DNA of 64,000 bases from Terriglobia bacterium. Its GTDB lineage: Bacteria > Acidobacteriota > Terriglobia > Bryobacterales > Bryobacteraceae. Positions 1 to 64,000 of this stretch are shown one piece after another. Numbering within the stretch: position 1 is the first letter of the stretch; each line of letters starts with the position of its first letter. The notes below the pieces were generated by a model. That model had not been told where the DNA came from and searched no databases. It saw only the letters and a program-made list of their open reading frames with translations. Location: assembly GCA_020073305.1 (NCBI GenBank), contig JAIQFK010000031.1, positions 1-64,000 of the forward strand. Direction: 5' to 3'. A program made the position numbers and the translations under genes.

Positions 1-184
1 CTTCCACCGCTTTGACCTCCTCGACGAAGGCATCCAGATCCAAACGGCCGACAAAGCTCCAGATGCTGCGAGCGGGGTGCTCTTCGCCGATGAGTCCCTC
101 AATGTCTACCGGCAGCAGGACGCTCTGGGCACGATCGATCTCCTCGAAACGGAGTGCCTCGCTTGCATGTTGGTTGGTGTCCAC
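1..184 (-). mobile_element. Transposase, N-terminal part (IS1182-like), cut by window edge
   Basis: Reading the minus strand from a GTG at 184 gives about 61 codons that run off the window start. An in-frame TAA lies only three codons upstream, so the GTG is the most distal possible start. The peptide contains the run VLLPVDIEGLIGEEHPA followed by IWSFVGRLDLDAF, which matches the DUF772-type N-terminus of IS1182-like transposases, where an LLP..L...I...H.AR...F line is usual. No clear Shine-Dalgarno sequence is visible. The catalytic DDE part lies outside the window, so whether the element is intact cannot be said. An 18-base sequence that recurs at 19058 lies just upstream of it. Confidence 0.6.
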
Positions 185-245
185 AAATCGAGTTTACGGA
201 TTCACCGAATATTTTCAAGTGAGCGCCTCGATTTTTTCACAGCTT

Positions 246-263
246 CCAGTCCCCATTTTTCAA
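246..263. repeat. 18-bp repeat CCAGTCCCCATTTTTCAA, copy 1
   Basis: The 18 bases are identical, in the same orientation, to 19058-19075. This copy lies between the start of the partial transposase and the end of the downstream minus-strand gene. An exact 18-base repeat in two intergenic gaps of a GC-rich genome is unlikely to be chance. It may be part of a dispersed REP-like or insertion-sequence end; that is inference. Confidence 0.6.
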
Positions 264-268
264 CAAGA

Positions 269-1597
269 CTATAGGCCTGCCTTAGTGGATTCCTTCTTCT
301 CCCGGAACACATCCACCGGGTCGCTGTTAGCATCCACCGCTACGTCGAACCAGCCGATCATCATCTCCTCCCAGGTCTGGTCGCCCCAGCGCACCTCGGC
401 CTTGGGGTCGGGATTGTAACGGTTGTTCGGTGAGTTGTCGAAGTGCGCCGTGCAATCGATACGGGTGCCCTTGGGCAGCGTGATCGGCTCGGACAGATAG
501 TAGAAGAGCTGCCAGTTGAAGTCGTATTTCGGTACGCTCAGCAGCACCTGCGTTTCGCCGGTCGGATAGACGGCGCGGTATTCGAAATCCTTACCGCGAT
601 AGTGCATGTGCGGCATCAAGTCGACCAGGCGCGCGGACTGTTGCAGGGTGATGCTGGAGACGACTTTAAATGCGGGGTCGCCCGGAGGGATCACGAATTT
701 CGAGTTGGTCGCGTTTGAGGTAAAGACGCGCTCTTTCGGCGCCTCCTTGGCATAAATCACGCCGATACGGCTGCGGTCCGTGCCCGCGTTGCCGGTCGCC
801 GTGTAGTGCATCTGAAACACGAAATCAGATCCGGCTTTAACGAGCTTGGCTTGAGTGGACGGAAGCGTCATAGGCACCAGGCCGGGCGCGAAGCCGATCA
901 GCAGTTCCGGAGTTGCGGCGCTGTCGTCCTGCTCCTCGTCATTGTTCTTCTTTTTCTTCTCGTCGTCCTTTTTCGCCGGAGGGACGAACGGCACGCCAGG
1001 CTTCGCCTCGCTCAACCATTTGGATCCGGGCGGGCGAACGAACGCGATGATGTGATGCACCAGCTTGCGGTTGCCGGGACGCGCTTCCGCCGCCTGCACC
1101 CACGTGTCTTTGGTGAATCCCGAGGGGATCACGATGTACTGATACTCGATCGTCCCCGCGGCGGGCACGTCGAAGTCGTGCGGCATTTCGAAGACCTGAT
1201 CGGGCTTGCCGATGCTCCAGCCATCCACCCATGCCACCGGCTTGGGAGCGTCCTTGGAATCTCCTTCACGCGCGCCCCCGTCCACCCAGGAAACGACCGT
1301 GTCAATCTCGTCCTTCGCCAGTGAGCGGTCGTTTTCGAACTTGCCGTAGTGCGGATCAGCGAACCATGGCGGCATCTTCCGGGTGAGCACCGCTTCACGA
1401 ATGGCCTTTGCCCACGGTCTTACTTCGCTATAGGTGAGAAACGACATGGGCGCCACTTCGCCGGGACGATGGCAGGTCTGGCACCGTTTCTGCATGATGG
1501 GCAGAACGTCTTTGGTAAAAGTGGTTTGAGAAGGAGCACTGGCGGCGTAGGAGAGCACCGCGGCGCATGCCCCGACAAGCACCGGACGCAGGAACAT
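269..1597 (-). CDS. Secreted cytochrome c / copper type II monooxygenase-like protein
   Basis: The 442-residue product starts at ATG 1597, which has GGAGG about eight bases upstream; a TTG at 1621 is possible but overlaps the preceding stop. Residues 1-20 form a signal peptide. A haem-binding CQTCH lies at 39-43, in a small cytochrome-like N-terminal domain. The rest resembles the copper-dependent ascorbate monooxygenase fold (PHM/DBH type), with His pairs at 181-182 (HHI), MHY at 263-265 and HMH at 330-332 as likely copper ligands. Proteins of this layout are common in Acidobacteria and Planctomycetes and are often misnamed thiol-disulfide isomerases. Residues 207-228 are a highly charged Lys/Asp/Glu linker. 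The substrate is unknown; periplasmic location is inferred from the signal peptide. Confidence 0.75.
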   Translation of the reverse strand: MFLRPVLVGACAAVLSYAASAPSQTTFTKDVLPIMQKRCQTCHRPGEVAPMSFLTYSEVRPWAKAIREAVLTRKMPPWFADPHYGKFENDRSLAKDEIDTVVSWVDGGAREGDSKDAPKPVAWVDGWSIGKPDQVFEMPHDFDVPAAGTIEYQYIVIPSGFTKDTWVQAAEARPGNRKLVHHIIAFVRPPGSKWLSEAKPGVPFVPPAKKDDEKKKKNNDEEQDDSAATPELLIGFAPGLVPMTLPSTQAKLVKAGSDFVFQMHYTATGNAGTDRSRIGVIYAKEAPKERVFTSNATNSKFVIPPGDPAFKVVSSITLQQSARLVDLMPHMHYRGKDFEYRAVYPTGETQVLLSVPKYDFNWQLFYYLSEPITLPKGTRIDCTAHFDNSPNNRYNPDPKAEVRWGDQTWEEMMIGWFDVAVDANSDPVDVFREKKESTKAGL

Positions 1598-1617
1598 CAA
1601 AACACCTCCGACTCTGG

Positions 1618-2283
1618 TCAAGTATATATGGTCAGGTGCCTCGTAAACCAGTCCCGCGCCAGCCTGGCTACCTCTTCCAGGGTCCCCGGCTCCTCGAAAA
1701 GATGGGTGGCGCCGGGAACGATGTCGAGGCGTCTTTCGGCTTGCAAATGGTCCAGCGCTTCGCGGTTCATGCCAATGACCGGGTAGTCCAGGCCGCCCAC
1801 GATGAGCAAAGTGGGGGCATGGACACGCTCCAACACGGGCAGGGCCAGATCGGGTCGTCCACCGCGTGAGACCACGGCGCCCACGGTTTCCGGACGTTCC
1901 GCGGCGGCAACCAGGGCTGCGCCAGCCCCCGTACTGGCGCCGAACAGGCCAATCCGCAGACGCGATGTCACCGGATATCGAGCCAGCCAGTCAATCGCGC
2001 CGACCAACCGCCCCGCCAAAAAGGTGATGTCGAACCGCAACCGCGCCGTGAGCGCGTCCTCGCGTTCCTCGGTGATGGTCAGCAGATCCATCAGGAGCGT
2101 GGCCAAGCCGCCTTCCCGCAGCGCCTGAGCCACGTAGCGGTTCCGCGGACTGTGCCGGCTGCTGCCGCTGCCGTGCGCGAAAAGAACGATGCCTGCCGCA
2201 GTTTCCGGCACGCACAAGCTGCCCTCCAGCTCGGCGGAGCCGGCAGCCATCCGAACTAGCCGTTCCTCGGCAACGGTTTTCAT
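1618..2283 (-). CDS. Dienelactone hydrolase-like alpha/beta hydrolase
   Basis: The 221-residue product (start ATG 2283) is a single-domain cytoplasmic alpha/beta hydrolase. An oxyanion-type HGSGSS follows the first strand, the nucleophile elbow is GASTG, the acid is probably in GGLDYPV and the catalytic His in GATHLF. It lies 13 bases downstream of a phosphoribosyltransferase gene. These two families are frequent neighbours and are sometimes fused into one protein, which supports joint function, although the reaction is not established. A longer open frame extends upstream into the neighbour, but it loses similarity before the chosen Met. Confidence 0.85.
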   Translation of the reverse strand: MKTVAEERLVRMAAGSAELEGSLCVPETAAGIVLFAHGSGSSRHSPRNRYVAQALREGGLATLLMDLLTITEEREDALTARLRFDITFLAGRLVGAIDWLARYPVTSRLRIGLFGASTGAGAALVAAAERPETVGAVVSRGGRPDLALPVLERVHAPTLLIVGGLDYPVIGMNREALDHLQAERRLDIVPGATHLFEEPGTLEEVARLARDWFTRHLTIYT

Positions 2284-2296
2284 GGTTTCCGGTCTG

Positions 2297-2962
2297 CTAG
2301 GCCGTCGGGGCAGGATCTCTGGCGGCGCGATCGAGCCATTCGCGAATCTCGTTGTCCGGAGTTTGCGAAAAATCTTCGTACCAGAATCCCACCGAGAAGA
2401 AGGGCTCGGGCGTGTAACAGCAGACGACTTCGTCCACCTCGCCGGAGAGTTCGCGGAAAGTTTGCACGGCGGCGACCGGCACGGCAACCATGATGCGTTT
2501 GGGCCCCTGCAGGCGCAGAGCGGCGACTGCCGCCCGCATGCTGGACCCGGTCGCCAGACCATCGTCCACCAGGATGACGGTGTTGCCCTTCACGTCCGGC
2601 TGAGGGCGCGTCCCGCGGTACAGGCGGTTGCGGCGCGCGAGTTCCTCCGCTTCCTTGGCGGCAACGGAATCGATGACTTGCGGCTCGATATGCAACAAGC
2701 GTACGACCTCGTCATTGACTACCCGGACTCCGCCCATGGCGATGGCGCCCATTGCCAGTTCTTCCTGGCCGGGCGCGCCCAACTTGCGGACGAGGAAAAC
2801 ATCGAGCGGAACACGTAAGGCCTTGGCGACTTCGTAGCCTACTGGCACGCCTCCTCGGGGAAGCGCGAGAACGATCACATCGGTTCGATCGGCGTAAGCT
2901 GCAAGCTTTCTGGAAAGGCACTGACCGGCTTCAGTACGGTCTCGGAATGGGAGGTCTTCCAT
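2297..2962 (-). CDS. Phosphoribosyltransferase-domain protein
   Basis: The 221-residue protein has the type I phosphoribosyltransferase signature VILVDDGLATG, the PRPP-binding loop with its two acidic residues. An upstream PRGGVPVG loop and the VRKLGAPG motif are typical of the stand-alone family found beside dienelactone hydrolases. It starts at ATG 2962 and is the first gene of a minus-strand pair with the hydrolase. The substrate base is unknown; some relatives are annotated as erythromycin-resistance-type proteins without firm evidence. The 164-base gap on the other side is a divergent promoter region shared with the PLP enzyme at 3127. Confidence 0.85.
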   Translation of the reverse strand: MEDLPFRDRTEAGQCLSRKLAAYADRTDVIVLALPRGGVPVGYEVAKALRVPLDVFLVRKLGAPGQEELAMGAIAMGGVRVVNDEVVRLLHIEPQVIDSVAAKEAEELARRNRLYRGTRPQPDVKGNTVILVDDGLATGSSMRAAVAALRLQGPKRIMVAVPVAAVQTFRELSGEVDEVVCCYTPEPFFSVGFWYEDFSQTPDNEIREWLDRAARDPAPTA

Positions 2963-3070
2963 GGCTGGATCCGGCCGGCCTTTGCCTGCCGTCCTCCTCT
3001 GCTCTTCATTGTGCGGCTAGCCGGCGCCGCTTGCAAGGGTACGCGGGGACGGATCCCTGATGTCCGCAAC

Positions 3071-3100
3071 TTGAGGCCGGCCTCCATACAGGCGTATACT
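3071..3100 (+). promoter_or_regulatory. Candidate sigma-70 promoter with overlapping palindrome
   Basis: TTGAGG (3071-3076) and TATACT (3095-3100) are separated by 18 bases and lie 26 bases before the ATG of the PLP enzyme. The perfect 12-base palindrome GAGGCCGGCCTC (3073-3084) overlaps the -35 box, a usual operator position. No regulator is identified. Confidence 0.4.
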
Positions 3101-3126
3101 TCTCGAAACGCCAAAGGAGGCTCGAC

Positions 3127-4353
3127 ATGACTTCGCGAAGACGTTTTTTGACGGCGAGCGCCGCCGGGGCATTCCTGGCTCGGGGCGCTGGTGCAGCCAA
3201 GACCGAACTGAACTCTGAAGTGGAGGCGCGCATCGCCCGCCGCGACTTCCACGGCCTCACCAAGGAGGATCTGCCCACACCCGCTCTGATCCTGGATGAG
3301 GCGTTATTCGAGAAGAACCTCAACACGATGGCGGAGCACAACAAAACGACGGGCATCAAGCTGCGCGCGCACGTCAAGATCCACAAGTGTCCCGAGATCA
3401 GCAAGCGGCAGCTCGCGCTGGGCGCGAACGGGGTCTGCTGTGCGACCACCGCCGAGTGCGAACTTATGATCAGCGCGGGCATTCATAGCGTGCTGCACAC
3501 CTGCCAGCCGGCGGGACGCAACCAGGTGGCCCGCACGGTGGCGCTGGCGCGCCGCGACCCGACGTTCACCGGCGTGCTGGACGACCCCATCACGGCGGAT
3601 GCTCTCGAAGAGGCGCTGGCTGCGGCTCACGCCAAGATGAACGTCGTCGTCGACGTCTATGCCGGCCTCAACCGGCAGGGCTGCCAGCCTGGCGAAACCG
3701 CGCTGCGCCTGGCGCAGAAGGTTGACCAGTCGAAACACATGAAGCTGGCAGGCATCATGGGATACTCGGGTGGCGCTTCCCACACCCACGGTTGGGAAGC
3801 TCGCAAGAAGCGGTCTACAGATGATGTCGCCGCCATGCTCGACACCGTCGAGCTTTGCCGCAAATCCGGCCTGCGTGTCGAGATCATCACCGGCGGCAGC
3901 ACCGGAACCTACAACATCGATACCGAGAACCACCTCACCGAGCTTCAGGCCGGCTCCTATATCTTCATGGACACGCTTTACCGCAATATCGGCGGCAAGA
4001 ACGACGAACATGTCTACAGCGATTTCGAACCCGCTCTCAGCGTGATGACCACCGTCATCAGCAAGACGCGCCCGAACCAGTGCGCCGTCGATTATGGCAA
4101 CAAGGCCTTGCTCCGCACAACCGACGAGGTTAAAGGCCGTCCCGGCGTGCGCATCGAAAGCGGCGGCGCTGAGTACGGCATGCTGCTTTGGAACGACGGA
4201 GACCGCGACATCAAGCTCGCGGAGCGCGTCGAGATCTATCCGTCGAATCTCGACACCAGTACCAACGTCTACGACCGCTATTACGTAGCACGCGGCGAAT
4301 CCATCGTTGACGTGTGGCCGATCATGGGCCGTTCCGGAGCGGCGCAGCGATAA
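3127..4353 (+). CDS. Tat-exported D-threonine aldolase/D-serine dehydratase-like PLP enzyme (DSD1 family)
   Basis: The 408-residue protein begins with SRRRFLTASAAGAFLA, a twin-arginine signal, so it probably folds in the cytoplasm and is exported. The mature part is an alanine-racemase-type TIM barrel followed by the D-serine dehydratase-like C-terminal domain. The strand DLPTPALILDEALFEKN and the AHVKIHK motif, with Lys84 as probable PLP lysine, are typical. The start is secure: AAAGGAGG lies seven bases before the ATG. Family members cleave D-threonine or D-3-hydroxyaspartate, or dehydrate D-serine; the exact substrate cannot be told. Export is a notable trait of this subgroup. Confidence 0.85.
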   Translation: MTSRRRFLTASAAGAFLARGAGAAKTELNSEVEARIARRDFHGLTKEDLPTPALILDEALFEKNLNTMAEHNKTTGIKLRAHVKIHKCPEISKRQLALGANGVCCATTAECELMISAGIHSVLHTCQPAGRNQVARTVALARRDPTFTGVLDDPITADALEEALAAAHAKMNVVVDVYAGLNRQGCQPGETALRLAQKVDQSKHMKLAGIMGYSGGASHTHGWEARKKRSTDDVAAMLDTVELCRKSGLRVEIITGGSTGTYNIDTENHLTELQAGSYIFMDTLYRNIGGKNDEHVYSDFEPALSVMTTVISKTRPNQCAVDYGNKALLRTTDEVKGRPGVRIESGGAEYGMLLWNDGDRDIKLAERVEIYPSNLDTSTNVYDRYYVARGESIVDVWPIMGRSGAAQR

Positions 4354-4363
4354 GACCTCCGCT

Positions 4364-5038
4364 TCAAAACCAGAAACTGACCAGGAATTCAACCTGGTTC
4401 GGGAAGCGCAAGAGACCGCCGGGGCCGCCGCCAACCCAGCGCGTGTAGCGGATTTCGGGTGACAGACGAAAACGGCCCTCGCCGAATTCCACGCCGGTGG
4501 CTGCTGTCAATCCAGGATAGAACCGCTTCTTAAGTTCGGAAGGATCGGTGGTGTCGATTGGGGCGGCGGAACTGGTTCCTTCGGCCAAAGAGCCGGCTGT
4601 CTGCTGGCCGCGCCCGCGCACTGGACCCACATATCGGAGCGCGGCACCGCCCGCCAGGTACGGCCGTAGCGCACGCCCAAAGCGGTACTTCGCCGTAAGT
4701 GGGAAATCCCACGAGTCCCCCTTCACGTCAATCGCGGACTTCTGAAAGCTGCCACTGGCTGAATCGAAGAGGTTTACGATTCCGACGTAACCCATGCGAT
4801 GAAACATGGCGTCGAGTTCGAGACTCACTGGGTTCGTGAGCTGCCACTCAACGCCCGCGCCAACTGTGTAGCGCCGGGTTGCGGCGGAGTATTCTTCTCC
4901 GCCATGCAGGCCCCCACTTGAGCCGGTCTCAAAATACTCGGTGATGGGAACGCCGGCTTTCACTCCGATGCGCAGGCCTTGTGGGCATGCGGGTATGACA
5001 GACACGATGATCAGAAGCGCTGGTGCAAGCAGCTTCAC
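4364..5038 (-). CDS. Small outer-membrane beta-barrel protein
   Basis: The product is 224 residues if started at GTG 5038, where a signal peptide (KLLAPALLIIVSVIPACPQ) begins; no strong Shine-Dalgarno sequence supports this, and a GTG further upstream remains possible. After the signal the chain alternates polar and hydrophobic residues (VEWQLTNPVSLELDAMFHRM, FPLTAKYRFG, PYLAGGAALRYV) and ends in VSFWF, with a C-terminal aromatic as in outer-membrane barrels. It resembles OmpW/outer-membrane beta-barrel domain proteins (PF13505 type). The function is unknown. It converges with the PLP enzyme gene. Confidence 0.7.
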   Translation of the reverse strand: MKLLAPALLIIVSVIPACPQGLRIGVKAGVPITEYFETGSSGGLHGGEEYSAATRRYTVGAGVEWQLTNPVSLELDAMFHRMGYVGIVNLFDSASGSFQKSAIDVKGDSWDFPLTAKYRFGRALRPYLAGGAALRYVGPVRGRGQQTAGSLAEGTSSAAPIDTTDPSELKKRFYPGLTAATGVEFGEGRFRLSPEIRYTRWVGGGPGGLLRFPNQVEFLVSFWF

Positions 5039-5177
5039 AGTTCTAATAGTGTGCACGTCTGTTACCAGCGCAAGCCCAATTTGGATCCCTTGATCTATGG
5101 GGGGTGGACTTCCGATCCGCTGTGGCAAGTCGATACGGCACTGTGTCGAACAACCACCACTTAATAGATGCACATTA

Positions 5178-5207
5178 TTGACCGCTGTTTGCGCTTGCTC
5201 GTATCCT
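5178..5207 (+). promoter_or_regulatory. Candidate sigma-70 promoter for the AhpD-like pair
   Basis: TTGACC (5178-5183) and TATCCT (5202-5207) are separated by 18 bases and lie 33 bases before the ATG of the first AhpD-like gene. The -35 box matches consensus at 5 of 6 bases and the -10 at 4 of 6. This is a pattern match only. Confidence 0.35.
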
Positions 5208-5240
5208 TCTTGAATCGCTCTTTGGGGGAGGATCGAGACC

Positions 5241-5819
5241 ATGCCGCACATTCGACTGTCTGAAGGGCTGCCGGGCATTCGAGGGCTATTCGCATTCCGG
5301 CCGGAAACTGCAAAACCGCTATGCGAACTCGCTAAGGTCCTGTTGCACACGCCGGGCACACTGTCGCTCGCTGAGCGCGAGTTGATCGCTACCTACGTCT
5401 CTTCTCAGAACGATTGCCATTACTGCCAGAACGCGCATGGGGCGATCGCCGCATGTCATCTTGAGGGCAACGAAAACATCGTCTTCGACGTAAAGCGAGA
5501 TTTCGAGCACGCGAACATATCGGAGAAGCTCAAGAGCCTGCTGGCGATTGCCGGAAAAGTGCAGCGCGGCGGCAAGAACGTGCAGCCTGAAGACGTGAAG
5601 CGCGCGCGGCGGCATGGCGCCACCGACCAGGAAATTCACGACACCGTGCTGATCGCCGCGGCCTTTTGCATGTACAACCGCTATGTGGACGGCCTGGCGA
5701 CCTGGGCGCCGCCGGATCCTTCGTCTTACCGCGAGCGCGCCGCCAAAGTGGCGCGGGACGGCTACCTGGTTATCCCCGCGGACCTGCAAGCCGCTCAGGC
5801 GGGGCGATCACAACCATGA
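5241..5819 (+). CDS. AhpD-like carboxymuconolactone decarboxylase-family protein (CxxC form)
   Basis: The 192-residue protein carries the AhpD/peroxidase-related signature: Glu47, then twelve residues on Cys59-His-Tyr-Cys62, then His66. This reproduces the E118/C130/C133/H137 spacing known for mycobacterial AhpD, where the relay activates the second cysteine. The likely role is a thiol-based peroxide or disulfide reductase of the cytoplasm. A GGGGGAGG Shine-Dalgarno sequence precedes the ATG. Its stop overlaps the start of the next gene (ATGA), a related AhpD-like protein in which the second cysteine codon is TGA. The two are therefore a duplicated, co-translated pair. Confidence 0.85.
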   Translation: MPHIRLSEGLPGIRGLFAFRPETAKPLCELAKVLLHTPGTLSLAERELIATYVSSQNDCHYCQNAHGAIAACHLEGNENIVFDVKRDFEHANISEKLKSLLAIAGKVQRGGKNVQPEDVKRARRHGATDQEIHDTVLIAAAFCMYNRYVDGLATWAPPDPSSYRERAAKVARDGYLVIPADLQAAQAGRSQP

Positions 5820-6412
5820 AGCCCATATTTCTGCCGGAAGTCGAAAGCAATCCGCAGCCGTCTCCCACGACCGATCTCATCCGCGTGGCGCAGTCAGCGG
5901 GGACCGAATACCCGCAGATCTGGCACCTGTTTGCCTACCGCCCGCAGGCGACAACAAACCTTGGCGCATTCACGCAGGAGATCATGCGCGGTGAGTGTCC
6001 GCTCAGTCCCGGGATCCGCGAGCTGATCGCCGCCTTCACTTCGTACGGGAACGATTGTCCGTTTTGAACGAAGTACCACGCCGCAGTTGCGGCGAACCTG
6101 CTGGGCAGCGAAGAGCTGGTATGGAGCGTGCTTCGGGACCTGGAAAACTCCGCGCTCCCTGAAAAGGAGAAAGCGCTATTCCGCTTCGTCGCCAAGGTCA
6201 ATCATCAGGCCTCGAAAATCACGGCCGACGACATGGCGCCGCTCCACGCCGCGGGATGGACGGATGAATCCATCTACTACGCCATGACGGTATGCGCGCT
6301 CTTCAACTTCTACAACCGGTGGATCGACGCCGCAGGCGTGCACGCGATGTCTGAAGAGGCTCACCGGCAGTTCGGCGCGCGCACCGCACAACACGGCTAC
6401 ATCCGGAAGTAA
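5816..6412 (+). CDS. Probable AhpD-like selenoprotein (C-P-F-U), TGA at codon 84
   Basis: The frame opens at ATG 5816 and is interrupted by one TGA at 6065-6067. It continues in the same frame to 6412 with clear family similarity on both sides, giving 198 residues if the TGA is read. Around it stand Glu69, Asn-Asp, Cys81-Pro-Phe-TGA84 and Thr-Lys-Tyr-His88. Glu, the first Cys and His have exactly the spacing of the upstream paralogue, so the TGA falls on the second, reactive cysteine of CxxC. A perfect GC hairpin follows at the distance expected of a bacterial SECIS element. AhpD-like selenoproteins with CxxU are known. The alternative is a nonsense mutation or a sequencing error; no selA/B/C/D gene is in this window. 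Confidence 0.75.
6065..6094 (+). promoter_or_regulatory. TGA codon plus SECIS-like hairpin
   Basis: TGA occupies 6065-6067. Eleven bases later CGCCGC (6079-6084), loop AGTT (6085-6088) and GCGGCG (6089-6094) form a perfect six-pair stem. The loop begins 20 bases from the U of UGA and has G as its second base. Known bacterial SECIS elements have the loop about 16-37 bases from UGA with a G in the first two loop positions, so the fit is good. A GC-rich genome makes short hairpins common, so the hairpin alone would not be convincing. Confidence 0.6.
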
Positions 6413-6487
6413 GGATTCGGCTCAACTCCGCGCGCCACCCGTGCTTCGATGGGCCGGGTTCCATTTCCAGTTAGAATGGGCGCAGGA

Positions 6488-7840
6488 ATGGAGCAATACG
6501 CCCTCGAGTTCGCGCCCGAGCGCCGTGTCTACACGGTAGGTGAGCTGAACGCGGCCATCCGCGGAATTCTGGACCGCGAGTTTCAAGACGTCTGGGTGGC
6601 GGGGGAGATCTCCGGCGCGAAGCTGGCCGCGAGCGGCCATTATTACTTCACCCTCAAGGAGCGCGATGCGCAGTTGCGGTGCGTCTGTTTTCGGTCCACG
6701 CACCGCTATCTCAAATTCAAACCTCAGGACGGTATCGCGGTGTTGGCGCGCGGCCGGATCGATGTTTTTGAAGCTCGCGGCGAGTATCAACTGCTGGTCG
6801 AATTTCTCGAACCGCAAGGGCACGGGGCGCTTCAGTTCGCGTTCGAGCAGCTCAAGAAGAAACTCGCCTCCGAAGGCTTGTTCGATGCCGCGCGCAAAAG
6901 GCCTTTGCCGCGCTTTCCGCGGCGCATCGGCATTGTCACCTCGCCGCGCGGCGCTGTGATTTCCGACATGTTGCAAATTCTGGAGCGCCGTTTTCCGGGT
7001 CTGCACGTCCGCGTGTTTCCGGCGTTGGTGCAGGGCGAGGGCGCGGTGGAAGAGGTTTGCCAAGGCCTCGAATTTTTCAGCCGGTCGTCGTGGCCGGAAC
7101 TGGTCATTGTGGCCCGGGGCGGCGGTTCGCTCGAGGACCTGTGGACCTTTAACGAGGAGCGGGTAGCGCGCGCCATTGCCGCGTGCCCGGTTCCTGTCGT
7201 GTCCGCCATCGGTCACGAAACCGATGTAACCATCGCGGATTTTGTCGCCGATCTGCGGGCGCCCACGCCTTCCGCCGCCGCCGAGCTGGTGGTGTCGACC
7301 CGCGAGGAATTACTGGCCCGCATTGAGACATTCCGCCGCCATCTGATGCAGGCCGCGCGGTATCGCCTGGCGATGGCCAGCCGCCAGCTCAACCAGCAGG
7401 GTATTCAGCGGACCCTGTCTGTTTTTCAGCGCTCCGTCGGCAGGAGGATGCAGCGGGTCGACGAGCAGGGATACCGGCTGAGAGAACACATGCGGTCGGC
7501 GATTGAAGCCGGCCATCGCGCCCACCGCTTACTCGACTCCCGGCTGCGGGACTACGATCCCCGTCCGCGCTTTGCCCGCCACCGGCGGCGGCTGGAGTCG
7601 GCGCAGGCATCCATCTCCCAGGCCGTCCGGCTCGATCTCGCGCACCGCGCCAGCCGTGCTCAGGCCCTGGCGGCGAAGCTGTCGCAGTTAAGCCCGCTCC
7701 GCATTCTCGACCGCGGCTATGCCATCGTCACCAACGACTCCGGCGAAATCCTCAAGACCAGCCGGCAGGCGCCCGTAGATTCACCCATACACGTCCGGTT
7801 GGCGCAGGGGAGCCTCGATGCGAAGGTTACCGGGAACTAA
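6488..7840 (+). CDS. xseA: Exodeoxyribonuclease VII large subunit
   Basis: The product is about 450 residues, the normal size. An N-terminal OB-fold (VYTVGELNAAIRGIL, DVWVAGEISG, HYYFTLKE) is followed by the catalytic domain with IGIVTSPRGAVISD, VIVARGGGSLEDLW, SAIGHETDVTIADFVAD and AELVV, then a long coiled-coil segment and the closing LRILDRGYAIV motif. It degrades single-stranded DNA with the small subunit XseB, in repair. xseB is not next to it. The start is uncertain: ATG 6488 is chosen because homology begins there, but ATG 6476 is in frame and neither has a good Shine-Dalgarno sequence. Confidence 0.93.
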   Translation: MEQYALEFAPERRVYTVGELNAAIRGILDREFQDVWVAGEISGAKLAASGHYYFTLKERDAQLRCVCFRSTHRYLKFKPQDGIAVLARGRIDVFEARGEYQLLVEFLEPQGHGALQFAFEQLKKKLASEGLFDAARKRPLPRFPRRIGIVTSPRGAVISDMLQILERRFPGLHVRVFPALVQGEGAVEEVCQGLEFFSRSSWPELVIVARGGGSLEDLWTFNEERVARAIAACPVPVVSAIGHETDVTIADFVADLRAPTPSAAAELVVSTREELLARIETFRRHLMQAARYRLAMASRQLNQQGIQRTLSVFQRSVGRRMQRVDEQGYRLREHMRSAIEAGHRAHRLLDSRLRDYDPRPRFARHRRRLESAQASISQAVRLDLAHRASRAQALAAKLSQLSPLRILDRGYAIVTNDSGEILKTSRQAPVDSPIHVRLAQGSLDAKVTGN

Positions 7841-7892
7841 CAGATCGGCGGCATGTCTCGCGGTGCACCCTGCTAGAATGTGAGGGAACGGA

Positions 7893-8423
7893 ATGCCAGT
7901 CGATTCCATCAAGGGGTCTCTGCGGGAAAAAGGGGTTCGCCTCACGCGGCAACGGGAGCTGCTCCTGGAGTTGATCGACAAGAGCGGCGAGCATCTGGAC
8001 GCCGAACGGCTTTTCCAACTGGCGCATGAGCGAGATCCCAGGCTCAATCGGGTCACGGTCTATCGCACGCTCAAGCTGCTGAAGCAGGGCGGCCTGGTGG
8101 ACGAACTGGACCTGATGCACTACGGAGGCGATCAGCACTACTACGAAACGCGCATGAAGCAGGAACATGCGCATGTCATTTGCCTCCGCTGCGGCAAGGT
8201 TGAAGAATTCTTCGGAGAGCCCCTGCAGAAACTACGCCGCCAGATCGAAAGCCATTTCGGATTTCAGATTTTATTGGCCCGGACCGAAGTAGGAGGCTAC
8301 TGCTCACACTGCCGCTCCTTGCGTGCCCGGGAGATGGAGCAAGCGGCGCGTGAAGCCGCCCGGCAGGCCATCGTCGAGCCCAACGGGGTGGGTCCCCGTT
8401 CTCGTTCCAAGCGCCCGGCATGA
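7893..8423 (+). CDS. Fur-family transcriptional regulator
   Basis: The 176-residue protein has the Fur winged helix (RLTRQRELLLELI, RLNRVTVYRTLKLL) and the metal-binding half. Structural zinc is probably held by Cys97/Cys100 and Cys137/Cys140, with the HAH motif at 92-94 as part of the regulatory site. The residue aligning with PerR Asp104 is Glu105, which argues for Fur-like rather than peroxide-sensing behaviour; that alignment is by eye. The last 35 residues form a basic tail. Translation is coupled to the next gene by an ATGA overlap, and GAGGGAAC precedes the ATG. It lies 1.5 kb downstream of the AhpD-like pair, a possible but unproven regulatory link. Confidence 0.88.
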   Translation: MPVDSIKGSLREKGVRLTRQRELLLELIDKSGEHLDAERLFQLAHERDPRLNRVTVYRTLKLLKQGGLVDELDLMHYGGDQHYYETRMKQEHAHVICLRCGKVEEFFGEPLQKLRRQIESHFGFQILLARTEVGGYCSHCRSLRAREMEQAAREAARQAIVEPNGVGPRSRSKRPA

Positions 8424-10108
8424 TGCCTCAACAGGCGATCTCTGAAATTTCCAATTCTCCCAGCCTGATTGTCGTCGACCCCAACGGACATCGCACGCGG
8501 GTAGAAATCAAGCCGCTGCCGTTCAAGATTGGCCGCCAGGCTGACAACGACCTCATCCTACGCGATACGCGCACTTCGCGCCGCCATGCGCAAATTCTGC
8601 TGGAGGATGGCCAGTATGTGATCGAGGACGCGGACAGCCGCCACGGTGTTTTTGTGAACGGCAAGCGCGCTCAGCGGCAGCCTTTGCGCAACTCCGACCA
8701 TATCGAGTTCGGCGTTCCGGACTCCTATCAGCTCATTTTCGCCGTGGACAATGTGGAGCTGACGGGTTTGCTGGAGCAGGCGCCCGTATCGGATACACAG
8801 GTAACCCGGACCGGGGCCGGCGGCAACCTGGCTAAGCTTCGCGCGGTCTTGGAAGTCGCGCGGACGCTGCAGGGCTCTTTCTCGACCGGCGATGTCTTGA
8901 ACTCCGTGGTGGACGCCGCATTGACCGTGACCGGGGCGGACCGTGGATTTCTGCTGTTGCGCAGCGCCGGCGAGCTCGAGATGAAAGTAGCGCGCGACCG
9001 CCACGGTAAACCGCTGGCCGAGTCTGACTTGCGCGTGCCGCGCCGGGTGATTCATCGCGCCTTGCAGCAACGGCGTGAACTGCTTTCGATGAACTTCGAT
9101 CCTCTGGCCACAGGTGAAGTGAGGCCGGAGCACAGCGTGGCCGATCTGGAGCTGCGCAGCGTGGTCTGCGTTCCGCTGGTGCGGATTCGCACCACGTCGG
9201 GCGAAGAAACCGGCATGCTTTCCACGCAGGACGACACCGTCGGCGTCCTCTACATGGATTCACGCGTGTCTGCGGCGGACCTTTCCGGCGGAAATCGCGA
9301 ACTATTGCAGACGCTGGCAATAGAAGCCTCAACCATACTTGAAAATGCGCGGCTCCTGGAAGAAGAGCGCGAGAAGCAGAAGATCGAAGAAGAGCTGAAT
9401 GTGGCCCGTGCCATCCAGCAGAGTCTGCTGCCGGGCCAACTGCCCTCCACCGGCTGGTTCCGGGCGTGCGGATCGAGTGTGGCGTCGCACCAGGTGGGAG
9501 GCGACTATTTTGATGTCGTCGAAGTGGACGAATCCTGCTGGGAGACTGTGGTGGCGGATGTTTCGGGCAAAGGCGTCAGCTCGGCGCTGCTCGCCTCGTT
9601 GTTGCAGGGCGCTTTTCTCACCACGTCGGCGAGTTCCGAGGTCATGGCCAGGCGAGTAAAGAGGATCAATCGTTTCCTGAACGATCGCACCCAAGGCAGC
9701 AAGTACGCCACCGTTTTTTATTGCCTGATCGAGCAAGGCGGCCGCCTGCATTACATCAATGCGGGCCAATGCGCTCCAATCCTCATCTCACAGAACGGGC
9801 GCTACGAGTATCTCGAGACCACGGCCATGCCCGTCGGCCTGCTGCCCGAAGCCGAATTCAACGTCGAGGAGAGACAGCTATCTCCCGGCGACCGGATTGT
9901 CATTTACACCGATGGCGTCACCGAAGCGCAGAACCAGCGCGGCGAGTTTTTCGGCAGGAAACAACTTCGCGAGATTGTGGTTGCGCATGCCGGCGACGCT
10001 TGCGCGGCCCTGCACGACGCCGTTCTGCGAACCTTGAAGAATTTCACGGGCGGCGCGCCGCAAGCCGACGACATCACGCTAGCCGTGGTGGAATACGATC
10101 CGGATTGA
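8420..10108 (+). CDS. FHA-GAF-PP2C (SpoIIE-type) serine phosphatase
   Basis: The 562-residue protein has three domains. An FHA domain (about 30-110) contains KIGRQADNDLIL, SRRHAQI and DADSRHGVFVNG, which binds phosphothreonine. A GAF domain (about 140-310) follows. A short coiled coil, EEEREKQKIEEELNVARAIQ, leads into a PPM/SpoIIE phosphatase (about 350-560) with VGGDYFDV, VADVSGKGVSSALLAS and IYTDGVTEAQN. Acidic residues in these motifs bind the two metals. Such RsbU-like proteins usually control anti-sigma or anti-anti-sigma partners; none is adjacent. It is co-translated with the Fur-family gene. Confidence 0.9.
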   Translation: MMPQQAISEISNSPSLIVVDPNGHRTRVEIKPLPFKIGRQADNDLILRDTRTSRRHAQILLEDGQYVIEDADSRHGVFVNGKRAQRQPLRNSDHIEFGVPDSYQLIFAVDNVELTGLLEQAPVSDTQVTRTGAGGNLAKLRAVLEVARTLQGSFSTGDVLNSVVDAALTVTGADRGFLLLRSAGELEMKVARDRHGKPLAESDLRVPRRVIHRALQQRRELLSMNFDPLATGEVRPEHSVADLELRSVVCVPLVRIRTTSGEETGMLSTQDDTVGVLYMDSRVSAADLSGGNRELLQTLAIEASTILENARLLEEEREKQKIEEELNVARAIQQSLLPGQLPSTGWFRACGSSVASHQVGGDYFDVVEVDESCWETVVADVSGKGVSSALLASLLQGAFLTTSASSEVMARRVKRINRFLNDRTQGSKYATVFYCLIEQGGRLHYINAGQCAPILISQNGRYEYLETTAMPVGLLPEAEFNVEERQLSPGDRIVIYTDGVTEAQNQRGEFFGRKQLREIVVAHAGDACAALHDAVLRTLKNFTGGAPQADDITLAVVEYDPD

Positions 10109-10128
10109 GTAGCCCTTGCGCCGCCGCA

Positions 10129-10917
10129 TCAGAGAACGCGCGGTTCCATGGCGAGCAGTTCCTGGAATTCGGGCAGCTTACGCAAGGAGACGAACTCCGG
10201 ATCTTCCATCAGCTTCTTGCGCTCGCTGAAGCCCTCCTCGAGCGCTTTCCGGATGTAAAGCAGTGCGCGATCGTTCATGCCAGCCTGGGCATACGTCTTT
10301 GCCAGATAGTAGTGAAACTTGGCGCGTTCCTCCACGCTGCGTTCCTGCAACAGAACGCCCCAGGAGCTGTGGTGCTCAAATACCTCCGGATCGAGCGATA
10401 GTGCCTTCTGGTATGCTTCCGACGCCTTCTTGTACTCCTTGCGCGCGAAATACCCGGTGCCCAGGTTGCTATACACGGATGCGGATTCGGGTGAGAGCTT
10501 CAGGGCCCGTTTGTATAGCCGGATGGCACGCCCGTAGCTCTTCTTCGAATAGTAGACCGTGCCCAGATTATTGACGGCTTCGGCGTACTTCGGGTCGAGC
10601 TTGACGGACCGCTCGTAATATCGTTTCGCGATATCGATCTGCATCATCTGGTGGTAGGCGATGCCGATCTTGTTCTGGATGAGCGCCGTGTCGGCCGCGC
10701 CTTCCTTGTACGTTTCGGCCGCTTCGTGGTACATTTTGCGGGCCATCAGAATGTCACCGCGTCGCTCCGGGCTCAGTGGTTCCCGGGGCGTCGGAACCGC
10801 CGGTACAGGTTCAACCTGACTGGGCGGCTGGGCCGTCTCGAGTATGGGATTCTGCGCGGAAACCGTTGCGGAGGACCAGAGGGCGAGGGTGCAGCAAAAC
10901 CATTTGGCGGAAACCAT
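10129..10917 (-). CDS. Secreted TPR protein
   Basis: The 262-residue product begins with a signal peptide (CCTLALWSSATVSAQ) and a Pro-rich linker. Four to five tetratricopeptide units follow, from about residue 50 (GDILMARKMYHEAAETYKEG, YAEAVNNLGTVYYSKKSYGRAIRLYKRAL, ASVYSNLGTGYFARKEYKKASEAYQKALSLDP). It is probably a periplasmic scaffold. It lies 14 bases downstream of the penicillin-binding protein gene on the same strand, which suggests a link to cell-wall assembly, as for LpoA-like or other TPR activators; this is inference from position only. It converges with the phosphatase gene. Confidence 0.8.
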   Translation of the reverse strand: MVSAKWFCCTLALWSSATVSAQNPILETAQPPSQVEPVPAVPTPREPLSPERRGDILMARKMYHEAAETYKEGAADTALIQNKIGIAYHQMMQIDIAKRYYERSVKLDPKYAEAVNNLGTVYYSKKSYGRAIRLYKRALKLSPESASVYSNLGTGYFARKEYKKASEAYQKALSLDPEVFEHHSSWGVLLQERSVEERAKFHYYLAKTYAQAGMNDRALLYIRKALEEGFSERKKLMEDPEFVSLRKLPEFQELLAMEPRVL

Positions 10918-10931
10918 ACCGCCTCCTGGCT

Positions 10932-13481
10932 TTATTTAAACACATCCATCAGACGGCGTAAAAACCCCTTCCGCTTTTGCGGCTTTTGATTTTGCTGGTC
11001 CTGTGCACCGTTCGGCGGAGTGTTGGATGCGACGGTGGCGCCAGCGGGCGGAATGTGGCGGACGCGCGGGTCCGCGGGCGTTCCCTGCGCTCCGTTTTGC
11101 GTCCCGATTGCCGGAGGCGCCGGAACCTCCCACCCAGCTACGTGCGTGGCTCCAGGGTTCGATCCGCCGTGCAACGGGCAGGAGCCAACGGGTTGTGTGC
11201 CGGCGATAAACACTTCGGTCTTGGTCAGCGGGCAGGCGGGTGTGGCAGGCATTCCGGACTGCGGGTCGATCTCGACCGCAACAATGCCGTCGGGTGCTTC
11301 GAAAGGCTTGGCATCGCGGTACGCACGATAATCCAGCGCCCGCTTCATAAACTCGCCCCAGATGGGAGCCGCCGAATGCGCACCCTCCAGGTTTAACTCG
11401 CGATTATCGTCGAAGCCGACCCACACGATGCATAGCAGCTCGGACGTGAAGCCGGCGAACCAGCCGTCGCGCGACGTCCCTGTTTTCCCCGCGGCCGGGA
11501 CCGTGAAACCCCGCGCACGCACGGCCGCGGCGGTTCCCGAGCGCAGCACCTCTTCCAGCATGTTGACCATCAGGTAGGCCACGCGGGGATCCAGCACCTG
11601 GCGCGTCTCGGGCTTGTTCTGGTAGACGAATGCCCCGTTCTGCGCGCGCACCGTCGTGATCCAGTGCGGCTTCACGTAAACACCCTGATTGGCAAAAACC
11701 GTGTAAGCGCCGGCGATCTCGAGCGGCGTGGTGTCGTAAGCGCCGATGGCCACAGCCGGAGTGGCCTGGATGTCTTCGTTCAACCCCGCCTTCTTCGCGA
11801 ACTCGACCACCTTGTCGTAACCCACCATCTCGGCGACCTTGATGGTCGCGATATTCATCGACTTGGCCAGCGCCTGCCGCAGCGTGACCTGCCCGTGATA
11901 CTCCTGTTTGAAGTTTCCGGGCTCATACGGTTTGTTGTCGAACCAGAACGTGGTGGGTTCATCGACCACCATGGTCGCCGGCGTAAGAATGCGCGGGCCT
12001 CCTTCGATCGCCGTATCCATTGCGGCCGCGTAAACAAAGGGCTTGAAAGAAGAGCCCGGCTGCCGCATCGCCAGCACGCGGTTTAACTGGCTGACGCCGT
12101 AATTTCGCCCTCCGGTGAGCGCCTTGATCGCGCCCGTGTGAGGGTCCAGAGCGATGAGCGCCACCTGCGCGTCCGGGAACGGCACATTGCGGTGCCGCTT
12201 CTGTTTTTTCAACTGCTCGTCTACGTTCAGCATGCCGAGGCGCACGGCTTCGGTAGCGGCTCGCTGCAGGTCGAGATCCAGCGTGGTGTAGACGCGATAC
12301 GAGCTCGATTGGAAATCCTTGTCCGGAAAATGCTGCAGCTCGTCGTTGACCAGGTCGACGAAATACGGGGCCTCGGCGGATTCCGATCCGGAGGAGACAA
12401 CCTGAACGGGCGCGTCGCACGCCAGTGCGTATTCCCGCTCACTGATATAGCCGTTCTGCCGCATCAGGGACAGCACGAGGTTGCGCCGGTCGCGGATCCG
12501 GTCGGGATGGCGGAACGGATTGTAGTAACTGGGCCGCTGGATGAGTCCCGCAAGCATCGCGGCTTCGGGGAGATTGATCTGCCGGATGTCCTTCCCGAAG
12601 TAGGCCTGGGAAGCCTCTCCGAATCCTCGAATGCCGAAACTTCCTCGCCGCCCAAGGTCGATCTGGTTGCAGTAGAACTCGAAGATCTCGTCTTTGGTGA
12701 GCTTCTGTTCGAGTTCGAGTGTGATCATCACCTCGGCGGCCTTCCGCTTCCAGCTCTTCTCACTCTCCAGCCAGAAGCTGCGCGCCAGTTGCATGCTTAA
12801 GGTAGAGGCTCCCTCCGCCTTGCGTCCCTGTCTCAAGTCGTCATATACCGCTTTGATGATGCGCAAGGGATCGAATCCGCCGTGCTGGAAGAATCGCTTG
12901 TCTTCCGCGGAGACAATGGCGTCGACCAGCACTTTGGGAATGTCGACGTAGTGGACCAGACGGCGCTTCTCGCGGTTGCGGTCGTACAGGTTGGTGATCA
13001 GTTCCGGTTCCAACGAAAACTGGCTGCGGTCGGTGTTGTCCTGGAGGGAGATGATCTGCGAAATCCGGCCGCCGGAAAACTTGATTACCCCGGCTTCGTC
13101 CTTGAAATAGGAGTCGGGACCGGGGAAAATCTCGATGGCGTCGGGCCGTAGATTGTACCAGCCCATTGGACTTCCGCGCGATTCGCTATATCCGCTGCGG
13201 CGCAGTTCCAGCACAATCTCGGCCGGCGAGATTGTGTCGCCCAGGCCCACGACTCTCGGCGCCGCAAAAATCTTGGACGTATTGACGAACGGACCCGCAC
13301 GCAGCTTCTCGTCGATCAGGCGGGAGTACTTGACATAAAAGTAGGTGAAGCCGAGCACCCAGACGGCAATCAACAGAACGGAGCCGACGAGCAGGATCTT
13401 CCCGAAACGGCCCAGAATGAAGCGGGTAAACCGCGCATTCTTGGGGACCCGAACCTTCACTTCCTTCTTCTGGCGGGCCAT
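10932..13481 (-). CDS. Class A penicillin-binding protein (bifunctional PBP1)
   Basis: The 849-residue protein polymerises and cross-links peptidoglycan. A basic cytoplasmic tail precedes one membrane span (about 28-50). A UB2H-like/linker region is followed by the GT51 glycosyltransferase with catalytic Glu193 in SAEDKRFFQHGG, then the transpeptidase with Ser477-x-x-Lys480 (SSFK), Ser541-Met-Asn and Lys666-Thr-Gly. All catalytic residues are present. The C-terminal 60 residues are Pro/Gly/Asn-rich and low in complexity. The layout resembles PBP1B more than PBP1A. It is followed by a TPR gene and preceded, after 30 bases, by a small membrane-protein gene in the same direction. Confidence 0.93.
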   Translation of the reverse strand: MARQKKEVKVRVPKNARFTRFILGRFGKILLVGSVLLIAVWVLGFTYFYVKYSRLIDEKLRAGPFVNTSKIFAAPRVVGLGDTISPAEIVLELRRSGYSESRGSPMGWYNLRPDAIEIFPGPDSYFKDEAGVIKFSGGRISQIISLQDNTDRSQFSLEPELITNLYDRNREKRRLVHYVDIPKVLVDAIVSAEDKRFFQHGGFDPLRIIKAVYDDLRQGRKAEGASTLSMQLARSFWLESEKSWKRKAAEVMITLELEQKLTKDEIFEFYCNQIDLGRRGSFGIRGFGEASQAYFGKDIRQINLPEAAMLAGLIQRPSYYNPFRHPDRIRDRRNLVLSLMRQNGYISEREYALACDAPVQVVSSGSESAEAPYFVDLVNDELQHFPDKDFQSSSYRVYTTLDLDLQRAATEAVRLGMLNVDEQLKKQKRHRNVPFPDAQVALIALDPHTGAIKALTGGRNYGVSQLNRVLAMRQPGSSFKPFVYAAAMDTAIEGGPRILTPATMVVDEPTTFWFDNKPYEPGNFKQEYHGQVTLRQALAKSMNIATIKVAEMVGYDKVVEFAKKAGLNEDIQATPAVAIGAYDTTPLEIAGAYTVFANQGVYVKPHWITTVRAQNGAFVYQNKPETRQVLDPRVAYLMVNMLEEVLRSGTAAAVRARGFTVPAAGKTGTSRDGWFAGFTSELLCIVWVGFDDNRELNLEGAHSAAPIWGEFMKRALDYRAYRDAKPFEAPDGIVAVEIDPQSGMPATPACPLTKTEVFIAGTQPVGSCPLHGGSNPGATHVAGWEVPAPPAIGTQNGAQGTPADPRVRHIPPAGATVASNTPPNGAQDQQNQKPQKRKGFLRRLMDVFK

Positions 13482-13511
13482 TAAATCCTATTGTAGCAAC
13501 GCTGCGTATTT

Positions 13512-13871
13512 CTACCGCCGTGCTTCTCCCACAGTAGACGAGAAATGCAGATCCACGGTGTACAGCGGCATGCTCACCCGGATCACATACCGGACATCGC
13601 TTTGGGCGCCGGTTGGGGAATGGTGGATTTGGATATGGTCGGGGGCGATGTCGAGGCCCAGCAGACGGCCCTGGTTCAGGATCTCCCGTTGTAAGATTTC
13701 GTCCGAAACCGGCGCGGTTTCCCGCAGGATGTTCCTAAGCTGGAGATTCCGGAAATACACGGGTGCAAGCAAGACGGCCATCGCCGCGAGAGCCACCAGG
13801 ACAGCCAGTCCCGCTCCGATGCGCCACGCGGGGACGCGATGGGGTGGAGCGGGTTCTTCGGAGTCGCTCAC
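13512..13871 (-). CDS. Small single-span membrane protein, unknown function
   Basis: The 119-residue protein has a Pro-rich cytoplasmic start, one membrane helix at about 17-40 (IGAGLAVLVALAAMAVLLAP) and an extracytoplasmic part of mixed strands and helices. The outer part (VSDEILQREILNQGRLLGL, YVIRVSMPLYTVDLHFS) resembles a small DUF4845-type domain, but the match is weak. Its start overlaps the stop of the upstream gene by four bases, and the penicillin-binding protein gene lies 30 bases downstream, so all three may be co-transcribed. The function is unrecognised. Confidence 0.7.
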   Translation of the reverse strand: MSDSEEPAPPHRVPAWRIGAGLAVLVALAAMAVLLAPVYFRNLQLRNILRETAPVSDEILQREILNQGRLLGLDIAPDHIQIHHSPTGAQSDVRYVIRVSMPLYTVDLHFSSTVGEARR

Positions 13872-14365
13872 CGGCGCGGCTCAGCGTCTTTCGAAGCCGC
13901 GCAGAGTTCGTCCCACATATCACCGCTCTCGGTCCATTCGTTGTCCGCGCCCGAGAGGTGCAGCTCCTCTTCCTTGAGCGTTCCGTGGCCGTAGGGACAG
14001 ATGTACTCGATTCGAGGCCGGCCCACCAGGAGCATGCGGCTCCAGGAACCCGTCTCAATCGGCATGCGAAGACGCCGCAGGCACACACGGCAACGGTACC
14101 GCTGGTCCAAGACACACAGATACAACAGCCCGGCCGAGATCAGGAACCAGACACCCACAACGGAGGTGTAGACCAAGTCCAAGCCAAAACGCGGGGCACG
14201 TACGTTACCAAAGAACCAGAGCGGCGAGGACCAATAGGAATCGATGAGGCGCAGCAGGCCGTCCGAGACAGCACCGGAGAGCGCGAGCTTTCCGACGAAC
14301 AGACTCCAATAACGCACGTTCATTAGACGTTTATCCCCACCGGAAAGTTTCTTTTCGCCACCCAT
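13868..14365 (-). CDS. Membrane protein with zinc-ribbon-like cysteines, unknown function
   Basis: Starting at ATG 14365 gives 165 residues; ATG 14323 (MNVRYWSLF) is also plausible and leaves the core intact. Two hydrophobic stretches are seen, WSLFVGKLALSGAVSDGLLR and VYTSVVGVWFLISAGLLYLC. A region with CRVCLRRLRMPIE and ICPYGHG follows, whose four cysteine/histidine positions could form a zinc ribbon. The acidic C-terminus ends in DMWDELCAASKDAEPRR. It probably sits in the inner membrane with a cytoplasmic ribbon. It overlaps the next small membrane-protein gene by four bases. No family name can be given. Confidence 0.65.
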   Translation of the reverse strand: MGGEKKLSGGDKRLMNVRYWSLFVGKLALSGAVSDGLLRLIDSYWSSPLWFFGNVRAPRFGLDLVYTSVVGVWFLISAGLLYLCVLDQRYRCRVCLRRLRMPIETGSWSRMLLVGRPRIEYICPYGHGTLKEEELHLSGADNEWTESGDMWDELCAASKDAEPRR

Positions 14366-14387
14366 TACGCCTGAGAGACCCCGCGGA

Positions 14388-15296
14388 CTATCCGCGCAGG
14401 AGGTTTCGCGCGAGGAACACGACATTCGCCGGGCGCTCCGCCAACCTCCTCATAAAATAGGGATACCACGCTTTGCCAAACGGCACATAGAGCCGCAACC
14501 GGTATCCTTCAGCAACCAGCCGCCGCTGCAAATCCCGCCGGATCCCGTAAAGCATTTGAAATTCAAAGCTGTCCCGCGCCAGGTTGCGCGCCGCCACGAA
14601 GTTCTTGGCATCCAGAATTATTTTTTCGTCGTGCGTGGCAATCGCAGGATAGGTGCCGGCGGCCAGCAGGATTCTCATCAAATGTACGAAATTGCGATCG
14701 ACTTCAGATTTGGAGTGAAATGCAACGTCGGCGGGCTCCAGGTACGCTCCCTTGCAGAGCCGCACGCCGATCCCCTGCCGGCAGAGCGCCTCGATGTCTT
14801 TTTCGCTGCGGCGCAGATAGGCCTGGATCACCGTGCCCACCGTCCCGTATTGCGCGTGCAGATCGCTGACCATCCGGAGAGTGCGCTCGGTGTATTCACT
14901 CGACTCCATATCGATGCGTACGAAGCTGTTCCGTTCCTTTGCTCCGCGCACCAACTGCTCCACGTTCGCCCGGCACGCCTGTTCCGAGATATCCATGCCG
15001 AACTGCGTGAGCTTGATCGAGACATTGGCGTTGAGGTGGTGATCCGAAATTTCCTGAAGGACGCGGAGATACTCGTCGCGGGAGGCTTCCGCCTCGGCCA
15101 GCGAGGTAACGCTTTCACCAAGACGGTCGAAAGTGACGGCGATGCCTTCGCGATTCATGCGCCGCCCCGCCTCCAGGCCGTCGGCGAAGGTGTCGCCCGC
15201 TACAAAACGCGCGGCGAGGCGCCGGGCCAGCGGCGACGTTTCCATCCACCTGCGGAGCAGCTTGCGCCGGGAGAGGAAGAGAAGGAGCGCACGCAC
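14388..15296 (-). CDS. Proline dehydrogenase
   Basis: The 302-residue protein is a stand-alone PRODH TIM barrel that oxidises proline to pyrroline-5-carboxylate with FAD. Family motifs are present in order: the GRRMNREGIAVTFDRLGE start, SIKLTQFG, VRIDMESSEYTE, VIQAYLRRSEKDIE, VRLCKGAYLEP, IATHDEKII, FEFQMLYGIRRDLQ and the closing YVPFGKAWYPYFMRRLAERPAN. It is of normal length for the mono-functional type. The partner P5C dehydrogenase is not nearby. The rmuC gene lies 11 bases upstream on the same strand. Confidence 0.93.
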   Translation of the reverse strand: MRALLLFLSRRKLLRRWMETSPLARRLAARFVAGDTFADGLEAGRRMNREGIAVTFDRLGESVTSLAEAEASRDEYLRVLQEISDHHLNANVSIKLTQFGMDISEQACRANVEQLVRGAKERNSFVRIDMESSEYTERTLRMVSDLHAQYGTVGTVIQAYLRRSEKDIEALCRQGIGVRLCKGAYLEPADVAFHSKSEVDRNFVHLMRILLAAGTYPAIATHDEKIILDAKNFVAARNLARDSFEFQMLYGIRRDLQRRLVAEGYRLRLYVPFGKAWYPYFMRRLAERPANVVFLARNLLRG

Positions 15297-15306
15297 TGAT
15301 TACAGA

Positions 15307-16539
15307 TTACGACGCTTCAAACAAGCCCGGCATACGTGGCTCCACATCAATGCGTTCAGGCGCCTGCGGCTCTTCGGCGGAAGTGGCTCCTAACTCGCGA
15401 ATGCGTCTCAGCGACGGATACAGGCGCTTTTCGAGCGAGCTCACGCAACTGTTATAGGACTCAACCGATTTGCCCAGGGAGTGGCCGACCTCGCTGAAGT
15501 GCGTTTGCATAATCACGATGCGCTCGAAAAGCTCCGCGGCCAGGTGCCGGATCTCTTCGGCGTTCTCAGCCAGCCGCTCCTGCCGCCAACCATAGGCCAC
15601 GCCTTTGAGAATCGCAATCAGCGTGGAGGGAGTCGCCACCAGGATCTTCAGGCGAGCCGCGTCTTCCACCAGCGTCGGCTTATGCTCGAGCGCGGCGCTA
15701 AAGAAGTGGTCGCCCGGAAGGAAGAGGACTACGAATTCCGGCGCGGGCTGGAACTGCGCCCAGTATGCCTTGTTGCTGAGCTGATCGACATGCTTGGCGA
15801 CCTGCTGGCTATGGCGCATCAGCGAGTTGCGGCGCTCGGCTTCGGAAGTGGCTGCGACGGCGTCGAGATAAGCCGTCAGGGGGACCTTGGCGTCAACCAC
15901 GAGGGTCCGGCCGCCGGGCAGGCGAACAGTGACGTCCGGGCGGATGCGGCCGCCTTCGGTCTCCTGCGTTTCCTGCTCGAAGAAGTCGCACCTTTCCACC
16001 ATTCCCGCCAACTCGGCGACTCGCCGCAGCGTAAGCTCGCCCCAGCGCCCGCGCACCTGTGGCGCTCGCAACGCGGTCACCAGTGAAGCGGTTTCCTTTT
16101 GCAGATCGAGTTCCCGCAACGCGAGCGTTTGAAGCTGTTGTTCGATGCCGCCAAACGCGCGCTGGCGAGTAGATTCCAGCTCGTGAATCTGCGTCTCGAG
16201 CTTGGTGAGTGATTCGGCCAGCGGCTTGACCACGGTTTCGACGGCGGTCTGGCGCTGTGTCAGGTCGCCAGTCATCTCGACGCGAACGGTTTCGAGTGTA
16301 GAGCGCGCGGAATCGAGAAAGGCCTGCTGATTGGAGCGCAGCGCTTCGGCGGCCAATGCCTGAAAGGTTTCGGCGATCTTGCCGGGGGCGCCCTGAGCCG
16401 ACGAAGCGTTCAGCTCGGCCAGTTTGCGGGCCGCTTCGAGTTCGTTGAGCCTTCCGCGCATGAAGAGCCACAAAAAGATCAAGCCCAGCACGAAACCCGT
16501 TACAAATAGGCTGACAGAGAAGAAGTCAGAGAGAGGCAT
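15307..16539 (-). CDS. rmuC: RmuC-family DNA recombination protein
   Basis: The 410-residue protein starts with a membrane helix (about 8-26). A long coiled coil follows (about 30-165, containing LAESLTKLETQIHELESTRQRAFGG), then the RmuC nuclease-like domain with APQVRGRWGELTLRRVAELAGM, RPDVTVRLPGGRTLVVDAKVPL and LFLPGDHFF. RmuC limits inversions at short repeats, and the fold relates it to restriction-type nucleases. All usual motifs are present. It is followed closely by the proline dehydrogenase gene. Confidence 0.93.
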   Translation of the reverse strand: MPLSDFFSVSLFVTGFVLGLIFLWLFMRGRLNELEAARKLAELNASSAQGAPGKIAETFQALAAEALRSNQQAFLDSARSTLETVRVEMTGDLTQRQTAVETVVKPLAESLTKLETQIHELESTRQRAFGGIEQQLQTLALRELDLQKETASLVTALRAPQVRGRWGELTLRRVAELAGMVERCDFFEQETQETEGGRIRPDVTVRLPGGRTLVVDAKVPLTAYLDAVAATSEAERRNSLMRHSQQVAKHVDQLSNKAYWAQFQPAPEFVVLFLPGDHFFSAALEHKPTLVEDAARLKILVATPSTLIAILKGVAYGWRQERLAENAEEIRHLAAELFERIVIMQTHFSEVGHSLGKSVESYNSCVSSLEKRLYPSLRRIRELGATSAEEPQAPERIDVEPRMPGLFEAS

Positions 16540-16604
16540 GCTGCCCTCACGTTAGCACGAGTCGCCGTTTTTCTCGACGCTAACTTCGGTAAAGGAAATC
16601 GCGC

Positions 16605-17828
16605 TCAGGAACGCAGCCAGACCACGCCGATCGCGATGGTCAACGCGGTGACCGGCACTCCCACGCGTGCGTATTCCCAGAACCCGATTTTGATCTGGTG
16701 ACGGGCGCGCTGAATCACGATCAGGTTGGCGACCGAGCCCAGCACCGTGAGATTTCCGGCAAAAGTCGAGGACATCGCCAGCGTGAGCCAGGCGTGCTGC
16801 GGATTGGGCAGGTGAGGGATGAAAGGGCGGAACACCAGGACTGCGGGTACGTTGCTCACAAGATTCGAAAGCACTGCGGCGAACGCGCTCATCACTCCGG
16901 GCCGCTCCAGATGCAACCCCGAAGCAATCGCAAACAGGTCCGCGGAGAGCGAAGTTTTCTCGACGCCGCGCACTACGATGAACAGGCCGATGAACAGAAC
17001 CAGCAACGACCAGTCGATCTCGGCGTAGACGCGCTCCGGCTTGACGCGGCGCGTAATCAGCAACACGGCTCCCGCCACCAGCGCCACCTTCGAGACGGGC
17101 CATCCGGCGAAAAAGAAGACGATCATGGCCGCGGACACCAGCGTGGACTTCCACGCGAGCGCGCGATGAACGCGTACCGGCGGGGGCTCGATTTCAACGC
17201 GAGGCGCGGCGCCGAAAAATTCGCGGTGATAGATGGCCGCAATCATGCCGACGACAATGAACAATCCGGCCAGCGCAACCGGCGTGAGCGCTGCCGCGAA
17301 GGAGCGGTAGTGGATGCCCGAAAAGCTGCCAATCAGCATGTTTTGTGGATTGCCGGTCATAGTGGCCACACTGCCCACATTCGAGGCCATGGCCACGGCC
17401 AGCAAGTACGGAACGGGATTGCGCCGCAGGTGCGTGGTGATGTCCAGCACCAGCGGCGTTAGCACCAGGCACATGGTGTCGTTGACGAAGAACGCCGAGA
17501 AAATACCCGAGACTGCTGCGATCGAGGCCAGCAGCACCAGAGGCCGGTGCGCATGCCGCACCACCCACTCGGTCACCAGCGAAAAGACTCGTGAGAGCCG
17601 CAGGTTCGCCACGACAATCATCATTCCGAACAGCAGGATGATGGTGTCGGTGTTGACGGCCTCGATGGCTTCGGAAACGGTGAGGACATTGACGGCCACC
17701 ATGAGAGTGGCTCCGATGATCGCGGCGCCGGTGCGATCCACGCGAAATCCGGGCAGCCGGCCGAGGGCCAGAACCAGATACGTTCCGGCAAAAATCAGGA
17801 TTGCGTAGAGCGCGGTCGGCTGGGCCAT
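16605..17828 (-). CDS. SLC13/ArsB-type anion permease
   Basis: The 407-residue protein has about ten membrane helices and the two re-entrant signatures of the ion-transporter superfamily: VGSVATMTGNPQNMLIG, with the SNT-like TGNPQN turn, and VSNVPAVLVFRPFI near the C-terminal half. Relatives carry sodium-coupled dicarboxylate/sulfate or arsenite. No arsR or arsC lies nearby, so an organic or inorganic anion is as likely as arsenite. Its start codon lies 18 bases from the divergent glycosyltransferase gene, so promoters of the two must overlap the coding regions. Confidence 0.88.
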   Translation of the reverse strand: MAQPTALYAILIFAGTYLVLALGRLPGFRVDRTGAAIIGATLMVAVNVLTVSEAIEAVNTDTIILLFGMMIVVANLRLSRVFSLVTEWVVRHAHRPLVLLASIAAVSGIFSAFFVNDTMCLVLTPLVLDITTHLRRNPVPYLLAVAMASNVGSVATMTGNPQNMLIGSFSGIHYRSFAAALTPVALAGLFIVVGMIAAIYHREFFGAAPRVEIEPPPVRVHRALAWKSTLVSAAMIVFFFAGWPVSKVALVAGAVLLITRRVKPERVYAEIDWSLLVLFIGLFIVVRGVEKTSLSADLFAIASGLHLERPGVMSAFAAVLSNLVSNVPAVLVFRPFIPHLPNPQHAWLTLAMSSTFAGNLTVLGSVANLIVIQRARHQIKIGFWEYARVGVPVTALTIAIGVVWLRS

Positions 17829-17845
17829 GCCATCATCTTAAGGGA

Positions 17846-18982
17846 ATGAAGCGAATCGACCTGGTTTTCTTTGATGCGGGCGGCGGACATCGAGCCGCCG
17901 CAAACGCGCTGCGCCAGGTCATTGAAGCCGAGCACAGGCCTTGGGAGATCCGCACCATCAACCTGCAGGAACTTCTCGATCCGCTCGACATTTTCCGCAA
18001 GATCACCCGTGTCCGCCTGCAAGACCTCTACAACCTGATGCTCCGGAAGGGTTGGACGCTGGGATCGCCGCAGCTCACGCGCATGATGCACGGAGTCATC
18101 CGGATCTATCACCGCCCGACGGTCAGACTGCTCGAGAAATTCTGGCGCGACGAGCGCCCGGACCTGGTGGTTTCGGTGGTTCCCAATTTCAACCGGGCCA
18201 TGGGGGAAAGCCTGTGGCGCGCGTTACCCGGCGTGCCGCTGACGACGGTCCTGACTGACCTGGCGGATTATCCTCCGCATTTCTGGATCGAGCGGCAGCC
18301 GCAGTACTTCATCTGCGGCACCGAGCGCGCCGTCGAGCAGGCGCGCGCCATGGGGCATGACGCGTCTCACATTTTCCGCACATCCGGCATGATTCTCGCG
18401 CCCAGGTTCTATGAACCCGCGGAGATGGACCGCGGCGCCGAACGGCAGAAACTCTCACTGGATCCCAGCCTGCCAACCGGCCTGGTGCTGTTTGGCGGGC
18501 ATGGCTCGCGGGTCATGCTCGACATCGCGCGCCGGCTCGATGCTTCCGGCCTGAAACTGCAACTCATCTTCATCTGCGGGCGCAACGAATCGCTCGCCAC
18601 CGAACTCCGCAAAATGCCGCGGCGCATTCCGATGTTCGTCGAGGGCTTTACCACCGAGGTGCCAACCTACATGCGCCTGTCCGATTTTTTTATCGGCAAA
18701 CCCGGACCGGGCAGCATCAGTGAGGCGCTGGCCATGAAGTTGCCCGTGCTAGTGGAGCGCAATCGGTGGACGCTGCCGCAGGAACGCTACAACGCCGATT
18801 GGATTGTGGAGAAACAGGTTGGCCTGGTGCTGCGCAGCTTTAGGTTTATCGTGCAAGCCGTGGCCGAGTTGCTCCAGCCCGAGAACTATCGCCGCTTCCA
18901 CGCCAAAGCCGCCTCGATCGAAAACCGCGCCGTCTTTGAGATCCCGCAGGTCCTAGAGAAAATTCTGGCTGAAAAACGGTGA
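17846..18982 (+). CDS. MGDG synthase/MurG-like GT28 glycosyltransferase
   Basis: The 378-residue protein has the monogalactosyldiacylglycerol-synthase N-terminal domain (LVFFDAGGGHRAAANALRQVIE, VVPNFNRAMGESLWRA, TVLTDLADYPPHFW) and a GT28 nucleotide-sugar domain with LVLFGGHGSRVMLDIARR and the binding motif FIGKPGPGSISEALAMKLPVLVE. It probably adds a sugar to diacylglycerol or a related lipid at the inner membrane. ATG 17846, preceded by AGGG, is chosen because similarity begins at MKRIDLVFF; a start 45 bases upstream would overlap the divergent permease gene. Confidence 0.88.
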   Translation: MKRIDLVFFDAGGGHRAAANALRQVIEAEHRPWEIRTINLQELLDPLDIFRKITRVRLQDLYNLMLRKGWTLGSPQLTRMMHGVIRIYHRPTVRLLEKFWRDERPDLVVSVVPNFNRAMGESLWRALPGVPLTTVLTDLADYPPHFWIERQPQYFICGTERAVEQARAMGHDASHIFRTSGMILAPRFYEPAEMDRGAERQKLSLDPSLPTGLVLFGGHGSRVMLDIARRLDASGLKLQLIFICGRNESLATELRKMPRRIPMFVEGFTTEVPTYMRLSDFFIGKPGPGSISEALAMKLPVLVERNRWTLPQERYNADWIVEKQVGLVLRSFRFIVQAVAELLQPENYRRFHAKAASIENRAVFEIPQVLEKILAEKR

Positions 18983-19057
18983 CAGGCAGCGCCGTCCACG
19001 CGCCGGAGAGGCTGCGTGAGGTTGAATCGGAATATCTCTCGGCTTGGGACGGCGAAG

Positions 19058-19075
19058 CCAGTCCCCATTTTTCAA
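19058..19075. repeat. 18-bp repeat CCAGTCCCCATTTTTCAA, copy 2
   Basis: This is identical to 246-263, in the same orientation. It sits in the 138-base gap between the GT28 gene and the downstream convergent gene. The flanking gap has no recognisable gene. Confidence 0.6.
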
Positions 19076-19120
19076 TCGTTAGGTTTCGCTTGCTAGCACC
19101 TGACACCTAACACCTGGAAC

Positions 19121-20089
19121 CTAAAGTTTCTTGTGCGGCGCCTGCGCGCTTCCGTTCTGGTGCGCTGAGTGCTCCGAGTTCACCAGGCTTTCGAGCTGTT
19201 GTTCAGGAATCGCCAGCGCCACCTTCACGGTGTTGCCGTCGGTCTGCACATTCAGGCTCTGGACGAGCGACGTGATGGCGGCGGCGCTTGCTGCCGGTGC
19301 GTTGGCCGTCACCATGGTTCCGAGGAAGTGAATCACGTCCGCCAGCGCAGTCGCGTTTTGGCTTGAGTTCGCTACAGCCTCAGCGGAAATCTGGATGATG
19401 GCGCCGAATTTGATGCCGCCGCTGGCCTGCTGGATGTTTTTCAGGACGTCACTGTTCAACATCCCGTTGAGATTTACGTCCGGCACTTTCTCATGGGTGA
19501 GCGCGGCAACCGGCACCGTGGACACCGACCAGGCGTCCAATGAGCCACTCAACTGCTGCACCTGCGCGGCCAGCGTTGCGTCGATGGGACTGAAGTTATT
19601 CCCGCGGCGGTCGATGGCGCCCTTCACACTGTCCAGATCACCCGCAACGGCAATCGAGTCCCCAAGAAAGGCCACGGCATGCGTTTGCGCGCCCTCTTTA
19701 CCCGTCAGGATATTGACGCCGTTGTAGGCCTCGACGGTATGGCCAGCGGCAGTGGCCGCGGTCAGGATGCGCTCGGAGTCGAACGCTCCGCGCGCCAGTA
19801 CCAGGCCCTGCTGTCCCGGCTGGCCCATTGTCGCCATCAGCACTTCGCTCAAGTCCCGGCGGGGATCGAATCCCGTTGTCGCCGTCAGCTTGGCGAGGCC
19901 CTGATCACCGTTTGGCGCGCGCGCGAGCAGGAACTGGCCGAAGGGGGAATTTTTGGCCTGCTCCACATTGATGCCCGCAACAACCTTGGCATCGGGCATC
20001 AGCAGGTTCATCAGCAATGGATCGGCGGCAGGCAGCAGGCCGGCGAAGATCACGAAGGCAAACAAAGGGCGAACAACGCGAAGAGTCAT
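19121..20089 (-). CDS. Secreted protein of unknown function
   Basis: The 322-residue product starts at ATG 20089 with a signal peptide (RVVRPLFAFVIFAGLLPAADP). The mature part is Ala/Gly/Asn-rich and contains a motif typical of acidobacterial DUF3352-like proteins: VVAGINVEQAKNSPFGQFLL near the start, and repeated SDV/ASGGIKFGAIIQISAEAVAN-type strands later. A low-complexity run of alanines lies near 280. It ends in a His/Gln-rich tail. No enzymatic motif is seen. It is transcribed alone; the nearest upstream gene on this strand is ribBA, 61 bases away. Confidence 0.65.
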   Translation of the reverse strand: MTLRVVRPLFAFVIFAGLLPAADPLLMNLLMPDAKVVAGINVEQAKNSPFGQFLLARAPNGDQGLAKLTATTGFDPRRDLSEVLMATMGQPGQQGLVLARGAFDSERILTAATAAGHTVEAYNGVNILTGKEGAQTHAVAFLGDSIAVAGDLDSVKGAIDRRGNNFSPIDATLAAQVQQLSGSLDAWSVSTVPVAALTHEKVPDVNLNGMLNSDVLKNIQQASGGIKFGAIIQISAEAVANSSQNATALADVIHFLGTMVTANAPAASAAAITSLVQSLNVQTDGNTVKVALAIPEQQLESLVNSEHSAHQNGSAQAPHKKL

Positions 20090-20150
20090 GGTTTTCAAGC
20101 CTTTCTCTGGCTTAAACGCAGTCCGAGCTGCGGAAGTTTCAACAAAGGTG

Positions 20151-21302
20151 TCAATCTCCCGCCTTGACGGTTTCGGTGACCGGAACTTGCTCCACAATCT
20201 CGATCCCGAAGCCCTCCAGGGCCACGATCTTGCGCGGGTGGTTGGTCAGCAGCCGGATGGTGTGCAGGCCGAGATCGGACAGAATCTGCGCGCCGATTCC
20301 GTGTTCGTGCTGGAGCTGGCGCTGCCCCGCGGCGCCGGTATAGTGCATGAAATCGCGGCCGTGCGAGACCATGCGGCTGGCGCCCTGCTCGTCCTTCTCG
20401 ATGCGGAAGCCTGGACCGGTTTGGTGCAAATAGACCAGCACGCCCATCCCCTCGGCGGCAATCCGGCGCAGGGATTCGCGCACCAGCCGGTGGCAATCGC
20501 AAAACGTCGAGCCGAAAACATCGCCGTAGACGCAATGGGAGTGCATGCGCACCAGCACGTTCTCGTGCCCCTTTGGCTCTCCCCGGATCAGCGCCAGGTG
20601 CGTTTCAGGGTTCATCTCGCTCGAGTAAGCCACCGTGCGGAACTCGCCGAATTCGGTTTCGATGCAGCCCTCGGCCTGGCGATGGATGTAACGCTCGTGC
20701 TTGAGGCGGTATCGGATCAGCTCCGCGACCGAAATCATCTTCAGTCCGTGATGCCGGCAGAATGCTTCCAGCTCCGGAACGCGCGCCATGGTACCGTCCG
20801 GGTTCATGATTTCGCAGATGACGCCGGCGGGGACCAGGCCTGCAAGGCGGGCAAGATCCACCGAGCCCTCGGTCTGTCCGGCCCTCACCAGCACGCCGCC
20901 CTCCCGCGCGCGCAGCGGAAACACGTGGCCGGGTCTGGCCAGATCCGCGGGCCGGGTTGCCGGGTCGATGGCGGCCAGGATGGTACGGGTTCGATCGGCC
21001 GCGGAAATGCCGGTGGTGACGCCTTCGCGCGCGTCGATGGATTCGCAGAAGGCGGTTCCGAAGGTGGAGGTGTTTTGCGGCGAAACGAGCGGCAGCCGCA
21101 GATAATCGCAGCGCTCCGCCGTGAGTGCGAGACAGATCAACCCGCGCCCGTGGGTGGCCATGAAATTGATGATCTCAGGTGTGACTTTCTCGGCCGCGAT
21201 GGTAAGATCGCCTTCATTTTCGCGGTCCTCATCGTCGACCACAACGACAATCCGGCCCGCGCGAATTTCCTCGATAGCCTCCTGAACCGCGACGAAGGGC
21301 AT
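20151..21302 (-). CDS. ribBA: RibBA-type protein with intact DHBP synthase and degenerate GTP cyclohydrolase II half
   Basis: The 383-residue protein has a DHBP synthase domain (1-200) with [24 protein letters not shown] and VICEIMN, including the acidic loop and His126/Glu164 expected for the metal site. It should make dihydroxybutanone phosphate from ribulose phosphate for riboflavin. The second half looks like GTP cyclohydrolase II and keeps the zinc cysteines Cys257, Cys268 and Cys270. However, the QEGRGIGL loop is replaced by QTGPGFRI (294-301), and the position of the catalytic arginine appears to be His332 (E. coli Arg128). The cyclohydrolase half is therefore probably inactive, like RibBX-type proteins. 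No FMN riboswitch is seen upstream. Confidence 0.88.
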
Positions 21303-21399
21303 GGTGTTATCTCTACTATAGCGGTTCCCATGAGAGCGAGAACACCGGTGCCACCTGATAAGATAAGTGTTTCAGACTGAGTGTCCTGCGAGCCGGCTC

Positions 21400-22236
21400 A
21401 TGTGGCTGCCCTCTTTGCCAAGACTCAATATCACCGCGATTGTGGACATCCTGGTTGTCGCTGTCTTGATTTACCAGTTGCTCATGATCGTGCGCGGCAC
21501 GCGCGCGGGGCACATACTGATCGGCATTCTGGCAACGGTGATGGTTTACGCCGTGGCGCTGTGGACCGGGCTGGAGGCGCTGCGGTCCTTGCTTTCCTAT
21601 ATCATTCCCTATACGGCGATCGCGGTGATCATCCTGTTCCAGTCGGAGATCCGGCGGACGCTGGCGCGCATCGGGCGCAAGCGCTGGCTGGGCCGCGGAT
21701 TCAAGCGGCCCGAGTCCATTGACGAAATCCTCCTGGCGCTCAGCCGGCTCTCGCAGAGCAAGTCGGGCGCTCTGGTCGTGCTCGAGCGCGATATCGGACT
21801 GAGGACCTTCGTGGAAAGCGGAGTCCGGCTGGATGCGGAGATCTCCGCGGACCTGGTGCTTTCGATCTTTCACCCCGGTGGCGCACTGCATGATGGCGCG
21901 GTGATCATTCAGAAGGACCGGATCGGAGCGGCGGCGTGTTTTCTGCCGCTCACTACCAATCCCACTGTGCAGGTGAATCTGGGAACCCGGCACCGCGCCG
22001 CGATCGGCATTACCGAAGAAAGCGACTGCCTCTCCCTGGTGGTTTCCGAAGAGACCGGCGATATCTCGGTGGCGGCCTTCGGAGAGATCCATCGCGGCGT
22101 TGGCCTGCGCGAGCTGGATGAGCGCGTGAACGCGCACTTCGGCGTGCGCAGACCGGGCGTGCCGCCCCCGGGCGACTCCGCGGAACCCCTCCTGGAGAGT
22201 GGCGTCAAGCCCGTCGAAAAGGTGAGCCGGCCGTGA
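21400..22236 (+). CDS. cdaA: Diadenylate cyclase CdaA
   Basis: The 278-residue protein has three membrane helices (about 12-30, 37-55 and 62-82) and a DAC (DisA_N) domain. The catalytic DGA at 165-167 (GGALHDGAVII) and RHR at 197-199 (GTRHRAAIG) are intact. It condenses two ATP to c-di-AMP, which controls osmolyte and cell-wall balance. ATG 21400 is preferred over a GTG at 21367 because the hydrophobic start follows at once; no strong Shine-Dalgarno sequence is present. The gene order cdaA-cdaR-glmM is the classical, widely conserved cluster. Confidence 0.95.
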   Translation: MWLPSLPRLNITAIVDILVVAVLIYQLLMIVRGTRAGHILIGILATVMVYAVALWTGLEALRSLLSYIIPYTAIAVIILFQSEIRRTLARIGRKRWLGRGFKRPESIDEILLALSRLSQSKSGALVVLERDIGLRTFVESGVRLDAEISADLVLSIFHPGGALHDGAVIIQKDRIGAAACFLPLTTNPTVQVNLGTRHRAAIGITEESDCLSLVVSEETGDISVAAFGEIHRGVGLRELDERVNAHFGVRRPGVPPPGDSAEPLLESGVKPVEKVSRP

Positions 22237-22877
22237 CCGGCATTTTCACCAAGAACGTCGGATGGAAGCTGCTGTCGCTGGGGGCGGCCGTGGCGCTCTG
22301 GGTTTCGGTTGCCAGCGAGCCCGAATTGGCCACGCTGCGTTCGGTCCCGGTGGAATACAAAGGCGTTCCCAACAATCTCGAGATCAGCTCGGATTTTGTG
22401 GAGGATGTGGTTCTCGAGATGCGCGGCCCATCCAGCCGGCTGCGGGATCTGAGGGACGCCCGGCCGGCCGTGGTGCTGGATTTCTCGTCGGTGCATGAGC
22501 CCGGACAACGGACCTTCACCGTCGATCTGGGCAACGTGAGTCTGCCACGTGGCATCCAGTTGGTGCGTTCGATTCCGGCGCAGGTGCAGTTCCGCTTCGA
22601 ACATCGCATCACCCGCGAAGTGCCCGTGGAGGTCCGATTCTCACCGCCGCAAGAAGGCTACAGCGTTGCCCATTATACGGTGACGCCGCCCGCGCTCCTC
22701 ATCACCGGTCCGGAGTCGAGCGTTGCCAAAACGGTTTCGGTGCGGACCGACCGGATCGACATCAGCGGCGTGGTCGTCGGCCATCAGTTTCGGGTGAATA
22801 CTTATCTCGCGGAGCCCAGGGTGCGATTTCAATCGCCTTCGCAGGTTGTTGTGGATGTCGCGGTGAAAAAGAATTAA
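22233..22877 (+). CDS. CdaR/YbbR-domain protein, regulator of diadenylate cyclase
   Basis: The 214-residue protein has one N-terminal membrane helix (GWKLLSLGAAVALWVSV) and two YbbR repeats outside the membrane (about 35-120 and 125-210, with VPVEYKGVPNNLEIS and REVPVEVRFSPPQEGY). Proteins of the family bind CdaA and modulate its activity; this one has two repeats, fewer than the four common in Bacillus CdaR. The gene starts with GTG overlapping the cdaA stop (GTGA), so translation is coupled. It leads directly to glmM. Confidence 0.88.
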   Translation: MTGIFTKNVGWKLLSLGAAVALWVSVASEPELATLRSVPVEYKGVPNNLEISSDFVEDVVLEMRGPSSRLRDLRDARPAVVLDFSSVHEPGQRTFTVDLGNVSLPRGIQLVRSIPAQVQFRFEHRITREVPVEVRFSPPQEGYSVAHYTVTPPALLITGPESSVAKTVSVRTDRIDISGVVVGHQFRVNTYLAEPRVRFQSPSQVVVDVAVKKN

Positions 22878-22879
22878 CC

Positions 22880-24226
22880 ATGGGCAAGCAGTTATTCGGC
22901 ACGGATGGAATCCGCGGCGTGGCGGGCGAGTATCCGCTGGATCCCCGCACGATACACGCTTTTGGTGTCGCGCTAGCGGGTACCGCTCGCCATCTGCATC
23001 CCGATCCGGAGATCGTCATCGGGATGGACACGCGCGAATCCGGACCCTGGATCGCGGATCAGGTGGCCGGCGGGCTGGCCGAGCGCGGCGTCCGTTCACG
23101 CCTGGCGGGTGTCGTCACCACGCCAGGGATCGCCTACCTCACTCGTGCGGACGAGTTTGTGGCGGGCGTGATGATTTCAGCGTCCCACAATCCTTATCAG
23201 GACAACGGCCTCAAGGTGTTCGGCCATTCCGGCTTCAAGCTTCCTGATGAAGAGGAGCACGGAATCGAGCAGGAAATCTTTCGGTTGCTCGAGAGCGACG
23301 CCAGCGAAGCCCGGCCGAAACCGTTGGCGGTTGATCCCGGCCTGGATCAGCGTTACATCGATTACCTGCTTTCCACGGTTTCAGTCCGTTTCGACGGCAT
23401 CCGTATGGTGATCGACTGCGGAAATGGCGCCGCCTCGCACCTGGCCGGCGAGCTGTTGCGCCGCAACGGCGCCGAGGTCCATCCCCTTTCTTGCGAGCCC
23501 AACGGGCGCAACATCAATTTGAATTGCGGCGCGCTGCACGTGGAAAATTTGCGCCAGGCGGTAGTGGAACGTCACGCTGATTTTGGGGTCGCGTTTGACG
23601 GGGATGCCGACCGGTCCATTTTTGTCGCCGCGAGCGGCAAAGTCGTGGACGGCGATGCAGTGTTGCTGATCACTGCGCGCGCGCTCAAAGCCGCGGGACA
23701 CCTGGCGGGCGGCCTGGTGGTGGCGACCGTGATGTCCAACCTCGGCCTGGAAAAGGCGCTCGCCCGTGACGGCATCCGCATGCTTCGCACTCCGGTGGGA
23801 GACAAGTACGTGCTGGAAGAAATGGTTCGGCAGGGAGCGGTGCTAGGCGGCGAGCAATCCGGGCACGTCATTTTCCGCGAATACGCCACCACGGGCGACG
23901 GCATGCTGACGGCTCTCCAGGTGCTGGAAACCGCCAAGCGCTCAGGCGCCGGACTGGACGAACTGACGCAGGACCTCGAGGTCTATCCGCAGCGCCTGTA
24001 CAATGTGCGCGTACGCGAAAGGAAGCCTTTGACCGAGATGCTCGCCGTGGAGCACGAGATCAGCGCATCTGAAAAAGCGCTGGGATCCTCGGGCCGCGTG
24101 CTGGTGCGGTTTTCCGGAACCGAGCCGCTCGCGCGGGTTATGGTGGAAGGTCCCGATCTGGCGCAGGTAGAGGACCTGGGCCAGCGCATTGCCCGCGCCA
24201 TTCAGCATGAGATCGGCATAAAGTAG
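22880..24226 (+). CDS. glmM: Phosphoglucosamine mutase
   Basis: The 448-residue protein has normal length and all GlmM motifs: LFGTDGIRGVAGEYPL at the start, phosphoserine Ser102 in MISASHNPYQDNG, the magnesium loop FDGDADR, the sugar-binding GGEQSGHV and the phosphate-binding RFSGTEPLARVM at the C-terminus. It converts glucosamine-6-phosphate to glucosamine-1-phosphate for UDP-GlcNAc. It starts two bases after the cdaR stop. In other bacteria CdaA, CdaR and GlmM form a complex in which GlmM restrains c-di-AMP synthesis. Confidence 0.96.
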   Translation: MGKQLFGTDGIRGVAGEYPLDPRTIHAFGVALAGTARHLHPDPEIVIGMDTRESGPWIADQVAGGLAERGVRSRLAGVVTTPGIAYLTRADEFVAGVMISASHNPYQDNGLKVFGHSGFKLPDEEEHGIEQEIFRLLESDASEARPKPLAVDPGLDQRYIDYLLSTVSVRFDGIRMVIDCGNGAASHLAGELLRRNGAEVHPLSCEPNGRNINLNCGALHVENLRQAVVERHADFGVAFDGDADRSIFVAASGKVVDGDAVLLITARALKAAGHLAGGLVVATVMSNLGLEKALARDGIRMLRTPVGDKYVLEEMVRQGAVLGGEQSGHVIFREYATTGDGMLTALQVLETAKRSGAGLDELTQDLEVYPQRLYNVRVRERKPLTEMLAVEHEISASEKALGSSGRVLVRFSGTEPLARVMVEGPDLAQVEDLGQRIARAIQHEIGIK

Positions 24227-24251
24227 TCTTGAATTCCTCAAGGAGAACAGA

Positions 24252-24878
24252 ATGCGCCTGATCATTGGCCTGGTAATGATGACCGCTGTCGCCGCCGCCC
24301 AAGGCCCGCACGCTAAGCTGCCGAACGAACAGTGGGTCAAGCTCTTCAACAACCGCGATCTTAGCGGTTGGATTGAAGTGGGACACGAGAAATGGACCGT
24401 GGAAGACGGCACCATCCATGGCAAAGCCGTAACGAAGGACTACGGCTATCTGAAAACGGAGAAGAACTATAAGGATTTCGAACTGACGCTGCGGTTCAAG
24501 TGCGAAGGGGATGGCAACAGCGGCGTCTTTTTCCACACCGAGTTCACGCCGGGAACGGCAGACGTCAGCCAGGGCCTGCAGTTCGAGATCGATCAGGTCG
24601 TCGGTCATACCGGAGGCATCTATGGAGACGGGCGGCAGTGGATCGTGTGGCCGGCGCCGGAGTTTGAAGGCGTGATTCACCGGAACGACTGGAACGATTA
24701 CCTTGTGAAAGTGGTGGGGAACCGCTACATTGCGCGTCTGAACGGAGTCGTGATTGTCGACTTCACCGATCCCACGCCCAAATCGTGGGATGGTTCGATC
24801 GCTTTGCAGCTTCACTCCGGTGGCGGTGGCGACATGCGCTTCAAGGACATTTACATCCGCGACCTGTCGGTCCGGTAG
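24252..24878 (+). CDS. Secreted DUF1080 (3-keto-disaccharide hydrolase-type) protein
   Basis: The 208-residue product begins with a signal peptide (MRLIIGLVMMTAVAAAQ). A single DUF1080 jelly-roll domain follows, with WVKLFNNRDLSGW, HEKWTVEDGTIHG, GDGNSGVFFHTE, the GQ/DQV centre and NDWNDYLVKVVGNRYIARLNG. These proteins are abundant in Acidobacteria and Bacteroidetes, and some hydrolyse 3-keto-glycosides. The substrate here is unknown. A Shine-Dalgarno AAGGAGAA lies before the ATG. The next gene starts nine bases after its stop on the same strand. Confidence 0.85.
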   Translation: MRLIIGLVMMTAVAAAQGPHAKLPNEQWVKLFNNRDLSGWIEVGHEKWTVEDGTIHGKAVTKDYGYLKTEKNYKDFELTLRFKCEGDGNSGVFFHTEFTPGTADVSQGLQFEIDQVVGHTGGIYGDGRQWIVWPAPEFEGVIHRNDWNDYLVKVVGNRYIARLNGVVIVDFTDPTPKSWDGSIALQLHSGGGGDMRFKDIYIRDLSVR

Positions 24879-24886
24879 CTCCCTCC

Positions 24887-25819
24887 ATGCAGCCGCGGCT
24901 TTACTACTGCGACCACCATGCCATTCCGCTGCCCGCTGGTCACAAATTCCCCGCGGCCAAGTATGGGCTTCTGCGCGAGGCGCTGGCGCGGGACGGCCAG
25001 TTCCGTTTGAAGCCGGCTGATTTCGCGGGGCGGGAACTCATCGAAGAAGCGCACGACCCTGGCTATGTGGCCGGATTTCTGAACGGGACTCTCGATCCCG
25101 CCGTCATGCGTCGCATCGGATTTCCGTGGTCGCGGGAACTGGCTCAGCGCACCCTGGCATCGCTGGGCGGAACGCTCGCTGCAAGTGAAGACGCAATACG
25201 CACGGGATTTGGCGGCAACCTCGCCGGGGGCACGCACCACGCATTCCGGGGCGAGGGTGCGGGGTTCTGCGTGTTCAACGATCTGGCAGTGGCGATTCTG
25301 GCGCTGCGGCGGGCAGGACGAGCCCGGCGCGCGGCGGTGGTGGATCTCGATGTCCACCAGGGTGACGGCACGGCCGCCATCTTCCGCGACGATCCTGACG
25401 TGCTGACGCTCTCCATGCACGGGCGGAATAATTTTCCCTTCCGCAAACAACGCAGCAGAATCGACGTCGATCTGCCGGATGGCGCCGGTGACGAGGAATA
25501 TCTCGCATCGCTCGATGGCGTGCTGCCGCGAGTATTCGAGTTCGCCCCGGAGATTGTCTTCTATCAGTCCGGCGTGGATGGGCTCGCCGGGGACCGGCTG
25601 GGGCGTCTTGCGTTATCGCTCGATGGCCTGCGGCGGCGCGATAGCCTGGTGCTCGAGATGTGCCACTCGCAGGGCGTGCCGGTGGTGATTACGCTCGGCG
25701 GTGGGTATGCCGAGCCGATTGCCCGCACGGTGGAAGCGCACGCCAACACGTTCCGGGCCGCGGCGGAGATTCTGTGCGAGCTTCGCTGCCCTTTGACCGC
25801 ACCCTCCGGAATCGCGTAG
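24887..25819 (+). CDS. Histone deacetylase-family amidohydrolase
   Basis: The 310-residue protein has the class I/II HDAC-like arginase fold with zinc ligands in VVDLDVHQGDGT (Asp and His) and in SGVDGLAGDRLG (Asp). The loop GEGAGFCVFNDLAVA and the C-terminal GGGYAEPIARTVEAH are also family features. Bacterial relatives act on acetylated small amines or acetoin-related compounds. ATG 24887 is chosen because family similarity begins at LYYCDHHAIPLP; a longer in-frame start inside the DUF1080 gene is not credible. It probably forms an operon with the DUF1080 gene. Confidence 0.87.
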   Translation: MQPRLYYCDHHAIPLPAGHKFPAAKYGLLREALARDGQFRLKPADFAGRELIEEAHDPGYVAGFLNGTLDPAVMRRIGFPWSRELAQRTLASLGGTLAASEDAIRTGFGGNLAGGTHHAFRGEGAGFCVFNDLAVAILALRRAGRARRAAVVDLDVHQGDGTAAIFRDDPDVLTLSMHGRNNFPFRKQRSRIDVDLPDGAGDEEYLASLDGVLPRVFEFAPEIVFYQSGVDGLAGDRLGRLALSLDGLRRRDSLVLEMCHSQGVPVVITLGGGYAEPIARTVEAHANTFRAAAEILCELRCPLTAPSGIA

Positions 25820-25909
25820 CGCAAGCCGGTTTTACGCCGATACTTCTTCCGCGGGATCACTTACTTGATCCGATGGTGCGTTTCGCAACCAATTCAAAGC
25901 TACAATGAT

Positions 25910-27661
25910 ATGGTGGTTCGTATCGCGGTACCCGCGGCGCTCGCCCTAGCCGCGGCCCTTTCGGCGCAGACCGCATTCTACCCGCTCAAAGACGTGAAGC
26001 CGGGGATGCATGCCACCGGCAGAACGGTTTTTGCGGGCGACCGCGTGGAGGATTTCCAGGTGGAGATCCTGGGTGTGCTCGAAAACCTCGGGCCCAAGCA
26101 GTCGTTGATTCTGTGCCGCCTCTCCGGCGGTCCGCTCGAGAAAACCGGGGTGATGCAAGGGATGAGCGGAAGCCCGGTTTACATTGACGGAAAGCTGGTG
26201 GGCGCGGTAGCCATGGCGTTCCCGTTTTCGAAGGAGCCGATCGCCGGGATCCGGCCGATCGAAGACATGGTGCGGGTGGGCGCGGCTCCATCCGAGCCGC
26301 TGCGCCGAACCAAGATCTCGCTTGCAAACGCCGACCTCACCGCGATGCTGCCAAGGCCGGAGGAAGCCCTGTCAGGCGACCTGCGGATGTTGGACATCGC
26401 AACGCCCGTGTGGTTCAGCGGGTTCACCCGTCAAGCCATCGATCGGTTTGCGCCGCAATTGCGGGCGCTAGGTCTGGAGCCGCGGCAAGGCGTCTCAGGC
26501 GGCGGACGCGTGGAATCGAAGATGGGAGATCGCTCGGCCTTACAGCCCGGCTCGATGATCAGCGTCGAGCTGATGAGCGGTGACATGAGCGTTGGCGCGG
26601 ATGGGACCGTGACCCATGTCGATCACGACAAAGTCTACGCTTTCGGCCACCGGTTTCTCGCGGTGGGCCCCACCGAGCTGCCGTTCGCGCGTTCGGAGGT
26701 GCTGACGCTGCTGCCCAGCGTGGCGAGTTCGTTCAAGATCTCGTCCCCCAAGGAGTGGATGGGCACCATCTCGCAGGACCGCAGCACCGCGATTGCCGGT
26801 GATCTCGGCAGGCGTGCGCGCATGGTGCCCGTCTCGATTACGGTGGCCCGCGCGGGCCAGAAGGTCGACGGTTACCAGATGCAGATGGCCAACGATCGCT
26901 TCCTGTCGCCATTCCTCATGCAGATTGCGGTTTTCTCCGTCATCGACTCGACCGAACGCGCACTGGGCGCCGCTACCTACGGAATTCGCGGTGAGATCGA
27001 GTTCCAGGGCGGCGCGCCGCCGCTGAAACTGAATAACATGTATGCGGGTGACGCCAATACCGCCATGCAAGTGTCCCTTTCCGCCGTCATTCCCCTGGCC
27101 TACGTGCTGCAAAGCGGGTTCTCCTCTCTCCAGGTGAAGAGCGTGGCCCTGGACATCGACTCGTTCGACGAAAAGAAGGAGTTGCAGATCGACCAGGTGG
27201 AGGCTTCGCCCCACGAAGTCCGGCCGGGCGAAAAGGTGAAAATCAACGCGGTGCTGGTGGGGGAGAATGGGGCTGAGGTCAGGCGAACCTCGTATTACGA
27301 AGTGCCGGTTGGCGCGCCTACCGGTCCGTTGTATTTCACGGTGGCGGATGGAAACGTGGCCAATCTTTCGGAGGTTCGCCAAATACTCGGGAGCACGCCG
27401 CACTCGGCCGAACAACTGGTTGCCACCGTAAACAAACTGCGGACGAATACCAAAGCGTACGTGCGGGTCTGGCGGCCCGATCCGAATTTCCAGCTCGAAG
27501 GCGAGGATTTTCCAGATCCGCCGCCGTCGCTGGCGCTGATTCTGGGTGCGTCGCCGGCGGCAATGCAAACACGCAACGCGAAGATTGCGGAGCTGGAAAT
27601 CAGCGCGGGGGACGCAGTGATCAGCGGAGTCAAAACGGTTCAAGTGGAAGTGAAGGAATGA
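25910..27661 (+). CDS. Secreted SpoIVB peptidase S55-like protein
   Basis: The 583-residue protein starts at ATG 25910 with a signal peptide (AVPAALALAAALSAQ). It contains the S55-like core GMHATGRTVFAGDRVEDFQ and VMQGMSGSPVYIDGKLVGAV, with Ser88 as probable nucleophile. A possible catalytic His lies in AFGHRFL (His247), downstream of Ser. In SpoIVB the His precedes the Ser, so the match may be partial. The C-terminal part is beta-rich, with adhesin-like or secretion-type folds. It is not a sporulation gene here. Its stop overlaps the start of the propeller gene (ATGA), so the two are co-translated and probably work together in the periplasm. Confidence 0.7.
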   Translation: MVVRIAVPAALALAAALSAQTAFYPLKDVKPGMHATGRTVFAGDRVEDFQVEILGVLENLGPKQSLILCRLSGGPLEKTGVMQGMSGSPVYIDGKLVGAVAMAFPFSKEPIAGIRPIEDMVRVGAAPSEPLRRTKISLANADLTAMLPRPEEALSGDLRMLDIATPVWFSGFTRQAIDRFAPQLRALGLEPRQGVSGGGRVESKMGDRSALQPGSMISVELMSGDMSVGADGTVTHVDHDKVYAFGHRFLAVGPTELPFARSEVLTLLPSVASSFKISSPKEWMGTISQDRSTAIAGDLGRRARMVPVSITVARAGQKVDGYQMQMANDRFLSPFLMQIAVFSVIDSTERALGAATYGIRGEIEFQGGAPPLKLNNMYAGDANTAMQVSLSAVIPLAYVLQSGFSSLQVKSVALDIDSFDEKKELQIDQVEASPHEVRPGEKVKINAVLVGENGAEVRRTSYYEVPVGAPTGPLYFTVADGNVANLSEVRQILGSTPHSAEQLVATVNKLRTNTKAYVRVWRPDPNFQLEGEDFPDPPPSLALILGASPAAMQTRNAKIAELEISAGDAVISGVKTVQVEVKE

Positions 27662-29913
27662 AGATCAGACGCGGCGCCTGGGGTATATCAGCCCTCGTCC
27701 TGTTCGCGGCTAGTGTGCACGCGTCCAGCACGCAGACCTGGGAGATGAACTCGTATCAGGACTTTGTGCGCGGGCGTTTTCAGGGGATTTCGCTGAGCCG
27801 CGAAGGGCGTTTACTGCTGGCGCCGAAAATGGAGAGTATCTTTAATTCGGATCAGGCAGTGGTGTGGGGCGTGGCGCCGGCGCCCGATGGATCGCTGTAT
27901 GTAGCCACGGGGCATCGAGGCCGGTTATATCGCATCGATAAGTCCGGCAAGAGCGCCGTGGTCTGGACCGCCGAGCAGCCGGAAATCTTCGCCGTGGCGG
28001 TGGACGCAAAAGGCGGCGTTTACGCCGCCACCTCTCCCGACGGCAAAATCTACCGCATCGAGGGTGGCAAGGCTTTGGAATATTTCGCGCCGCAGAGCAA
28101 GTACATCTGGTCTCTCACTGTGGCTCCCGACGGCACGTTATATGCCGGTACCGGCGATCAAGGCAGGGTCTTCCGTGTGGAGTCGGCCGGCAAGGGAGAA
28201 GTGTTCTACGCCACCGGCCAGTCGCACGTCACCGGACTGGCGGTCGATCGGGAGGGCCGTGTGCTTGCGGGGACCGAGCCCAACGGCATCCTCTACCGTA
28301 TTTCGGGCAAAGACAAAGCATTCGTTCTCTATGACGCCAGCCTTCCCGAGATTCGCGCGATTTCCGCCGAGCCGGACGGAAGCGTTTACGCCGTGGCCAT
28401 GGGAGGCTCGCTGGCCAAACGAGCCCAGGGAATTCCGCAAAATGCACCCGCCACGACGGGCGGAGCGGCTACCGCCACCGTCACAACTTCCATTAGCGTG
28501 AGTGCCGAGAGCGCGCAGGCGGGACCGGACATCAAGCCGCAGCCGAACCCCTCCGCCGCCGGTGTGGTGACCGCGGCCCCGGCAACTAACCCGTTTGCGC
28601 CCGCCGTCGAGGTTTCGGGCGTCGAGAAATCCGCGGTGTACAAAATCAATCCCGATAACACAGTCGAGACGTTGTGGAGTTCCAAGGAAGAGAACGTCTA
28701 CGACCTGCTCCCGTGGAAAGGACAATTGCTGTTTGCGACCGATGCCAACGGGCGCGTTTACCGTCTTTCCCCTGATCACAAGCTGACGCTCGTGGCTCAG
28801 ACCAACGAGGCCGAGGCGACGAGGCTGGTGGCTTCAGGCGACTCGATTCTGGCAACCACCGGCAACTTAGGCCGCGTCTACCGCCTGGAGGATCGGCTGG
28901 AAACATCGGGTGTGTACGAAGCTCCGGTGCATGACGCCAGCACGATCGCGTTGTGGGGCCGCATGGCGTGGCGCGCTGATGATGCGGGCCCGGGCAGTAT
29001 TTCACTTCGCACCAGAACCGGGAACTCGCTGCGGCCCGACAAGACCTGGAGTGACTGGTCGGCGCCGTTGACCGATCCCGCCGGCTCGAAAATTCAAAGC
29101 CCCAACGCACGGTACATTCAGTGGAAGGCCGAGTTCACCGGAGCGCAAGGAAAGACTCCGATTCTCGAAAGCGTGAATGTGGCCTATCTCCCACAGAACA
29201 CGCCTCCGGTGGTGAAGAGCATTACGGTAGTGACGCTGCTCGCGAACCTCAGCGGTGCGAAGCCCGCGCAGCAAACGCCGTCGGCCGTCTACAGCATCAC
29301 CGTGACCGATACGGGAGACGCCGCTCCCGCCATGTCGACCGGCACTCCGACTCAGATTCCTTCGCGCGCGGCGTCGCAGCAGATGAGCATCAGTTGGGTG
29401 GCGGAAGACGCGGATGGCGACCGGCTGGTCTACTCGCTGTGGTTTCGCGGCGAAGACGAGCGCGAATGGAAGCTGCTCAAAGCGAACCTGCATGAGAGCA
29501 ACTATTCCGTGGACGCCGACGCACTCGCGGACGGGAAGTACCTTTTCCGCGTGATGGCCTCGGATCGCGAGGTGAACCCTCCCGGAGCTGCGCGGGAGGC
29601 CGAATTGATCAGCGCTCCGGTGCTGATCGATAACACGCCTCCGGTCATCCTTGCCGCCGCGGCCCGCAAGACGGCGAGCGGTGTGGAAGTGGAATTCGAA
29701 GCGGTGGATTCCGCGTCTCCGCTGCGGCGCTGCGAGTACTCGGTGGATGCCAGCGCCTGGACGCCGCTGGAGTCACTGGATGGAGTGATCGATTCGTTGC
29801 GCGAGAAATTCGTCGTGCGGCTGGAACGCCTCTCGCCCGGAGAGCACGTCCTGGTGCTGCGCGCGGTGGATAGCGCCAACAATGCCGGCCTGACGAAGAT
29901 TGTGCTGCACTAG
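27658..29913 (+). CDS. Secreted beta-propeller protein (NHL/SMP-30-like) with Ig-like C-terminal region
   Basis: The 751-residue protein has a signal peptide (GISALVLFAASVHA). Repeated blades of the form APDGSLYVATGHRGRLYRI, AKGGVYAATSPDGKIYRIEG and PDGTLYAGTGDQGRVFRVE run over about residues 70-230, and two more (about 335-420) follow an Ala/Pro-rich linker. The C-terminal third has Ig/fibronectin-like strand patterns (NTPPVVKSITVVTLL, VSWVAEDADGDRLVYS-like, LSPGEHVLVLRAVDSANNAG). It is probably a surface or periplasmic binding scaffold. It is coupled to the S55-like peptidase gene by a 4-base overlap, and its tail overlaps the convergent epimerase gene by four bases. Confidence 0.75.
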   Translation: MKIRRGAWGISALVLFAASVHASSTQTWEMNSYQDFVRGRFQGISLSREGRLLLAPKMESIFNSDQAVVWGVAPAPDGSLYVATGHRGRLYRIDKSGKSAVVWTAEQPEIFAVAVDAKGGVYAATSPDGKIYRIEGGKALEYFAPQSKYIWSLTVAPDGTLYAGTGDQGRVFRVESAGKGEVFYATGQSHVTGLAVDREGRVLAGTEPNGILYRISGKDKAFVLYDASLPEIRAISAEPDGSVYAVAMGGSLAKRAQGIPQNAPATTGGAATATVTTSISVSAESAQAGPDIKPQPNPSAAGVVTAAPATNPFAPAVEVSGVEKSAVYKINPDNTVETLWSSKEENVYDLLPWKGQLLFATDANGRVYRLSPDHKLTLVAQTNEAEATRLVASGDSILATTGNLGRVYRLEDRLETSGVYEAPVHDASTIALWGRMAWRADDAGPGSISLRTRTGNSLRPDKTWSDWSAPLTDPAGSKIQSPNARYIQWKAEFTGAQGKTPILESVNVAYLPQNTPPVVKSITVVTLLANLSGAKPAQQTPSAVYSITVTDTGDAAPAMSTGTPTQIPSRAASQQMSISWVAEDADGDRLVYSLWFRGEDEREWKLLKANLHESNYSVDADALADGKYLFRVMASDREVNPPGAAREAELISAPVLIDNTPPVILAAAARKTASGVEVEFEAVDSASPLRRCEYSVDASAWTPLESLDGVIDSLREKFVVRLERLSPGEHVLVLRAVDSANNAGLTKIVLH

Positions 29914-30551
29914 ACCGCGGCTCGAATCTGGGGCACTTCCACGATACGCACTCCGTCCGCGGGATTTTCGACGGCCTGCACCAGCGCGGCCAGCATCTGA
30001 TGGATTGTTACCAAACCCAGGCGGCGGGCGGATTCGCGCGTGCCCGGATACCGTTCCGCAAGCCAATAGAGAGGCTGCAGGATCACGGGCCAGCGATGCC
30101 CTGGCCCGAGTACGTACCAGGGCCTGAGAATCGTAGCGTTCAAACCGGATGACCGGATCAGTTCTTCGCCTTCGGATCGTGCGGCAATGTAGGCTTTCAT
30201 CGCCGGAGCCGGGTGCGCCACGCTGACATAAACGAAATGGCGGACTCCCGCGACGACGGCGGCGGCGACTGCGGCACGGACGGAGGCAAGATCCACGCTG
30301 CGAAATTGTTCCGCTTTGGCCGGGCTGGGGTGCGCCACACCGACCAGATGTACCAATGCTTCGGCTGGTCGCACGCGCGCGGAATAGCTGGCCTCATCCA
30401 AAACATTGCCCAACACCGGAACGCATCCAGCCGGCAGCATTTTTTCGGACGAAGGCCGTGCCAGCGCCTGGACGCGGTGGCCGCGCGCCACTAACCGCGG
30501 TATCAGGCGGCGTCCCATGTAACCCGTGGCGCCTGTAACGAACACGTTCAC
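29910..30551 (-). CDS. NAD(P)-binding epimerase/NmrA-like protein
   Basis: The 213-residue protein is an extended short-chain-dehydrogenase-type Rossmann domain, with the nucleotide motif VFVTGATGYMGRRLIPRL at the start, then VLGNVLDEASY, LVHLVGVAHPSPAK, FVYVSVAHP and LRPWYVLGPGHRWP. The family includes NADH:ubiquinone subunit A9-like and NmrA-like sugar-nucleotide epimerases that often lack the catalytic Tyr-Lys pair; no YxxxK is obvious here. It starts with GTG overlapping the gspD stop (GTGA), so it is the last gene of the secretion operon, which may be fortuitous. The substrate is unknown. Confidence 0.82.
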   Translation of the reverse strand: MNVFVTGATGYMGRRLIPRLVARGHRVQALARPSSEKMLPAGCVPVLGNVLDEASYSARVRPAEALVHLVGVAHPSPAKAEQFRSVDLASVRAAVAAAVVAGVRHFVYVSVAHPAPAMKAYIAARSEGEELIRSSGLNATILRPWYVLGPGHRWPVILQPLYWLAERYPGTRESARRLGLVTIHQMLAALVQAVENPADGVRIVEVPQIRAAV

Positions 30552-32887
30552 TCTTTGATCATTCTCTCCAGGCGCTTGAGCTTGGTCCTCACTTCGTCGC
30601 TCGCGTCGGCAATCTGGTTGGTGTCGTAGATCACGCGAGGCGTCAGAAAGACGATCAGTTCCGTACGCTGCTTTGTGACCGATTTGCTACCGAACGCCGC
30701 GCCCAGAAACGGGATTCGGTGCAGCACCGGGATGCCAGACGAACTGTCCGTATTCGATTCCTGGATGATGCCGCCAATGGCGACGGTGTCCCCATCCTGG
30801 ACGGTTACTTGCGTAGAGACGTTGCGCTGGGAAAAGGAAGTCGAATCGACAGTCACACCGGCGGGAGGCGGGATGGGAGCGCTCACGTTCTGGTTGATCA
30901 CCATGGTGACCACGCCGCTGGAGTTGACCCTTGCCAGGATATTGAGACCCACGCCCGTGCTGCGGTTCTGGATGGTGTTGGCGAAAAGGCTGGTGCCGCC
31001 GACCTGCGCTCCACTAACGGCTGTAGAGGACACCGTGGGCACTTCGTCCCCAACGGTAATCGACGCCGCAATGCTGTCGGTGGCGATGATGCTGGGAGCG
31101 GAAATCACTTTCGCGCGCGTGGTATTTTCGCTGGTGTTGAGGAAGGCCAGCAATTGGCGCGCATGACCCACCAGAAATCCCGCCGAAAGGGTCAGAGCCG
31201 GATTGCCTCCACTTGCCGCCGCGAGGGAGCCCAAGAGATTTTTGTACGTGCCGTCTTTCAGCTTCAGTTGTTCCTCCACGCCGGCAGACCAGGAACCCGT
31301 CAGGTCAACTTCGTACACCTTGGCTTCGATCAGCACTTGTCGAGGCGCAATATCTATCTGCTGGATGAGTTTCGAGATCTGCTCCCACTCCTGCGGCGTG
31401 CCCTGGATGAGCAGCGTGTTGTCGAAAGGGTTGGGAATGATTCGTGGGTGCATCATAGCGCCGTAACCGCCGTATGCGCCCAGGTACGAGCCAGTCAGGT
31501 TCCCCTCCGCTGCAGTCCCGCCCCCGGCGGCCGCGGCGGACTGTGCGTTCGGGAGCATCGCCCCTGCGCCGGCGGGATTTCCAAATGCGATGCCTTGTTG
31601 CGGACCCATCATGGCATTCGGACCGGCGGCGACACCGCCTCCAAAGCCGCCCCCACCGTAACCGCCCCCACCATAACCACCCATGCCGTAAGCGCCCATG
31701 CCGCCACCCATGCCGTAGGCGCCCATGCCGTAAGCGCCCATGCCGCCACCCATGCCATAGCCCCCCATACCGCCGTAGCCGCCCATGCCGCCCATGCCAC
31801 CCATGCCGTAGCCGCCCATGCCGTAACCGCCCATACCGTAACCGCCGTAACCCATGAAGCCGCTATAGAGCTGCATGATGACCATGCCGACAATCTGCGC
31901 GCTACCGTACTTGAGCCGGTACACATAGTTGTCGATCGAACCGGCGGTCACTTTCATGGGGACGTCGAGCTTCTTGAGCCATTTCTCCACTTCCGGGAAA
32001 ATGCCGGGGTTCGGCGCCACGGCGATTATGGTGTTGATCCGGTCGATCGGCATAAATCGAATGGAACCGGCCTTCTCGGACAGCGCGAACGCCTTGAACA
32101 CGTTATCGAGTTCTTTGGCAATGTCGGTCGGGCGACCGTGCTCGACTTCGAAGAGCCGGACCCGCTGGCCCGCGAGTGTGTCGCTGTCAAAGAGGGCAAT
32201 CAGATCGATCGTTCGCTTCATGTTGCGACTGTTGTCCAGGATCATGAGCAAATTGGCTGGGTCGTAGACCGTCATCCTGGCGCCTTCGCCAAGGAAAGGC
32301 TCGATGAGCTTGGACATCTCGGCCACCGTCACATACTTCAGAAAGATGAGATTCAAGACGGAGCGCTCGTCGTCGGGAAGACTGGTGGAGTTCACCTGCG
32401 GGGACAAAGGCAGGTGAGAGACGTCGGCCACCGGCACGATCCGATACATGTCCCCGACCTGCACCATCGCCGCACCGTTAATCCGCAGGATGGTCTCGAG
32501 CAGCGGGCGTACATCCACCGGCTTAAACTCGCCGTAAGTGTTGATGGTGACCGATCCTTTCACGCGCGGGTCGATGATGTAGTTGATCTTGAGCGCCCTG
32601 GCCAGGATGTCGACGACTTCCACCAGAGACGCGTTTTCGAGGAACAATGGCGGCGCCGTGCCAGGCGCAGCCGGGGGCACGATCGGGTGGGTCACCGGCG
32701 GCGCGGCTTGCGTTTGCGCGCTAGGCGCGCCCTGCTGTGGAGTCACGGGCGGCGGCTTCACCGGCTGCTGCGCGTGCTTCCTCTGGACCGGAAGCGGGTA
32801 AATGACCGGGGGATTGGCCTGTGCCCACAGCGGCACACTCGAAAGCGTGCACAGAACCATGAGGAGAACGCACCTCAACTTGGCCAT
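30548..32887 (-). CDS. gspD: Type II secretion secretin GspD
   Basis: The 779-residue protein has a signal peptide (1-22), a Pro/Gln-rich linker, N0/N1 domains (about 80-250, LENASLVEVVDILARALKI, YIIDPRVKGSVTI), further N-domains and a C-terminal secretin gate (about 500-760) with RAKVISAPSIIATDSIAASI, VGDEVPTVSS and GIPVLHRIPFLGAAFGS. A Gly/Tyr/Met-rich insert (about 345-420) splits the N-domain region. It forms the outer-membrane channel of the system encoded by the genes upstream. A T4P PilQ role is less likely because gspE-K pseudopilin genes lie in the same operon. The next gene overlaps by four bases. Confidence 0.9.
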   Translation of the reverse strand: MAKLRCVLLMVLCTLSSVPLWAQANPPVIYPLPVQRKHAQQPVKPPPVTPQQGAPSAQTQAAPPVTHPIVPPAAPGTAPPLFLENASLVEVVDILARALKINYIIDPRVKGSVTINTYGEFKPVDVRPLLETILRINGAAMVQVGDMYRIVPVADVSHLPLSPQVNSTSLPDDERSVLNLIFLKYVTVAEMSKLIEPFLGEGARMTVYDPANLLMILDNSRNMKRTIDLIALFDSDTLAGQRVRLFEVEHGRPTDIAKELDNVFKAFALSEKAGSIRFMPIDRINTIIAVAPNPGIFPEVEKWLKKLDVPMKVTAGSIDNYVYRLKYGSAQIVGMVIMQLYSGFMGYGGYGMGGYGMGGYGMGGMGGMGGYGGMGGYGMGGGMGAYGMGAYGMGGGMGAYGMGGYGGGGYGGGGFGGGVAAGPNAMMGPQQGIAFGNPAGAGAMLPNAQSAAAAGGGTAAEGNLTGSYLGAYGGYGAMMHPRIIPNPFDNTLLIQGTPQEWEQISKLIQQIDIAPRQVLIEAKVYEVDLTGSWSAGVEEQLKLKDGTYKNLLGSLAAASGGNPALTLSAGFLVGHARQLLAFLNTSENTTRAKVISAPSIIATDSIAASITVGDEVPTVSSTAVSGAQVGGTSLFANTIQNRSTGVGLNILARVNSSGVVTMVINQNVSAPIPPPAGVTVDSTSFSQRNVSTQVTVQDGDTVAIGGIIQESNTDSSSGIPVLHRIPFLGAAFGSKSVTKQRTELIVFLTPRVIYDTNQIADASDEVRTKLKRLERMIKE
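31640..31858 (-). repeat. gspD: Tandem codon repeat encoding Gly/Tyr/Met-rich insert in GspD
   Basis: About 220 bases repeat short units such as GGNGGNTATGGNATG (minus strand). They encode runs of GGYGMGG, GGMGG and GAYGMGA. The units differ mainly in the third base, so slippage expansion with later drift is likely. The same tract read on the plus strand makes a His/Ala-rich pseudo-frame. The insert occupies roughly residues 345-420 of the secretin. Confidence 0.85.
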
Positions 32888-32892
32888 TTGCC

Positions 32893-33387
32893 CTAGTCCT
32901 TGCTGGCGCTGGCTGCGCTACTTGCGCTCGGTGCACTGTCGCGTGCCGCGCGCTTTTCGAGCTCGCGTTCCCACACGGCGCGCTCCATCTCGTTCAACTC
33001 CGCCTTCTTTCGCTGCCAGCGGGTGTTTCCGAACGGCGAGGCCTGCTCAAATCGGATGGTGTCGCCGTCTTCCACCGCTTTGGTCGACTCCGTGAGGCGG
33101 GCGCGATCTTCCTGCGCCTTCTTCGCGTCTTCGGGAGAAGCCGGCTTGTCTTCCACGCGCGAGATCCCGAACGGCGTCCGGTGATAGACCCACTTCTTTC
33201 CCTGCGGATCCGTATAGTTATAAGTATTCGGATCGATCTGGACCGCATCGGCCGGAATCGTCACCGCCTGCACCTTGGTCGGCGTGGATATCTTGATCGG
33301 CGTCACCTTCTTGTTTTTCGCAGGCTGGTCGGCCGCAGCCAACATCGCGCCGCCCATCATCAAAACCGCAAAAATCCTTAGCGTCAT
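32893..33387 (-). CDS. Small secreted protein in the secretion operon
   Basis: The 164-residue protein has a signal peptide (MTLRIFAVLMMGGAMLAAADQ). A Lys/Thr-rich stretch and a short beta-rich segment follow, NTYNYTDPQGKKWVYHRTPFGISRVE, that could be a small domain of its own. The C-terminus is helical, charged and Ala/Ser-rich (ELEKRAARDSAPSAS). It lies five bases upstream of gspD and 51 bases downstream of the GspC-like gene, so it is co-transcribed with the apparatus. It could be a pilotin or an accessory factor; no lipobox is seen. Confidence 0.7.
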   Translation of the reverse strand: MTLRIFAVLMMGGAMLAAADQPAKNKKVTPIKISTPTKVQAVTIPADAVQIDPNTYNYTDPQGKKWVYHRTPFGISRVEDKPASPEDAKKAQEDRARLTESTKAVEDGDTIRFEQASPFGNTRWQRKKAELNEMERAVWERELEKRAARDSAPSASSAASASKD

Positions 33388-33438
33388 TTCTCTCTCCCTT
33401 TTGGCCGCTCCAGACTGCGCGGGGCGGCTTTCAGACTG

Positions 33439-34161
33439 CTATATCGGTTCCCACCGGCAAGCGGATCCGAATGGGGTGGCCGACACTAATTTCCGGTACC
33501 CGCCCGAGACGGTTCCAGCGGGCGACGAATCCCCCGCCTGGCAAGCTTTAATCCCGTTTCCAACATCCACTCCCGGAGCAGCATCTGCTTTCGGGGCAGG
33601 CGCCGGGCTGGCACTCGGGGCCGCCGACGCCCGCGGCGTCGTGTTATTGGCAGAAGCTGCAGGCGCTGGTTCGCGAACCAGCATTTCATCGATCCGCTTC
33701 GTCACCGGTTGGCCGTCCCATTCGAGCGTGATCTCGTCGCGATTGACGGCAAGCAGCGTGAACTCGCCGATCTGTTCACCGAGCCGGACTCCCCGATGCT
33801 GCGCGTTGGCCTTTTCGCTCATCACCACGGTGGTGCTATCCATCAGGTTCAGGACGCCGTAGAGCAACGGCAGAGGCGGCATGGGCTTGGGAGGCGGCTC
33901 CTTCGCCGGCTCAACCGCAACGTCGGGATTGCGGTCCTTCGAAAACAGCATCTTCTGCGCGATCTCGGCATAGCGCACCGCGGCCACCGGCTGCGGCGGC
34001 TGGGCGACACTCAGCACCGGTGGCGGGCTCGGTCGAACCGATGACTGGCGGAGCTTGACGTCCCGGGCGCGCAGCGCGATCCAGTCCAGGCGCAATCTCC
34101 AGCTCCCAGCGCCAATGGCTGCGATCAAGGCCAGATCCAGTGCGAGCAGCTTCCGCTTCAA
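33439..34161 (-). CDS. GspC-like inner-membrane protein
   Basis: The 240-residue protein has one N-terminal membrane helix (LLALDLALIAAIGAG). A Pro-rich linker leads to a homology-region-like domain (AEIAQKMLFSKDRNP, LPLLYGVLNLMDSTTVVMSEK, RGVRLGEQIGEFTLLAVNRDEITLEWDGQPVTKRI), which is the GspC/PilP HR fold that contacts the secretin N0 domain. The C-terminal 70 residues are Ala/Pro-rich with no PDZ domain. It lies in the expected place beside gspD, coupled to the GspM-like gene by an ATGA overlap. GspC assignment rests on fold and order. Confidence 0.75.
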   Translation of the reverse strand: MKRKLLALDLALIAAIGAGSWRLRLDWIALRARDVKLRQSSVRPSPPPVLSVAQPPQPVAAVRYAEIAQKMLFSKDRNPDVAVEPAKEPPPKPMPPLPLLYGVLNLMDSTTVVMSEKANAQHRGVRLGEQIGEFTLLAVNRDEITLEWDGQPVTKRIDEMLVREPAPAASANNTTPRASAAPSASPAPAPKADAAPGVDVGNGIKACQAGDSSPAGTVSGGYRKLVSATPFGSACRWEPI

Positions 34162-34745
34162 AACGAGGCAAATCCTTTCTTCACTGGCACGAGCTTACGA
34201 GGAACCACGCCCGCCAAGGTCAGCCGGACAGTCAGCAATTTGTTCTTGGGGTTCGATAGAGCGATGCGGACTTCATTGGTCGCAAGCAACTCTGTTTCCT
34301 TGGTCAGATCCGCCAGGAAATTGACCAGGTCTTCAATGTGGCATTCGAAATTCACCGACACCGCCGCTTCCCCATACTCGCTGCCCAGCGGGCGCAGCTC
34401 AGGGAAATCGCCGCCGCGGACATCGATGTTCTCCGCTTTACCCACGCGGCGGATGGTTTCCAGCAGATGCGCCTGGGCCTGTTGTGCGGTGGGCGCCTGA
34501 ATGATGCCTCGCTCGCGCAACTCCGTTTCAGAGGTCATCTTCTGGACCAAAGCCTGCCTGGCGGGCACGGTGGATGCCACCAGCCGCAAGCGGGCCAGTC
34601 TCTTCTCCGCGAGGGGAATGGAATCGCTGGCTGCCACTACCGCCGTCTGGCGCTCACCATACACTCCGAAGCGGAGCACGAGCACGGTCAGCAAGCCTGC
34701 GCCCAGCAGAACCAGCGCGCGACGGTCGCGTGAAGTGAGGCTCAC
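34158..34745 (-). CDS. GspM/PilO-like inner-membrane protein
   Basis: The 195-residue protein starts with a membrane helix (ALVLLGAGLLTVLVLRFGV). A coiled-coil segment (about 40-75) is followed by a ferredoxin-like half (LLETIRRVGKAENIDVRG, AAVSVNFECHIEDLVNFLADL, LLTVRLTLAGVV), which is the pattern of GspM/PilO. It should dimerise with the GspL-like protein encoded just upstream and anchor the ATPase platform. It overlaps both neighbouring genes by four bases. Confidence 0.8.
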   Translation of the reverse strand: MSLTSRDRRALVLLGAGLLTVLVLRFGVYGERQTAVVAASDSIPLAEKRLARLRLVASTVPARQALVQKMTSETELRERGIIQAPTAQQAQAHLLETIRRVGKAENIDVRGGDFPELRPLGSEYGEAAVSVNFECHIEDLVNFLADLTKETELLATNEVRIALSNPKNKLLTVRLTLAGVVPRKLVPVKKGFASF

Positions 34746-36076
34746 GGGCGCACCTTCCGCATGGTGCGGATCTGGAATTGGTCGCCACCGCCCGATTTTG
34801 CGATGGATCCGACGAACGCGGAGTTCTGGAAATACGGTGAGCCATCCAGCAGCTTCAGCAAGGGCGCTGCCTGCTCCGCCTCACCCCCAAACGTAGCGGC
34901 GTCCGGCGTGAGATCGATCATGCTGGACCAGGAGGTGGGTGGCAGCAGCGTGGTCAAACCGTTGAGCGTATCCAGATCGCCCTTTGTGCGGCCGCGGAAC
35001 TCATCCAGCAGACGAATCCGATTCTGTGCGCGCACGAACTCGGCATCCAGCGCGGCAGCGCGTTTGGCCTGCGGCTCGATCTTCGCAACCTCGGCCTCGA
35101 GCACAGCCAGGTAGCGGTGGTCTTGGATAGACGAGTGCGCCAGAAGCGCGCCGGTAACCAGCAACAGCAACGCTCCCAGCGCCGCCGTGGGAATGAACAT
35201 GGTTCGCGAGTTCGACTGGCGCTGCTCCACAGGCAGCAGGTTGGTCGCAGCCCCCAGCCAGGGACAAGCGCCGGCGAGCGCGGTGGCATAGGGAAGGGCG
35301 CGCCGCGACAGATCGTTGCTCACCGGATTCGTTCGCGGCGCGGGGAGAATGTGGTCGAGCGGAAGCGGCTCGCGACCCGGTTCCAGGCGAAGCTCGGATG
35401 CGGCCAGGCCAACAGCGCGGTCCAGTGGCAAATCGAAATCCGCGGAAAAGACCGGACGCGCGGCGCTCTCGCCGTATACCTCGAGCCCGCCGCTGTCACA
35501 CTGCGTAGCGGCCACGAACCCGCCCTCGTGAGCCGGCGGCGGCGCCACCGGCGTGCGGCGCGCAACGTAAATGGCCGAAGCCGAGAAAGTAAACGACGCC
35601 ACTGAAATGCCGGCCTCCGCAAACCAGGCCACATATTGATCGAGCACGCTCCGGCGCAGAATGCCGACCAGCGCACCTCCGCTCTCCAGCCGCGACCAGC
35701 CGGAGACCACCTCTTCGTCGCCGTACGGATGCATGGTATCGATCTGCAGCGCGATGGCGGAAGCCAGGTCTCGCGCGGCCACTCCCGGCAGGGCGATCTG
35801 CCGCACGATGGTTTCGTGGCGCGGCAGCAGCACGGTGGCTGCCAGGTGAGTGGCTCCCACTCCCGCGAGAAACCGTGCGTACTCTGCCCCCCACTCCGCC
35901 GCGCGCCGCGCGCGGAAATCCGCGATAGTGATGGTCCCCAGCACATCGATCCCGTTGGGCCGCATGCGGACGGCCGTGATTTCGAGATTCTCTCCGTTGA
36001 TCTCGATTCCCACGCTGGAACCGAACGCGATGAGTTTCCTGAGGTCGGTGAACTTACGGAGTCCAGGCATTGTCAT
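34742..36076 (-). CDS. GspL-like protein: fused PilM-like and PilN-like parts
   Basis: The 444-residue protein has an actin-like N-terminal part (about 15-260) with SSVGIEINGENLEITAVR, VVSGWSRLESGGALVGILRRS and a DSGGLEVYG strand. One membrane helix (about 295-315, FIPTAALGALLLLVTGALLA) and a PilN-like coiled coil plus domain (about 320-440, LEAEVAKIEPQAKRAAALD, LTTLLPPTSWSSMIDLTPD) follow. Classical GspL has the same topology, so PilM and PilN are joined into one chain as in T2SS. It recruits GspE to the membrane. Its first codons overlap the gspK end by 17-23 bases, depending on which Met is used. Confidence 0.8.
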   Translation of the reverse strand: MTMPGLRKFTDLRKLIAFGSSVGIEINGENLEITAVRMRPNGIDVLGTITIADFRARRAAEWGAEYARFLAGVGATHLAATVLLPRHETIVRQIALPGVAARDLASAIALQIDTMHPYGDEEVVSGWSRLESGGALVGILRRSVLDQYVAWFAEAGISVASFTFSASAIYVARRTPVAPPPAHEGGFVAATQCDSGGLEVYGESAARPVFSADFDLPLDRAVGLAASELRLEPGREPLPLDHILPAPRTNPVSNDLSRRALPYATALAGACPWLGAATNLLPVEQRQSNSRTMFIPTAALGALLLLVTGALLAHSSIQDHRYLAVLEAEVAKIEPQAKRAAALDAEFVRAQNRIRLLDEFRGRTKGDLDTLNGLTTLLPPTSWSSMIDLTPDAATFGGEAEQAAPLLKLLDGSPYFQNSAFVGSIAKSGGGDQFQIRTMRKVRP

Positions 36077-37028
36077 ACCAACGAAGAATCTGGAGCTTCG
36101 GGTTTTCGTCGAGGGGCAGGAACTTTACCGTAGCAGCGGCCGTGCGCTCGAGATCCGAGAGCCGTCCGTTGGGCAGCAGAGTGCGCGCTGTGGAGCGCAA
36201 GGTGAAGATCGAATTCCCGCCGATTCGCAAACGGCCGAGCGCCGGACCGCTCCCCGCCGCGAGGTCCGTCAGTTCCTGCATGCCCTTGAAAGGCAGCATC
36301 CGCCGGCGGGCGACGATGGCTGCGACGGCTTCTGGAGACAAGCCGATAGCGGCAAGAACCGGTGGCTGGGCGGTATTCACGTCAAAGCGGTCGTAGGCGC
36401 CAAACACGGATACGCAGTCCTTCAGCCCGGAGCGCGGCACAAGGCGGCCCTCCGCGTCACGGTTGTAACCCCCGTAGTACAGGTCTGGTGTCATGCCTGG
36501 CACTGCCATTAACTCCTCGGTCTCTTGAAAAGACGCAGGGCGCCGCCTAAAAGACGGCGCGAGTGACGCATTTAATGCACTCATCTGTGCCGCTTGGCCA
36601 GGAGTGCGCTGGGCCACGATGGACGTCACGATCTGGGCGGCCCGGTCCGGATCAACGCCCATGGCCAGAATCAGCCGCATCAGGTCGTTCGGTGGCGAGC
36701 TGTTGAGGTTCATCCTGGCTGTTTCAGGCGCCACCTCCACCAACACCTGGCCGCCGGGAAATGAGAATGGCAGAACCGGGGTGGCCGCGCTGTAGCGGAA
36801 CGGGATATTGGGTGGCATCCGATTCTCCCGAGCCCACTCGATGTAGAGAATTCCCCGTTCGATTCCCGCCTCGGCCAGATATTGGGTACGCAATCCATCC
36901 ACCGCGGTCGAGCTCCGTTCGATTTCACCACGCACGGTGTTTGCGAGCGAGAAGGCAATGACAGACAACGCCGCCGAGAGCCACAGCACGGCAAGAAGAG
37001 CGCTGCCCTGATTATTCCGGCGGCGCAT
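36054..37028 (-). CDS. gspK: Type II secretion minor pseudopilin GspK
   Basis: The 324-residue protein starts at ATG 37028, with GGAG seven bases upstream. It shows a type IV-pilin-like N-terminus (GSALLAVLWLSAALSVIAFSLA) and the large GspK domain with two helix-hairpin-helix-like parts (SPPNDLMRLILAMGVDPDRA, QPPVLAAIGLSPEAVAAIVARR). With GspI and GspJ it caps the pseudopilus. The usual Glu at mature position 5 is absent, which is normal for GspK. It overlaps gspJ by 17 bases and the GspL-like gene at its end. Confidence 0.9.
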   Translation of the reverse strand: MRRRNNQGSALLAVLWLSAALSVIAFSLANTVRGEIERSSTAVDGLRTQYLAEAGIERGILYIEWARENRMPPNIPFRYSAATPVLPFSFPGGQVLVEVAPETARMNLNSSPPNDLMRLILAMGVDPDRAAQIVTSIVAQRTPGQAAQMSALNASLAPSFRRRPASFQETEELMAVPGMTPDLYYGGYNRDAEGRLVPRSGLKDCVSVFGAYDRFDVNTAQPPVLAAIGLSPEAVAAIVARRRMLPFKGMQELTDLAAGSGPALGRLRIGGNSIFTLRSTARTLLPNGRLSDLERTAAATVKFLPLDENPKLQILRWYDNAWTP

Positions 37029-37752
37029 CCAGATACTCCAGCGCCGGGTCACGGTTGACGTGGACCGCGGCGGTTACCGTCACCGGTTTGAGATTCACCA
37101 AATCCGTGTCGAGAGATGCCATCTCGACCCGGATGCCGGATGGCCACTTCACGAATGTCCAGTTGGGAAGCCATTGCTCGAGATTTTTCGCGGGATTGAT
37201 CCCGAGAAAAGAAAATCGGCAGTAGGCCAGCCGGTCGGCGAGGACGAAAGAGGCCGGTCCGATCGAAATGGGCAGGAAGCGCTGCGTGGGAACGCCCAGT
37301 TCGGGATCCGGCCCCGGGCCCAGGCAAAACACGCCCGCCGAGCGTGGGCCTGAGTACGGATTCTCGTTCACCACCAGGCGCACGCCGCGTCCCTGCTCGC
37401 CCGGGATTACCTGGAACTCCAGAATCTGCGGGATTCCACGCGAGGCTTCGGAGAGCGAGTAAGTGGAAACGAAACGCATGGATTGCTCCCGCCCTTCAAA
37501 AAACGGGACTTTCATTCCGGCAGCGGCGTCGGGCGAGGGTGCCGCCACGGCAATCACCGGGATGAATCCAGCCAGTTGCTGCTGGAGAATGCGCTGTGCC
37601 CCCGCCACGCGGCGATTATTCATGAGTCTTCGGTCGGTTTTTTCGAGCGCTCCCATCCCCACGCGCAGCGCGAACAGAATGCCCAGGCTGAGCAGGCTGA
37701 GGAGCGACACCGCAATCAGCACCTCGATGAGCGTGACGCCGGAGCGCTTCAT
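37012..37752 (-). CDS. gspJ: Type II secretion minor pseudopilin GspJ
   Basis: The 246-residue protein starts at ATG 37752, overlapping the gspI stop (ATGA), and has a classical prepilin site, RSG-VTLIEVLIAVSLLSLLSLG, with Glu at position 5 of the mature chain. A long variable C-terminal domain of GspJ type follows, with FEGREQSMRFVSTYSL and ILEFQVIPGEQGRGVRLVVNE. The size and position after gspI agree with GspJ. A longer in-frame upstream extension overlaps gspI and lacks similarity. Confidence 0.88.
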   Translation of the reverse strand: MKRSGVTLIEVLIAVSLLSLLSLGILFALRVGMGALEKTDRRLMNNRRVAGAQRILQQQLAGFIPVIAVAAPSPDAAAGMKVPFFEGREQSMRFVSTYSLSEASRGIPQILEFQVIPGEQGRGVRLVVNENPYSGPRSAGVFCLGPGPDPELGVPTQRFLPISIGPASFVLADRLAYCRFSFLGINPAKNLEQWLPNWTFVKWPSGIRVEMASLDTDLVNLKPVTVTAAVHVNRDPALEYLDAPPE

Positions 37753-38186
37753 GGTGAGGGCTGTCCCAGTGCCACCACGTCGTCCGGGCGCAACTGCCTG
37801 CGCCGAAAAGCCTCGATGGTGAAGGTGCGGCGCGTGTCGTTGGCCATCCACCAGATTTCGAGTTCGACGCGTTCGAGGATGGGCGTCCCGGCCGTGCGGC
37901 CAAGCGGCATTTCGAAGGGAGTCACGCGCGCCCTCCAGCCGGATTGAGCGCCGCCCATCAGCGCCGGATCGATGCCGCCCTCGAGAACCGCAAACGGCGG
38001 CAGTTGCGTATCCAGGAGCAGAGCGTCCATCCTGGCACGCGCCACGAGAGCGATCCGGTCGTAATTCGTCAGGCGGGACGCGTTACGGATCGAGACCGAG
38101 ATGGCCGAGAGCAGCCCTACGACGGCGATTCCCATGATGAGCGATGCCACCAATACTTCGAGCAGTGTGAACCCGCGTTGTTTCAC
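37749..38186 (-). CDS. gspI: Type II secretion minor pseudopilin GspI
   Basis: The 145-residue protein has the prepilin site QRG-FTLLEVLVASLIMGIAVVGL with Glu5, then a short GspI-type domain with NASRLTNYDRIALVARARMDALL. Prepilin peptidase should cleave after Gly4; the peptidase gene itself is not in this window. It sits between gspH and gspJ with 4-base overlaps on both sides. Confidence 0.87.
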   Translation of the reverse strand: MKQRGFTLLEVLVASLIMGIAVVGLLSAISVSIRNASRLTNYDRIALVARARMDALLLDTQLPPFAVLEGGIDPALMGGAQSGWRARVTPFEMPLGRTAGTPILERVELEIWWMANDTRRTFTIEAFRRRQLRPDDVVALGQPSP

Positions 38187-38662
38187 GGCGCGGCTTCCTG
38201 GGACGCTTCGATCGGTTCGACTTCAGGCACGCCCGTCATCGGATTGACGCGCACCAGCCGCCGCGTTCCTTTTCGATTGGCGATTTCGATCCCGATGCGC
38301 GGCACCGCGCCACCGGGCAGCAACAGGAACCGGCGCGGGCCCTGGATCTCGCCCGGCAGTCTCGGCCAGACCGCGCGGATCGTGATTCCGGAGGGCATGT
38401 CCAGTTCACGGGAGAGGCTGGGGGTGGTGAGATAGACCGCGCTTTCCTGGGTCGATATGGCAATTTCCGCGACCTCCTGCCGCCGCTCGGCGCGGTTCAG
38501 GGCGCCGTTCAGGAAGCTCACCAGCGAATCCGAGGCCGAGCGGAGCCTCAGGCTCTCCAGGCCGGAGGAGACCGCTGGAAAAGTAATGCCAGCGATCAGG
38601 CCGATGATGGCGACGACGATCAGCATCTCGACCAGCGTCACGCCGCGGCTGGAGGTTTTCAT
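38183..38662 (-). CDS. gspH: Type II secretion pseudopilin GspH
   Basis: The 159-residue protein has the prepilin site SRG-VTLVEMLIVVAIIGLIAGITFP with Glu5 and the GspH-type C-terminal domain (RSASDSLVSFLNGALNRAERRQ, IAISTQESAVYLTTP). It is a minor pseudopilin that joins the shaft to the I-J-K tip. It lies 32 bases downstream of gspG and overlaps gspI by four bases. Confidence 0.87.
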   Translation of the reverse strand: MKTSSRGVTLVEMLIVVAIIGLIAGITFPAVSSGLESLRLRSASDSLVSFLNGALNRAERRQEVAEIAISTQESAVYLTTPSLSRELDMPSGITIRAVWPRLPGEIQGPRRFLLLPGGAVPRIGIEIANRKGTRRLVRVNPMTGVPEVEPIEASQEAAP

Positions 38663-38694
38663 AGACGGATGTCCGGGTGGCGAGGGGGAGAACG

Positions 38695-39129
38695 TTATTG
38701 GCTCTTCCAGCTCACGATGTCGGCGTCGAAGCCTGCACCGCCGGGCTGCCCGTCGGCGCCGTAGCTGATCACATCCGGTTCATCGCCGTGTTCGCCGGGG
38801 TACTTGTATATGTACGGATGTTTCCAGGGATCCACGGGGATTTCCTGGGGCAGATACGGCCCCTGCCACTGCGGAAGGTTGGCCGGGGGCACACGCAGCG
38901 CCTGCAAACCCTCTTCGGTGGTCGGAAAAACTCCCGTATCGAGCTTGTAAGAGCCCAGCGCGGTCATAAAAGAATTAACCTGCGCGTGCGCCGCCGTGAC
39001 TCGCGCGGCATCGCTCTTGCGCAACATGCGGGGAGCCACCAGCGCCGCGAACAGCGCAATGATGGTTACCACCACCAGCATCTCGATCAGCGTGATACCG
39101 GCCCTGCGTCGATTTCTGCGTTGATTCAT
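38695..39129 (-). CDS. gspG: Type II secretion major pseudopilin GspG
   Basis: The 144-residue protein has the prepilin site RAG-ITLIEMLVVVTIIALFAALVAP with Glu5 and the characteristic GspG C-terminus: YKLDTGVFPTTEEGLQAL, WQGPYLPQEIPVDPWKHPY and DVISYGADGQPGGAG, whose acidic loop binds calcium. These features separate GspG from type IV pilin subunits. It polymerises into the pseudopilus. Its stop and the gspF stop region are adjacent, with gspF one base upstream. Confidence 0.93.
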   Translation of the reverse strand: MNQRRNRRRAGITLIEMLVVVTIIALFAALVAPRMLRKSDAARVTAAHAQVNSFMTALGSYKLDTGVFPTTEEGLQALRVPPANLPQWQGPYLPQEIPVDPWKHPYIYKYPGEHGDEPDVISYGADGQPGGAGFDADIVSWKSQ

Positions 39130-39130
39130 T

Positions 39131-40339
39131 TCACACCGCCACGTCGTTAATGCTCGTGATGGCCAGCAGCATGCTGAGAATCAGCGCGCCTACCATCACA
39201 CCCATAACCAGAATGACCAAAGGCTCGAACAACGCCGTAAAGCGTTTGATAGCGGCGCGCGTGTCCGTTTCGTAGATTTCGGCCATGCGCGCGAACATCT
39301 GATCGAGCCTGCCGGTTTCCTCGCCTACCGTCAGAAGATGCGCGGCCAGAGGCGGGAATACGGCCGCTTTGCGGATGGGCACGGCGATGCCTTCGCCTCG
39401 CTTGACGCCTTGCGCCACTTCGCCCAGCGCGCCCGCAATCTTTCGGTTGTTCAAAATGGCCGCAGCGATGCCGATTGACTGCACCAGCGGCACGCTGTTG
39501 GCTACCAGCGTCGCCATCGCCCGCGCAAACCGCGCCGTCTCCGCCTTGCGGAGCGCATCGCCCAGCAGCGGCACCCGCAGGCGTAACGCGTCCCACCATA
39601 GCCGTCCAGCCGCGGTTTGAATGTACGCCCGCAAAGCCACCGCGGTGACCAGTAATCCCGATGCCGCCATCCACCAGTATGCCTGTACCACCTTACTCAC
39701 TTCGAGCAGGATCATCGTCGGGACCGGAATCTTCAGGTGCGAATCCGCAAACACCGAGGCGAACCGCGGCACCACAAAATTCAGCAGCACGAAAATGGAT
39801 CCTAAGCCCACCAGCGCCAGCAGCGACGGGTAGATCATCGACGAGATGATGTAGTTGCGCAGTTCGTCGCGCGAGCGCTCGAAATCCGCCAGCCGCTCGA
39901 ACACCGCAGCCAGGCTTCCGCTGGCTTCGCCGGCACGCACCATGTTGATGAACAGATCCGAGAAGTAATCGGGATGAACGGCCAAGCTGTCCGCCAGGGA
40001 TTTGCCGCCTTTGAGCACGCGCAGGATATCGAGAACGACGAAGCGGAAATGGGGGTGCTCGGTCAACTCGCCGGTAATGCTGAGGGCGCGATCGACCGGA
40101 ATTCCCGCGTTGAGCAGCGTCGACAATTCCTGCGTGAAGAACAGAACGTCGCGATGCCGGCCGACGACAAATGCCGGCAGCTTCAGTTCGAACGCCTTCT
40201 TCTGCTCGACGCCGACGTAGATGGGAGTCAGCCCCTGCTTGCGCAGCTCGCGCGCGACCGTCTTATCGCTCTCCGCGGTCAAGCTGCCGGTACGCAGCTT
40301 GCCATCGCCGGCCACCGCGCGAAAGAAGAAGGTGGCCAT
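39131..40339 (-). CDS. gspF: Type II secretion inner-membrane platform protein GspF
   Basis: The 402-residue protein has two GspF/PilC domains, each of cytoplasmic helices followed by a membrane span, with FFTQELSTLLNAGIPVDRALSI in the first and RFARAMATLVANSVPLVQSIGIA in the second, and three membrane helices (about 165-190, 220-240 and 370-395). The N-terminus TFFFRAVAGDGKLRTGSL is typical. Its ATG overlaps the gspE stop by one base (TGATG). It forms the platform on which GspE drives pseudopilus assembly. Confidence 0.93.
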   Translation of the reverse strand: MATFFFRAVAGDGKLRTGSLTAESDKTVARELRKQGLTPIYVGVEQKKAFELKLPAFVVGRHRDVLFFTQELSTLLNAGIPVDRALSITGELTEHPHFRFVVLDILRVLKGGKSLADSLAVHPDYFSDLFINMVRAGEASGSLAAVFERLADFERSRDELRNYIISSMIYPSLLALVGLGSIFVLLNFVVPRFASVFADSHLKIPVPTMILLEVSKVVQAYWWMAASGLLVTAVALRAYIQTAAGRLWWDALRLRVPLLGDALRKAETARFARAMATLVANSVPLVQSIGIAAAILNNRKIAGALGEVAQGVKRGEGIAVPIRKAAVFPPLAAHLLTVGEETGRLDQMFARMAEIYETDTRAAIKRFTALFEPLVILVMGVMVGALILSMLLAITSINDVAV

Positions 40340-42027
40340 CAGAACTCCTGGGTGACGCGTATCACTTCTTGGACCGTGGTCAGGCCGTCGCGCACTTTCA
40401 GCCAGCCGTCTTCTCTCAGGTTGCGCATGTCGTTGCGGCGGGCTGCGCCGGTGATCTGCGAAGCGTCCTCATGGTCCATGATGCGTTTGCGGATTTCGTC
40501 GTCCAGTTCCATCAGCTCGAAGATGCCTAAACGGCCGGTGTAGCCTGTGCCGGAACAATGCTCGCAACCGGCGCCGCGGAAGGTCTCGATGGATTCGCCC
40601 TCGGGCGAAATAGCCTTACCGGCAGGGGTTTTGCAGTGCCGGCAGATCATACGCACCAGCCGCTGCGCCAGTACGCCCACCAGGGACGAAGTGATGAGGT
40701 AATTTTCCACGCCCATGTCGGTGAGCCGGGTGATGGCGCTGGGCGCGTCGTTGGTATGCAGCGTGGAATAAACAAAGTGGCCGGTCAAGGCAGCGCGAAT
40801 CGCGATGTCGGCGGTTTCCCGGTCACGGATTTCGCCCACCATGATGACATCCGGGTCCTGCCGCACGATATGGCGGAGCCCGGCGGCAAAGGTCAGTCCG
40901 ATGGCCGGATTGACGTGAATCTGGTTGATGCCGTCCATCTGGTACTCGACCGGGTCCTCGATGGTGATGATCTTCTTGTCGGGAATATTGATGCGCTTGA
41001 GCGCGGAATAGAGGGTGGTCGACTTGCCGCTTCCCGTAGGCCCCGTGACCAGGAAGATTCCGTGCGGCAGCTCGGTGTAGTGCTCCATGCGGGCCAGCAT
41101 GTGGTCGTCGAAACCCAGCCGGCGCAGATCGTAAAAATCCCCGGCCGAACGGTCGAGCAGACGCATCACCACGCTTTCCCCGAAGAGCGTGGGGAGGGTG
41201 GAAACGCGCAGATCTACTTCGCGGCCCAGGATCTTGAGTTTGATGCGTCCGTCCTGCGGCAGGCGCCGCTCGGCGATGTTCAGCTTGGCCATCAGCTTCA
41301 GGCGCGAAACGATCGCGGCCTTCAGCTCGCGCGGCGGCGGCTCCTGGTTGAACAGCACGCCGTCAATGCGGTAGCGCACGCGAAACTCTTTTTCGAATGG
41401 TTCAATGTGGATGTCGCTCGCGCGCTTTTCCACCGCCTGGGCGATCATGGCGTTGACCAGCCGGATGACCGGCGCCTCGCTCGCCATGTCGCGCAGGTGC
41501 TCGAGGTTTTCGCCGGCTTCGGCGGAGTCGAACTCGCCTCCAAACGGCTGCTGCTGCTCCGATTCGCCGTAGTACTTGTCGATGGCGTCGAGGACTTCCT
41601 GCTCGCCGGCCAGCGCCGTCTTCACTTTGAGGCCACAGAAACCCCGAACCGCCGAAATCGTCTCAAAATCGAGCGGGTCGGCCATCGCCAGAGTGACCGC
41701 GGAATCGTCCAGCGCTACCGGAATAAAGTGGCATTGCCGCATGAACCGAGGCGAGAGGCCCTCAATCTCCGGAGCTGCGGGTGGCGGCGAGTCGAGTGAA
41801 GCCAGAGGTACCGAGAGCTGCTCGCAGAGCGCGGCCAGCACGTCGCGCATGGCGATGAAGCCGAGATCGACCAGGATTTTGCCCAGCTTGTCGCCGCGCT
41901 CGCGTTGAATCTCGAGCGCGCGATCCAGATCTTCGCGCTCGATCTGGCGCCGTTCAATCAACATTTCACCCAGACGGGCGGGCCGGCGGGGTGGATCGAC
42001 GACGCTGGGCGCGGAAGAGGCGCTCAT
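40339..42027 (-). CDS. gspE: Type II secretion ATPase GspE
   Basis: The 562-residue hexameric ATPase has N1/N2 domains (about 15-150, GEMLIERRQIEREDLDRAL), Walker A GPTGSGKST, the Asp box EDPVEYQMDGINQ, Walker B VGEIRDRETADIA and the His box STLHTNDAPSAI. A tetracysteine zinc site CRHC...CEHC sits near the C-terminus, as in GspE/PilB of this group. It powers pseudopilus assembly with GspF and GspL. It is the first apparatus gene after the secreted protein at 42028, whose stop lies at the next base. Confidence 0.94.
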   Translation of the reverse strand: MSASSAPSVVDPPRRPARLGEMLIERRQIEREDLDRALEIQRERGDKLGKILVDLGFIAMRDVLAALCEQLSVPLASLDSPPPAAPEIEGLSPRFMRQCHFIPVALDDSAVTLAMADPLDFETISAVRGFCGLKVKTALAGEQEVLDAIDKYYGESEQQQPFGGEFDSAEAGENLEHLRDMASEAPVIRLVNAMIAQAVEKRASDIHIEPFEKEFRVRYRIDGVLFNQEPPPRELKAAIVSRLKLMAKLNIAERRLPQDGRIKLKILGREVDLRVSTLPTLFGESVVMRLLDRSAGDFYDLRRLGFDDHMLARMEHYTELPHGIFLVTGPTGSGKSTTLYSALKRINIPDKKIITIEDPVEYQMDGINQIHVNPAIGLTFAAGLRHIVRQDPDVIMVGEIRDRETADIAIRAALTGHFVYSTLHTNDAPSAITRLTDMGVENYLITSSLVGVLAQRLVRMICRHCKTPAGKAISPEGESIETFRGAGCEHCSGTGYTGRLGIFELMELDDEIRKRIMDHEDASQITGAARRNDMRNLREDGWLKVRDGLTTVQEVIRVTQEF

Positions 42028-42579
42028 CTATAACTCTTCGACGCGGATGATGGAGTCGAGGGACGACCGGCTGGCCCGGCCGAGCTGCACATCCAGCAGT
42101 TTCTGGCGTTGCGCCTGCATGATGATCTGCGAAGGCAGGCCGCTGGTGTCCTCCCACTTGGTGAAGTAGACCAAGGACACGCCCAGCACGATGTTCTCGT
42201 TGGCGGGAACGCCATCAAGCGAAGACGCCATGTCGAGCATCGCTTCCCGCATGGTCTGTTTGAGGACCGGGACCCGCTGCAGTTTCTTCGCGTGTACCTT
42301 CACCACGTAGTCTTTCGGGATCTTTTGCAGAAAAGGAGTGATGTTGGTGGTCACCATCAGATCCAGCTCCGCGGTGAAAACGGCGCCGCAGCCCTCCAGA
42401 TAAACGCCGCGCGTGGTGCCAAGCAGATCGAAAGGAGATTCGCTGCTGGTGGTGACAATACGCTTGTCAAAACTCTGTTCCATGGCATGGATGGCCGTGA
42501 GACCCACGCGCGGGCCCTGGGCGGCCGCCGTCGCCACGGCCGCGGCCAGCAGGATCGAACAGATCGCGATCCGCTTCAC
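42028..42579 (-). CDS. Secreted protein of unknown function between anti-sigma factor and gspE
   Basis: The 183-residue protein has a signal peptide (IAICSILLAAAVATAAAQG). A compact domain follows with VYLEGCGAVFTAELDLMVT, TPFLQKIPKDYVVKVHAKKLQRV and NIVLGVSLVYFTKWEDTSGL; the strand-rich centre resembles DUF4943-like proteins only weakly. Its single cysteine after the signal makes a disulfide unlikely. It overlaps the anti-sigma gene by four bases and abuts gspE, so it belongs to the operon. It may be an envelope sensor or an early secreted effector; neither is proven. Confidence 0.7.
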   Translation of the reverse strand: MKRIAICSILLAAAVATAAAQGPRVGLTAIHAMEQSFDKRIVTTSSESPFDLLGTTRGVYLEGCGAVFTAELDLMVTTNITPFLQKIPKDYVVKVHAKKLQRVPVLKQTMREAMLDMASSLDGVPANENIVLGVSLVYFTKWEDTSGLPSQIIMQAQRQKLLDVQLGRASRSSLDSIIRVEEL

Positions 42580-43163
42580 TTCGGCTCCTCCAGGCGAGCG
42601 GACAGAATCTCGCGGACGTTGTACCGCTTCTGCAGCACTGCGATGCTCTCGGAGACGTTTACCATATCCGCCCGCCGCTGTTCGTCGAACCGCTGTTCGG
42701 CCGCTTGGAGCAACTCGGCGGTCTTGCGGGCCTGGCGAGCTTCGCTTTCCGCGACGGCTTTCTGAACCGCGGCAGCAGCACGTTCCGAGATCTGCTGCTC
42801 GATTTTTGCCGTATCGGTAACCGGCGCCGGAACGGCTGCCGCCGGACGGAAGAAGGCAACCGTCACCAGCGCCGCCGACAGCATCGCGGCCGACGCAAAG
42901 CCGAGCTTTGCCGAGGATCCCCAGAAGGCGTGCCAGGCGCGGCGTACCGGCGACGGCTCGAAGACCTTGTCGGAAACAAACCCGATGCGCTGCGGGACTT
43001 CCTCATCGCGCAACGCCAGCAGTGTCGAGTGCGTGAGACGCAGCCGTTCCAGATCGTCGTGGCAATGGGAGCAACCGCGCACGTGCTGGTCCACCTGGCG
43101 GCGGTCGGTTTCCGCCAGCTCCCCGAAAAGGTAATCGCGTAAATCGAATGGCGAGCAACTCAT
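42576..43163 (-). CDS. Anti-sigma factor with zinc-binding N-terminus
   Basis: The 195-residue protein starts at ATG 43163 (overlapping the sigma gene stop). It opens with a ZAS-type motif: His-x3-Cys-x2-Cys in HVRGCSHC, within FDLRDYLFGELAE, so it should bind zinc and hold the sigma factor. One membrane helix (about 90-112, LGFASAAMLSAALVTVAFF) follows, then a periplasmic coiled coil (about 120-180, IEQQISERAAAAVQKAVAE). This is the classical ECF anti-sigma layout. Its position directly after the sigma gene makes the pair reliable. Confidence 0.88.
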   Translation of the reverse strand: MSCSPFDLRDYLFGELAETDRRQVDQHVRGCSHCHDDLERLRLTHSTLLALRDEEVPQRIGFVSDKVFEPSPVRRAWHAFWGSSAKLGFASAAMLSAALVTVAFFRPAAAVPAPVTDTAKIEQQISERAAAAVQKAVAESEARQARKTAELLQAAEQRFDEQRRADMVNVSESIAVLQKRYNVREILSARLEEPK

Positions 43164-43723
43164 GTAACACCTCTGCTTTTGAGTGGAGCCAGTTGGGCCT
43201 TGAGCACGTCCAGCGCGGTGTAGAGCCGCGATTTGACCGTCGAAACCGGGCAATCCAGGATCTCGGCCATCTCTTCGAACTTGAACCCCTGATAGATCTT
43301 CAAGATCACGGCTTCCCGCTGTTCTGGAATGAGCTTGCCCAGGGCCGTGGTTACGGCGATGGATAGCTCGATGGGAAACGCTGCCGTGCCCCTGGCCGGA
43401 ATGTCGTCACCCGGGAACTCGGCCTGACCCAGAACTTCCCCCTCCGGACGGCGCTTGCGAAACGCGGAAAATGCTTCGTTATGCGCAATGCGAAACAGCC
43501 ATGGCGCGAAGCGCGCGGGATCGTCCAGTTTCCGCAAATTCTGATAGGCCTTCAAGAAGACGTCCTGGCTGAGGTCGAGGGCTTCCTCCCGTTCCCCGAC
43601 GATTCGCAATAGGTAGTTGTAGACACGCTTTTCCCATCGGGAAATCAAGAGGTTATAAGCCTCCACTTCCCCCTGGCGCGCCCTGCCTATCAGGTCGGCG
43701 TCCTCAACCGCCCGAAAAATCAA
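43160..43723 (-). CDS. ECF sigma factor (RpoE-type)
   Basis: The protein has sigma2 (about 10-80, DADLIGRARQGEVEAYNLLI, YNYLLRIVGEREEALDLSQDVFLKAY, WLFRIAHNEAFSAFRKRR) and sigma4 (about 120-180, LIPEQREAVILKIYQGFKFEEMAEIL, STVKSRLYTALDVLK). I start it at TTG 43723, 187 residues, because AAGGAG lies eight bases upstream; an ATG at 43783 would add 20 residues with no similarity. It is the first gene of the secretion operon, followed by its anti-sigma gene with a 4-base overlap. It probably directs transcription of the cluster, but no -35/-10 pair of ECF type was identified. Confidence 0.9.
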   Translation of the reverse strand: MIFRAVEDADLIGRARQGEVEAYNLLISRWEKRVYNYLLRIVGEREEALDLSQDVFLKAYQNLRKLDDPARFAPWLFRIAHNEAFSAFRKRRPEGEVLGQAEFPGDDIPARGTAAFPIELSIAVTTALGKLIPEQREAVILKIYQGFKFEEMAEILDCPVSTVKSRLYTALDVLKAQLAPLKSRGVT

Positions 43724-43840
43724 TGCACAGGCTCCTTGTGGAATGACGCTCCGCGAGCGGAAAAAGTCTGCACGCGACTTCACTTAGTGTAGCGCTTGGG
43801 CGCTTGGCGAAGGACGGTCCGTTGGACGTACACCCCCGGT

Positions 43841-45685
43841 CTAATGAGCGTGGGATGGCGAAAATGCCTGGGCCTGCAAGATGGCTTTTGCCTGGGCTTC
43901 GAGAGCTACGGCTTCCGTTTTGCGCTTCATGCGCCTTAACATAGCGGCGAAGTTCTTCAGGCTGCTCACCAGCGCGGGGCCCTGGTCCGGCTGCTGTTTT
44001 TCCAGGATCTCGAGCGAGCGCCGGTAGAGCGGCTCGGCTTTGTCGTAACGGGTATCCTGACGATACATTTCGGCCAGGCTGTAGAGATTGGCGGCGACCT
44101 CCTGATGTTCCGGACCCACGGTCGTTTCTAGCAGAGGGATCACGCGTTCGTACCAAGCCTCGGCTTCGCTGTTGAGCCCCTGGGTACGGTAAAGGGCGGC
44201 CAGGCTCTCCATAATCGCCGCGGTCTCCGGTCCCGGTGGAGGGAATTTCTCGCGAATCGTCAGCGCGCGGCGATAGAGAGGCTCGGCGGCAGCGCATCGC
44301 GATTCCCGCTGGTAGATCGCCGCCAGGTTCTGCAGCGGCTTGGCAAGATCGAGGTGATCCGGCCCGAAAGCCTTTTCCAAAATGGCGATGGCGCGCTGCA
44401 GCAGGGCTTCGGCTTGGGCATACTGGCGCTGGCCCGCATAGACCTGCGCCAGGTTATTCAGCACGGTGGCTGCCGCGGGGTGGTCCGGTCCGGCCGTCTT
44501 CTCCCACGTGGCGATGGCTCTACGATACGCGGCCTCTGATTCGTCATCACGGCCCTCCATGTGCAGCAAGAGCGCCAGGTTGTTTAGAGCGGTTGCCACC
44601 TGCGGATGCTCCGGCCCCACTGCGTCTTCCCAAATTTTCAGCGCCCGTCGATAGAGCGGTTCGGCGTCTGCGTAGCGCTGCTCGGCCAGGTAGAGTTCTG
44701 CCAGATTGTTCAGACTGGCGGCGGTCTCGGGATGATTGGGCCCCAGAGTCTTCTCGCGGATGGCGAGGGCGCGGTGTTGTAACGGCTCTGCTGCCGCATT
44801 CCGCTGGCGCTTCCGGTAAAGGGAAGCGAGGTTGTTTAGGCCCGTAGCCACATCCGGATGTTCGGGCCCGAGCGCCTTCTCCTTGATGGCGAGCGCACGG
44901 AGGTAGAGCGGCTCCGCCTCATCGTACCGGGCCTCTTCAAAATAGACTTCCGCCAGATTGTTGAGCACGGAACCGACGCCGGGGTGGTCCGGCCCAGCTA
45001 CCTTCTCCTGGATCGCGAGGACTCGTTTGAAAATCGGCTCCGCTTCGCGCGGCCGGCCCTGCGCATTCAATAGCACCGCCAGATTATTCAGCCCCAGGGC
45101 GGTCTTCGGATCCTCCGCACCCAGGGATTTCTCCCAGATGCCGATGGCCCGGCGGAAAAGCGGCTCGGCTTCGCTGTACCGTCCCTCCGTGCGGTAGAGT
45201 TCCGCCAGGTTATTGAGGCTCTCCGCGACCTCGCGATGATCCGCCGGCAGCGATTTCTCGCGAAAAACGAGGACGCGTAGCATGATCGGCTCCGCCTCCT
45301 TGAGCCGGCCGGTCCTTAGATAGAGAACCGCGAGATTGTTGAGCCCTTGCCCCAACTCGGCCCGCTCCGGCCCCACGAGTTTCTCCCACAACTCCGCGGA
45401 CCTGCGAAACAGAGTTTCCGCTTCTGCGTACCGGCCGGTGTCGTAATACAATGCGCCCAGGTTATTCCAGCTCTTGGCCACTTCGACATCTTGCTGCCCG
45501 GATCTTTCTGCTTCCGCCACGGCGGCGAGTGCCGCTTTCTCCGCCTCCGCCACGGCGCCTTTCTGACGAAGTTCGCGTACCTGCGCGTTGTACTTTTCCA
45601 AAAGCGCGCGATGGGATTGCGCGTCAGCCGCGCAAAGGTAAGAAGCCGTCAAAATGAAAAGCAGAGTATGTAATCGGCAACGCAT
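43841..45685 (-). CDS. Secreted kinesin-light-chain-type TPR protein
   Basis: The 614-residue protein has a signal peptide (LHTLLFILTASYLCAADA). About twelve 42-residue TPR units follow, each with the core LNNLAxLYxxxGRYxEAEPLYxRALxIxEKxLGPxHPxVA. At the DNA level the units are 126 bases long and diverged. It probably serves as a periplasmic binding platform. It is on the same strand as the secretion operon but lies 117 bases upstream of the sigma gene start, so co-transcription is possible but not shown. A GC-rich gap of 383 bases lies on the other side. Confidence 0.85.
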   Translation of the reverse strand: MRCRLHTLLFILTASYLCAADAQSHRALLEKYNAQVRELRQKGAVAEAEKAALAAVAEAERSGQQDVEVAKSWNNLGALYYDTGRYAEAETLFRRSAELWEKLVGPERAELGQGLNNLAVLYLRTGRLKEAEPIMLRVLVFREKSLPADHREVAESLNNLAELYRTEGRYSEAEPLFRRAIGIWEKSLGAEDPKTALGLNNLAVLLNAQGRPREAEPIFKRVLAIQEKVAGPDHPGVGSVLNNLAEVYFEEARYDEAEPLYLRALAIKEKALGPEHPDVATGLNNLASLYRKRQRNAAAEPLQHRALAIREKTLGPNHPETAASLNNLAELYLAEQRYADAEPLYRRALKIWEDAVGPEHPQVATALNNLALLLHMEGRDDESEAAYRRAIATWEKTAGPDHPAAATVLNNLAQVYAGQRQYAQAEALLQRAIAILEKAFGPDHLDLAKPLQNLAAIYQRESRCAAAEPLYRRALTIREKFPPPGPETAAIMESLAALYRTQGLNSEAEAWYERVIPLLETTVGPEHQEVAANLYSLAEMYRQDTRYDKAEPLYRRSLEILEKQQPDQGPALVSSLKNFAAMLRRMKRKTEAVALEAQAKAILQAQAFSPSHAH

Positions 45686-46068
45686 GATCGTCCTCTCGGG
45701 CGCAGATTACCCTGCGCCGGTCACATGTCCCGATTACGAAAAATCTCACTCACCCCGTTCCACCGAACACGCAGGCACGTTTTGTGCCTAAGCCTCTCCG
45801 GACTCTCCGCGCCACAGCGCCGGATCAATCGCTAGGTATGACGCACATGTTGAATGTCAGTTAGCTGTTCGTTCCTGGGAATTTGTCTTATTAGACTCGG
45901 ACGCCCGATAGCCCGATCAGTTAAATTCAACTTACATGACTTAGTCGACGCCGCTGGATTGTTCGTTTGCGGGAATAAGTGTGCCGAAAGTGAAACGCTG
46001 AATCTTCGACCGATGCTTGGCTGGCGCTTAACAGACTTGTAAAATAGCGTTATTCGCAGGGAGGCTGG
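45686..46068. other. 383-base intergenic region
   Basis: This is the longest gene-free gap. It is visibly richer in A and T than its surroundings, with short runs such as TTAAATTCAACTT near 45920. It carries the likely promoter of the plus-strand orphan gene near its right end and should hold the start signals of the minus-strand TPR gene at its left end. A 62-codon frame at 45854-46042 has no start signal or family match. No tRNA, hairpin terminator or repeat was recognised. Confidence 0.5.
46017..46045 (+). promoter_or_regulatory. Candidate sigma-70 promoter for the gene at 46069
   Basis: TTGGCT (46017-46022) and TAAAAT (46040-46045) are separated by 17 bases, followed by AGGGAGG (46058-46064) and ATG 46069. 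The -35 and -10 boxes match consensus at 4-5 of 6 bases each and the spacing is ideal. Confidence 0.5.
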
Positions 46069-46668
46069 ATGGCTGGCGATCTTGAGCGGGTGTTAAGTCA
46101 ATTGAAAAAACACGGGCTGCTGTTGCAGACGGATGCCTGTCTGCCCAGTGTTTGCGCGTTAGTGGCCGGTGCTCCAGTTCGCGGATCGTGGTGGGCACAC
46201 CCGCGGAGTCACGAGATGTTCCGGGTCAACTGCGCGTTGGCGGATCACCAAGACGTACTCATCGTGAGATTGATCTCCGGCAAGGTCACTTATGTTGAGC
46301 GCGGTCTCTGGTCTCCGGTTGTGGCGATCGGGCGCGCACGGGAGGCATGGCAGATCAAAGGTCTCGCTCGTGCCAGCCGCGAGTTACTCAAAGACACAGA
46401 TCGCGCACCGGTCGAACCAGCCCGCCGGCTGTCCAAGGCTGCGTCAGAGCTGGAGCGATCACTGTTGGTGTATAGTGAACAGTTTCACACCGCTGCCGGC
46501 TCCCACGCGAGGCGCCTTGAAGCGTGGGACCATTGGCTGCAGCGCACTGGATTTGCCGCCACCAAAGTGAGTCCCGATCTGGCCAGAGACACCCTGGAAC
46601 AGCTCGTCGAATCGCTCAATCATCAATTCAACGCCCGCGGCCGTCTACCTTGGCATCCGTCACTCTGA
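46069..46668 (+). CDS. Cytoplasmic protein of unknown function
   Basis: The 199-residue protein has a strong Shine-Dalgarno AGGGAGG five bases before the ATG. It has no signal peptide or membrane helix. A conserved-looking central part, HEMFRVNCALADHQDVLIVRLISGKVTYVERGLWSPVVAIG, is followed by helices rich in Arg and Ala (RLSKAASELERSLLVYSEQFH). Trp residues are clustered near 41-42 (GSWWAHP). No family is recognised. It stands alone behind an AT-richer gap with its own promoter and overlaps the convergent glycosyltransferase by nine bases. Its base composition looks slightly lower in GC than its neighbours, which may hint at transfer. Confidence 0.65.
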   Translation: MAGDLERVLSQLKKHGLLLQTDACLPSVCALVAGAPVRGSWWAHPRSHEMFRVNCALADHQDVLIVRLISGKVTYVERGLWSPVVAIGRAREAWQIKGLARASRELLKDTDRAPVEPARRLSKAASELERSLLVYSEQFHTAAGSHARRLEAWDHWLQRTGFAATKVSPDLARDTLEQLVESLNHQFNARGRLPWHPSL

Positions 46669-47835
46669 TCCACCTGCGATGCGCGCGAAAAATTCCCAGG
46701 ACTTCTGCGCACACGTTTCCCACGTGAAGGCTCGCGCCCGCGTGCGTCCTCGCTGCGCAAGGTCAGACCGCAGCGAAGGAGACAGCAGCAGCCGCTCGAG
46801 TCCTCGCCGGATCTCCTCGCGGCTCTGCGGATCGGCCGCCAGGCCCGCGTCTCCTACCACCTCGGGAAGCGCCGAGACAATGGAAGTGAGCACAGGCACA
46901 CCTGCCGCCATGGCCTGGCCGACCGGTAGGCCGAACCCTTCGTACAGCGAAACATACGAAAATACCGTGGCCGCGGCGGTGAGCGCGGGAAGGTCGGACT
47001 CCGGCACGTAACCGAGGTACCGCACGCCCGGAATCTCCGATTGCAGCCGTTCGTAAACCGCGCCATCGCCCCAGCCCCAGGGGCCGGCGACGACCAGATC
47101 GAACTCCTCGCGGATGTCGCGCGCCAGGTCCTGCCATGCATCCAGTAATCTCCCCACGTTCTTGCGCGGTTCGATACTCCCTACGTAAAGGGCGTAGGGT
47201 TTGTTCAAGCCATATCGCCGGATGGTCTCACCCGAGAGTTCAGCGCGCGCCTGGAAAAAAGCCGGCGCAATTCCGGGATAAATCACCTCGACCTTGTCTG
47301 GCGAAAGCCTCAGAATTTGCACCGCATCATCGCGTGTACATTTGGAAATCGCAATCAGGCCATCTGCCTTTCGAAACAGCCGTTCGGCGTTGCGTCCGGA
47401 AGCCCTCAAGTTGCCGGCGACATGAAGCTCCGGCATCAGCCAGGTGGTCATGTCGTAAATCGTCGAGGTCAGGCGCGCCTTGCGCGGCGGATTCGGCACC
47501 TGGTGGGAGGCATGGAAAATGTCCGACGCAGGAGTGAACCAGTTCAGGATGGGGTAAGGACAGCGGCTCGCACCGAACAAAAGGCCGAGGCGCGGGATGG
47601 TGGACAGGGGTCCCACAACGGAATTTTCATGCGTGAAATGCGCGGGCGAATTCATGAATGGAAACAGGGAGAGCGAATTTTCCCCGGCTAGGTCGGCCAG
47701 GCTGCGCGCCCAGTAATACATATAGTTCTTGACGCCCGCGCTGCGCAAAAGCAGCGGCGAGACGTCCAAGATGACCGACACCGGTCCCCGGAGCGGGCCG
47801 GAACGCACCGCTCGGGCCTTTTGTATCTTGTTCAT
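46660..47835 (-). CDS. Glycosyltransferase family 4 protein
   Basis: The 391-residue protein is a GT-B enzyme with a Rossmann-like acceptor half and a donor half holding the signature YALYVGSIEPRKNVGRLLDAWQDL, VRYLGYVPESDLPALTAAATVFSYVSLYEGFGLPVGQAMAAGVPVLTS in parts, with the EGFGLP box that binds the nucleotide-sugar. It is cytoplasmic or membrane-associated and would add mannose, glucose or a related sugar to a polysaccharide or lipid. No other polysaccharide genes lie beside it. The start at ATG 47835 follows a 105-base gap shared with the divergent radical SAM gene. Confidence 0.9.
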   Translation of the reverse strand: MNKIQKARAVRSGPLRGPVSVILDVSPLLLRSAGVKNYMYYWARSLADLAGENSLSLFPFMNSPAHFTHENSVVGPLSTIPRLGLLFGASRCPYPILNWFTPASDIFHASHQVPNPPRKARLTSTIYDMTTWLMPELHVAGNLRASGRNAERLFRKADGLIAISKCTRDDAVQILRLSPDKVEVIYPGIAPAFFQARAELSGETIRRYGLNKPYALYVGSIEPRKNVGRLLDAWQDLARDIREEFDLVVAGPWGWGDGAVYERLQSEIPGVRYLGYVPESDLPALTAAATVFSYVSLYEGFGLPVGQAMAAGVPVLTSIVSALPEVVGDAGLAADPQSREEIRRGLERLLLSPSLRSDLAQRGRTRARAFTWETCAQKSWEFFARIAGGSE

Positions 47836-47940
47836 TTAATGGGGAAAATCACCATTCCGCCAGCCAATATGCGCCACTCGATTGATCCTGATCTGTATTC
47901 GGGCCCACCGTGTGGTCTAATTTAAAGAACCTCTGACACT

Positions 47941-48969
47941 ATGGCAGATTTGGGCTTTCGTTTCAGGCGCAGCTGGAAAGCCATGCATCGGCGCTCGCGC
48001 GAGCTGATGATGATTGTCAAAGGGGTGATCTCGACCGATCATCCCGTGTTGGCGCACATCATTCCGATTCGCCGCTGCAACTTGTCCTGCGCGTACTGCA
48101 ACGAGTACGACGATTATTCCAATCCCGTTCCCCTGGATGTGATGCGCCGGCGTTTGGACTGCCTGGCCGAGCTAGGGACCACCATCATTACCCTCAGCGG
48201 GGGTGAGCCGATGCTGCACCCCGAGGTCGATGACATCATCGCGCGCATTCGCAAGCACGGCATCATGGCGGGCATGATCACCAACGGGTATCTGCTCACC
48301 GCCGATCGCGTACGCCGCCTGAACCAGGCGGGGCTCGAGCACATGCAGATCTCGATTGACAACGTCCGGCCTGACGACGTGTCGAAGAAGAGCCTGAAGG
48401 TGCTCGACAAGAAACTGCAGTTGCTGGCCGACCACGCCGAGTTTCACGTCAACATCAACTCCGTGGTGGGCGGCGGAATCCACAATCCAACCGACGCACT
48501 GGAAGTCGGCCGGCGCGCCGTGGAGCTTGGTTTTACCTCCACCATCGGGATCATTCACGATGGCGATGGCCAGTTGCAGCCCATCAAGCCGGAGGAGCGC
48601 GAGGTCTATCTGCGCATGAAGCGCATGGCCAAGAGAAGCTACGCGCAACTGAATTTCTTCCAGGACAACATCGCGCATGGCCGCCCCAACGAGTGGCGAT
48701 GCCGCGCCGGCGCCCGCTACCTCTACATCTGCGAGGACGGCCTGGTCCACTATTGCTCGCAGCAGCGGGGTTATCCGGCCAAGCCGCTCGAACAATACAA
48801 CGTCGAAGACATCCGCCGCGAATACCTGACCGTGAAGGGGTGTGCGCCGAACTGCACCGTCGCTTGTGCGCATTACACTTCCTACATGGATTTCTGGCGC
48901 GATCCGCAGACCCTCACGGCTCAGGAACGCTCTGCATCCTCCGAGTTGGTCCAAGTGCAAACCCGTTAG
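47941..48969 (+). CDS. Radical SAM protein of HpnH-like type
   Basis: The 342-residue protein has the 4Fe-4S motif Cys46-x3-Cys50-x2-Cys53 in [10 protein letters not shown], the GGEP-type [11 protein letters not shown] and a TIM-barrel core. A C-terminal set of cysteines ([30 protein letters not shown]) could bind a second cluster. It is of the size and layout of HpnH, which joins adenosine to hopene, but no other hopanoid gene is near, and SPASM-like proteins of other function are similar. The next gene starts 12 bases downstream, so the two are probably co-transcribed. Specific HpnH identity is uncertain. Confidence 0.75.
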
Positions 48970-48981
48970 CGAGGTGAACTG

Positions 48982-49767
48982 ATGATCGAGCGCCGCGACG
49001 TCCTGAAATTCGCGGCATTCGCGTGTCCGGGGGTGCGTGCCGCGCTCAGTGCGGATTTTCGCACCAGGATCGCCGCGCGGGTAGAGCGCGCATTTCGCAC
49101 GCCGGGACAGACGCCGAACGGGCTGCAGGCCACTCCAGACGGTCTGTGGGTTCTCGACCAAGCCACCAACCGCGTGGCCCTGGTTCAGTACGACGACGGG
49201 CGGGTGATCCGGCAGTTCGATACCGCAACCGATCGCGGCAGCGGCATCACCTTCGACGGTCAGGCGATCTGGATCGCTTCCACGTACAACCGCCTGTTGG
49301 TGCGTGCAGACGCGCAAACGGGCCGCACTCTGAAGACGCTTCCGAGTCCCGGCTCGGGGCTGGTGAAATGGGGGCCGCGCTCGGCACACCCCGAGCCTAC
49401 CGGAGCACACGGTCTGGAATGGCGGTCGGGCGAGTTGTGGGTCGCGGTGCCGCCCGCGGTTCGCATCTTCGCCTTGAATCCCGAGAATGCCGCCATCCGC
49501 AACTCGCTTCCTGCCCCTGGTGTTCGCCCGCACGGGATCGGGTGGGATCCGGATGGCTCGCTGTGGTGCGCAGAGAGCATCGATCGCTCGTTCTTCAAGA
49601 TGGATCCCGCCAGCGGCCAGATTCTCATGCAGTTGATGCTGCCCGCCGAAGAGCCGCTGGTGGATGGCGTCGTTCAGGCGCCCCACGGCATGACGGTCTG
49701 GAAGGGCCAGATCTGGTTTTCCGTGGCGGAAACGGGCGAAGTCTACCGCGTTCCGTTACCCGCTTGA
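48982..49767 (+). CDS. Exported NHL/SMP-30-like propeller protein
   Basis: The 261-residue protein begins with ERRDVLKFAAFACPGVRAALS, a Tat-like signal with twin Arg. Repeated strands of the propeller type follow (GLQATPDGLWVLDQATNRVALV, GSGITFDGQAIWIASTYNRLL, PHGIGWDPDGSLWCAESIDRSFF, PHGMTVWKGQIWFSVAETGEVY), each with the Pro-His-Gly or Gly-x-Asp-Gly turn. It resembles virginiamycin-B-lyase-like or SMP-30-like proteins, but no catalytic residues can be assigned. It overlaps the convergent GH127 gene by 25 bases. AGGTGA precedes the ATG. Confidence 0.75.
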   Translation: MIERRDVLKFAAFACPGVRAALSADFRTRIAARVERAFRTPGQTPNGLQATPDGLWVLDQATNRVALVQYDDGRVIRQFDTATDRGSGITFDGQAIWIASTYNRLLVRADAQTGRTLKTLPSPGSGLVKWGPRSAHPEPTGAHGLEWRSGELWVAVPPAVRIFALNPENAAIRNSLPAPGVRPHGIGWDPDGSLWCAESIDRSFFKMDPASGQILMQLMLPAEEPLVDGVVQAPHGMTVWKGQIWFSVAETGEVYRVPLPA

Positions 49768-51722
49768 TGCAGCGGAACCCACACCTCCATCGCGTCCTGC
49801 CCGCGGTTCGCCCATGCGTAATACGGGATGAACACCAGTTCGGCGGGTTCGTATTCCGGCGGCGCAGATTTTGTCAGCGCCGCATACAGGGGCTCCTCGT
49901 CAAGCGGCTCTTCCGACACCATTCCGATGTGACGGAGCACCGTGACGCCGCCCAACAGGCTGGCCCGGAACTCCTCGTGGAATGGCTTGGAGGGATCTGC
50001 CAGCTCGGCATCAAATAGAGACCCCAAACCAGGTTGATCCGCCGACTCGATGCAGTACACCAGCGGACCGCGCGCGACGGCCACGCGTCCGGTATCCTCG
50101 CGCACCAGCGGATTTGCCCGGATAAGCTGCGGTTGCATGTCGAACTTCACTTCAACGCGGTCGCCGGCGCGCCACTGCCGGCGGATTTCGAAATAACGGC
50201 CCGGCTCAACCGCGCCCGCGGCGGCCGTCCCATTGACCGTGAATTCGGTTGACCGTGACCAGCCCGGCACGCGCAGGAACAGGCTGAACTCCGCTGCCGC
50301 GGCGGGCGTTACCGTGACCTCTACCCGATCACTCCACGGATATCGCGTCTTCTGATCGATTTTCAAACCCGTGCCGCTCTCCAGATGCCAGTCGAGATGA
50401 GAATTGTCGTAGAGGTTGACGTACACCCCCCTCGGGCTGGTGCTGTAAAAATAGCCGGGGAGGGAAGCCAGAATGCGCTCCAGATTGGGCGGGCAGCAGG
50501 TTGTGTCGTACCACTCGTTGCGGATACTCTCGCCTGCCGATTCCAGCGGGTTGCGATAGCAGTACAGCGTTCCGGAGAGCGACATCCCGGAGTTGATGCC
50601 GTTGTAGAGCGCCCGCTCCATCACATCCGCGAAGCGTGCCTCGCCGGTTACGGCCAGCATGCGCCAGTTCCACATCATATTGCCGATGGCCGCGCAGCTT
50701 TCGCCATAAGCCTGTGCGTTGGGCAGCTCATACGGGAGTCCAATCGATTCCCCTGCTTCGCGCGAACCCACGCCGCCGGTAATGTACATTTTGCGGCTGA
50801 CCAGGTCCTTCCACAGGCGCTCGAGCGTCTGCCAGTAAGCGGGATCGCCGGTCTCGGCGTAGTAGTCGGTGGCTCCCGAGGATGCGTACATGGCGCGCAC
50901 GGCGTGCCCTTCGAATCGCGCGCGCGAGGTGAAAGGAATTCCGCTGAACAGGTACTGCACCTGTTCGTCGGTCAGATGCAGGCGCGCGCGCTCCACTCCG
51001 CTTAAGAAGTAGCCCGCAAAATCCAGGTATTTGCGCTCGCCGGTGGTGCGATAGAGTTCCACCAGCGCCATTTCGAATTCGGGGTGGCCGGTGAGCGCCG
51101 GGCGCTTCGACTCGCCGAAGTTCTCGATCAGGTAGTTCACGTACCGGATGCCGCCGTCCATCAGTTTCCGGTTGCCCGTGGCGCGGTAGTAGGCGATGGC
51201 GGCCTGCAGCAGGTGGCCCAGACAATACAGCTCATGGGAGCGGTACATTTCCGTGAAGCGCTTGTCCTTGCGTTCATCGACATAATAGGTGTTCAGATAG
51301 CCGCTCGGCTCCTGCGCCGCCAGGATCTCATTCGTCAGACGGTCAAACGTCGCTCGCAGCTCTGGCTTGTCATCGGACTGCAACACGTAGGCGACAGCCT
51401 CCATCCACTTGTAGATATCGGAGTCGGTATAAACAGGTCCGCGGCGCGGGGCGTTCGTATGGCTCGTCAGTCGCCGGAAGTTGTCCATCACGCCGTGCTG
51501 TTCGAGCTCGACCAGCATGGAGGGGATGCTGCGCTCCACATTGATGCGCCTGCGCGCCGCCCAGAAGCCGTCGTCCAGGCGTACCGCGCGGATAGGAACG
51601 CTGTGCAGCTTGACGTGCGGCGAATGATCCACATGGATCACGCCCTCGGCGCGCCAGGAGTCGGCGCCCGGTTGCGCCCACGCCATGGGACCGGCCAGAA
51701 TCAGCAAGAATAGAGAACGCAT
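49743..51722 (-). CDS. GH127 beta-L-arabinofuranosidase-type glycoside hydrolase
   Basis: The 659-residue protein has a signal peptide (LFLLILAGPMAWAQ). The GH127 (DUF1680) (alpha/alpha)6 barrel follows, with VRLDDGFWAARRRINVERSIPSML at the start and the C-terminal beta-sandwich ending in VWVPLHQAG. The site known from HypBA1 (Glu338, Cys340, Cys417, Cys418, the last Cys being the nucleophile) is matched by Glu341, Cys343, Cys409 and Cys410 (GESCA, TTCCPP). It should release L-arabinose from plant arabinans or hydroxyproline-linked glycans in the periplasm or outside. The divergent LacI gene may control it. Confidence 0.92.
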   Translation of the reverse strand: MRSLFLLILAGPMAWAQPGADSWRAEGVIHVDHSPHVKLHSVPIRAVRLDDGFWAARRRINVERSIPSMLVELEQHGVMDNFRRLTSHTNAPRRGPVYTDSDIYKWMEAVAYVLQSDDKPELRATFDRLTNEILAAQEPSGYLNTYYVDERKDKRFTEMYRSHELYCLGHLLQAAIAYYRATGNRKLMDGGIRYVNYLIENFGESKRPALTGHPEFEMALVELYRTTGERKYLDFAGYFLSGVERARLHLTDEQVQYLFSGIPFTSRARFEGHAVRAMYASSGATDYYAETGDPAYWQTLERLWKDLVSRKMYITGGVGSREAGESIGLPYELPNAQAYGESCAAIGNMMWNWRMLAVTGEARFADVMERALYNGINSGMSLSGTLYCYRNPLESAGESIRNEWYDTTCCPPNLERILASLPGYFYSTSPRGVYVNLYDNSHLDWHLESGTGLKIDQKTRYPWSDRVEVTVTPAAAAEFSLFLRVPGWSRSTEFTVNGTAAAGAVEPGRYFEIRRQWRAGDRVEVKFDMQPQLIRANPLVREDTGRVAVARGPLVYCIESADQPGLGSLFDAELADPSKPFHEEFRASLLGGVTVLRHIGMVSEEPLDEEPLYAALTKSAPPEYEPAELVFIPYYAWANRGQDAMEVWVPLHQAGNGTR

Positions 51723-51821
51723 GATTAGAAGCTTAGAATATTCTCCCGCCGGGTGCGTTTGCGTCTAAAATGTGAGGGAAGCCTATATCCGGCGGGGGCG
51801 TTGGCGCCGGACCACAATCAC

Positions 51822-52820
51822 ATGGATATTCGGGAAGTCGCGAAGCGTGCCGGGGTTTCGACTGCCACGGTGTCGCGTACCATAAACAACCTCAAGGTGC
51901 GCCCCGGGACGGCGCGCCGCGTGCGGCAGGCCATTGAGGAGCTAAAGTACTTTCCCAACACCCAAGCGCGCTCGCTGGTTTCCGGGCGCAGCCGCATCGT
52001 GGGCTTGATTGTGTCCGACATCACCAATCCGTTCTTTCCTGAACTGGTAAAGGGTTTTGAGGACGCTGCGACTCAGAAAGGCTACGAAGTCCTGCTGAGC
52101 AACACCGAGTACGATTCCACCCGCATGGCGAACGGCGTGCGCCGGATGCTGGAGAGGAAAGTGGACGCGGTTGCCATCATGACCTCGGAGATGGACGCCT
52201 CGCTGACCCAGCAGCTCGCGCATCGCAAGATCCCGATGGTCTTTCTCGACGTGGGCACCGTCGACAATCACATCAGCAATATCAAGATTGATTATTCGAG
52301 CGGCATCTCGCAAGCCGTGGAGCACCTGCTGGAATTGGGCCACCGCCGCCTGGCTTTCATCAGCGGGCCGTCGGATCTGGCGTCGGCGCGCATCCGCTCG
52401 TCCGCATTTCTGGATGCCATGAGAGAGCGAGGCGTCATCGGAGATCCGAGTTGGATTGAGGCCGGCAATCACCGGATCGACGGCGGATTTCACGCCATGA
52501 GCCGTATCTTTGAACGAAGACCGCTGCCCACCGCGGTGCTCTCGTCCAACGACTTGACGGCCATCGGAGCGCTCCGGGCCATTCGCCGCCATGGCCTTCA
52601 CGTGCCGGACGATATCTCCGTGGTGGGCTTCGACGATATCGCTCTCGCTGAGTTCACCGAGCCGCCGCTGACCACGGTTCGCCTTCCACGCCAGGAAATT
52701 GCGGGAAAGGCATTCGACGCGCTGTTGACTTCCCTGGGAGACACCTCCCGCATGGGCGTCGAATACACGATCTCGCCGCAGCTCGTGGTCCGCGAGTCGA
52801 CCGCCAAGGCACGCGAGTGA
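51822..52820 (+). CDS. LacI-family transcriptional regulator
   Basis: The 332-residue protein starts at ATG 51822 with the helix-turn-helix DIREVAKRAGVSTATVSRTIN. The periplasmic-binding-protein-like sensor domain (about 60-330) follows, with IVGLIVSDITNPFFPELVKG, HRRLAFISGPSD and VVGFDDIALAEFTEPPLTTV. Such proteins usually control sugar-use genes. The divergent GH127 gene begins 99 bases away, so control of arabinoside use is likely but not proven. Its stop overlaps the start of the LD-carboxypeptidase gene. No strong Shine-Dalgarno sequence precedes the ATG. Confidence 0.9.
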   Translation: MDIREVAKRAGVSTATVSRTINNLKVRPGTARRVRQAIEELKYFPNTQARSLVSGRSRIVGLIVSDITNPFFPELVKGFEDAATQKGYEVLLSNTEYDSTRMANGVRRMLERKVDAVAIMTSEMDASLTQQLAHRKIPMVFLDVGTVDNHISNIKIDYSSGISQAVEHLLELGHRRLAFISGPSDLASARIRSSAFLDAMRERGVIGDPSWIEAGNHRIDGGFHAMSRIFERRPLPTAVLSSNDLTAIGALRAIRRHGLHVPDDISVVGFDDIALAEFTEPPLTTVRLPRQEIAGKAFDALLTSLGDTSRMGVEYTISPQLVVRESTAKARE

Positions 52821-53854
52821 CCGCCGGCATGTCGAGGCGCCGGTTCCTCGCCGGCGTGGCTGCGGCGCCAGCCATCGCCGCCGCAGCTCCTGATCGCAGC
52901 CTGATCCGTCCGAAAGCGCTTCGCGCGGGCGACACGGTCGGCCTGATCACTCCTTCCAGCTACGTCTCCGATCCCGACCGGCTCGGGCTGGCCGAGCGCA
53001 CCGCGCGTTACTTCGGGCTCGTGCCCAAGTTCGGCAAGAACGTCCGCAAACGCGAAGGGTATCTGGGAGGTACGGTCGAGGATCGCCTCGAGGATCTGCA
53101 CGACATGTTTCGCGATCCCGAAGTGAAGGGCGTGTTCGCCATCCGCGGCGGGTACGGCGCCTCACAACTGCTGGATCGCATCGACTACGACCTGATTCGC
53201 GCTCACCCGAAGGTCTTCCTGGGTTACAGCGACATCACCGCTCTCCATCTGGCCATCCATAAGCGCGCGGGGATGGTCACCTTTCACGGCCCCATCACGC
53301 TTTCGCGCTTCACACCGTACACCCAGACCTGGTTTCGCAAAGCGCTGTTTGAAACGGCGCCGCTCGGCCGCGTCACCAACCCGCCGGATTCAGACCCGCT
53401 GCGCCCCGCGCACACGCTGCGCACCGTTCGCCCCGGACGTGCACGAGGACCGCTGATCGGCGGCAACCTGACGCTGATTTCCACCACCATGGGAACGCCC
53501 TATGAAATCGAGACCAGCGGCAGCATATTGTTTCTCGAAGACGTGGAGGAGGAGCCGTACAGTGTCGATCGCATGCTGACGCAGTTGCGCCTGGCGGGCA
53601 AACTGAGCGCAGCCGCTGGTGTCATTTTCGGCGAATGCCAGGACTGCCGTCCTCGCGATTTCAAGCCGTCGTACGAATCAACGCTCTCCGTGGGCGAAGT
53701 GGTGGACGAAATCTTGGGACGGCTGCGCGCGCCCGTGCTTTCCGGCTTGACTATCGGACACACCGACGACCAACTCACGTTGCCGCTGGGCGTCATGGCC
53801 GAGCTGGATGCCGACCGGGGCGAACTGGTCATCGAAGAAGCTGGCGTGGAATAA
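52817..53854 (+). CDS. LD-carboxypeptidase (peptidase S66), exported
   Basis: The 345-residue protein starts with GTG overlapping the lacI stop (GTGA); ATG 52829 (MSRRRFLAG) is an alternative that keeps the Tat signal SRRRFLAGVAAAPAIAAAA. The S66 fold follows, with SYVSDPDRLGLAERTARYFGL, the nucleophile Ser in FLGYSDITAL, and Glu/His of the triad in ILFLEDVEEEPY and IGHTDD. It cleaves the terminal D-alanine or releases amino acids from muropeptides during wall recycling or microcin resistance. Its pairing with a LacI gene is unexplained. Confidence 0.88.
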   Translation: MTAGMSRRRFLAGVAAAPAIAAAAPDRSLIRPKALRAGDTVGLITPSSYVSDPDRLGLAERTARYFGLVPKFGKNVRKREGYLGGTVEDRLEDLHDMFRDPEVKGVFAIRGGYGASQLLDRIDYDLIRAHPKVFLGYSDITALHLAIHKRAGMVTFHGPITLSRFTPYTQTWFRKALFETAPLGRVTNPPDSDPLRPAHTLRTVRPGRARGPLIGGNLTLISTTMGTPYEIETSGSILFLEDVEEEPYSVDRMLTQLRLAGKLSAAAGVIFGECQDCRPRDFKPSYESTLSVGEVVDEILGRLRAPVLSGLTIGHTDDQLTLPLGVMAELDADRGELVIEEAGVE

Positions 53855-53877
53855 GCATTCGCGCCTGTTTCACTCGA

Positions 53878-53883
53878 TATAAT
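53878..53883 (+). promoter_or_regulatory. thrB: Candidate -10 box, possibly leaderless thrB
   Basis: TATAAT at 53878-53883 is a perfect -10 consensus and lies eight bases before the ATG of homoserine kinase, so a transcript starting from it would be nearly leaderless. No good -35 box lies 16-18 bases upstream, and no Shine-Dalgarno sequence precedes the ATG. It is a single-motif match. Confidence 0.35.
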
Positions 53884-53891
53884 GCTGATTG

Positions 53892-54803
53892 ATGCCCTGG
53901 ACATCGCTCCGAGTGCCGGCTTCGAGCGCCAACCTCGGCCCCGGTTTCGATGCACTGGGCCTGGCGCTGGGGATCTACCTGGAGTGCCGCTTTCGCGAGA
54001 GCGCCGAGCTTTCCATTCACGCCGAAGGGCGCGACGCCGAGGCGATCTCCACGCGCGAAGATAACCTGATCTGGCAGACCGCGCTGGCGGTGGCGCGCGA
54101 CATGCGCATGACCATACCGCCGATCGAGCTGCGAATTCGCAACGAAATCCCCATCGGTAAGGGCCTTGGCTCGAGTGCGGCAGCGCTCACGGCCGGCGTC
54201 GTCATTGCCGATTGCCTTCTGGGCCTGCGCTGGAAGCCACTGCGCATTCTGGATGAAGCCGCCCGGCTCGAAGGCCATCCCGACAACGTCGCCGCATGCA
54301 TCCTGGGCTCTGTCGTGGCCAGCGCCATTGATTCTGGAGGCGTGGCGCGGACCGTGCGCCTGAACATGCCGCCGCAATTCGGCGTCGGCATCGTCGTGCC
54401 CGATTTCGTGCTGCCAACGTCCCAAGCCCGCGCCGTGCTGCCGGATTGCTATCCGCGGGCTGAAGCAATTTTCAACGTCCAGCGGGCGGCATTGCTGATG
54501 GCCGCTATCGCCACCGGGAGCGTTAGCGCTTTCCCCGCCGCGCTCGAAGATAAGTTTCACCAACCGTATCGCGCGGCTCTGGTACCCGGATTGAACGAAA
54601 TTCTGAAGCTGCGGGCGCCCGGCATGTTGGGCTGCGCCTTGAGCGGCGCCGGGCCGTCCATTCTGGTGTTTTACGAGCGAGGGTACGAGCAGGTGTGCGA
54701 CCTGGTGCGGCAGGTGTTCGCGCTTCACGGCCACGCCTCCGAAGTACTCCTCGCGCCCGTCGCTGAGTGCGGTTTTGTATTGCAGGAAGGGAGCGAACCA
54801 TGA
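53892..54803 (+). CDS. thrB: Homoserine kinase
   Basis: The 303-residue protein is a GHMP kinase with the ThrB N-terminus SLRVPASSANLGPGFDALGLALG, the phosphate loop PIGKGLGSSAAALTAG and the C-terminal GCALSGAGPSILVFYE. It phosphorylates homoserine for threonine synthesis. The start ATG 53892 is taken because similarity begins at once; a TTG at 53889 precedes it directly. No Shine-Dalgarno sequence is visible, and a TATAAT box lies eight bases upstream. It is coupled by ATGA overlap to the U32-like gene. thrA and thrC are not in the window. Confidence 0.92.
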   Translation: MPWTSLRVPASSANLGPGFDALGLALGIYLECRFRESAELSIHAEGRDAEAISTREDNLIWQTALAVARDMRMTIPPIELRIRNEIPIGKGLGSSAAALTAGVVIADCLLGLRWKPLRILDEAARLEGHPDNVAACILGSVVASAIDSGGVARTVRLNMPPQFGVGIVVPDFVLPTSQARAVLPDCYPRAEAIFNVQRAALLMAAIATGSVSAFPAALEDKFHQPYRAALVPGLNEILKLRAPGMLGCALSGAGPSILVFYERGYEQVCDLVRQVFALHGHASEVLLAPVAECGFVLQEGSEP

Positions 54804-55732
54804 ACAGCTCACGGGAATTCCTGGAACGCAGGGGTCTGCCGGGCCACGACCCCGCGGATTGCCCCAGTTCCATCAAACGCTTTCCGGATGGGGGCCAGTA
54901 CCGGATCGAGATTCCCTCCACCGAAGGCCCGCGCGTGCTCGCCGCGGTGTTGAGTGAAGCCGAGCAGCGAAACGTGCCGGTGCATCGTGTCAGCCAAGGC
55001 AGCGGCATCATGCTCATGACGGATTCCGAAATCACGGAGATGCTCGAAATGGGCCGCAAAGCGGGCATCGAAGTGAACCTGTTTATTGGTCCCCGCGCCA
55101 GTTTCGACATCGGCGCTCAGGCCTTTTCGGCGGCCGGCAAGTCGCTCAGTTTAGCCCTCCGCGGCGCCGATCAACTGGTTTTTGCCATGGAGGATGTCAA
55201 ACGCGCCGTCCGGCTGGGCCTGCGCAGCGTTCTGGTCTCCGAAATCGGCATTCTGCAGATCGTAGGCAATATGCGCGCCGCCGGAGAGCTTCCTGTGGAT
55301 CTCATCATCAAGACTTCGGTCATGATGGCGCCCGCCAACCCGGCTTCGGCGCGGATTCTGGAACTGCTTGGGGCGAACACCATCAACATTCCCTCGGACC
55401 TGACGATTCCCCAGATTGCGTCCATCCGCGCCGCCATCGACGCGCCCATCGACTTCTATGTGGAGGCTCCCGACAACATCGGCGGCTTTGTTCGCTATTA
55501 CGAGATCCCGGAGCTGATTCGCGTCGCAGCGCCCATCTATCTGAAGTTCGGATTGCGCAATGCTCCCGACGTCTACCCCAGCGGCACGCATCTGGAGAGC
55601 ACGGTCATCGCACTGTCGCGCGAGCGAGTGCGCCGCGCCGAAATGGCGCGAGAGATCATCGCCCGCTACTGCCCTGAAGCCGCGATGTCGCCGCTCAAGG
55701 CGAAGAGCCTCGGCGTACAGACAGTAGCCTGA
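54800..55732 (+). CDS. TIM-barrel protein, U32-peptidase-like
   Basis: The 310-residue protein starts at ATG 54800, overlapping the thrB stop, with AGGAAGGGAG upstream. The sequence reads as an eight-strand barrel with VHRVSQGSGIMLMTDSEI, AGIEVNLFIGPRASFDIGAQ, VRLGLRSVLVSEIGIL, VDLIIKTSVMMAPANPASARILELLGANTINIPSDL in parts, and APIYLKFGLRNAPDVYPSG. It resembles the U32 (COG0826) collection, whose members are mostly oxidative or RNA-modifying proteins rather than true peptidases; the U32 cysteine set is not evident. The function is unknown. It may belong with thrB by coupling alone. Confidence 0.6.
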   Translation: MNSSREFLERRGLPGHDPADCPSSIKRFPDGGQYRIEIPSTEGPRVLAAVLSEAEQRNVPVHRVSQGSGIMLMTDSEITEMLEMGRKAGIEVNLFIGPRASFDIGAQAFSAAGKSLSLALRGADQLVFAMEDVKRAVRLGLRSVLVSEIGILQIVGNMRAAGELPVDLIIKTSVMMAPANPASARILELLGANTINIPSDLTIPQIASIRAAIDAPIDFYVEAPDNIGGFVRYYEIPELIRVAAPIYLKFGLRNAPDVYPSGTHLESTVIALSRERVRRAEMAREIIARYCPEAAMSPLKAKSLGVQTVA

Positions 55733-55735
55733 CGC

Positions 55736-56902
55736 TCAGCTTACCGGCGCCAGCGATTTCTCACGCAGGATTGCCTGGACCTCATGAATCGTCAGTTCCA
55801 GCTCTTCGTCTGTCGAATAGAAGTGCGGCGCCGCGCGAATTCCCGCGCCCGGGCGGTAGTCCACCAGGTAATTCCGGCGGAGCAGTTCCTTGGTGACTTC
55901 AGCCCCATTGGGCACGTCGATGACGACCGTGCCGCCGCGCTCGTTCGGATTCCGCGGAGAGTTGATCCGGAATCCTGCACCTTCAGCCAGTTCGATCAGG
56001 CGCGCGGTCTGCCGCATGGATTTCTCGCGGATCCGTTCCACGCCGATTTCCGTGATGATCTCGTATCCGGAACGCGCGGCGTATAGCGCCGGAATGGCAG
56101 GTGTCCCGTTCAAGAACCGGAACGCGTCTTCGGCATAGTCGATAGCTCCGGTTTCGAAAGAGAACGGCCGCTTGTGAGCCATCCAGCCGGTAAAGCGCGG
56201 AGCGAGCTTCGGCCAGAGATCCCGGCGCACGTACAGATAGCCGGCGCCCGGCCCGCCGCATAGCCACTTCACCGAGCCGCCCGTGGCGAAATCCACTCCC
56301 AGCGCGTGAACATCGATGGGAACGCTTCCGGCTGACTGATAGATGTCCGCCAGCACCATGGCGCCCATTTTATGCGCGCGCGCGGTGATCGCCGTCAGGT
56401 TCTGCACAAACGAGCTGCGAAACAGAACGTGTGAAACGAAGACCACGAGCGTTTCGCCGTCGATGGCTGTGAGCATTCGCTCGAGCGGTATGCCGATCCC
56501 GTCATCGGATGGCACCGTCACCACGCGGGCGCCCAACCGCTCGAGCGCATGGCATTGATAGAGGTTCGACGGGAAGTTGAAGGCTTCGGATACGATCTTG
56601 TTTCTCGGCCCGGACCAATCGAAACAGGAGAGCACCGCCGCCACGCAGGTTGAGACATTCTGCTGGACGACGACTTCGCCGGGCGCGGCCCCGATGATGC
56701 GGCCGATGAGGTCGCCCACCTTGACCGGCATTTCCCACCAGCCCTCTTCCCATGCCCGGATACCGCGCGTGGCCCAGGTGTCGGCGTACTCCCGCAACCG
56801 CTCGTAAGTGCGCCGTGGCATCGCGCCCAGCGAGTGGCTGATCATGTGAACGGTGCCTTCGAGCGTGGGAAACTCTTTGCGCCAGATCAGCAGATCGTCC
56901 AT
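55736..56902 (-). CDS. Class V aminotransferase/kynureninase-like PLP enzyme
   Basis: The 388-residue protein starts at ATG 56902. It has the fold-type I core with EVVVQQNVSTCVAAVLSC, MVLADIYQSAGSVPIDVH and the PLP lysine Lys212 in GGSVKWLCGGPG. The latter motif, with VKWLCGGPGAG, is typical of kynureninase-like and isopenicillin-epimerase-like proteins rather than of serine-pyruvate transaminases. The substrate is uncertain. It converges with the U32-like gene (three bases between stops) and lies 14 bases downstream of the PQQ dehydrogenase gene on the same strand. Confidence 0.82.
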   Translation of the reverse strand: MDDLLIWRKEFPTLEGTVHMISHSLGAMPRRTYERLREYADTWATRGIRAWEEGWWEMPVKVGDLIGRIIGAAPGEVVVQQNVSTCVAAVLSCFDWSGPRNKIVSEAFNFPSNLYQCHALERLGARVVTVPSDDGIGIPLERMLTAIDGETLVVFVSHVLFRSSFVQNLTAITARAHKMGAMVLADIYQSAGSVPIDVHALGVDFATGGSVKWLCGGPGAGYLYVRRDLWPKLAPRFTGWMAHKRPFSFETGAIDYAEDAFRFLNGTPAIPALYAARSGYEIITEIGVERIREKSMRQTARLIELAEGAGFRINSPRNPNERGGTVVIDVPNGAEVTKELLRRNYLVDYRPGAGIRAAPHFYSTDEELELTIHEVQAILREKSLAPVS

Positions 56903-56916
56903 GGCACTCGCGGGTC

Positions 56917-58503
56917 TCACGGCATCAACGCAAAAGTCATAATCGACGTTCCAGCGGCGATTGCAATTTGCTGCTTGCCGTTGAGCAAGTAGGTGATCGG
57001 TGGCGCCTTGATTTCGCCGCCGGTTTGAAAATGCCACAGCGGCTTGCCCGTTTTCGCATCCAGTGCCATGAGGTACCCCTGGCCGTCACCGGTGAAGACC
57101 AGCCCGCCGGCGGTGGACAGCATCCCGACACCGCTTGGCGACACCATCTCAAAGCGCCAGCGCGCCTTGCCGTTGGCGGGGTCCATCGCCAGCACCGTCC
57201 CCGTCGGTGGTTCACTGGGAATGGCGGCCTCGGTGCTCGCCTGGTACCACTGGCCCTCGTGGAATTCCTGCTTATTGCGATAGAACAACTCGCAGCCGTC
57301 GATCGAGTTGAAATAGACAAGTTGCGTCTGCGGGCTGTACGCCGTCGGGTACCAGTGATGGCCGCCTCCGAGTCCCGGGCACACCTTGGTGCCGCTCTCC
57401 GACGGGTCGAGGCCCGGCACGACGATAGGCCGTCCCTTCGCGTCGATGCCCGTTGCCCAGGTGATCTTGGTATACGGAAACGCATACAGGAACTGGCCAT
57501 TGGTCCGGTCGAGTGCGTAGAAGAAGCCGTTCCGGTTCGCCTGCACGACCGCTTTGATTTTCCGGCCTTGGAACACCATGTCGATCAGCACTGGGTCTTC
57601 GACGGCGTCCCAGTCATGCGTGTCGTGAGGCGTGAACTGGAAATACCATTTCAGCTTTCCGGTGTCCGCGTCGAGTGCCACCAGGCAGTTGGTGTACAAA
57701 TTGTCACCGGCGCGCACGTCGCCGTCCATGCCGGGCCCTGGATTCGCCGTGCCCCAGTAAATCAGGTTCAGTTCGGGATCGTAGGTTCCGGTAGTCCAGG
57801 TGGAACCGCCGCCGTGCTGCCAGGAATCACCAGCCCAGGTTTCGCCGCCCGGCTCACCCTTGGCCGCGATCGTGTTAAATCGCCACACCCGCTCGCCGGT
57901 CGAAGCGTCGTAGGCGTCGATGAAGCCGCGAGTGCCGAACTCGGCGCCGGCCATTCCGGCTATGACTTTGTTCTTGACTACCAGGGGCGCGCCTGTTGCG
58001 GTGTAGCCCTTCTTGTGGTCAGCCATCTGCCGCTCCCACAGCACCGTGCCCGAGCGTGCATCGAGCGCCACCAGCGTCGCCTCGATGTTCACCTTGAAAA
58101 GCTTGTCACCCAGCGCCGCAAATCCACGGTTCTGCTCGCCGCAGCACATGTTCAACCCCAAAGGCGGCGCCTGGTGGTAACGCCAGATCTCTTTCCCGGT
58201 CAGCAGGTCGAGCGCATAGGCGTTGTTCGAGGGCCCCGTGAGAAACATCCTGCCGCCGAATACCAGCGGCGTGACCTCGTGCGCGCCGCTCACGCCGGTC
58301 TGATGAATCCAGCGCGGCGCCACGCGCGAAACCGTCTTGGTATTGATCTCGCTCAGATTGCTGTACCGCCATCCGAGATAATTCTTGCCGTAGGTCAGCC
58401 AGGTGGCCGAGTCCGATTGTGCCTCGCGCAACTGCTGCTCAGTCACGGTCGAGGCGGCAAGGGCAGCGAACGTCAGCGTCGCCAGAACGGCTGCCGGCTT
58501 CAT
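56917..58503 (-). CDS. PQQ-dependent alcohol dehydrogenase with lanthanide-type ligands
   Basis: The 528-residue protein has a signal peptide (VLATLTFAALAAS) and an eight-bladed PQQ propeller with tryptophan-docking strands. The adjacent Cys120-Cys121 (MCCGE) form the vicinal disulfide under PQQ. Metal/PQQ residues match Glu188 (GAEFG), Asn254 (ANPGPG) and catalytic Asp297 in HDTHDWD. Asp299, two residues on, is the extra acid that marks lanthanide-dependent (XoxF/ExaF-type) enzymes, whereas calcium enzymes have Ala or Ser there. It oxidises methanol, ethanol or a related alcohol in the periplasm. It is shorter than XoxF (about 600) and is paired with a dihaem cytochrome c gene by ATGA overlap. 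Confidence 0.9.
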   Translation of the reverse strand: MKPAAVLATLTFAALAASTVTEQQLREAQSDSATWLTYGKNYLGWRYSNLSEINTKTVSRVAPRWIHQTGVSGAHEVTPLVFGGRMFLTGPSNNAYALDLLTGKEIWRYHQAPPLGLNMCCGEQNRGFAALGDKLFKVNIEATLVALDARSGTVLWERQMADHKKGYTATGAPLVVKNKVIAGMAGAEFGTRGFIDAYDASTGERVWRFNTIAAKGEPGGETWAGDSWQHGGGSTWTTGTYDPELNLIYWGTANPGPGMDGDVRAGDNLYTNCLVALDADTGKLKWYFQFTPHDTHDWDAVEDPVLIDMVFQGRKIKAVVQANRNGFFYALDRTNGQFLYAFPYTKITWATGIDAKGRPIVVPGLDPSESGTKVCPGLGGGHHWYPTAYSPQTQLVYFNSIDGCELFYRNKQEFHEGQWYQASTEAAIPSEPPTGTVLAMDPANGKARWRFEMVSPSGVGMLSTAGGLVFTGDGQGYLMALDAKTGKPLWHFQTGGEIKAPPITYLLNGKQQIAIAAGTSIMTFALMP

Positions 58504-59324
58504 CGCGCGGCCTCCGCACCCCGCAGGCTCACCAGGTATGCCAGCAGATCGTCGATCTCGGCGGCCGTCAGCTTGCGGCCGTAATCGTCCGGCATGAGGG
58601 ACTTGAGCTCGCGCGTGGATGAAGCGAGATCGCTTCGCTCGAATGAGTAGTCATTGCCGGCCGCGTCCGTGATCTGTACCGTGAAGTTATCCAGCGACCC
58701 GATGCCCACCATTTTCGTGCCGTCGCGCTTCACGGCCGTCACAGTTGCGTATTGCGGTTTCACGTCGCTGTTCGGTGTGAGAACGGATTCGCGCAGAAAG
58801 GCCAGGCTGCGCTCGCGGCCAATCCGGCTCAACGGCGGACCCAGCCGGCCGCCCTTTCCGTTGACAGCGTGGCACGCGCCGCAGCCGCCCTTGCCCCAAA
58901 ACAGCTTCTCACCGGCCGCTCGATTCCCAGGCATCGCAGGCACGTCGTGCCGGGCCAGCGAGCGAATGAACGCGACGATGCGCCAGATGTCCTGCTGGCT
59001 CAACTCGCTGGCGAAACCGGCCATATCGGTTCCAGGAACACCGTGCGCAATGACGTTAAATAAATCGGAGTCTTTATCGCCGGCGGAATAGACGCCGTGC
59101 GTCAGGTCCGGTCCCCGGCCGCCCTCTCCGCGGATGCCGTGGCATGGCGTGCAATAGGGCCGAAATGCAGCGCCACCGCCCGCAATGGCATCAGGATCCC
59201 CGGCCAAAGGGTTTTGCGGCCTCTGTGCGAAGCACGCCACGCTGGTTACAATCAGTGCCGTCCACCAGTGCTGCAACCGACGAGAATAACGGCCCCCGTA
59301 AGCTGCTGTCAAACTCAGGCGCAT
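58500..59324 (-). CDS. Dihaem cytochrome c, partner of the PQQ dehydrogenase
   Basis: The 274-residue protein has an N-terminal hydrophobic segment (about 19-33, possibly signal or anchor) and two c-type haem sites, CTPCH (58-62) and CGACH (148-152). They sit in two cytochrome domains, with ligands expected in the MAGF and MPDD motifs near 101 and 245. It should accept electrons from the PQQ enzyme encoded next to it and pass them to a terminal oxidase. The two genes overlap by four bases, so they are translated together. The region around 170-215 (SRIGRERSLAFLRESVLTPNSDV, KPQYATVTAVKRDGTKMVGIG) is typical of DUF1592/PQQ-cytochrome modules of Acidobacteria. Confidence 0.87.
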   Translation of the reverse strand: MRLSLTAAYGGRYSRRLQHWWTALIVTSVACFAQRPQNPLAGDPDAIAGGGAAFRPYCTPCHGIRGEGGRGPDLTHGVYSAGDKDSDLFNVIAHGVPGTDMAGFASELSQQDIWRIVAFIRSLARHDVPAMPGNRAAGEKLFWGKGGCGACHAVNGKGGRLGPPLSRIGRERSLAFLRESVLTPNSDVKPQYATVTAVKRDGTKMVGIGSLDNFTVQITDAAGNDYSFERSDLASSTRELKSLMPDDYGRKLTAAEIDDLLAYLVSLRGAEAAR

Positions 59325-59361
59325 TTCGCTTAGACTTGTAAGAGTGCATGCGCTTACTCAG

Positions 59362-60261
59362 ATGAGGCAAACGGTTGCTTCCGCCGCGTTGGCGCTGTGC
59401 CTGGCCTTCGTGCCCGCCATCGCCCAGGCGCCGGGCACGTGGGAGAAAATCACTGAGTTCGCTGGCCTGGACCAGAGCAACCTTTCAGCGGAGCAGAAGC
59501 AGACTCTGCTGCATCTGCTGCGGGCGGAAGGCTGCAACTGCGGATGCACCATGCACATCGCCGAGTGCCGCGTGAAAGATCCGCGATGCGGCCGCAGCCG
59601 GGGCATGGCAGCGATGGTGGCGCGCGAACTGCGCGAAGGGAAAACGGCGGAATCCATCCGCGCCACCCTGGAGCGCCGCATGAAAGAAGCGCCCCCGGTG
59701 CTGGACGAAGCCGTACCTATCCCCATCGAAGGGGCGCCCGTGAAGGGTCCGGCGAATGCCCGGATCACGCTGGTCGAGTTTTCCGATTTTCAGTGCCCCT
59801 ACTGCGCCGCGGCCGTGCACCGCATCGATGAAATCCTGGCCAAACACCCTGCCGATGTCAGGCTGGTTTTCAAACAGTTTCCCCTGGATATCCATTCGCA
59901 AGCAGCGCTGGCCGCCGAGGCCGCTCTGGCCGCGCACGCTCAAGGCAAATTCTGGCCCATGCACGATAAGCTGTACGCGAATTTCCGCGACCTCTCGCCG
60001 GACAAGATCGACCAATGGGCCAAAGAGATCGGCCTGGATATGGCGCGCTTCACGGCGGACTTGAAGGCGGGCAAGTACAGGCATGTGGTCGCAAAGGAAC
60101 TGGCCCAGGGCGAGCAAGCGGGCGTGTCCGGAACGCCCACCCTTTTCGTGGATGGCAAACACTACAACGGGCCCATTGAAACCCAGGCCCTGGAGGAAGT
60201 GCTGCAGGCTGAATTGAAGACGCTGGCCGCGCGCGCTACACCTTCGCCGCGATCGCAATGA
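59362..60261 (+). CDS. Exported DsbA-like thioredoxin protein with Cys-rich N-terminal domain
   Basis: The 299-residue protein has a signal peptide (VASAALALCLAFVPAIAQA). A Cys-rich domain follows (about 42-110) with Cys58-Asn-Cys60-Gly-Cys62, Cys69 and Cys76, resembling PCYCGC/CcmH-type modules. A DsbA/thioredoxin-4 domain (about 120-290) has the active site Cys145-Pro-Tyr-Cys148 and the cis-Pro GVSGTPTLFV. It probably acts in periplasmic disulfide or cytochrome maturation; the neighbouring cytochrome c is a plausible client. ATG 59362 is chosen; a GTG at 59344 would add six residues. Its end overlaps the convergent gene by 26 bases. Confidence 0.8.
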   Translation: MRQTVASAALALCLAFVPAIAQAPGTWEKITEFAGLDQSNLSAEQKQTLLHLLRAEGCNCGCTMHIAECRVKDPRCGRSRGMAAMVARELREGKTAESIRATLERRMKEAPPVLDEAVPIPIEGAPVKGPANARITLVEFSDFQCPYCAAAVHRIDEILAKHPADVRLVFKQFPLDIHSQAALAAEAALAAHAQGKFWPMHDKLYANFRDLSPDKIDQWAKEIGLDMARFTADLKAGKYRHVVAKELAQGEQAGVSGTPTLFVDGKHYNGPIETQALEEVLQAELKTLAARATPSPRSQ

Positions 60262-61642
60262 TTGACGTCGGCGGCCAGGGCAGATGCGCGTCAATGCGCC
60301 GCCACAACCAGACAAGCTGATCGAACATCTTCATCTGCAGGGCGCCGAGTGTCGTGCGCTGGAGGATTCTTCCGCTGACGTACCAGCCCGGCCGCGAGAC
60401 GCGGTTGAAATTTAGAATCCGTTCCACCCGGAAACCGGCGCGCTCCATCTTCTCCTGCAGTTCCTGGTGAGAGTAGCGCCGATAGTGGCCCAGCGCCGTG
60501 TCGAGTGTGCCGAAAATCTCCTGCCCGTGCGGCACCAGCACAATCGCGCGGCCGCCTTTCCGTAGCGCCGAGTGAATGTTCCGCAGGCCGAGCATATCGT
60601 CCTCAATATGTTCGAGCACGTTCAGGCAAACCACGGTGTCCATGGTGCCTTCCATGTCTGCGAAATCACCCGGATTGGCCAGGTCGCAATAGCGGACATG
60701 CAAATTGTGCCGGTGCTGGAAACGAGTTGCCAGCCGCGCCATGTGCTCCTGATCGATGTCCGCCGCCACGTAGCATTTCACCCGCGGGATCAGCACGCGT
60801 GTCAGGTTGCCGATTCCCGCGCCAATCTCGATCACACGCTCGCCCACGTACGGGCGGATCGTCTCCCCCATCCAGCGGTTGAATCGCGGCGCTTTGGAAA
60901 GCGCGTGCAGAATGTCGGGCCCGGAATCCTTGTAGATATCGTTTGTGAACGCGTAGCGCGCGATAATGCACACCGCTTCCAGGGCGTCTTTCAGCCCAAC
61001 TTTCTTGCCTTCTTCGTAAGTGCGCCCGTGGTAGCTGATGGGCGTTTCGTAAATCCGTACCTGGCGCCGCGCCACTTTGATGGTCAGCTCCGGCTCGATG
61101 CCGAAGCGGTTGCTGCGAATGGGAATGCTCTTTAGCAGAGACGTTCGGAACGCTTTGTAGCAGGTCTCCACGTCGGTCAAGTTGAGGTCCGCCACCAGAT
61201 TGGCGAACTCCGTCAGCAGCCGGTTGGCTACGGAGTGCCAGAAGTAGAGCACCCGTCGCTCACCCACGATCATGAACCGGGAGCCATATACGACGTCGGC
61301 CTTGCCTCCAAGCAGCGGGCCCAGCATCTTCGGGTATTCGCGCGGGTCATATTCCAGGTCGGCGTCCTGGATGATCGAAAAATCCCCGCGCGCCTGCTCG
61401 ATGGCTGTGCGGATCGCCGCTCCCTTGCCTCGGTTGTGATCGTGCCGGAACAAGCGGATTTCCGGATGCTGTGCGGCCATGTCCGCTACAATTTCTGCCG
61501 AGCCGTCGGTTGAGCCGTCGTCCACCACCAGGATTTCGCGCGCCATGCCCTCCGGCAGCGGCGCCGCCAACACCCGTTCCAGTAACGGCACAATGAACTC
61601 TTCTTCGTTATAGAGCGGAACCAATATCGAAAGGAGCGGCAT
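60236..61642 (-). CDS. Fused GT2 glycosyltransferase and SAM methyltransferase
   Basis: The 468-residue protein joins two enzymes. Residues 1-230 are a dolichol-phosphate-mannose-synthase-like GT2 (PLLSILVPLYNEEEFIVPLLE, VVDDGSTDGSAEI, DADLEYDPREYPKML, DVVYGSRFMIVGERR). Residues 245-468 form a class I methyltransferase with VIEIGAGIGNLTRVL (SAM loop), AADIDQEHMARLA, VCLNVLEHIEDD and LVPHGQEIFGTLD. It may add and methylate a sugar on a lipid carrier or glycan. The acceptor is unknown. Each half is complete, and the join is short (DSGPDILHALSKAPRFNRWMG). It overlaps the DsbA-like gene by 26 bases at its end. Confidence 0.85.
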   Translation of the reverse strand: MPLLSILVPLYNEEEFIVPLLERVLAAPLPEGMAREILVVDDGSTDGSAEIVADMAAQHPEIRLFRHDHNRGKGAAIRTAIEQARGDFSIIQDADLEYDPREYPKMLGPLLGGKADVVYGSRFMIVGERRVLYFWHSVANRLLTEFANLVADLNLTDVETCYKAFRTSLLKSIPIRSNRFGIEPELTIKVARRQVRIYETPISYHGRTYEEGKKVGLKDALEAVCIIARYAFTNDIYKDSGPDILHALSKAPRFNRWMGETIRPYVGERVIEIGAGIGNLTRVLIPRVKCYVAADIDQEHMARLATRFQHRHNLHVRYCDLANPGDFADMEGTMDTVVCLNVLEHIEDDMLGLRNIHSALRKGGRAIVLVPHGQEIFGTLDTALGHYRRYSHQELQEKMERAGFRVERILNFNRVSRPGWYVSGRILQRTTLGALQMKMFDQLVWLWRRIDAHLPWPPTSIIAIAAKV

Positions 61643-61745
61643 TCGAAACTACTAACTGTAGCGCAGGCCCACGCCGCTTTTGCGGCGAGCCGCGGCTTTT
61701 GTTCGCCGAGCGCTCGAATTCCGTTAGCATAGAAAGACCGAATTT

Positions 61746-63059
61746 ATGACGAAAGAAGAGATCCTTCTCGCGAACCAGGAATTTCTGTTCCCCGCCGTCT
61801 TCCACTACTACAAAGAGCCCTTGGTGGTTGCGCGCGCCAAAGACCAGTTTGTTTACGACGCCGACGGCAACCAGTATCTGGACTTCTTCGGCGGCATTCT
61901 CACCATCAGCGTCGGCCACTGCAATGAAAAGGTGAATGCCCAGGTTCACCACCAAATTGACCGGCTGGAGCACGTCTCCACGGTCTTCGCTACCGAGCCG
62001 CAAGCCGCGCTGGCGAAGCGTATCGCCGAAGTTACGCCCGGCGGCCGCTTGCGCAAATCCTTTTTCACCAACAGTGGCACGGAGGCCAACGAGACCGCCA
62101 TCCTGGCGGCGCGCTGTTACACGGGGTCGGCGGAAATCATCGCGCTGCGCCACTCCTACCACGGCCGGTCCTCGCTGGCCATGTCGCTCACCGGCCAATC
62201 CACCTGGCGACTTGGTGGGGCCGGCTCGCTACAGCCTGGAATCGTCCACGCGCATAACGCCTACTGCTACCGTTGCCCCTTCGGACTCTCCTATCCCGAG
62301 TGCGACGTGCGCTGCGCCCGCGATATGGAAGACGTCATCCGCAGCTCGACGTCCGGCCGTGTGGCCGGCATTATCGCCGAGCCGATCCAGGGCGTCGGCG
62401 GATTCATCACGCCGCCGCGGGAATATTTCCAGATCGTGGCTGAAATCGTCCGCAACCACGGCGGCATCTTCATCAGCGACGAAGTACAAACCGCCTGGGG
62501 CCGCACCGGCGGCAAGTGGTTCGGCATCGAACAATACGGCGTCGTGCCGGACGTGATCACCAGTGCTAAAGGGCTTGGGAACGGTCTCCCCATCGGCCTG
62601 ACCGTCGCCACGCCCGAAGTAGCGGACGCGCTGCGCGGCGCGACCATTTCGACGTTTGGCGGAAATCCCGTGGTTGCCACCGCCGCTAAAGCGGTGATCG
62701 ACCTGGTCCAGGAGGAGAATCTGCTGGCCCATGCGGCCGAGACCGGCGCCTACCTCCGCCAGGGCCTGGAGCATCTGCGCGAAAAGCACGTGCTCATCGG
62801 CGAGGTGCGCGGCATGGGTCTGATGCAGGCCACCGAGCTGGTTCGCGACCGCAAGACCAAGGAACCGGCAGCCTTGGAGACCGCCCAGTTGATGGAAGCC
62901 ACGCGCGAAAACCGCCTGCTGGTGGGGAAGGGCGGCGTTTTCGGCAACGTCATCCGCATCTCTCCGCCGCTCAATATTCGCAAAACCGATGTGGACCAGT
63001 TCGTCCGCTTGCTCGACGCCAGCCTGGCCCAATGCGCGATTCACGCTGCCGCAGGGTAG
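61746..63059 (+). CDS. Class III aminotransferase (AGXT2-like)
   Basis: The 437-residue protein is a fold-type I PLP enzyme with VYDADGNQYLDFFGGILTISVGHC, SGTEANETAI, the PLP-binding Lys275 in ITSAKGLGNGLPIGLT and the STFGGNPV loop. A Cys-rich loop with Cys174, Cys177, Cys186 and Cys190 (CYRC, CDVRC) is characteristic of the alanine-glyoxylate/beta-amino-acid transaminase subgroup and may bind metal. The substrate is therefore an amino acid plus glyoxylate or pyruvate, with low certainty. The 103-base upstream gap carries two short inverted repeats and is shared with the divergent GT2-methyltransferase gene. Confidence 0.87.
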   Translation: MTKEEILLANQEFLFPAVFHYYKEPLVVARAKDQFVYDADGNQYLDFFGGILTISVGHCNEKVNAQVHHQIDRLEHVSTVFATEPQAALAKRIAEVTPGGRLRKSFFTNSGTEANETAILAARCYTGSAEIIALRHSYHGRSSLAMSLTGQSTWRLGGAGSLQPGIVHAHNAYCYRCPFGLSYPECDVRCARDMEDVIRSSTSGRVAGIIAEPIQGVGGFITPPREYFQIVAEIVRNHGGIFISDEVQTAWGRTGGKWFGIEQYGVVPDVITSAKGLGNGLPIGLTVATPEVADALRGATISTFGGNPVVATAAKAVIDLVQEENLLAHAAETGAYLRQGLEHLREKHVLIGEVRGMGLMQATELVRDRKTKEPAALETAQLMEATRENRLLVGKGGVFGNVIRISPPLNIRKTDVDQFVRLLDASLAQCAIHAAAG

Positions 63060-63127
63060 GAAGCGGGCTCCCACCCGTTGCGCGCGGTGCGGGGTTGTGA
63101 TAAAGCTTCGGTCATCGGAGGTGCATT

Positions 63128-63961
63128 ATGCGCACCAGCGCCATTCGTGTAATGGCCACGGGGACCCTTGCTTTTTTCTGCTTCATTCTCATTTCCTGCT
63201 CCAGCGACAACGCGCCGAAGGTGGGAACGCCCGAATTTTACTGGGGTGCCGCCAAAGAGACGTTTGCCGCCGGCGACTATGTGAAAACCATCACCCACCT
63301 GGAAGAGCTCAACGCTCACGAAAGCGAATTTACGGCGCGCGCGCGGCCGTGGTTGCTGGTGATGACGTCCGGCATGGCGCGCGGGTATATCGACCTGGCC
63401 GACAGCTTTGATGCCGGCTCACGCGCCAACCGGGCCAACCCGACCGAGTTCCGGCGCCGCACCAACACCTATCGCGCGGAAGCCAATCGTCTGGCCCTCG
63501 AGTTTGTCGAAGTCTTCGACCAGTTTCAGAAGGGCAAAGACGACCCAGTGCCGCTGGCCATGCCCTTTCCTACCGGCAACGCCGCACCCGTGATGCAGTT
63601 GAGCCGGGCAGCCACCGGCATGATCCTGCCGCCAGCCGCGATCGATGCGTCCGAGAAGCAATCCATCGAGCGCGGAGTACTGCTCGCCGCGTGCGCAGCC
63701 GCTGGCGCACCCGAGGATCCGGCGAAAACACAGGAACTGCTCAAGCCCGGGACCTTCCAGGTGCCGCGCGCTACGTTCGTCACATCCATGGCCATCACAC
63801 TGTTTGACGACTCGCAGCTTTACGGAATCCAGAAGATGGCTGATCCGGGAAGAGTGAAGATCTTCTGCAATCGCGCACTCGACGCTCTCAAGGCCGTGCC
63901 GGAAACCAAGCAGACCAAGGAGCTGATCACCAAGATCAACAAGCGCCTCAAAACCATTTGA
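63128..63961 (+). CDS. Lipoprotein of unknown function
   Basis: The 277-residue protein has a lipoprotein signal: a hydrophobic stretch ending in FILISC-SSDN, where the LISC lipobox marks Cys24 as the lipidated residue. The mature chain is mostly helical, with TPR-like AAKETFAAGDYVKTITHLEELNAHE near its start. A later Pro-rich part and a basic end follow (ELITKINKRLKTI). AAxGGAGG-type CGGAGGTG lies before the ATG. Its next neighbour starts 25 bases downstream with CAGGAG before it, so an operon is likely. No family name. Confidence 0.8.
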   Translation: MRTSAIRVMATGTLAFFCFILISCSSDNAPKVGTPEFYWGAAKETFAAGDYVKTITHLEELNAHESEFTARARPWLLVMTSGMARGYIDLADSFDAGSRANRANPTEFRRRTNTYRAEANRLALEFVEVFDQFQKGKDDPVPLAMPFPTGNAAPVMQLSRAATGMILPPAAIDASEKQSIERGVLLAACAAAGAPEDPAKTQELLKPGTFQVPRATFVTSMAITLFDDSQLYGIQKMADPGRVKIFCNRALDALKAVPETKQTKELITKINKRLKTI

Positions 63962-63986
63962 CGCAGCGTCGCGACAGGAGCGAGTC

Positions 63987-64000
63987 ATGAATCTCAAACG
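63987..64000 (+). CDS. Start of the next gene, cut by the window end
   Basis: ATG 63987 is preceded by CAGGAG seven bases upstream and begins M-N-L-K. Only four codons are present, so nothing can be said about the product. It probably belongs to the lipoprotein operon. Confidence 0.4.

Follow-up and report, generated by a model that had tools for sequence, protein, structure and literature searches.

AhpD-like selenoproteins of the CxxU type (TIGR01926/COG2128), in which selenocysteine (Sec, U) stands in the second position of a CxxC motif, have been known since 2005. Twenty-seven such sequences were described from the Sargasso Sea (PMC1088965), 299 were assigned to the group AhpD-like 1, COG2128, in the GOS data (PMC2398784), and TIGR01926 CxxU proteins are listed in a 2026 review (PMC13188914). 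Clusters of selenoprotein genes are likewise known. The protein described here joins this family, and the original prediction was right in taking the family as one already known to use selenium (PMC1088965, PMC2398784, PMC13188914). The less usual part is the layout of the locus, in which a gene for a Cys-containing paralogue is followed directly by the gene for the Sec protein.

The gene pair and its in-frame TGA

The window, i.e., the whole stretch of 64,000 nucleotides that was analyzed, contains two overlapping AhpD-like genes, a "short-form" gene with CxxC and a "long-form" gene with an in-frame TGA. The features of the locus are as follows:

5178-5207, plus strand: possible sigma-70-like promoter for the pair (TTGACC-18-TATCCT), weak, a consensus match only
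5241-5819, plus strand: upstream short-form Cys paralogue, 192 aa, AhpD-like CxxC (Cys59-H-Y-Cys62), TIGR01926 / PF02627
5816-6412, plus strand: predicted long-form AhpD-like selenoprotein gene, 198 aa with Sec84 (Cys81-Pro-Phe-Sec84), TIGR01926 / PF02627
6056-6058, plus strand: codon of Cys81, the expected resolving partner of Sec84, TGC or TGT in 147 of 149 homologues
6065-6067, plus strand: in-frame TGA, codon 84, predicted from the codon comparison of homologues to be read as selenocysteine
6079-6094, plus strand: predicted SECIS hairpin, stem 6079-6084/6089-6094, loop AGUU at 6085-6088 with the conserved G at 6086

The frame at 5816-6412 holds a single in-frame TGA, at codon 84 in the motif NDCPF[TGA]TKYH, and the spacing Glu69-Cys81-U84-His88 of its product equals Glu47-Cys59-Cys62-His66 of the upstream Cys protein. 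The original prediction had pointed to a frame reading through this one TGA, to its residue spacing being that of the upstream paralogue, and to a six-pair hairpin with a G-bearing loop past the TGA; translation bears out the frame, the spacing matches residue by residue, and the hairpin lies at 6079-6094. Both proteins match PF02627 and score above the curated TIGR01926 cut-off of 81.8 bits (95.2 bits for the Sec gene, 89.3 for the Cys gene). With about 33% identity and separate clades in the 149-row tree, the partners are by these measures old paralogues and not the products of a recent duplication.

The stop TGA of the Cys gene overlaps the ATG of the Sec gene by 4 nt (ATGA), and a GGAGG ribosome site lies shortly 5' of the ATG of the Cys gene. 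The consensus scan for promoters gave the one match listed above, where 0.6 would be expected by chance, and none between the Cys gene and the Sec gene. No ahpC was noted among the genes neighboring the pair, and a phage search was without match. A Fur/PerR-family regulator gene is located at 7893-8420, just after xseA and ~1.5 kb downstream of the pair; its score falls under all curated cut-offs and does not distinguish the iron from the peroxide type. Scanning the whole window for further TGA-CxxU/UxxC frames with hairpins returned 10 matches, of which those other than the TGA at 6065 look like chance or ordinary stops.

Reading of codon 84

The query used to find homologues had Cys at codon 84, so TGA played no part in their selection. 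The resulting set comprises 149 distinct ORFs from several mixed collections, deduplicated by exact ORF sequence only, such that its counts are of sequences and not of independent events. Codon 84 is TGA in 112 of these ORFs, TGC or TGT in 36 and TCC in one. All 112 TGA forms are free of a second in-frame TGA or any other stop in the matched stretch; Glu69 and His88 are invariant throughout the set (149/149), as is Cys81 in all except two ORFs. The TCC (Ser) codon is found in L098, from a genome (G020) without selA and tRNA-Sec matches, and in two Bryobacteraceae contigs (L073, L074) the first Cys of the CxxC is replaced by Thr (TPFC), altering the resolving and not the Sec position. Past the TGA, dN/dS is 0.04-0.23, near or under the value of the first half in most comparisons, which points to purifying selection on the half of the protein encoded beyond this codon.

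A relative of the Sec protein is present in 102 of 200 genomes of the order (E <= 1e-15), and by a hand count of the search table the TGA form occurs in 90 of the 200. Relatives become less frequent beyond the order (9 of 296 genomes of the phylum at E <= 1e-40), and by the stop count of the search seven of those nine have one in-frame TGA. The form also extends to cultured organisms: the complete plasmid 2 of Gemmatirosa kalamazoonensis (NZ_CP007130; L193:2501-3100) carries a homologue 62% identical to the Sec protein, in which codon 84 is likewise TGA and the hairpin is the same, and the TGA form is found in cultured Myxococcus and Corallococcus strains, together with the same hairpin in Myxococcus isolates. 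The occurrence of the same TGA in Gemmatirosa and Myxococcus excludes an assembly error.

The hairpin, CGCCGC[AGUU]GCGGCG, has six pairs and a loop 17 nt past the TGA. Its folding energy is not unusual against shuffled sequences (z -0.40; p about 0.09 for codon shuffles, a control whose codon pool included those of the hairpin), for which reason energy is not used as evidence here, and an Rfam scan of the hairpin matched no family. The pattern of conservation is more telling. A five-pair core stem is present in 107 of the 112 TGA forms vs. 1 of the 37 non-TGA forms, where codon resampling predicts it in 44% and 2%, respectively, and every TGA form has G at loop position 2. The loop alternates between GGUC and AGUU through linked synonymous changes that leave the Ala-Val protein sequence constant: in the TGA forms the Ala-Val codons are GCG-GTC in 65 and GCA-GTT in 38, with no mixed combination, and the Ala+5/Ala+8 codons are GCC-GCG in 103 and GCT-GCA in 5. 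The loop type switches about 12 times on the tree, and in six of six independent pairs on well-supported branches both loop positions switch together (sign test p 0.03). This covariation is consistent with a GU tip closed by either a G-C or an A-U pair. Such a closed GU tip is the kind of element bound by SelB. We accordingly read the hairpin at 6079-6094 as a putative bacterial SECIS element, for whose loop the synonymous exchange of GGUC and AGUU provides a clear natural covariation test. The evidence that exceeds chance is the conservation of the TGA at the same codon in 112 distinct ORFs, the synonymous covariation in the hairpin and the purifying selection past the TGA.

The machinery for Sec insertion is encoded in the source genome (6.98 Mb, 99.9% complete, a draft of 51 contigs): profile searches returned selA at 508 bits, selB at 359 bits and selD at 368 bits, and tRNA-Sec (selC) was matched at 76.5 bits and given the anticodon TCA by ARAGORN. 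A second SelB match, on contig C34, is EF-Tu, and a second above-cut-off tRNA-Sec match (C26, 48 bits) is tRNA-Ser according to ARAGORN. Further genes of this genome contain an in-frame TGA. Its own SelD has one at residue 11 of the matched frame (L015:1531-1533, contig C36), followed by a seven-pair hairpin with a GGU loop; a paralogue 54% identical to the Sec protein reads CPFU (C38:160980-161567); and another paralogue, a member of the same family as the upstream Cys gene, reads CFFU (C37:19018-19548, minus strand; L004) and has a hairpin with a GGUC loop and a less regular stem. Across the order, a hand count places selA and/or tRNA-Sec in 87 of the 90 TGA-bearing genomes, and selA is found in 84 of these 90 vs. 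82 of the remaining 110. Neither gene was matched in the other three TGA-bearing genomes (G137, G160 and G169, 83-95% complete), where the absences are probably assembly gaps.

Taken together, the comparative evidence and the machinery present in the genome strongly support Sec decoding, and we hold it very probable that the UGA at codon 84 of 5816-6412 is decoded as selenocysteine. The decoding would be carried out by SelB and tRNA-Sec, with the hairpin at 6079-6094 acting as the SECIS. The original prediction of a likely selenoprotein with its TGA on the second Cys of CxxC is in this way supported by homologues, SECIS and machinery. Of the checks it had proposed, the alignment of homologues gave TGA or TGC/TGT at codon 84 (one TCC) with no stops elsewhere, the examination of the SECIS gave a hairpin that covaries among TGA homologues, and the search for Sec genes gave all of selA, selB, selC and selD.

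A true stop, whether in a pseudogene, by a sequencing or assembly error, or between two separate half-proteins, would be suggested by the draft state of the genome and by the table 11 ORF list, in which 5666-6067 and 6128-6412 are separate; gene calling with every TGA as a stop splits such genes. We consider it very improbable in view of the 112 distinct ORFs with the same TGA, cultured isolates included, the purifying selection past it, the structured synonymous covariation right behind it and the Sec machinery in the genome. Indeed, the presence of the same TGA in many homologues, including those of cultured organisms, makes sequencing error, pseudogene and reassigned code untenable. That the TGA is read as Trp, Cys or Gly through a reassigned code or near-cognate read-through is hardly credible, given that each gene has one TGA, invariably at the redox position that is otherwise occupied by Cys, that TGA also ends genes here (e.g., the upstream Cys gene) and that tRNA-Sec, SelB and a SECIS are present.

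Recurrence of the pair and exchange of Sec and Cys

The Cys paralogue at 5241-5819 would be translated first and the Sec gene would follow by coupling through the ATGA overlap, so that one transcript would give rise to sulfur and selenium versions of related enzymes in the same cell. Coupled translation through this overlap is likely. The original prediction had singled out the co-translated Cys/Sec pair as unusual and suggestive of a division of labor: the overlap is real and Cys-Sec pairs are kept in two other genomes, but the pair is one arrangement among several. Adjacent short and long genes occur in at least 7 of the 17 genomes having the short form, a lower bound because not every short-form locus was read. 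The short gene comes first in six of these seven genomes, and the spacing within the pairs is -4 to 78 nt; the long partner has Sec in three (the window, G135 and G188). G135, a second species of the same genus, has a Cys-Sec pair with the same ATGA overlap; in G188, of another genus, the gap is 8 nt and two short genes stand in front.

It is quite possible, if somewhat short of probable, that the Cys/Sec neighborhood has no functional meaning and reflects the chance tandem placement of a duplicating family. Most Sec orthologues stand alone, the long form has Cys in four of the seven paired genomes, Cys/Cys pairs occur in other genomes, and tandem arrays of the short form alone are found in G045 and G105. 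Against chance placement stand the recurrence of the short-long pairs with their prevailing order and close spacing, the retention of the Cys-Sec version in G135 and G188, and the age of the partners, whose divergence speaks against a fresh duplication. At the other end of the range, the Cys and Sec proteins might be obligate partners, coupled in translation and acting jointly (e.g., as a mixed Cys/Sec oligomer or in sequential redox relays), with the supply of selenium determining how much selenium enzyme is made relative to sulfur enzyme from a single transcript; we regard this as doubtful. A division of labor between the Cys and Sec paralogues is conceivable. The pair lets sulfur and selenium be compared directly, as nature provides them, in the same fold and probably on the same transcript.

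Members of the long-form clade commonly have Sec, and the Cys forms are interspersed among them. Seven Sec/Cys changes are needed in all on the tree, a quick tree whose root is not known, and their direction is one that we infer. In the short-form family TGA is found at 1 of 29 places in the order, namely in the CFFU copy on contig C37 of the window's own genome, pointing to an apparently independent change from Cys to Sec within this genome. Elsewhere in this family, a stretch of about 24 kb in G045 (C37:5872-29408 of that genome; also L100) contains five or more AhpD-like copies of the short form, one of them split by TAG. Sec is usually pictured as replacing Cys rarely and recently, whereas in this AhpD-like branch it is the common state across many Bryobacteraceae, with repeated exchange of Sec and Cys.

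Fold, likely chemistry and comparison with known systems

The AlphaFold model of the Sec protein (pLDDT 95.8) matches D. radiodurans AhpD (6k40) best among solved structures (Z 22.0, rmsd 2.9, 183 residues), with the peroxidase-related 2prr, 2oyo, 3c1l and 2pfx at Z 20-22 and M. tuberculosis AhpD (1knc) at Z 10.7; a sequence search of solved structures agrees with these fold matches (6k40, 2prr/2oyo/2pfx). In the model, Cys81-Sec84 lies at the start of helix 82-96, like the CxxC of AhpD, and the 12/3/4 spacing of the Glu/Cys/Sec/His relay is that of AhpD, whose relay in M. tuberculosis is, as in the original prediction, E118/C130/C133/H137. By this analogy, Sec84 would take the place of the active-site Cys that is activated in AhpD by the Glu/His relay (here Glu69 and His88). 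Deprotonated via these residues, its selenolate could attack a peroxide or disulfide, Cys81 would act as the resolving thiol to give a Cys81-Sec84 selenenylsulfide, and a thiol or lipoyl donor would then reduce this bond and reset the enzyme. We consider peroxide or disulfide reduction the moderately probable chemistry of the Sec protein.

The Sec assignment may be right and the chemistry nonetheless be a different one suited to Sec in the AhpD/CMD fold, e.g., reductive dehalogenation, as in the AhpD-like debrominase Bmp8, or a role in the uptake and breakdown of an aromatic substrate. Bmp8 (6ohi/6ohj) shares the fold over 177 residues (Z 16, rmsd 4.0), and among the stand-alone Sec loci (L021-L070), whose neighbors were named by eye from sequence, 11 have a gene for an Oar/TonB-dependent-like outer-membrane protein upstream on the same strand and 9 have an MFS transporter gene downstream, a setting nearer to substrate utilization than to a peroxide operon. 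We judge this alternative unlikely, as Bmp8 is only 15% identical and the closest matches in both fold and sequence are the peroxidase-related AhpD proteins.

Compared with M. tuberculosis and D. radiodurans AhpD, the window protein has the same fold and Glu-x11-Cys-x2-Cys/Sec-x3-His spacing, but has Sec for the second Cys, an N-terminal part longer than that of 1knc, and no AhpC neighbor seen beside the pair. NF041238 (AhpD_rel_CFYUT, the Sargasso "hypothetical protein 1") is a related domain with CxxU, against which the two proteins of the pair score too low for membership, at 29.9 and 36.1 bits vs. an equivalog cut-off of 175. The putative SECIS resembles that of E. coli fdhF in having an xGUx apical loop about 17 nt past the UGA; it differs in the lack of a bulged U and in a loop that alternates between GGUC and AGUU and starts one nucleotide nearer the UGA. 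No earlier description of an AhpD-like Cys/Sec pair with coupled translation turned up in our literature search, which was incomplete in coverage and directed at selenoproteins of Acidobacteria and at tandem Cys/Sec gene pairs in bacteria. The closest described systems are the Sargasso and GOS AhpD-like selenoproteins, which belong to the same family and have CxxU with Sec in second position and a SECIS with G in a small apical loop. Whereas those sequences come from marine metagenome reads, the window protein comes from soil Acidobacteriota of a lineage where the subfamily commonly has Sec, the predicted SECIS shows dense covariation and the selenoprotein gene has a Cys partner.
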